Source: a virus. Taken from it: a DNA stretch of 20,846 nucleotides. The notes below the pieces were generated by a model. It was not told the DNA's origin, ran no database searches, and saw only the letters and a program-made list of their open reading frames with translations. Positions 1-20,846 of the stretch are shown here, in pieces. Each line of letters begins with the position of its first letter. Position 1 is the first letter of the stretch. The DNA is taken from positions 1 through 20,846 of the IMG/VR virus record IMGVR_UViG_3300020219_000075; one strand, given 5' to 3'. The translations under genes were made by a program, and so were the position numbers.

Positions 1-237
1 ATTCAATAGTGAGTGGATGCCCTCCCTCACACCCCCTCCCCTAGTTAGGATTTTCCCCCTACCCCACTCTCTTTCTATATTGAGTTTCAGCCTATTAGAT
101 ACTGTTTTGGAAAGCATTCTTTTCTGAGAAGATGTGTTTCATCCCTTGCTTCACACTGGCATGCACACATCCTAACTCCTACACACTGCTCATGCTCACA
201 CCAGCTCCTCCCACAGGCCAACCCTCACACACATTGA
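1..237. other. Gene-free C/T-rich leader region
   Basis: No convincing gene on either strand. The + strand is rich in C and T, with several CCCC and CACAC runs, whereas the coding strands elsewhere in the window are rich in A and G. The skew could mean the minus strand is the sense strand upstream, or that this is a regulatory or replication-related spacer. It ends at the first copy of the TTACACCCCTTA element. Confidence 0.5.
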
Positions 238-249
238 TTACACCCCTTA
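238..249 (+). promoter_or_regulatory. TTACACCCCTTA element, copy 1
   Basis: First of four exact copies of this 12-mer. It lies 46 bases before the ATG at 296. All four copies sit just upstream of a gene and I found none elsewhere in the window, which fits a phage promoter or activator site. It does not match the Bacteroidota consensus promoter (TTTG / TAnnTTTG). Confidence 0.6.
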
Positions 250-295
250 TTTGTATTACTATAAGGCTCTTAATCTAACCCTAAACTCTAAGCTT

Positions 296-580
296 ATGAA
301 AACTCGTTACAACTATGATGGTATGTCATCTGTATTTATCCTTATGCTATTTGCTATTGTGATATTGTTATCATCCTGCAGGATGTCCCAAGAGTCTGTG
401 AGTACTAGCTCAGTCATCAACTTTAAGCCGGATTATGATAATGACCTGGTAGATGCTGAAGTAGTACAGCATGGAGATACTACATTCTATTATGATATGG
501 ATCCCAGAGATATCCGGGAATTAATGAATAGTATGAAGGATAACTCAGTTACAGTATACTATAAAGAAAAGGGAGAGTAA
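296..580 (+). CDS. Small membrane-anchored or lipoprotein-like protein
   Basis: A 94-residue protein of unknown function. The ATG at 296 is preferred over an upstream TTG at 251, because 251 lies at the edge of the promoter element and the intervening residues look untranslated. The N-terminus MKTRYNYDG is followed by a hydrophobic stretch (about residues 13-27) ending LLSSC, which resembles a lipobox, so the remainder may be tethered outside the inner membrane. The C-terminal part is acidic and tyrosine-rich. The N-terminus resembles the small membrane protein at 6982-7113 (RFNYDVDG). It has its own upstream element and a hairpin overlapping its stop, so it forms a single-gene unit. Confidence 0.7.
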   Translation: MKTRYNYDGMSSVFILMLFAIVILLSSCRMSQESVSTSSVINFKPDYDNDLVDAEVVQHGDTTFYYDMDPRDIRELMNSMKDNSVTVYYKEKGE

Positions 581-592
581 TCTCTCTTTTTA
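565..592 (+). terminator. Intrinsic terminator overlapping the stop codon
   Basis: Hairpin with GAGA/TCTC core extended by G-T and A-T pairs, GTAA tetraloop and a T-run. The TAA stop of the preceding gene lies in the loop, so termination signal and coding end are fused. Confidence 0.65.
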
Positions 593-598
593 GTATCA

Positions 599-610
599 TT
601 ACACCCCTTA
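599..610 (+). promoter_or_regulatory. TTACACCCCTTA element, copy 2
   Basis: Exact copy of the 12-mer, directly after the first terminator and 36 bases before the ATG at 647. It begins the two-gene unit 647-993. Confidence 0.6.
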
Positions 611-646
611 TTGTATTCAAATAAATACTCACTAAAACCTAAACAC

Positions 647-796
647 ATGTCACAAGAACTAAAAGAATTTATTCAGGCTAGACCTGAACTAGCAGATATG
701 CCTCAAGAAGAGGTGCAGTATTTGCTGGAAGATTACAGAAGCTGTATGCATAATGATCAGGATGCTGATGAATCTAATACAGACTGGGAGCTATGA
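647..796 (+). CDS. Hypothetical acidic small protein
   Basis: A 49-residue hypothetical protein. The start is placed at ATG 647 after an A/C-rich leader (CTAAAACCTAAACAC) like those of the neighbouring units, rather than a TTG at 611 abutting the promoter element. It is highly acidic (runs such as DADESNTDWEL) with no membrane segment, and could be a small regulator or inhibitor, but nothing in it identifies a function. It overlaps the next start by four bases (ATGA), which implies translational coupling. Confidence 0.6.
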   Translation: MSQELKEFIQARPELADMPQEEVQYLLEDYRSCMHNDQDADESNTDWEL

Positions 797-993
797 AAAT
801 AGATGATATTAGATATACAAAGGTTTGTTATATCCAGGATATAGCAAAAGTATACAGACTTAACACCGGTAAATTAATAAATACTGATGAGTTTGATACA
901 CTATATGATGCTAATATACAACAGCTAAGTCATATCCTTAATAACCTTGAAGTAGCAACTAAAGTAGAAGCTATGTTTAATCCTTATGTATAG
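793..993 (+). CDS. Hypothetical protein, translationally coupled
   Basis: A 66-residue soluble hypothetical. Its ATG overlaps the previous stop codon in ATGA, so the two are probably translated together as one unit from the element at 599. There are no recognisable motifs. The C-terminal half is probably helical (NIQQLSHILNNLEVATKVEAM). A strong hairpin follows its stop. Confidence 0.6.
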   Translation: MKIDDIRYTKVCYIQDIAKVYRLNTGKLINTDEFDTLYDANIQQLSHILNNLEVATKVEAMFNPYV

Positions 994-1001
994 TGAAGGG
1001 T

Positions 1002-1048
1002 CTAATACTGCAGAGATTGAGGAGTAATCCTTGGTCTCTGCTTATTAG
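1002..1048 (+). terminator. Long hairpin with GTAA loop after 793-993
   Basis: GCAGAGA (1010-1016) pairs with TCTCTGC (1035-1041), extended inward through G-T and G-C pairs to a GTAA tetraloop at 1024-1027 and outward by CTAATA/TATTAG. There is no long T-run behind it, so it may be a processing or stabilising stem rather than a classical terminator. Confidence 0.5.
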
Positions 1049-1101
1049 TTATGTGCCAAAATGAAGGAATTTCCCGGGAAAACACTTTTCTATTTGGAAT
1101 A

Positions 1102-1113
1102 TTACACCCCTTA
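1102..1113 (+). promoter_or_regulatory. TTACACCCCTTA element, copy 3
   Basis: Exact 12-mer 38 bases before the ATG at 1152, opening a one-gene unit that ends at the hairpin 1534-1565. Confidence 0.6.
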
Positions 1114-1151
1114 GAATAATCAATATAATACTAACCTAAAACCCTAATCCT

Positions 1152-1529
1152 ATGAAAATCAAACTAAGCAGAAGCTACAAAAAGCTTAACAAAAAAGGTG
1201 AACTAACTACTATATTTGTATATAGTGTTAGTGGAAATGATCAGCAAAAAGAAGGATTTAAGACAGCACAAGGTGATTTCTATAGAGAGGATGAGCAGGG
1301 TGTTCCTCTATGGTTTAGCACCAGATGTGTTGGTAATGATGGTAGTTTAATTATCACTAGTGCAGGTAAGATTGTTCCTGATATGTCAGCCTTTGATCAG
1401 GCTGCATCTCTGGCAGCACAATATGGTGGTAACCTTGGTCAGGAGCTAGCTAAAGCTGCAGCCGGGAACCTTATGGGTCTATCACCAATATCAGCTCCAG
1501 TGACAATTATGGAGAAATCACCTGAATAA
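1152..1529 (+). CDS. Conserved phage-type protein, first of tandem paralogues
   Basis: A 125-residue soluble protein of unknown function. It aligns almost end to end with the protein at 1855-2238. Shared features are the N-terminus MKIKLSRSYKK, a VSG motif near residue 27, LWF[ST]TRC in the middle, ITSAGKIV or VTSAGKIV, DMSAFDQA and YGGNLGQELA. The N-terminal half looks beta-rich and the C-terminal half helical and alanine-rich. A single-stranded-DNA-binding or other abundant accessory role is conceivable but not shown. Its own promoter element and strong terminator suggest high, independent expression. Confidence 0.8.
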   Translation: MKIKLSRSYKKLNKKGELTTIFVYSVSGNDQQKEGFKTAQGDFYREDEQGVPLWFSTRCVGNDGSLIITSAGKIVPDMSAFDQAASLAAQYGGNLGQELAKAAAGNLMGLSPISAPVTIMEKSPE

Positions 1530-1533
1530 ACCC

Positions 1534-1565
1534 ATAAACCAGGAGCCTTAGGGTTCTTGGTTTAT
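1534..1565 (+). terminator. Intrinsic terminator after first paralogue
   Basis: About 14 pairs: ATAAACC at 1534-1540 pairs with GGTTTAT at 1559-1565, continuing inward with two G-T pairs to a TTAG loop. A T-rich tail follows. Confidence 0.65.
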
Positions 1566-1798
1566 TTCTTTGTTCTCTAACTTCTTTAAGGACTACTTAC
1601 CCAATAGTGTGAAATTAGATTGAATTCAAACTATTTATATGTACTCTCCCTACTAGTATTACTACATGCCCAAATTTGCAAAATAAAGCAGGTAATCCCG
1701 GGCCTATATGAAATCTATCTGGAGTATTGTAAGCTCATTCTCAGGATTAAGTACTTTAAATACTTGCTTTCCCTCAAATTCTCCCCACAACTCTCCCC

Positions 1799-1810
1799 TT
1801 ACACCCCTTA
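1799..1810 (+). promoter_or_regulatory. TTACACCCCTTA element, copy 4
   Basis: Exact 12-mer 44 bases before the ATG at 1855. The roughly 230 bases before it (1566-1798) contain no gene I would support and are pyrimidine-rich like the leader at 1-237. Confidence 0.6.
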
Positions 1811-1854
1811 TTTAGTTGGAGTGTAAATTTATGTCTAACTAAAACCAAAGACAA

Positions 1855-2238
1855 ATGAAAATCAAGTTAAGCAGATCCTACAAGAAAGTAGGCAAAAATG
1901 GTGGTGTAAACACAGTGTTTGTTTACCAAGTAAGTGGAACTAAAGAGCAGTTAGATGCTTTCAAATCAGCACAGGGAGATAACTTCCGTGAGAATGAAGA
2001 AGGTATAGCTCTGTGGTTTACCACAAGATGTGCTGGAAACTCTGGTAATCTGATAGTTACCAGTGCTGGAAAGATTGTTGCAGACATGTCTGCATTTGAC
2101 CAAGCTGATAGTTTGGCAAAACAGTATGGTGGAAATCTAGGACAAGAGTTAGCAAGAACAGCTGCAGCTCAATTGATGTCTGGAGGATCAACTGTATCTA
2201 CTCCAGTAGAGAAGAAAGAAGATATCAGCAAACTATAG
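1855..2238 (+). CDS. Conserved phage-type protein, second tandem paralogue
   Basis: A 127-residue homologue of the 1152-1529 product, with conserved MKIKLSRSYKK, VFVYQVSG, LWFTTRC, VTSAGKIV, DMSAFDQA and YGGNLGQELA. The two differ in the C-terminal tail (this one ends in a charged EKKEDISKL) and in many silent positions, so the duplication is not recent. The promoter element was duplicated or kept with the gene. Function is unknown. The copies may be dimer partners or stage-specific variants. Confidence 0.8.
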   Translation: MKIKLSRSYKKVGKNGGVNTVFVYQVSGTKEQLDAFKSAQGDNFRENEEGIALWFTTRCAGNSGNLIVTSAGKIVADMSAFDQADSLAKQYGGNLGQELARTAAAQLMSGGSTVSTPVEKKEDISKL

Positions 2239-2261
2239 TAATATAGTTGAGGATAGATAAG

Positions 2262-2299
2262 ACAGACTGGGGATTACTCCCTGGTCTGTTTTGTTTTTT
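2262..2299 (+). terminator. Intrinsic terminator after second paralogue
   Basis: Stem of about 12 pairs, ACAGAC (2262-2267) with GTCTGT (2284-2289), TTAC loop, then a run TTTTGTTTTTT. The following 2300-2516 holds no supported gene. A 22-codon frame at 2314 is too short to call. Confidence 0.75.
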
Positions 2300-2516
2300 A
2301 AACCTCTTAGAGCTATGAATGGGCTGGATTACTTACCGACTTACTTTACAAGCCTTGAAATCCTTCAAAAAGACTACAATTGAATTCAAGATATGGCTAG
2401 AATACATGTGTATTACTCTCTATAACCCATCTAGTATGATCTTGTGTCTCTTCTAGGGGATAAGAGTATCTATTGCCGGAATTTTGTAAATTTGGGACAC
2501 TATAATAATAAATGAT

Positions 2517-2879
2517 ATGGATACATTAAAACCTTTTATTGAACTTAAAGAAATAGATAATAAGACTGTTCTTATATATGAATTTGTATTTCATGGTTGG
2601 GGTAATGGATATGTCCATTTACCTCCGGGTCATAAATGGTATGGAAAGAACCATGATAAGATACCGGTAGAAGTCCATGGAGGATTAACCTATAGTGAAA
2701 AGCACAACACTATGAAAAAGCAGAAAGGTAAATTAGAAGCACAGGCAATATCCGCAAAGCCCTTGTTAGCGGATAGTTCAAAAACTTGTCCGTATGATGA
2801 CCACGCATGCAGGGTGTATTCATTTTGTGGAACGAAGAAATGTAATAAGAGGAAGAAAAGTTTTTGCTTTGAAAAATAA
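2517..2879 (+). CDS. Hypothetical phage protein with VHGGLTYSE motif
   Basis: A 120-residue protein. The N-terminal half carries WGNGYVHLPPGHKWYGK followed by VEVHGGLTYSE, a pattern I associate with small conserved proteins in phages of Bacteroidota. The C-terminal tail has five cysteines in a basic context (CPYDDHACRVYSFCGTKKC), suggesting a metal-binding knuckle or disulfides. It begins a new run of genes after the terminator at 2262. Function is not identified. Confidence 0.7.
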   Translation: MDTLKPFIELKEIDNKTVLIYEFVFHGWGNGYVHLPPGHKWYGKNHDKIPVEVHGGLTYSEKHNTMKKQKGKLEAQAISAKPLLADSSKTCPYDDHACRVYSFCGTKKCNKRKKSFCFEK

Positions 2880-2936
2880 GTGTTAAAATACTTGCACAGT
2901 GTTTATAAGGCTGGATTTAAACAACTCTAATATGAT

Positions 2937-3224
2937 ATGGATATGCAATATGGAAGATCACTAAAGACTGGCTCTGGGGCCAAGAAAACAATGAATTATC
3001 TACACTATGCTCTTAGATATCCTAAAAGAACTGCTAGAAAGATTATATGGGCTTATGGAAAGAGCTTGGGCCTGGAAAAACCGGTAATAGACCTTCCTGA
3101 AGAATATCCAGAGATCTCTCATCTATCTTCTAAACCAGATACTATGATAACCTGGATATCTAATGATACTATAAAGTTTAGATTTCTAGTAGCTGCCGGG
3201 AAGTTTCCTGCAGAAAACCATTAA
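2937..3224 (+). CDS. Hypothetical basic protein
   Basis: A 95-residue protein with a basic, tyrosine-rich N-terminal half (LHYALRYPKRTARKIIWAYG) and a neutral C-terminal half. The start ATG lies close behind the preceding gene, after a short A/T-rich leader. A second ATG two codons in is also possible. No family is recognised. Confidence 0.6.
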   Translation: MDMQYGRSLKTGSGAKKTMNYLHYALRYPKRTARKIIWAYGKSLGLEKPVIDLPEEYPEISHLSSKPDTMITWISNDTIKFRFLVAAGKFPAENH

Positions 3225-3236
3225 TACTTACCGGAT

Positions 3237-3665
3237 ATGAAAACTCTATTATTTTTAGATGACATAAGAAACCCATTTGAGGAACTTGAAGGAGGAAGTA
3301 CCTGGTTAGTATTTAGTCCTATTCAACAGCCTTTTGAAACTGTATGGGTTAAGTCTTATCTAGACTTTACATCCTACATAGAAGTCAATGGATTACCGGA
3401 TGCTATTTGTTTTGATCATGATCTGGGATTAGATGAAGTACATGAGAAGAAGACTATGAGTAAGAGGGCCCTAAAGAAATTCCGGAAAACTGATGAGTAT
3501 AAAACAGGATATGATTGTGCTAAATGGTTAGTAGGATATTGTATAGATAAGAATCTAGCTCTACCTTTGTGGAATATACAATCAGCTAATCCAGTTGGAA
3601 AAGAAAACATAAACAGTTTACTTAATAACTATAAAAAATACTATAATGAGAAGACTGCATGTTAA
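3237..3665 (+). CDS. Receiver-like protein (cyclic-phosphate-processing receiver type)
   Basis: A 142-residue protein beginning MKTLLFLDDIRNP, with the paired acidic residues D8-D9 typical of receiver folds, then a second acidic cluster ICFDHDLG. The C-terminus has PLWNIQSANPVG. This layout (LxLDDxRxP, FDHDLG, HSxNP-like end) fits the cyclic-phosphate-processing receiver family found in phages and near RNA repair genes. No output domain is present, so it is not a classical two-component regulator. The family call is from memory and moderately sure. Confidence 0.6.
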   Translation: MKTLLFLDDIRNPFEELEGGSTWLVFSPIQQPFETVWVKSYLDFTSYIEVNGLPDAICFDHDLGLDEVHEKKTMSKRALKKFRKTDEYKTGYDCAKWLVGYCIDKNLALPLWNIQSANPVGKENINSLLNNYKKYYNEKTAC

Positions 3666-3765
3666 AGTAGTATTTGCCCGGATATGGGCAGATTCTATGG
3701 GATATACTGGTGATAAAAGAATTCACCAGATGTGGAACTATGTTGATAGTACCTTTGTCCTGTAA
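3646..3765 (+). CDS. Possible 39-residue small protein overlapping the previous gene
   Basis: ATG at 3646 overlaps the end of 3237-3665 in another frame and runs to TAA at 3763-3765 (39 residues, basic and aromatic, including GYTGDKRIHQMWNYVDSTF). It fills an otherwise empty gap with sensible amino-acid composition. It could equally be a remnant of a longer gene whose 5' part was lost. Confidence 0.4.
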   Translation: MRRLHVKVVFARIWADSMGYTGDKRIHQMWNYVDSTFVL

Positions 3766-3802
3766 TTAATAAATTTATACTCTAAACTTAAACTCTAAGA
3801 TC

Positions 3803-4033
3803 ATGAAAACATTTATTAAATACTGTTCTCTATGTCGTATCAAAGAATACTCTAAGAACAAAGAAAAGAATTCTATTATGATTTCAAGATTACTACAGTC
3901 TCATATTAACTATCATGAAGTAGTAACGAATGAGAATTATATTGATAGTGGTAACTATCTTTGTCTTGGCTTTATTGAGAAAGATCTGGAACTTTTAGTA
4001 CCGGAAATTAATAATAACTACTCAATCTATTAG
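3803..4033 (+). CDS. Small protein with NNYSIY C-terminal tail
   Basis: A 76-residue protein with CSLCRIKEYS near the N-terminus, a CxxC that may bind metal. It ends in INNNYSIY, the first of the shared C-terminal tails found in consecutive genes here. The leader TCTAAACTTAAACTCTAAG resembles leaders at the start of the window. The next ATG follows three bases after the stop, so this begins a tight operon (3803-5542). Function is unknown. Confidence 0.7.
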   Translation: MKTFIKYCSLCRIKEYSKNKEKNSIMISRLLQSHINYHEVVTNENYIDSGNYLCLGFIEKDLELLVPEINNNYSIY

Positions 4034-4036
4034 ATC

Positions 4037-4309
4037 ATGAAACCAAGTATACAAGAATCTGAAATGAATAGAGAACAAGATGAGATAGAAAAGTTATTTA
4101 GACAGGCCAGAATAATATATCCTATAGGTACTAAGTTTTTATCTACTTATGAAGGAGATGAGGCTATTGTTGGAGACCATGATTTTGAATGGATACCTGG
4201 TAGTAAAGCTGTTCAAAATAGTGATGGAGGATGGGTATATTCTAATAGAGAATGGGCAAAAATAGTATCATTATCAGAACTAGTTATTAACAATTATAAT
4301 ATTTATTAA
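4037..4309 (+). CDS. Small protein with NNYNIY C-terminal tail
   Basis: A 90-residue protein with an acidic helical N-terminus, then a beta-rich core (IYPIGTKFLSTYEGDEA ... WVYSNREWAKIVS) like small phage domains ending in WAxI. It ends in VINNYNIY. Its stop is followed within one base by the next start, so translational coupling is likely. No enzymatic residues are recognised. Confidence 0.7.
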   Translation: MKPSIQESEMNREQDEIEKLFRQARIIYPIGTKFLSTYEGDEAIVGDHDFEWIPGSKAVQNSDGGWVYSNREWAKIVSLSELVINNYNIY

Positions 4310-4310
4310 A

Positions 4311-4532
4311 ATGGAAATAGGAGACAAAGTAAAAGCTTTAGATTCTGGTCAAGTTAGTCCACAATCTGCAAGAAAAATGGATGAAGGAGAAACCGGAATT
4401 ATTAGTAGACTAGAGGGAAATATAATCTATCTTATTGCTGATAGAGATCAAGTAATTCTATGTAGAGATATAGATCATCTTACAGTAATAGAGAAAGCTG
4501 GTATAGTTAAAAATAACTATCAAATTTATTAA
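4311..4532 (+). CDS. Small KOW/SH3-like protein with NNYQIY tail
   Basis: A 73-residue protein. MEIGDKVKALDSG and EGETGIISRLEGN look like a KOW or SH3-like small beta-barrel, a fold often used for nucleic-acid or protein contacts. It ends in VKNNYQIY, the third copy of the tail. It lies in the same tightly spaced run. The domain call is from residue pattern only. Confidence 0.65.
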   Translation: MEIGDKVKALDSGQVSPQSARKMDEGETGIISRLEGNIIYLIADRDQVILCRDIDHLTVIEKAGIVKNNYQIY

Positions 4533-4535
4533 ACC

Positions 4536-4817
4536 ATGGCAAGATATAAAATAGGAGATAAACTAAAATGTCTCCCCGGTTTTATTATTAGAAGTAATAC
4601 TGATGCAGGAGCTGGATATGTAGAAAATAAAGTATTTATAGTTGCTAAAATTACTCCTAGTCAAAATAATGATTCTTGTATTTACTGGCCTCTTAACCAA
4701 GGAGCTGATTTACAAAGTGTGACTAATGGAGACGATAATACATATGAGCAACTTGGTATTTATGGCAGAGCTGTTACTCTAGCAGATGAAGTAGTAAATA
4801 CATATCAAATATACTAA
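4536..4817 (+). CDS. Small KOW-like protein with NTYQIY tail
   Basis: A 93-residue protein beginning MARYKIGDKLKCLPGF, again a KOW/SH3-like opening, with an AGAGYVENKVFIV strand pair. It ends in VVNTYQIY, the fourth tail in a row. Third-position codon differences in the tail (AAT/AAC, TAT/TAC, ATT/ATA/ATC) across the set argue that the peptide, not only the DNA, is conserved. Confidence 0.65.
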   Translation: MARYKIGDKLKCLPGFIIRSNTDAGAGYVENKVFIVAKITPSQNNDSCIYWPLNQGADLQSVTNGDDNTYEQLGIYGRAVTLADEVVNTYQIY

Positions 4818-4819
4818 CT

Positions 4820-5542
4820 ATGGAAAAATATATAAAAAAATGGCTAGAGACTCTTAAAGAACCTTATAGATCACAAGCATTGCATAATTATGATAAATCT
4901 AAGTGGTCAGGAAGACTAGAAAAAACTTCAGCACTTAGTAAGGCTTTATTTAGAGCATTTGATTGGAAAAGTAGTTCTGAAGAAGATGAGTATTGGAGAA
5001 AGATTCATAAGGATATTAAACATAATAGTGAATCTAAATATATTCAAGAGAGTAAACCAGTAATAGTAAATAATTATCAAATAAAAACAATAACTATGTC
5101 AGAGAAAACAGAAGTAGCATTAATTGATGCTGGAGTTCCACAAGTATTACAATTACTTAATGATAAAATTGCATCATTAAAACACATTGAAGAGACAGTA
5201 TATAAGACTACTGGTAATCTTGAAGGATTTGGAGATCTAACTAAAGAGACTAAGCTGGAAAATTTAATCCGGGCTTATTCTAGTGTGTTTCTAAGAGAGA
5301 AACATTATAATGAAGCAGCTGCAGATCTTGGATTGAAAACATACCCGGCATTTTCTATCTCTGGAGGAAATACAGAACAATGGAAACATGATATAGAATT
5401 AAGAATAAATATCATTACTCACAAAGAGTCATTAGATAAATTGAATGGCTATAAAGAAAAGATGAGTAAATTTATGTCAGAAGCTGAACAAAAGGCTATT
5501 CTAATTCAGGAAATGACAGAATTTTTTGGTAAAGGTAAATAA
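4820..5542 (+). CDS. Fused or dual-start phage protein with internal NNYQI
   Basis: A 240-residue frame. Residues 1-85 (KKWLETLKEPYRSQALHNYD ...) resemble small stand-alone phage proteins with an LPEPYRSQA-type opening. Residues 85-89 read NNYQI, exactly where the neighbours end in NNYQIY. Here the tail runs on through KTIT to an ATG at 5096 that opens a second, helical, acidic section (148 residues). The simplest reading is two ancestral genes joined by loss of the stop between them. Translation from 5096 alone may also occur. Confidence 0.7.
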   Translation: MEKYIKKWLETLKEPYRSQALHNYDKSKWSGRLEKTSALSKALFRAFDWKSSSEEDEYWRKIHKDIKHNSESKYIQESKPVIVNNYQIKTITMSEKTEVALIDAGVPQVLQLLNDKIASLKHIEETVYKTTGNLEGFGDLTKETKLENLIRAYSSVFLREKHYNEAAADLGLKTYPAFSISGGNTEQWKHDIELRINIITHKESLDKLNGYKEKMSKFMSEAEQKAILIQEMTEFFGKGK

Positions 5543-5866
5543 TAATATTTGGCCTCGGTCAAATAACTCTCATCCAAATAAAGAGACTCAAAAGGTCAGA
5601 TGATATAGCTATGATTGTTGGCAAGTATAATCTTAAATGACAGGTATAGCAAGGTGCAACCTTGTGAGAGTTAAGCTAAAGCTAGTATAATAAAAACACG
5701 TTTCAGAAATGAAAAGAGTTCTGGTATTGGTAATCCAGGTCTATGGTGTAAATACCATTTATATTAGTCTAATACATGAGAGGTCATGCCTTTCTATTAT
5801 CCAACCATGAATTAGGTGGCTCTGAAACTTATGAATCTTAGAAATAAGTGGAGGTTTCTCTAAAAG
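5543..5866 (+). ncRNA. Structured noncoding region, probable large RNA
   Basis: There is no gene here, but long exact complements enclose successive domains: AACTCTCA (5565-5572) with TGAGAGTT (5665-5672), and GTTTCAGA (5700-5707) with TCTGAAAC (5821-5828). Local hairpins inside are CAAGGT-GCA-ACCTTG (5650-5664), ATGGT/ACCAT (5743-5758) and GAGAGG/CCTTTC. A third set, ACTTAT/ATAAGT, follows 5828. This nesting looks like a multibranched RNA. I could not match it to a group I intron core or a known riboswitch. GOLLD- or ROOL-type phage RNAs are unproven possibilities. Confidence 0.5.
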
Positions 5867-5902
5867 GTGAGTCAAGCCTTTTTTAACATTGGTAAAACAA
5901 AC

Positions 5903-6088
5903 ATGAGCTACTTTTCAGTAGGTGTAAATAGTTTCGGAAACAAGGATCTTATATATGAGACAGATGATGAAAATGAGATAACTCCTATTTTATCTCTCTT
6001 GAAAAAGAGGCCCAAGGCTTATTTTGAAGCTGAGGTTATTAAAGGAAGATTACAAATTGGCAATGAAGTCAAAGAACAAAAGTGGTAA
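5903..6088 (+). CDS. Hypothetical small protein
   Basis: A 61-residue protein. The ATG at 5903 is preferred to a GTG at 5867 because an A/C-rich leader (GGTAAAACAAAC) like those of other starts precedes it, and 5867 lies at the end of the structured region. The product is mixed charge with no membrane segment and includes KKRPKAYFEAEVIKGRL. No family is recognised. Confidence 0.6.
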   Translation: MSYFSVGVNSFGNKDLIYETDDENEITPILSLLKKRPKAYFEAEVIKGRLQIGNEVKEQKW

Positions 6089-6119
6089 TAACTAATACTA
6101 AAATCAAATATAAAATCTT

Positions 6120-6578
6120 ATGAAAACATTTATGTATATCTTATTAGTAATCTCTATAATGAGTTGTGCTAAAAATAATGTTCAACCTACTCCGGTTGTT
6201 CCTGTGTCTACTATGACTAGTATGGAATCATCGCTAGTTGGTAAATGGTATGTAGATAGTAATGTAGTTTATTCTGCAGATATCAGAATAGCTGCAGTTG
6301 CTATAATTGATACTGGTAGTTATAGAGATATGAAATCTACTTTACTTCAAAATATTGTATCAACACCACAATTTTATGATGAGGTTGATTTACTATTAAA
6401 TATTCTAGTACCTAATGTTTGGGAAGTACAACTTCCGGTTTCTGGAGTTAGTACTAAATATAAATTAGCTACTTATAGTAATACAGCATACATAGAATCA
6501 GTCAGTTCAACCAGACTAATACTTGTTGATTGGCCGGGAACTACTAAAACTGGAATTGTACAATATTTTCACAAATAA
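6120..6578 (+). CDS. Predicted lipoprotein
   Basis: A 152-residue protein with an N-terminal signal of lipoprotein type: MKTFMYILLVISIMSC followed by a polar, proline-rich linker. Cleavage and lipidation before C16 would be expected. The mature part begins with SSLVGKWYVDS, similar to the first strand of lipocalin-like or small beta-sandwich lipoproteins of Bacteroidota. A phage lipoprotein could act at the host envelope, for example in superinfection exclusion, but this is inference. Confidence 0.7.
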   Translation: MKTFMYILLVISIMSCAKNNVQPTPVVPVSTMTSMESSLVGKWYVDSNVVYSADIRIAAVAIIDTGSYRDMKSTLLQNIVSTPQFYDEVDLLLNILVPNVWEVQLPVSGVSTKYKLATYSNTAYIESVSSTRLILVDWPGTTKTGIVQYFHK

Positions 6579-6586
6579 AGATCAAA

Positions 6587-6649
6587 TAGCACTACTCTAT
6601 GTGTAACCAGGTAATAAGCCTGGGAAGAGTTCGTAACTCTATAGTGCTA
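6587..6649 (+). ncRNA. tRNA-like three-stem element lacking a D arm
   Basis: TAGCACTA (6587-6594) pairs with TAGTGCTA (6642-6649). Inside are CCAGG-TAATAAG-CCTGG, which has the 5+7+5 geometry of an anticodon arm, and AGAG-TTCGTAA-CTCT, which resembles a short T arm. Twelve unpaired bases sit where a D arm would be. AGAGT at 6626-6630 can pair with either of two ACTCT copies (6594-6598 or 6636-6640), so two folds are possible. It could be a tRNA relic, a regulatory leader, or part of a terminator for the gene ending at 6578. Confidence 0.4.
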
Positions 6650-6656
6650 CTATTTT

Positions 6657-6723
6657 ACTTTCAAGCCTTAAACTTAAATAAGAAAATCCTTATTTAACTT
6701 TCCAACCTAAAACTTAAATAAGA
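6657..6723 (+). repeat. 27-base direct repeat before 6723 gene
   Basis: Two copies, 6657-6683 and 6697-6723, agree at 24 of 27 positions and share AAACTTAAATAAGA. The second runs into the start codon of the next gene. The first may be a duplicated leader left by loss of a small gene, or a tandem regulatory site. Confidence 0.6.
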
Positions 6724-6947
6724 TGGATAAACTATTGCTTGCTCTTGGGCATGATACTACTAATAAAGTCAATGCTCTAGCTAGAGCTATAGAACTTATT
6801 AAAAGTGAGTATCTGGTTCAGGAGAATAAAGATAATAAAGAGTTCATGATCTTATTAGATCATATGAAGTCAACATTATTAGGTCTTCAGATTGTATTGG
6901 ATAAATATAATCTGGATAGAAAAAGTGTATCTCAAGAAAGTCAATAA
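6723..6947 (+). CDS. Hypothetical helical protein
   Basis: A 74-residue protein that reads as helical throughout, with heptad-like spacing of leucines and isoleucines (LARAIELIKSEYLVQENK, LDHMKSTLLGLQIVLDKYN). It could dimerise as a coiled coil. There are no enzymatic motifs. Its start codon lies at the end of a direct repeat. Confidence 0.6.
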   Translation: MDKLLLALGHDTTNKVNALARAIELIKSEYLVQENKDNKEFMILLDHMKSTLLGLQIVLDKYNLDRKSVSQESQ

Positions 6948-6981
6948 AAGTAACCAAAAAGTAAACCAAAAAGTGTAAACC

Positions 6982-7113
6982 ATGAAAACCCAAACCCAAA
7001 TGAGGTCTAGATTCAACTATGACGTTGATGGTCTAGCAACAGTTAGTGTATTTGCAGTTATAGGAATATTGTTTCTTATAGCTTCAGTATTTGTGCAATT
7101 CAATACTTTCTAA
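6982..7113 (+). CDS. Small single-pass membrane protein
   Basis: A 43-residue protein. A basic N-terminus (MKTQTQMRSRFNYDVDG) is followed by one hydrophobic helix of about 20 residues (VSVFAVIGILFLIASVFVQF). The RFNYDVDG stretch matches RYNYDG in the 296-580 product, suggesting a small membrane-protein family. The leader contains the tandem ACCAAAAAGT repeat. Function is unknown. Confidence 0.6.
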   Translation: MKTQTQMRSRFNYDVDGLATVSVFAVIGILFLIASVFVQFNTF

Positions 7114-7170
7114 TATCTTTGTAATCAATAGATTAGTTCATTGACATACTAGATATAATCAGATTAGAGG

Positions 7171-7205
7171 TAAACAAAGCAGAACTTTTAATTCCTCTGA
7201 TTTTT
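7171..7205 (+). terminator. Terminator just before the transposon
   Basis: ATTAGAGG pairs with CCTCTGAT with one G-T pair and a long A/T loop, followed by TTTTT. It closes the operon upstream of the TnpB element, whose left end begins within a few bases. Confidence 0.5.
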
Positions 7206-7224
7206 ACGATTTTAGAGCGTAAAG

Positions 7225-7250
7225 CCCACTCATCACGTAGTGTGAGTGGG
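7225..7250 (+). repeat. Left-end hairpin of the TnpB element
   Basis: CCCACTCA pairs exactly with TGAGTGGG and continues past a bulged T as CAC-GTA-GTG. Subterminal imperfect hairpins of this sort are the DNA-recognition sites of IS200/IS605 elements. Confidence 0.65.
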
Positions 7251-7286
7251 ATGTAAGCAATATTAATTAAATTATTTTAAATAAAT

Positions 7287-7317
7287 TTTGTTATTTCTTT
7301 AAACTTTTGTATATTTG
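7287..7317 (+). promoter_or_regulatory. Bacteroidota-type promoter of tnpB
   Basis: TTTG at 7287-7290 and TATATTTG at 7310-7317 are separated by exactly 19 bases, matching the -33/-7 consensus (TTTG / TAnnTTTG) of the Bacteroidota vegetative sigma factor. The tnpB start follows 14 bases after. Confidence 0.75.
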
Positions 7318-7330
7318 TACATATTTATAA

Positions 7331-8512
7331 ATGATGTTAAAAGCTTTTAAATATAAAATTAATCCAATTAAAGAACAAATCATTCTGCTTAATAAGCATA
7401 TTGGTGCATCTCGTTTTGTATATAATTTAGCTCTTGAAACAAAGCAAATGGCTTATATTGGTAATAAGGTTAATCTTTCTTGCTTCGCTTTGCATAAACA
7501 ACTTACCGAACTTAAAACTGAATGCGAATGGTTAAAAGAAATAAATAGCCAATCTCTACAACAATCAATAACAAACTTAGATAAAGCATACACTGCTTTC
7601 TTTAAAGGACAAAATGACTTCCCTAAATTTAAAAAGAAATCAAACGGTGGTAGTTTTAATATCCCACAAAATGTAATTTTAGAAAACGACAAACTTATCA
7701 TACCTAAATTCACAAAGAAAAACGGAATTGATATTGTTTTGCATAGACCAATTAAAGGTGAAATAAGACAAGCAACAATAAGTAGAACACCAACTGGTAA
7801 ATACTTTGTATCTATATTATGCGAAACTGGTGATAAAATAAAAATCAAACCTACGATTAAAGAAAAAACAACCATTGGTATTGACTTAGGAATCAAAACA
7901 TTTATTGTTGTATCAAACGGTAAAGAATATGATAATCCAAAGTTTCTTCGCAAAGCACAAAGTAAATTAAAATATATACAAAGTAAATATTCAAAGAAAA
8001 AAGGTAAAAGAACAAAACAAAAATTGGTTGTACTACATGAGAAGGTAGCTAACCAAAGAAAAGATTTTTTGCATAAAGTTTCAAGTGAATTGATAAGAGA
8101 TAACCAATCTATTGCAATTGAAACACTACAAGTATCTAATATGTTAAAGAACCACAAACTTGCACAATCAATACAAGATGCTGGTTGGAGTAGTTTTGTA
8201 ACAATGTTAGAGTATAAAGCAGAATGGCAAGGTAAGAACATATTGAAGATTGGAACATTTGAACCATCTTCGAAGACTTGTTCGTGTTGTGGTAACATTA
8301 ATAAAGAACTAACCCTAAAAGACCGTGAATGGACTTGTAATGGATGTGGAACTTTGTTAAATAGAGATGTAAATGCAGCCATAAATATTAAGAATTTTGC
8401 ATTAAGAAATAATTTGTCAGGAACTGACAGAAAAAATCGAGGTAAGTTGCCAACATTAGTTGGAACGTTGACCCTTGAAGCCCATCCCATCGCCTTTGGC
8501 GTGGGTGGGTAG
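7331..8512 (+). CDS. tnpB: TnpB RNA-guided nuclease (IS200/IS605 family)
   Basis: A 393-residue protein of the TnpB family, which uses a transposon-end RNA to cut DNA next to a short motif and so helps the element persist. The RuvC catalytic residues appear intact: D185 in GIDLGIKTF, E264 in IAIETLQ, and D346 in NRDVNAAINI. A four-cysteine zinc finger (CSCCG ... CNGCG) lies between the last two. The N-terminal helical part has the usual AFKYKINP and RFVYNLAL patterns. Two adjacent ATGs could start it. The stop codon lies in the right-end hairpin, as expected if the guide RNA overlaps the 3' end of the gene. Probably functional. Confidence 0.93.
   Translation: MMLKAFKYKINPIKEQIILLNKHIGASRFVYNLALETKQMAYIGNKVNLSCFALHKQLTELKTECEWLKEINSQSLQQSITNLDKAYTAFFKGQNDFPKFKKKSNGGSFNIPQNVILENDKLIIPKFTKKNGIDIVLHRPIKGEIRQATISRTPTGKYFVSILCETGDKIKIKPTIKEKTTIGIDLGIKTFIVVSNGKEYDNPKFLRKAQSKLKYIQSKYSKKKGKRTKQKLVVLHEKVANQRKDFLHKVSSELIRDNQSIAIETLQVSNMLKNHKLAQSIQDAGWSSFVTMLEYKAEWQGKNILKIGTFEPSSKTCSCCGNINKELTLKDREWTCNGCGTLLNRDVNAAINIKNFALRNNLSGTDRKNRGKLPTLVGTLTLEAHPIAFGVGG
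8481..8509 (+). ncRNA. Right-end hairpin, likely 3' scaffold of the TnpB guide RNA
   Basis: CCCA-T-CCCA-T-CGCC pairs with GGCG-TGGG-TGGG around a TTT loop, leaving two bulged T residues (12 pairs). In TnpB elements the guide RNA ends just past this hairpin, with the guide drawn from flanking DNA. Here the guide would begin near 8518 (TGGCCCGGTAGTTT), the leader of the tmRNA gene. Confidence 0.6.
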
Positions 8513-8549
8513 TTCACTGGCCCGGTAGTTTAAATAATGGGCAAACTTT

Positions 8550-8925
8550 GGGGATGAAAGGTTTTGACAGCAATTGATTTGGTAAGTTAAGCAAGTAGTG
8601 AGATGTAATCTATCACTTTAATCCATGGTTATAAAATTAGATAACAACGTTATCATCAATGAAGTAGGAACATCTGAAGATGTACTCTTTGTAGTAGGAA
8701 AAGGATACAAAGTATCTCAACCTAAAGTTCAGGAAGTAGAATTGGCTATTGCAGCCTAAATACAACAAGTAGTATATGTTCCACTATAACATAAAGGGCT
8801 TCTAAGTTTGCTAGTTTAAGAGGAAAAAACTAAATATTTTGGAATGATAGAAATCATTATCCTAAACTTGTAGAAAAATTTAATAAACATTGTCTGGACC
8901 CGGCTATCGTATGCCGGCATCTCCA
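8550..8925 (+). ncRNA. ssrA: tmRNA (transfer-messenger RNA)
   Basis: 376 bases. The 5' end GGGGATG pairs over 7 bp with CATCTCC at 8918-8924 (one G-T), followed by discriminator A8925. CCA is not encoded (CAT follows). GGTTTTGACAGC matches the conserved D-loop region of tmRNA, and CTAAACTTGTAG before the T arm matches CTAAGCATGTAG of E. coli. The T arm is CCGGC/GCCGG with an unusual 8-base loop TATCGTAT. A hairpin AGTGA...TCACT (about 8598-8617) fits pseudoknot 1. The tag frame ends EVELAIAA and stops at 8757-8759. Possible resume codons are GGA at 8667 or 8697, both preceded by GTA. It would rescue stalled ribosomes during infection and tag proteins for Clp proteases. Confidence 0.85.
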
Positions 8926-9362
8926 CATAGATATAAAAGAGAAGTCAAAGTGTTAAGTTAGACTCTCTCCCTCTCTGAAGAGGAGTAATCTTCATGTAAG
9001 AGATGCCCTGAGTGGTTAAGGTTATCCAATGGTATTTACACCTGCTGCAGCAGACCTGAGGAAGATATTTGTTAGTGAAAGCTATTGGTATAGAGCAACA
9101 GTCCTCTAAACTGTAAATGCTGGTTTCCTAATAGTCTATGATTGATGGTGTCAATAATTAAAACGTATAACAAGCAAGTAGGCTTGCAACCATAAGAGTA
9201 GATAGCTAACAAATCTTTATTGAATAAGTAGCATGAAAGGGAATTTGAACCCTCTTGATAGCTCTTTAAATAGGGGACTAATGGACTCCAACACTTATTC
9301 AACTTATAAGTTTTCTAGAACTATAAACTAGATGGTGGAGCTAAACTAGTATTTAGCCTATA
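8926..9362 (+). ncRNA. Structured noncoding region after the tmRNA
   Basis: There is no credible gene. ATTTGTTAG (9067-9075) pairs with CTAACAAAT (9206-9214), and TTGAATAAGT (9220-9229) pairs with ACTTATTCAA (9293-9302), each closing a separate domain. Smaller hairpins are CCTCT-CTGA-AGAGG near 8972-8984, GAAGA/TCTTC, CTGCTGCAGCAG near 9042-9053 and GCAAG/CTTGC at 9174-9187. Some stretches look like pieces of tRNA arms (GAGTGGTTAAGG; ACAGT-CCTCTAA-ACTGT), but no complete cloverleaf forms. The block ends in a clean terminator, so it may be the 3' part of a long transcript or an RNA gene of its own. Confidence 0.5.
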
Positions 9363-9389
9363 GGCCCGGAAGAAATTCTGGGCCTTTTT
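9363..9389 (+). terminator. Intrinsic terminator with GAAA loop
   Basis: GGCCCGGAA (9363-9371) pairs with TTCTGGGCC (9376-9384) with one G-T, GAAA tetraloop, then TTTTT. It is the clearest terminator in the window and closes the tmRNA/ncRNA block. Confidence 0.85.
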
Positions 9390-9428
9390 ATTTGTATCTA
9401 GTATTGTATAATCCTAAATTTATTCTCT

Positions 9429-10538
9429 ATGAAACCAATCTATTTATATAAACAAGAAAATCCTGATTTTAATAAAGTACTAGAACTTCATAAAACTGAT
9501 AAATTAAAAGCCAGAGTTCTAGTAAAGAATGATCCAGGTAAATATAACTATCCTGAAGTAATTTTATTTAATAAGGAAGATTCTCAAGACTTTAGTATTA
9601 TATCTCAACTTAATACTATGAGAATTAGTATCAATAATAAGATGTATTTCTATAAAGATAATAAGACAATATTTACTATAAAGAAAGATAAATTTTATGT
9701 AGTTATAAAAAATAAGAAAAGTTCTATGATAAGATCTTTAACTATAAATTATCTTAATGATAGAAATAATGTCATTTATAAAGAATTAGTAAAGAGATTT
9801 TCATGGATGAGATTTTTGATGGAGGAAAAAGAGGTTTTTGGAAATATTGCTTTTACAACTATAGTTAAGAATAAACTCTATAATAAAAATGATCTATTGA
9901 GATTTATGTATAAGACTAATTTACCTGTTGCTAAATTATTAAATGAGCATAACATTAATTATAAAGAGTTTAAAAATATGAAAAGGTTTCTAATTAATAT
10001 AGAGGCTATTAATCCTGAATTACTAGACAGTACTGGTACTTGGAATAATGATAATATGTTAAAAGATTCTATTAGAATGGCTGATATATTAGGTAAAAAG
10101 ATTAATTGTGCCTGGAGTAAGAAAAGATTAAAAGCAGAGCATGATAAATGGTCTAAAGAAGTTACTGCTATTATTATGGAAGCAAGTAACCGGGATCTTA
10201 AGATTTCAGATATCTATAAAGAGTTTGCTGATTTCTCCAAATACAATATAATTAATACTACAAAGGAATTGACTATGGAAGGACTAGGCCAAAGTCATTG
10301 TGTGGCTACTTATATATCTAACGTAGATAATGGCAGTTGTGCTATATATCATATTAATGGGTATACTGCACAGATTTTGAAAAATTCTGATGGACTAATA
10401 TTATATCAGTTTAAAGGATTAAGAAATATAGAAGCTCCTACTGAATTAAGAAGTAGTGTTATATCTAAAATAGTAGAGTTTAATAAGACTCTAGAAAAGA
10501 AAAAGGAAGAGGTATTAGAAAATGATTTGCCATATTAA
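9429..10538 (+). CDS. PcfJ-like protein
   Basis: A 369-residue protein. The C-terminal third has TMEGLGQSHCVATYISN, then NGSCAIYHI, and then LILYQFKGLRN, the pattern of the PcfJ-like family (first described on conjugative plasmids, also frequent in phages and mobile elements). The conserved His-Cys pair in SHCVATY is present. The N-terminal two thirds are lysine-, asparagine- and isoleucine-rich with no recognised domain. The biochemical role of PcfJ proteins is not established. It is the first gene after the terminator at 9363 and stands alone between two noncoding RNA blocks. Confidence 0.7.
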   Translation: MKPIYLYKQENPDFNKVLELHKTDKLKARVLVKNDPGKYNYPEVILFNKEDSQDFSIISQLNTMRISINNKMYFYKDNKTIFTIKKDKFYVVIKNKKSSMIRSLTINYLNDRNNVIYKELVKRFSWMRFLMEEKEVFGNIAFTTIVKNKLYNKNDLLRFMYKTNLPVAKLLNEHNINYKEFKNMKRFLINIEAINPELLDSTGTWNNDNMLKDSIRMADILGKKINCAWSKKRLKAEHDKWSKEVTAIIMEASNRDLKISDIYKEFADFSKYNIINTTKELTMEGLGQSHCVATYISNVDNGSCAIYHINGYTAQILKNSDGLILYQFKGLRNIEAPTELRSSVISKIVEFNKTLEKKKEEVLENDLPY

Positions 10539-10565
10539 AGATCGGTAAGCTAGAGATGAAGGCTG

Positions 10566-10660
10566 ATACTGAAAGCTAGTAATTTCCTAATGGTTACTAG
10601 TCTAAACTTAGGTAAATGATCTCCATAAGAGTGCAAGGCTCTTTTAAAGATTTTCAGTAT
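10566..10660 (+). ncRNA. Structured noncoding element, three-way junction
   Basis: ATACTGAAA (10566-10574) pairs exactly with TTTCAGTAT (10652-10660). Inside are CTAGTAA/TTACTAG with an 11-base loop containing TTTCCTAATGG, and AAGAG-TGCAAGG-CTCTT. The rest of 10539-10803 has no gene. The arrangement (closing stem plus two internal hairpins) is like 6587-6649. It may be an RNA gene or a leader for the 10804 gene. Confidence 0.45.
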
Positions 10661-10762
10661 AAGTAATGTATCTCAAAAGTGAATATTCAAACTGTTATCC
10701 AAAAGTGTACCTCAAAATTAAAACTGAAATACTTAGAGTAATTACATAAGTGTGTGGTAGAA

Positions 10763-10788
10763 GGCAATAGGGAGTAATCTCTATTGCC
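10763..10788 (+). promoter_or_regulatory. Hairpin with GTAA tetraloop upstream of 10804
   Basis: GGCAATAGGGA pairs with TCTCTATTGCC (11 bp, one G-T) around GTAA. There is no T-run, and it ends 15 bases before the next start codon, so it is more likely a transcript-stabilising or translation-affecting stem than a terminator. Confidence 0.45.
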
Positions 10789-10803
10789 AATATCATTAAT
10801 TAC

Positions 10804-11286
10804 ATGAATATGATACAAAATAAAACATTTCAAATAGAGATTTCTACAGAAGCTTTAGAAAAGAGATTAAAGGATATATTCAAGGCTTCTGGAGAACCCT
10901 ATGGACCCTTATTAGCTAATACTATTATAGGCAATCTGGAAACTACAGAATTAGGATTGAAACAATTATATCTGGCATTTGGTGGTCAAGAAGAGAAAAT
11001 AAATTTTCTACCTGGAGATGAAGTTATAGTAGATGCTAGTAATGTACATAGTTGGTATATAGATAAAGAAAGTATGACTAAAGCTGGACTTATTGTAAAT
11101 GGAAAGATAAAAGCTAAAGTAATAACTATTAATAAGTATAAAAAAGAGTGTGTTGATATTCAATATGTAAGGATTAAAGATTCTATTACTCCGGCTAATG
11201 AAATTACACAATCTATATTACCTAAGTATTTAACAAGATCTGAAGACTGTAAGATAGCACGTCCTGAAGTAGGAGATATGATTTAA
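10804..11286 (+). CDS. Hypothetical phage protein
   Basis: A 160-residue protein. The N-terminal part is helical (FQIEISTEALEKRLKDIF); the middle is beta-rich with FLPGDEVIVDASNVHSW, reminiscent of an SH3-like or KOW strand pattern. No catalytic motif. A second in-frame ATG lies two codons in. It starts the 10804-12111 run after the structured block. Function is unknown. Confidence 0.65.
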   Translation: MNMIQNKTFQIEISTEALEKRLKDIFKASGEPYGPLLANTIIGNLETTELGLKQLYLAFGGQEEKINFLPGDEVIVDASNVHSWYIDKESMTKAGLIVNGKIKAKVITINKYKKECVDIQYVRIKDSITPANEITQSILPKYLTRSEDCKIARPEVGDMI

Positions 11287-11296
11287 AATTAATAAT

Positions 11297-11455
11297 ATGG
11301 AAGAAAATAAAAAGAGTGTGTGGATGAGTACATTTCATACTTTCAAAAATGGAATAGAGGCCCGAGTTAAAACTATACACAAAATAGTAGTAATACTATG
11401 TATAGTTAACTTAATATATATACTAGGATTAATAATTTATCATTTAATAAACTAA
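11297..11455 (+). CDS. Small membrane protein
   Basis: A 52-residue protein with a polar, amphipathic N-terminal half (KNGIEARVKTIHK) and a C-terminal membrane helix (IVVILCIVNLIYILGLIIYHL). It fills the gap between two genes with spacings of 10 and 3 bases, which supports it being real. Small phage membrane proteins of this shape include holin-like and exclusion proteins. One helix alone does not tell which. Confidence 0.6.
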   Translation: MEENKKSVWMSTFHTFKNGIEARVKTIHKIVVILCIVNLIYILGLIIYHLIN

Positions 11456-11458
11456 ACT

Positions 11459-11806
11459 ATGACCTTTAAAGAGAGAAAAACATTAAGAAGAAAGATAGTA
11501 GCTGCTATAAAATCTGGTATATCCAGAGAACAGGTAGCTTTGGATTTTGGTATTCCTAAATCTAGAATTAACAGTTACTACTATTATGAAGAAGTAAGAT
11601 TAGGTAAGGGATCAACTAGAAAGTATACTACTAGAGATATATCAAAACATGCTGATAGGCAACTTAAGGGACATGCTCAGATCTATAGAATAAGTGCTAT
11701 GGAACTAGATACTGAACTAGCCCGGAATTTAGTGGCTGGATTAAGAGAAACTTTTAATATTTCTAAAGGAGATACTAAAGTATTTGAGATTGTGGTAGCT
11801 ATTTAA
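11459..11806 (+). CDS. HTH-containing protein
   Basis: A 115-residue protein. Residues about 11-40 (RKIVAAIKSGISREQVALDF followed by GIPKSRINSYYY) fit a helix-turn-helix with the expected small residue in the turn, as in transposase-type or Sigma-70 region 4-like HTHs. The C-terminal half (MELDTELARNLVAGLRETF) is helical. It probably binds DNA. A transcriptional or packaging role is inference. Confidence 0.6.
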   Translation: MTFKERKTLRRKIVAAIKSGISREQVALDFGIPKSRINSYYYYEEVRLGKGSTRKYTTRDISKHADRQLKGHAQIYRISAMELDTELARNLVAGLRETFNISKGDTKVFEIVVAI

Positions 11807-11871
11807 TATATTTACTCAACCAACACCTAGAAGCCACGTACTACAACTTACCTAATGGGAAGACAATTACT

Positions 11872-12111
11872 ATGTCACTGGAAGAATTTCTCAGTCTAAC
11901 TGATGATGAAGTTCAGTTTCTTGTAGCTTATGATTATGGAGAACATATTAATAATCCCAAGAGAGGATCTGTATTAGGAAAGACTAGTAGAGATGATGAA
12001 GATGAGAAAGAAGTAGTAGATGATAATGATGAGGAAGAAGTTATTAGTGAGTTAGATAACACCTCAGATTATGATAAGAATCAAGATCTGGATTCTGAAA
12101 TAGATACCTAA
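11872..12111 (+). CDS. Acidic phage protein with possible upstream start
   Basis: A 79-residue protein beginning MSLEEFLSLTDDEVQFLVAY, then GEHINNP, and ending in a long acidic, low-complexity tail of D and E residues. The same frame is open upstream and reads YYNLPNGKTIT directly before the ATG, which looks like coding sequence (the NLPxGKxI opening is one I associate with related phage proteins). No ATG, GTG or TTG starts that extension, so either a non-standard start is used or the 5' end has mutated. Confidence 0.6.
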   Translation: MSLEEFLSLTDDEVQFLVAYDYGEHINNPKRGSVLGKTSRDDEDEKEVVDDNDEEEVISELDNTSDYDKNQDLDSEIDT

Positions 12112-12135
12112 ATAATATTTAAGATTTTACTGATG

Positions 12136-12169
12136 AGAGGACCAAAGACCAGGGTCCTCTTTTCTTTTA
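12136..12169 (+). terminator. Intrinsic terminator
   Basis: AGAGGACC (12136-12143) pairs exactly with GGTCCTCT (12153-12160), followed by TTTTCTTTT. It ends the 10804-12111 unit. Confidence 0.8.
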
Positions 12170-12208
12170 TATAAACTGGTCATATGTGTATATCAAAAAC
12201 CAAAAGTT

Positions 12209-12679
12209 ATGTCAAAAGTTAAAGTAAGTGCCAATGAGGCAGGAGTAGTGATCATTGTATCACAGAACAATCCAAGTTATGGTCACATCAAAGTAACTCA
12301 AGAGAGAGCTATCTTTGAAAATGGATGGGCCAAGAGGAAAGTAGTGAGTGCTTTCATTCCAGGTAGTCTGGAGGATCTTAAAGCCTTAGGATGGGTAAAA
12401 GATCAAGAGTTAGAAGGAAAGATCATAGCAAAAGAAGCTCTTAGTCCTTTTAATCCTAAGGAATCAGAGAGAGATTACAAAGTAGCTGGAAAAACCGGTA
12501 TCATTTGTTCAGTAGATGGTAAACCTATCTACAGGAAAACAATGTATACTGCTAATCCTAATGCATTGGATGAGACAATTGCTCATACTAATGGGGATGC
12601 TATTAAAGCAGCATATATTGCTCTTAAAGCAGCTGAAGGAACAACTCCTGATGTAGCAAAAGAGACCTTTGAATTATAG
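12209..12679 (+). CDS. Conserved phage protein, possibly nucleic-acid binding
   Basis: A 156-residue protein, beta-rich through most of its length: VKVSANEAGVVIIVSQNNPSYGHIKV-type opening, KVVSAFIPG, then DYKVAGKTGIICSVDGKPIYRKTMYT, and a helical C-terminus. It lies alone between two terminators, with a leader CAAAAACCAAAAGTT, so it may be strongly and separately expressed, as phage single-stranded-DNA-binding proteins are. That function is only a guess from layout. No signature residues are recognised. Confidence 0.65.
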   Translation: MSKVKVSANEAGVVIIVSQNNPSYGHIKVTQERAIFENGWAKRKVVSAFIPGSLEDLKALGWVKDQELEGKIIAKEALSPFNPKESERDYKVAGKTGIICSVDGKPIYRKTMYTANPNALDETIAHTNGDAIKAAYIALKAAEGTTPDVAKETFEL

Positions 12680-12687
12680 ATAAATCA

Positions 12688-12726
12688 GGTGGTAGTAGGG
12701 AAATCCCCTATTACCATCTTTTTTTA
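12688..12726 (+). terminator. Intrinsic terminator
   Basis: A 13-pair stem from GGTGGTAGTAGGG and CCCTATTACCATC (two G-T pairs), short A/T loop, then seven or more T residues. Strong. Confidence 0.85.
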
Positions 12727-12761
12727 GTTTCTTATAGTCTAAATCAATTAATACTACTACT

Positions 12762-13256
12762 ATGCTTCTGGAAAAAAACCCTTCCTATGTTAAAACTATT
12801 AGAGACAGATCAGAAAGAGAGATAATGATATATGAACAAGATGAATTCAATACTTATCAGAATTTCTTGTATAAAAGAGTACTTTTTGGATTATCTATGT
12901 ATGAGCCTGATCAGCTTAAAACAATGCATTTTGAGAAGAAAAAAAGAATATCAAAAGTACATATACATGCTCAACAAGTATTAAATTTGTGGAAGCAACA
13001 AGTGTGTATGATAGTAAGTAATGGATTATTAAGAGAGCTATCTTGTACTAGCAAGTTAGTTAAAGAGATAATAGATAGTACTACTACAGATCTCTATTTT
13101 ACTAATGCATTAAGATTTAAAGATTTTGGAATTACTAAGAAGCAAATTGTAAATAAATTAATTAAAGAGGGTGTTTTACCCGGGAATTTCTATGAACTCA
13201 AACCTGAGTCACAAGTTAAATCAACAGGAGATCATGTTCCTGTATTTGAAAAATAA
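12762..13256 (+). CDS. Hypothetical phage protein
   Basis: A 164-residue, lysine-rich and largely helical protein (YKRVLFGLSMYEPDQLKTM, VHIHAQQVLNLWKQQV). It starts at ATG 12762, the first gene after the terminator, and heads the long operon that appears to run on to 20574. The 3' end overlaps the next gene by 23 bases. No family is recognised. Confidence 0.65.
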   Translation: MLLEKNPSYVKTIRDRSEREIMIYEQDEFNTYQNFLYKRVLFGLSMYEPDQLKTMHFEKKKRISKVHIHAQQVLNLWKQQVCMIVSNGLLRELSCTSKLVKEIIDSTTTDLYFTNALRFKDFGITKKQIVNKLIKEGVLPGNFYELKPESQVKSTGDHVPVFEK

Positions 13257-13449
13257 GAAAGAATTAGAGGAATATGAGGAGTTTTTTAGCAACGAAGGTT
13301 TCTATTTAGATAAGTTATCTAAAGAGTGTGCTCATTATAGATTATGTAAGATCATTAATGATAAGCTAGAACCTATTGCTAAAAAGATTATCCGGATTTT
13401 TCCTAAAATGGTTAAAGAAACTGAATTAATACTAAAAGACATTTTATGA
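13234..13449 (+). CDS. Hypothetical small helical protein
   Basis: A 71-residue protein if started at ATG 13234, which follows AACAGGAGATC, one of the few Shine-Dalgarno-like leaders in the window. An earlier in-frame ATG (13192) would extend it inside the preceding gene. The product is helical and charged (KKELEEYEEFF, DKLEPIAKKIIRIFPKMVKE). The final codons overlap the next start as ATGA. Confidence 0.55.
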   Translation: MFLYLKNKKELEEYEEFFSNEGFYLDKLSKECAHYRLCKIINDKLEPIAKKIIRIFPKMVKETELILKDIL

Positions 13450-13673
13450 AATATGATTTCTTAGTTAATGGAAAAGTATCACTGATACTTAGTCCGGAAA
13501 ATACTATGGAGGAACATCTCCTTAAACAGTTAGTTAAACAAGAGCTGGATATTATTGAGATAAGATCTCAGGTACGTGTAGTTAACAAGACTCTTAATGG
13601 TGGATTAATGATATCCTCCAAAGGAGACTATAATACTGAAAAAGATGATCCAGCAAAAGAAAAAGTTGTGTAG
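13446..13673 (+). CDS. Hypothetical small protein
   Basis: A 75-residue protein whose ATG overlaps the preceding stop (ATGA), indicating coupled translation. It has a short beta-type N-terminus (YDFLVNGKVSLIL), a helix (MEEHLLKQLVKQELDIIEI) and a charged tail. It overlaps the next gene by 29 bases. No family is recognised. Confidence 0.6.
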   Translation: MKYDFLVNGKVSLILSPENTMEEHLLKQLVKQELDIIEIRSQVRVVNKTLNGGLMISSKGDYNTEKDDPAKEKVV

Positions 13674-14070
13674 TGGCTGTGATAGTCTACAATATATTTG
13701 GAAAAACCAAGACGGGGGAAAATATTGCCGAGATTGTGCTAAAAGTACTGGAGTTGCCAATTCTGGTAAATCTAAACCAAAGTCTAAGCAAAAACCTATC
13801 CCGTTAAGGTCTTCCAAAAAAGCTAAGTTAGATGCAGCTTATTCTATATTAAGATTAACTTATTTAAAGCAATATCCTACTTGTCAAGCTCAATTACCTG
13901 GTTGTAAAACTAAAGCTATAGATATTCATCATGTTTATTCCGGAAGTAATAGAAGTAGTCATTATCTAGATACTTTAGAATGGAAATCAGTATGTAGAGA
14001 TTGTCATTCATATATTCATGATAAATTAAGTAGTGAAGAAGCTATAGCATTAGGATTAAAGAAAATTTAA
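13645..14070 (+). CDS. NinG/HNH-type nuclease
   Basis: A 141-residue protein. The N-terminal zinc ribbon has cysteines 9, 12, 28 and 31 (CSGC ... CRDC). A lysine-rich linker follows, then an HNH-like core: C80 and C87, IDIHHVYSG (H95, H96), and VCRDCHSYIHD (C117, C120, H121, H125). This architecture matches NinG/Rap-type recombination proteins and related phage HNH nucleases, which process branched or nicked DNA. The start overlaps the preceding gene by 29 bases. Whether it resolves junctions or acts as a general HNH nuclease cannot be told from sequence alone. Confidence 0.75.
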   Translation: MIQQKKKLCSGCDSLQYIWKNQDGGKYCRDCAKSTGVANSGKSKPKSKQKPIPLRSSKKAKLDAAYSILRLTYLKQYPTCQAQLPGCKTKAIDIHHVYSGSNRSSHYLDTLEWKSVCRDCHSYIHDKLSSEEAIALGLKKI

Positions 14071-14088
14071 TATTAAAAACTAAATAAA

Positions 14089-14340
14089 ATGATAAAGAAA
14101 GAAAAATTGAGAGTTATAACTATGAGCTCTGGTGATGTAATTAAAGGAATGGAATCTGAATTTAAAAGGGTTTCCGGTAATATTAGTCAGTTTGGAGCTC
14201 TTAGATTAGAGTCTAAAGGATACGTTATAGATTTACAAATAGCTCAGATAGCTATTGATGCATTATATGAACCAGCTAATGAAGTTAAGAATAAGAAAAA
14301 TAGTATTAAAAAAAGAGCTGTTAAAACTAAGAAAAAGTAA
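14089..14340 (+). CDS. Hypothetical basic-tailed protein
   Basis: An 83-residue protein. The N-terminal two thirds are mixed alpha/beta (MSSGDVIKGMESEFKRVSG, YVIDLQIAQIAIDALYE) and the C-terminus is a lysine-rich tail (KNKKNSIKKRAVKTKKK) that probably contacts nucleic acid. Its TAA stop overlaps the next ATG (TAATG). No family is recognised. Confidence 0.6.
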   Translation: MIKKEKLRVITMSSGDVIKGMESEFKRVSGNISQFGALRLESKGYVIDLQIAQIAIDALYEPANEVKNKKNSIKKRAVKTKKK

Positions 14341-14576
14341 TGGCTGGAAGATGGGAACGTAGTAAATCCAAAAAACATATAGGATCTATATTAGGGGTAT
14401 ATGAAAATCCTTTTGACAATGGTTATACACATACTGTATTAAATATAACTGAATTTGATAAGAATTCTGAGTCCTGTATAAAATTAAATTTAGGTACTGG
14501 ATATGATCATATAATTCTAGATGAGGATCAAGTCAAAGATTTAATTAAATGTTTATTAGAATATAAGATATGTTAA
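14340..14576 (+). CDS. Hypothetical small protein
   Basis: A 78-residue protein starting at an ATG that shares its first A with the preceding stop. It has a basic N-terminus (GRWERSKSKKH) and a beta-rich core (VLNITEFDK, IKLNLGTGYDHIILDEDQVKDLIKCL). It overlaps the next gene by seven bases. Function is unknown. Confidence 0.6.
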   Translation: MAGRWERSKSKKHIGSILGVYENPFDNGYTHTVLNITEFDKNSESCIKLNLGTGYDHIILDEDQVKDLIKCLLEYKIC

Positions 14577-14965
14577 CACTGCAAAAATTAATGGATATGG
14601 CTCCTGGGATATTTGCCCAGGGCCAGACTCTTATAGAACATCCTTGGTTTAATGATGCTCATATACTTTATAATGATAAAGGTGAGCCATGGCTAGATGA
14701 AGTTAAATATGGTGAAGCTGCTAAAGCTGGTTACAGATATGTATTTGTAAACTGGGTAGCTACAAGAGGAAACGGATATCATGATTGGACTATATATCAT
14801 TCTCTTGATGGGAATCTTACTTCAAAAGACTTCTTAGATGGAAGAGAGCATTTGGAAGCTTCACCGGAAAAAATAGCCAGACTAGGAGCTAAGATGTATA
14901 GTAAGATTAAGATCAGAGAGCTTGTTGAATGTGATGATGAATCTTTTGGATTATACAGATTTTAA
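14570..14965 (+). CDS. Conserved hypothetical phage protein
   Basis: A 131-residue, tryptophan-rich protein (HPWFNDAHILY, GEPWLDEVKYG, FVNWVATRGNGYHDWTIYHS). The NWVATRGNGYHDW stretch is of a type I recall from conserved small proteins in Bacteroidota phages, but no biochemical role can be assigned. It is soluble, with no signal peptide. It is coupled to the previous gene by a short overlap. Confidence 0.65.
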   Translation: MLTLQKLMDMAPGIFAQGQTLIEHPWFNDAHILYNDKGEPWLDEVKYGEAAKAGYRYVFVNWVATRGNGYHDWTIYHSLDGNLTSKDFLDGREHLEASPEKIARLGAKMYSKIKIRELVECDDESFGLYRF

Positions 14966-14973
14966 AATAAATT

Positions 14974-15120
14974 ATGGAAATAGAAACTGAATTTAACAAG
15001 GAACAATTTATATTATATAAACAAGCTTATGAAGAGGCAGTAAGACTAAAACATAGAATATTTATATTCAATGGGCAGGAATTACTTACTGGATATGCTA
15101 AGAGTGATAGAGTATCTTGA
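14974..15120 (+). CDS. Hypothetical 48-residue protein
   Basis: Starts at ATG 14974, eight bases after the previous stop, and ends at TGA 15118-15120. The product is short, acidic then basic, and helical (NKEQFILYKQAYEEAVRLKH). The size and tight spacing fit the surrounding operon. No similarity is recognised. Confidence 0.55.
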   Translation: MEIETEFNKEQFILYKQAYEEAVRLKHRIFIFNGQELLTGYAKSDRVS

Positions 15121-15149
15121 TCCAATATTCAATAAACAAACCAAAAAAA

Positions 15150-15395
15150 ATGACTAATTTAAAAATAGGAACTCAGGTATATCTTATTCATAAGAGAACT
15201 ATAGATGAGAAATTAAAGAATGGAGACATAGTAATAGGTAAAATACAAACTTATTGTCTCCGGGATAAGAAAATACTACCGGTAATAAAAGTAATAGGTT
15301 CTAAATTTAATGCAGATGTTAATATGCATTATATGTATATAAACTTAGATCATGCATTAAATGCTCTTAAACCTAAAAGATCTAAAAAGAAATAA
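15150..15395 (+). CDS. Hypothetical KOW/SH3-like basic protein
   Basis: An 81-residue protein from ATG 15150, which follows the leader AATAAACAAACCAAAAAA. A TTG at 15117 would only add residues from a leader. The opening MTNLKIGTQVYLIHKRT and GDIVIGKIQTYCLRDKKILP look like a small beta-barrel, and the tail is lysine/arginine-rich (KPKRSKKK). It may bind nucleic acid. Confidence 0.6.
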   Translation: MTNLKIGTQVYLIHKRTIDEKLKNGDIVIGKIQTYCLRDKKILPVIKVIGSKFNADVNMHYMYINLDHALNALKPKRSKKK

Positions 15396-15530
15396 TGAAA
15401 AATCCGGATATGCTTTGGAATACTCCATTAAATATTCCCTTAGGATCTAAAAGATTATAAATTTTGGTTAAAAGCTGTATTTGACGGATATGATGAAATT
15501 TGTAGAAGAATGTGTTTAGAAATGTATTAA
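15395..15530 (+). pseudogene. Possible frameshifted small gene
   Basis: Frame 1 from ATG 15395 gives MKNPDMLWNTPLNIPL and then ends soon after as GSKRL. From 15444 another frame continues sensibly as DLKDYKFWLKAVFDGYDEIC and on to a stop at 15528-15530. Skipping one base near 15443 joins them into a plausible 44-residue protein. A single-base lesion, a sequencing error, or programmed frameshifting would all look like this. Confidence 0.35.
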
Positions 15531-15531
15531 T

Positions 15532-15600
15532 ATGAGGCCGTATTACTGGTGTGAGTTTCAACACTACTGGTATATGAAAGATTTTAATAATATAAAATAA
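15532..15600 (+). CDS. Possible 22-residue aromatic peptide
   Basis: ATG 15532 lies one base after the preceding stop and runs to TAA 15598-15600. The product is short and very aromatic (RPYYWCEFQHYWYMKDF). It may be a real micro-gene or the remnant of a decayed one. It is included because the coupling and composition are not random-looking. Confidence 0.3.
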   Translation: MRPYYWCEFQHYWYMKDFNNIK

Positions 15601-15607
15601 TAAGAAA

Positions 15608-16696
15608 ATGGAAGTAACTAAAGACTTGATTCAAAATGAAGCTTTAGAAGCTTTATTAAAACATGATAGAAGTAGTGTGAGTATCACCGTGGGTGGTGGG
15701 AAGACTCTACTAGGACTTAAATATGTTGATTACTACTTCAAAAGAGGTGAATTCCGGGTTTTAGTGGTGGCTCCCAAAAAGAGTATATTCCAGAGCTGGA
15801 AAGATGATATAGTTAAGTTCAATATGAACCATCTTGAAGGATGCTTTAGTTATAGTACTTATCTATCTCTTTATAAAAACACATTAGATTATGATATAGT
15901 AATTCTAGATGAGATGCATAGTTTGATTCCAGATAGTCATGAAGAATGGCTTAGTATGTATTCAGGTAAGATCTTAGGATTAACCGGTACTGAACCTAAA
16001 GGCTGGACTAATAGAGGTAAGCTAATAGCTCAATACTGTCCTATTAGGTTTACTTATACTACAGATGAAGCTGTAGAAGACCAGATCCTTAATGATTACC
16101 GGATTATTGTGCATAGGATGGGTTTAGACAAGGCTAAGACTATTAAGAAGAAAACCAGGGCCGGAGGATTTTGGATGACCTCAGAGCAATCTGAGTATGA
16201 TTATTGGACTAATAGGATATCTAATGCTAATTCTGCAAAGGAAACTCAAATTACCCGGATTATGAGAATGAAATCTTTACAAGGATTCACAAGTAAAGAA
16301 AGATATGCTAAACAGCTATTTAATACTATAACTGAAAAAGCTATACTATTTGCTAATACTCAAGATCAAGCAGAGTTATTATGTGATAGAACATATCATA
16401 GTAAAAATCCTGTTTCTAATCATAATCTGGAGCTATTTAAATCCGGGAAAATTAGTAAATTGGCCTGTGTATTACAGATCTCTGAAGGAATAAATATACC
16501 TGGTTTAAAGGAGGGTATAATACTTCATAGTTATGGTAATAATGTTAAGTCAAGTCAGAGAATAGGAAGGTTACTTAGACTTAATCCGGATGATGTAGCA
16601 ACTGCTCATATTCTTTGCTATACTAATACAGTTGATGAGACTTGGGTAAAAGAAGCTTTAAAAGGATATGATCAAACTAAAATAACTTACAAATGA
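15608..16696 (+). CDS. SF2 DNA/RNA helicase
   Basis: A 362-residue superfamily 2 helicase, an ATP-driven strand separase or translocase. Motif I is TVGGGKT (residues 27-33), VLVVAPKKS is motif Ia, ILDEMH the Walker B box (D101, E102), LTGTEP motif III (about 124-129) and QRIGRLLRL motif VI (about 318-326). Motif V corresponds to ISEGINIPG. It is compact compared with many SF2 enzymes, with no extra domain, like T4 UvsW-type phage helicases that remodel replication forks and R-loops. It is coupled to the next gene by ATGA. Confidence 0.85.
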   Translation: MEVTKDLIQNEALEALLKHDRSSVSITVGGGKTLLGLKYVDYYFKRGEFRVLVVAPKKSIFQSWKDDIVKFNMNHLEGCFSYSTYLSLYKNTLDYDIVILDEMHSLIPDSHEEWLSMYSGKILGLTGTEPKGWTNRGKLIAQYCPIRFTYTTDEAVEDQILNDYRIIVHRMGLDKAKTIKKKTRAGGFWMTSEQSEYDYWTNRISNANSAKETQITRIMRMKSLQGFTSKERYAKQLFNTITEKAILFANTQDQAELLCDRTYHSKNPVSNHNLELFKSGKISKLACVLQISEGINIPGLKEGIILHSYGNNVKSSQRIGRLLRLNPDDVATAHILCYTNTVDETWVKEALKGYDQTKITYK

Positions 16697-16893
16697 AAAA
16701 CCTAAAAGATGAAGATGATGACTATGATTATAGTCCAAATGAACTAGCTGAACTTAGTTCTAAACATAGAGAAAAATATGAACAAATAGTAAATTCAAAT
16801 CTTAGTGATGGAGACACTATTGAAAAACGGCAGCAACGGAATTTAGCTTGGGCTCAAGAATGTTTAGCTGAACAAAGAAGAAATAGATCTTAA
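16693..16893 (+). CDS. Hypothetical charged protein
   Basis: A 66-residue protein that overlaps the helicase stop (ATGA). It has a strongly acidic N-terminus (DEDDDYDY) and a glutamine/arginine-rich helical C-terminus (KRQQRNLAWAQECLAEQRR). It could be a small partner of the helicase. Nothing more can be said. Confidence 0.6.
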   Translation: MKNLKDEDDDYDYSPNELAELSSKHREKYEQIVNSNLSDGDTIEKRQQRNLAWAQECLAEQRRNRS

Positions 16894-16894
16894 G

Positions 16895-17071
16895 ATGGAA
16901 GAAGAAATATTTTGTCCAGAATGTAAGGATACTAGAGTAATTATAGTAAATAATACAACACAAGAATGTTGTGGAAATCGTACTAAATATGGAGATTGCT
17001 GTAATAATCCTATACTTGTTCAATATCAGGACCAAATAAAATGTGATAAGTGTGATATTAATCTTATATAA
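16895..17071 (+). CDS. Small zinc-ribbon-like protein
   Basis: A 58-residue protein with eight cysteines arranged as CPEC, a CC pair (QECCG), a second CC pair (GDCCNN) and CDKC near the end. The CPEC and CDKC knuckles are typical zinc ligands. It lies one base after the preceding stop and two before clpS, so it is co-expressed with both. It was identified by reading the gap between its neighbours. The target is unknown. Confidence 0.6.
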   Translation: MEEEIFCPECKDTRVIIVNNTTQECCGNRTKYGDCCNNPILVQYQDQIKCDKCDINLI

Positions 17072-17073
17072 CT

Positions 17074-17355
17074 ATGGAAAAAGAAGTCCTTGTACCAGAA
17101 GACATAGAGAAAGCTATTGAAGATCTTATAGATAATTCTCATCAGATTATTCTTTATAATGATGATATAAATAGCTTTGACTATGTTATTCGGGTATTGA
17201 GAAAAGTATGTAATCATGATCAGCTGCAGGCAGAGCAATGTGCCCAGATAGTTCATCACAATGGACAGTGCTCTATTAAACAAGGTAGTTATACTGCTTT
17301 AAGACCAATATGTGCTGCTCTTAATAATTTAAAATTAGATGCTGAACTCCACTAG
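17074..17355 (+). CDS. clpS: ClpS, adaptor of the Clp protease
   Basis: A 93-residue protein covering the whole ClpS core. ClpS binds the N-terminal domain of ClpA/ClpC and delivers N-degron substrates, while inhibiting degradation of ssrA-tagged ones. The N-degron pocket is intact: N29, D30, D31 in LYNDDINSF (E. coli N34, D35, D36) and H61 in VHHNG (E. coli H66). The gatekeeper position (E. coli M40) is F35, as I recall for Bacteroidota ClpS, and QAEQCAQIVHHNGQC is also of that type. The N-terminal extension (about 22 residues) needed to inhibit ssrA degradation is present. It was probably captured from a host. Confidence 0.88.
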   Translation: MEKEVLVPEDIEKAIEDLIDNSHQIILYNDDINSFDYVIRVLRKVCNHDQLQAEQCAQIVHHNGQCSIKQGSYTALRPICAALNNLKLDAELH

Positions 17356-17358
17356 ATT

Positions 17359-17727
17359 ATGGATGAAAAGGAAATAATTAGTAATAATGAAATGATTGCC
17401 CTATTTATGGGGGCTATACATAGTATATATTTTGATGGATCCAAAGGATTAATATTTCCTAGTGGTAAAGTAATAGTACATGGAGCAAGAGGATGTAAGT
17501 ATCATGAATCCTGGAATGAACTAATCCCGGTGGTAGAGAAAATTGAGATAGAAGATTATGGATTTAAGATGTGTAGAAAAGTAGTTGAGATATATAGAGA
17601 TTCTACAAAAGAGGAACTATTTAGATTTAAAGAAAGTTCCCGGAGAGAGTCTCTATATAAAGCAGTAATAGAATTTATTGAACATTATAATAAAGAAAAA
17701 GAAAATGAAGTTACCCACGTTATATAA
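17359..17727 (+). CDS. Conserved hypothetical phage protein
   Basis: A 122-residue protein with an opening NNEMIALFMGAI and a middle KYHESWNELIPVVEKIE. This FMG...YHxSWxxLxPVVEKI pattern recurs in small proteins of Bacteroidota phages. The role is unknown. The last 23 bases overlap the ligase gene, so the two are probably co-translated. Confidence 0.65.
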   Translation: MDEKEIISNNEMIALFMGAIHSIYFDGSKGLIFPSGKVIVHGARGCKYHESWNELIPVVEKIEIEDYGFKMCRKVVEIYRDSTKEELFRFKESSRRESLYKAVIEFIEHYNKEKENEVTHVI

Positions 17728-18823
17728 AAAGACTAGTACAGGAGCTACCCAAACTTGGGAGATAGAAGTAAATGGAAATGTGATTACTACAGAGTATGGA
17801 AAACTTGGAGGTAAGTTAATTAGAAATAATGAGATTATTCATAATGGAGTTAACATAGGAAAAATCAATGAGACTACTGCTGAACAGCAAGCTGAATTAC
17901 AAGCTAAATCAGACTGGACTGGAAAATTAAAGAAAGGATATGTAGAAACCTTATGTGATGCTATAGCTGGAAAAACTAATAGTATTATAGAAGGAGGAAT
18001 GTTTCCTATGTTAGCTCATAAATATTCAGAGCAGAGTAAAAAGATAATATTCCCGGCATTAGCTCAACCTAAATTAGATGGACATAGATGTATTGCTATT
18101 AGACAAAATGGAGTATGGGAATTATGGAGTAGAACCAGAAAACCAATAACCGGGGTTCCTCATATTATATCTGCTCTAGATAAATATATAGTAGATGGTG
18201 GAGAAGAGTATATATTTGATGGAGAATTATATAATCATGATTATAAAAACAAATTTGAAGAGCTAACTCATTTTATTAGACAAGAGACTCCTGAGCCTGG
18301 TCATGAGATAGTTCAGTATCATATCTATGATATAGCTCATCCAGGTCTTACCTGTTCTCATAGAATGGATATACTTACTGATATAAAAGAAAAACTAGAG
18401 GGCCCTATTAAAATAGTCTATACCGGTATTGCAGCAGATGGAGGAGTATTAGAACATGCATTCTCTGAATTTTTAGAGCAAGGTTATGAAGGAGCTATGG
18501 TAAGAAACATTAATAGTTACTATGTAAATAAGAGATCATATGATCTGCAAAAAGTGAAAGACTATGAGGAAAGTGACTTTAAAATTATAGGAATAGAAGA
18601 GGGAAAAGGATCTATGTTAGGTAAGGCTATATTTGTATGTGTTACTACTAAGGGTGATGAATTTAAAGCTAAAATGATTGGTAAGTTATCAGATTTGGAA
18701 AAGTATATAACTCATCCTAATTTAGCTATAGGAAAAATGTTGGAAGTTAAATATCAAGGATTCACAAATAAGTCTAGTGTTCCACGTTTTCCTGTAGGAA
18801 TGAGAATTAAAATAGATTTGTAA
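17705..18823 (+). CDS. ATP-dependent DNA ligase with N-terminal WGR-like domain
   Basis: 372 residues from ATG 17705. An upstream TTG at 17678 would add a lysine-rich stretch within the preceding gene. Residues about 6-42 (YKKTSTGATQTWEIEVNG, TTEYGKLGGK) match a WGR domain. The nucleotidyltransferase core has motif I KLDG with adenylated K123, motif III FDGELY (171-176), motif IV EGAMVR (262-267) and motif V LQKVKDY (K283, K285), followed by an OB-fold. It seals nicks during phage DNA replication and repair. All key residues are present. Confidence 0.9.
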   Translation: MKLPTLYKKTSTGATQTWEIEVNGNVITTEYGKLGGKLIRNNEIIHNGVNIGKINETTAEQQAELQAKSDWTGKLKKGYVETLCDAIAGKTNSIIEGGMFPMLAHKYSEQSKKIIFPALAQPKLDGHRCIAIRQNGVWELWSRTRKPITGVPHIISALDKYIVDGGEEYIFDGELYNHDYKNKFEELTHFIRQETPEPGHEIVQYHIYDIAHPGLTCSHRMDILTDIKEKLEGPIKIVYTGIAADGGVLEHAFSEFLEQGYEGAMVRNINSYYVNKRSYDLQKVKDYEESDFKIIGIEEGKGSMLGKAIFVCVTTKGDEFKAKMIGKLSDLEKYITHPNLAIGKMLEVKYQGFTNKSSVPRFPVGMRIKIDL

Positions 18824-18824
18824 T

Positions 18825-19304
18825 ATGAAAAAGGAACTAACTTTAGAGCAAAAGAAAGCTAGGGCAGCTTATGCTAAAGAATGGAATAAGAAAAATCCTA
18901 AATTAGTTGCAGAAAATGCTCGCAGAACTAGACTTAAAAATAAAGATAAGATAAGAGAAGGACAAAAAGCTTGGCTTGCAAAGAATTCTGAAAAACATAA
19001 GAAAAAATCTAGAGAATGGTATCATCAAAATAAAGATAGAATAAGAAATAATAATTTAAAAAAGAACTTTAATATTTCTTTAGAAAAATATACTAATATA
19101 TTAAAATTACAAAATAATAGATGTGCTATTTGTTTAGGTGATAATTCTGATGCTAAAGGTAAAATTTTTGCAGTAGATCATTGTCATAAAACTGGAAAAA
19201 TAAGAGGATTATTATGTAGAGGCTGTAATGTTGGTATTGGTAATCTTAAGGATAATCCAGAACTTTTAGAAAAAGCAGCTATGTATATTAGAAATAATTC
19301 TTAA
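18825..19304 (+). CDS. Endonuclease VII-like nuclease
   Basis: A 159-residue protein. A long, lysine-rich helical N-terminus (1-90) precedes the catalytic core: C100 and C103 (CAIC), VDHCH (D118, H119, H121), GLLC and CNVGIGNL (C131, C134, N135). This is the signature of phage T4 endonuclease VII-type enzymes, which bind one zinc and cut Holliday junctions and other branched DNA before packaging. Short stand-alone relatives can also be homing-type nucleases. It lies one base after the ligase stop. Confidence 0.85.
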   Translation: MKKELTLEQKKARAAYAKEWNKKNPKLVAENARRTRLKNKDKIREGQKAWLAKNSEKHKKKSREWYHQNKDRIRNNNLKKNFNISLEKYTNILKLQNNRCAICLGDNSDAKGKIFAVDHCHKTGKIRGLLCRGCNVGIGNLKDNPELLEKAAMYIRNNS

Positions 19305-19315
19305 ATAAAAATAGA

Positions 19316-19414
19316 ATGAGATATCATAGTAATAGATCTACTTTAGCTTTGTATATTGCACTTATAGCTTTAGTAATATCAATAATAGATTTTATACTTA
19401 TAACAACTAAATAA
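19316..19414 (+). CDS. Tiny membrane protein
   Basis: A 32-residue protein: a polar N-terminus MRYHSNRST and one membrane helix (LALYIALIALVISIIDFILI). It fits between genes with gaps of 11 and 1 bases. The layout (short basic head, one helix) recalls 6982-7113. Confidence 0.5.
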   Translation: MRYHSNRSTLALYIALIALVISIIDFILITTK

Positions 19415-19415
19415 C

Positions 19416-19691
19416 ATGGCAGCTACAGCTTTAGAAGTAACAAATGGTCAAAAAGTAGTTACTATAACTACTACTACAGATAATGGATTATATATCTCAT
19501 TATACCAAGCCGATGAGAATTATAAACCTATAGGAGTTCCAGAGGAATTTGGTAATCCTGCTGCAACAGAAGAACAGTTTCATAGAAATCTTAGAAAAGA
19601 GGCTAATGAGAAAGGACATTATAGACCTAGATTTAGTACAAATCCCGATTGGAATCCTGAGTATGTTGAACCATCAAATGAAGTAATATGA
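19416..19691 (+). CDS. Hypothetical protein
   Basis: A 91-residue soluble protein. The N-terminal half is beta-rich with many threonines (VVTITTTTDNGLYISLYQ) and the C-terminal half is proline/asparagine-rich (RPRFSTNPDWNPEYVEP). No family is recognised. The stop overlaps the next start (ATGA). Confidence 0.6.
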   Translation: MAATALEVTNGQKVVTITTTTDNGLYISLYQADENYKPIGVPEEFGNPAATEEQFHRNLRKEANEKGHYRPRFSTNPDWNPEYVEPSNEVI

Positions 19692-19804
19692 AAGAAATAT
19701 TAGAGTTTGTGTTTAGTAGTTTCTGGATTTTTATAGGAGTAGCAATACTTATTGCAATTATATTTGATGGTATTGCAGATATTATTAGAGCCTTTAAAAG
19801 ATGA
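19688..19804 (+). CDS. Tiny membrane protein
   Basis: A 38-residue protein from an ATG overlapping the preceding stop. One hydrophobic helix (FWIFIGVAILIAIIFDGIA) is flanked by charged residues, ending IIRAFKR. It overlaps the next gene start by four bases. Confidence 0.5.
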   Translation: MKEILEFVFSSFWIFIGVAILIAIIFDGIADIIRAFKR

Positions 19805-19956
19805 AAGAAGAGCTATATACTGTAGAATTCCGGATTGAAAATCTGGAGCAAAAAGATTATGATAAACTAATGGCTCTACTAAGAGAATTAGATAATGTAA
19901 AGTATAAAGAGCTCTCTAAAAAAGAGAAATCTTTTAGTCAAAGAACTTCTATTTAA
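19801..19956 (+). CDS. Hypothetical 51-residue protein
   Basis: Starts at an ATG overlapping the preceding stop and ends at TAA 19954-19956. Highly charged and helical (NLEQKDYDKLMALLRELDN), soluble. The coupled start supports it. Function is unknown. Confidence 0.5.
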   Translation: MKEELYTVEFRIENLEQKDYDKLMALLRELDNVKYKELSKKEKSFSQRTSI

Positions 19957-19971
19957 ACTATTTCAAATTTC

Positions 19972-20574
19972 ATGGATAAATTAACTATAAATAAAACCGG
20001 GACTTCTATTAAGATTAGTCCCGGGATTATAACTCATGTAGAAGAAAAGGATTATAGTAGAGTAATAGAAGAGGAATGTGAGATTGAGTTAGAAGGATCT
20101 AGATTATTATATATCAAAGTTGATAGAGATATTACTAATGATATAAGAAGATTATTTCTACAGAAGTCTAGTGATATTGATAAGAGTCCTATAATAAGAA
20201 TTTCAGAGGAAGAAAAGAAAGATCCTATAATACTAGATTGGTTTGCTAAAATTAATGGTCTTCTCAATCATAGTTTTAATGATCTGAATTTACCACAAGT
20301 AAATGATATGTATTACTTTAAGAATACAAGTAAACTTTATCATTATGATACTTATCCAGATCCTAGTAGTTATACTATTTTACTCACTTTGAAGTATAAC
20401 TGTGTAGGAGGAAGATTAGTATTACCGGAATATGGTATAGCTTTTCCTCAAAATGATTGTGATATAATAGTGTTTAAAGGATCTGATATTATTCATGGAG
20501 CTAGCTCTATTAATAATTATACAGATGCTTCTTATAGATTATCTTTTGTATTTTATTATAATAAAACTAAATGA
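19972..20574 (+). CDS. 2OG-Fe(II) oxygenase, TET/JBP-like
   Basis: A 200-residue protein. The C-terminal half carries an iron-binding HxD...H set: H124 and D126 in LYHYDTYPD, and H175 in IIHGASS, with R189 (YRLSFVFYY) placed to bind 2-oxoglutarate. The strand GGRLVLPEYG and the aromatic end are usual for double-stranded beta-helix dioxygenases, and the spacing to the HG motif and final R-S-F-V-F-Y resembles TET/JBP enzymes that hydroxylate thymine or 5-methylcytosine. A protein or small-molecule hydroxylase is also possible. It overlaps the start of the reverse transcriptase by four bases. Confidence 0.75.
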   Translation: MDKLTINKTGTSIKISPGIITHVEEKDYSRVIEEECEIELEGSRLLYIKVDRDITNDIRRLFLQKSSDIDKSPIIRISEEEKKDPIILDWFAKINGLLNHSFNDLNLPQVNDMYYFKNTSKLYHYDTYPDPSSYTILLTLKYNCVGGRLVLPEYGIAFPQNDCDIIVFKGSDIIHGASSINNYTDASYRLSFVFYYNKTK

Positions 20575-20846
20575 AAAGAGTAGGAAATTTATATAATAAA
20601 ATAATAAGTATAGATAACTTAGTATTAGCTGAAAAGAAAGCTAGAAAAGGTAAGTCTAGACAAAGTGGTGTAAAAACATTTGACCAAAATAGTGAAAATA
20701 ATATTATAAATCTTCATTATACTTTATTAAATAAAGAATATAAAACTTCTAAGTATACTATATTTAAAATATTTGAAGGTAAAGAAAGAGAAATTTATAG
20801 TCTTCCTTATTATCCAGATCGTATTGTACATCATGCTATAATGAAT
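20571..20846 (+). CDS. Reverse transcriptase, N-terminal part (cut by window edge)
   Basis: 92 residues of an open frame running off the end. It shows the N-terminal RT pattern of diversity-generating retroelement (DGR) and related RTs: NLYNKIISIDNLVLAEKKAR followed by KGK, then YTIFKIFEGKEREIYSLPYY and PDRIVHHAIM. The catalytic YxDD would lie beyond the window, so activity cannot be judged. The start overlaps the oxygenase stop (ATGA), implying one transcript. Template and variable repeats, if a DGR, must be downstream. Confidence 0.8.
   Translation, partial: MKRVGNLYNKIISIDNLVLAEKKARKGKSRQSGVKTFDQNSENNIINLHYTLLNKEYKTSKYTIFKIFEGKEREIYSLPYYPDRIVHHAIMN

Follow-up and report, generated by a model that had tools for sequence, protein, structure and literature searches.

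A C-terminal Y-x-I-[YF] peptide common to small, mostly unrelated proteins of ten viral records, and its linkage with a PHROG_2574-family gene

The capsid-targeting sequence of phage T4 is an N-terminal peptide of about 10 residues, carried by a few internal proteins and cleaved by the prohead protease. Cargo-loading peptides of encapsulins are short, flexible C-terminal sequences on unlike cargo proteins and are read by one shell protein, while the sliding-clamp motif QLxLF and the DIPF tip of SSB are short, often C-terminal peptides that recruit unlike proteins to one hub. Degradation tags of the ssrA/tmRNA type present an (A)LAA-like C terminus that is recognized by ClpX/ClpA. Here, we report a C-terminal motif (the tail) that lies in the peptide, is common to proteins with unrelated bodies, and occurs in ten viral records, in linkage with a PHROG_2574-family gene. 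The tail is probably a phage-encoded C-terminal docking tag on small unlike proteins, with the PHROG_2574 protein as its candidate receptor.

The tail array in the window

The stretch of DNA analyzed (the window) comprises a viral record of 20.8 kb (20,846 nt); its genes, tails, and tmRNA that are given below with positions lie on the plus strand. In this and all other records, open reading frames (ORFs) were picked in a simple way, the longest first. Four consecutive ORFs end in the tail, located exactly as a preliminary description of this DNA had given them: ORF 1 (positions 3803 to 4033; 76 amino acids [aa]; end LVPEINNNYSIY) in NNYSIY (4013 to 4030, with the stop codon at 4031 to 4033), ORF 2 (4037 to 4309; 90 aa; end LSELVINNYNIY) in NNYNIY (4289 to 4306), ORF 3 (4311 to 4532; 73 aa; end KAGIVKNNYQIY) in NNYQIY (4512 to 4529), and ORF 4 (4536 to 4817; 93 aa; end LADEVVNTYQIY) in NTYQIY (4797 to 4814). 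Ends of the form Y.[IV][YF] are found on 4 of the 45 ORFs of the window, where the frequency of this pattern within proteins predicts 0.01. The variable x aside, the four C-terminal tails show a single amino acid change (N to T, ACA), while the codons of their invariant residues differ at third positions (AAT/AAC, TAT/TAC, and ATC/ATT/ATA) and their stop codons differ as well (TAG/TAA). Selection on the tail peptide, proposed in the preliminary description, is strongly supported by synonymous positions that vary while the peptide holds.

The next ORF (4820 to 5542) holds a fifth tailed module and a PHROG_2574-family gene in one reading frame. Its first module (4820 to 5095) consists of a phrog_25460-like domain (residues 1 to 70 match phrog_25460) and then VNNYQI without a stop; the internal tail copy NNYQI (about 5069 to 5083) stands where the two modules meet and is followed by KTIT and by an in-frame ATG at 5096. 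From that ATG runs a PHROG_2574-family protein, the candidate tail receptor (5096 to 5542; 148 aa), which matches positions 62 to 138 of the 140-residue PHROG_2574 model (E value, 2.8e-5; residues 160 to 236 of the whole ORF). The module from ATG 5096 aligns end to end with stand-alone phage proteins (nine-row alignment), and an orthologue with 59% identity starts at the equivalent ATG. Since this part has stand-alone orthologues whose start is that ATG, the fifth tail, like the other four, stands at a gene border, yet without a stop. A cyanophage relative of the first module has a different continuation past the shared part, and the fusion in the window could be a frameshift or an assembly slip. 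The preliminary description had rightly seen a fifth copy in this ORF, but had taken it as internal to one protein; the copy marks a gene border instead, and both the fusion and the linked PHROG_2574 gene had been overlooked. In an AlphaFold2 model of the fusion, the PHROG_2574 part is predicted as a helical domain (pLDDT, 85 to 90), with a disordered tail (pLDDT under 30) that is not docked on this domain, a prediction that neither supports nor excludes tail binding.

Directly upstream of the array (3237 to 3665) lies a gene for a cREC_REC (cyclic-phosphate processing receiver) domain protein, with NNYKKYY near its C terminus. Two similar neighboring proteins of about 125 aa (1152 to 1529 and 1855 to 2238) had no Pfam match, and the roughly 320 nt right after the fusion ORF (5543 to 5866) had no convincing ORF and no Rfam match. 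A TnpB/IS605 OrfB-like protein with a Cas12f1-like TNB domain (7331 to 8512) is directly followed by a tmRNA (8550 to 8928; Rfam RF00023; E value, 8.6e-19), which was not called by ARAGORN on the window. A ClpS-like protease adaptor (17074 to 17355; PF02617; E value, 1.3e-17) is encoded near the helicase. The nearest matches of this helicase in the phage collection are phages of Flavobacterium and Bacteroides, which point to a member of the Bacteroidota as the likely host.

Further records, bodies, and flanks

Searches by DNA or tblastn against viral contigs and phages gave no useful close relatives of the tailed proteins of the window. Because these direct protein searches failed, viral contigs were scanned for DNA encoding NNYQIY and a stop, which gave 69 matches, 68 of them by chance (no ORF of at least 30 aa ending there). 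A 71-kb contig (G001) has nine ORFs with the motif end inside 14 kb and further ones across its whole length, and a homologue of the 5096 gene sits within its tail array. A search with that gene led to four more records, all tailed (G002, 164 kb; G003, 180 kb; L192, 8 kb; and G025, 132 kb), and two more tail-only DNA scans led to G026, G030, G034, and G035. The tail is thus present in nine further viral records beside the window (ten in all) and is not peculiar to the DNA in which it was first described; its absence from relatives, one of the two outcomes named in the preliminary description as speaking against a tag, was not found. The records are metagenomic and partial, and a single sample yielded both G026 and G030.

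Across the ten records, 146 ORFs have Y-x-[IV]-[YF] ends where about one would be expected, with expected counts again derived from how often the pattern occurs within proteins. By record, the tailed ORFs number 12 of 142 in G001 (0.03 expected), 6 of 18 in L192 (0.02), 13 of 231 in G002 (0.12), 38 of 333 in G003 (0.24), 31 of 217 in G025 (0.12), 25 of 149 in G026 (0.06), 7 of 143 in G030 (0.11), 2 of 108 in G034 (0.06), and 8 of 83 in G035 (0.08). When the last eight residues were counted free of any pattern, YEI or EIY was the commonest 3-mer in G002, G003, G025, G026, G030, and G035, at frequencies exceeding those of random internal stretches; no C-terminal 3-mer was enriched in T4 (first 50 kb) or FpV4. 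Exact DNA for YEIY or YQIY with a stop occurs in 9 (G001), 5 (G002), 31 (G003), and 29 (G025) copies, all on one strand, and in 0 to 2 copies in 20 helicase-sibling contigs. No tails were found in 80 helicase-sibling loci, and the 20 long contigs among them, used as controls, had neither arrays nor PHROG_2574.

The bodies in front of the tails are mostly unlike. With their last eight residues stripped, 92 tailed proteins from six records formed 62 body clusters (E < 1e-4); most bodies are without kinship, and the earlier proposal of a tag on unrelated small proteins is borne out strongly. Among the tailless loci examined, no untailed homologues of tailed bodies were found. Fold searches in the PDB with one tailed family and with the PHROG_2574 domain gave no convincing match (helical-bundle Z under 7). 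Pfam gave one strong match only for 105 tailed proteins, to a D12 Dam methylase; Dam homologues natively end in ELLITNF or EILVKNY, and since these C termini are similar, the tail-like end of this protein is no evidence of tagging and Dam methylase was rejected as a tagged enzyme.

The tail core is Y-[E/Q/D]-I-[Y/F]-COOH, and the prefix is phage specific, such as NN or EPQ. Flanking residues differ by phage at positions -8 to -5 (z, 4 to 13): the EPQ prefix of G025 is formed by 26 E, 28 P, and 26 Q among 32, whereas prefixes elsewhere are I-[IN]-N-[NS] (G002) or NN (the window), and NNYEI[YF] is another phage-specific tail form beside EPQYEIY. Homologous bodies across phages tend to bear their own phage's tail flavor, as seen in the WRYATPQEI family. 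A model of this family assigns pLDDT under 50 to the last six residues, with a better-modeled body, and the tail is accordingly predicted to be free.

Another common C-terminal motif, RKxRI[DE]xL, was found in LR756504, an unrelated 636-kb phage. About 27 small ORFs in the examined parts of LR756504 have RKxRI[DE]x[LI]-like ends, 23 of them within the first 130 kb, and one 50-kb stretch has 12 motif-ended ORFs against 0.09 expected (RK[SDEN]RI[DEN][NK]L at positions 1 to 130 kb and 590 to 636 kb; loci L304, L305, L311, and L312). Near C termini of this phage, enrichment was seen for the 3-mer IIE as well (14 ORFs). The body of ORF 4 of the window has homologues that are tailed proteins in two other phages (G003 and G025) and a further one in LR756504, which ends in RKSRIEKLHNENL instead. 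LR756504 and the window resemble each other in having a common C-terminal motif on small ORFs and one homologous body, but the LR756504 motif differs from the YxIY tail in sequence and is not always at the very end; tblastn detected no PHROG_2574 homologue in LR756504. Common C-terminal motifs thus occur beyond a single phage group, and a given body can exchange its motif.

All tailed proteins might be diverged copies of one gene, with the tail as the last conserved part of their fold. Some bodies are indeed paralogous, and several begin with (K)xGDxV, as in small beta-barrels. We consider such a common descent highly improbable, given the number of body clusters, a span of 45 to 186 aa in protein length, the predicted freedom of the tail from the body, and the homologous body that bears LR756504's own, different end motif.

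Peptide or nucleic acid signal

A nucleic acid signal (a translation-start, coupling, or recombination DNA element) could yield a common peptide as a by-product, and copies in the window do lie a few nucleotides ahead of the next ATG. A gene start near the stop is also commoner in tailed ORFs (110 of 146) than in others (720 of 1,323). Nonetheless, no gene start follows closely in 36 of the 146 tailed ORFs, a quarter; untailed genes that have a start close downstream mostly lack the motif; and the motif keeps a constant frame and distance to the stop.

Codon use in the 146 tails bears on the same question. Isoleucine at position -2 is encoded by ATC 15, ATT 62, and ATA 60 times (expected, 11.9, 65.8, and 59.3), and tyrosine at position -1 by TAT 107 and TAC 25 times (expected, 115.2 and 16.8); third positions at both sites track genome codon usage closely. 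The one exception to the codon background is an excess of TAC at the tyrosine of position -4, limited to tails with G as the next base (TAC 62 and TAT 63, against TAC in 5 of 24 tails with another next base), which appears to reflect avoidance because TAT before G would make an out-of-frame ATG. In 25 of these 63 TATG tails (G002, G003, and G034; loci L193, L206, and L294), the out-of-frame ATG, within TAT-GAA, starts an overlapping ORF. The 21 EPQYEIY tails of G025 are 100% identical at codon positions 1 and 2 and 73% identical at position 3, and the 30 nt upstream of them are 34% identical.

Conservation regardless of codon position, as in a DNA element for gene borders or translation initiation, was thus not found; the preliminary description had named equal constraint at all codon positions as evidence against its own proposal, and the constraint instead falls on the peptide. 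Tagging at the peptide level is well supported, because the bodies are unrelated, synonymous positions vary, a quarter of the tails have no close gene start, and the flanks are phage specific. A nucleic acid signal, to which the 25 tails containing an ORF start codon would also lend themselves, has been largely refuted already by the mostly free synonymous positions, and we give it almost no credence.

The linked gene, a proposed role, and known systems

The PHROG_2574-like gene was the sole family present in all six records first compared and was later found in nine of the ten; many tailed phages have few other proteins in common. Since several records had been found through this gene, a fair test of co-occurrence has to be restricted to multi-tail contigs reached through tail DNA only (n = 5). 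The gene is present in four of these (G001, G026, G034, and G035) and in none of 29 control contigs (the 20 helicase siblings plus nine that had chance tail matches only; Fisher test, 1e-4), and the fifth, the incomplete contig G030, had no PHROG_2574 match. In six of nine records, the gene lies 20 to 102 nt from the nearest tailed ORF; the distance is 279 nt in the window (the fused module ignored), 843 nt in G026, and 5 kb in G035. In the 87 kb of G034, just two ORFs are tailed; they lie directly upstream of the gene and end 20 nt before it. The motif is therefore genetically linked to a PHROG_2574-family gene.

The PHROG_2574-like protein itself has no tail. The proteins linked to the arrays are divergent members of the family (E values, 1e-8 to 3e-5; 1.5e-8 to 9e-6 for the homologues in other tailed phages), its relatives by predicted structure are unnamed phage proteins, in Bacillus phages CAM003 and Hakuna, and no PHROG_2574 relatives were found in genome contigs. 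Fusion, adjacency, and co-occurrence together make this protein the best receptor candidate, and we put its being the receptor or hub for the tails at slightly less than an even chance.

As a docking tag, the tail would be a C-terminal short linear motif on arrays of small, mostly unrelated proteins, all of which one partner would bind via their free, flexible C termini. The PHROG_2574 protein may act as that receptor or hub, and the tag would bring the small proteins, which are probably accessory factors or factors of host takeover, together at a single site in the infected cell.

The use ranked next in likelihood to such gathering is packaging into the virion: small proteins would enter the capsid by means of the tail, much as with encapsulin cargo peptides or the T4 capsid-targeting sequence, and be ejected into the host. 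This agrees with the many small proteins that have one common terminal tag and with the array of G001, which lies on a contig with ORFs resembling (by eye) T4-like portal and head proteins. Against it, no head gene was recognized in the window, and several G001 proteins begin with MKTYxxFINES-like sequences, which we take to resemble the T4 capsid-targeting sequence; a separate head tag may therefore exist, and we regard a cargo role for the tail as unlikely.

The tail could also act in turnover, as a C-degron or anti-degron. The ClpS-like adaptor and the tmRNA of the window indicate that this phage does interact with proteolysis, but ClpS-like homologues occur in 51 of the 80 helicase-sibling loci, which have no tails. 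A frame within the tmRNA match ends in ELAIAA, unlike the Y-x-I-[YF] ends of the tails, which thus do not have the form of an ssrA-type tag, and phage-specific prefixes would be unexpected for a host protease signal. A degradation signal is accordingly improbable, and docking on a phage-encoded partner is the reading that we carry forward.

More tentatively, large phages might run a zip-code system, in which a single adaptor encoded by the phage (PHROG_2574 for YxIY and another for RKxRIxxL) reads a phage-specific C-terminal address on dozens of unrelated accessory proteins. We hold this extension possible rather than probable; if true, new genes would join the program by gaining the address, and the hub or compartment would be one so far undescribed. 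Genes of large phages are mostly small and without known function, and a common label puts dozens of them into one functional class. The tail also names a candidate partner and offers a one-peptide handle for finding what the tailed proteins act on, and it would allow new members to be predicted in any phage from the C-terminal sequence alone.

No description of the tail (six strings and the concept) or of a link between PHROG_2574 and a C-terminal tail was found in the open-access literature, and the motif, the receptor candidate, and their arrangement are unnamed in Pfam, PHROGs, the PDB, and open-access papers. Like the T4 capsid-targeting sequence, the tail is a short terminal peptide on several small phage proteins, which it would likewise route to a common site; unlike it, the tail is C-terminal (at the extreme C terminus in the counted copies), has 5 to 7 residues, and occurs on up to 38 proteins per record. 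It shares with encapsulin cargo peptides a short, flexible, C-terminal form on unlike proteins, but differs from them in sequence and in having tags that differ by phage. QYEI[YF] has a superficial likeness, in sequence only, to QLxLF (hydrophobic-x-hydrophobic-aromatic), a motif of replication and repair proteins, but the ligase and helicase of the window have no tail, and the bearers are uncharacterized small proteins. No known family shows the defining features that were tested, and the mechanism proposed here is an inference. The proposed class, a short terminal targeting tag, has analogues, and the system would parallel, in viruses of bacteria, families of effectors with a common short targeting motif.
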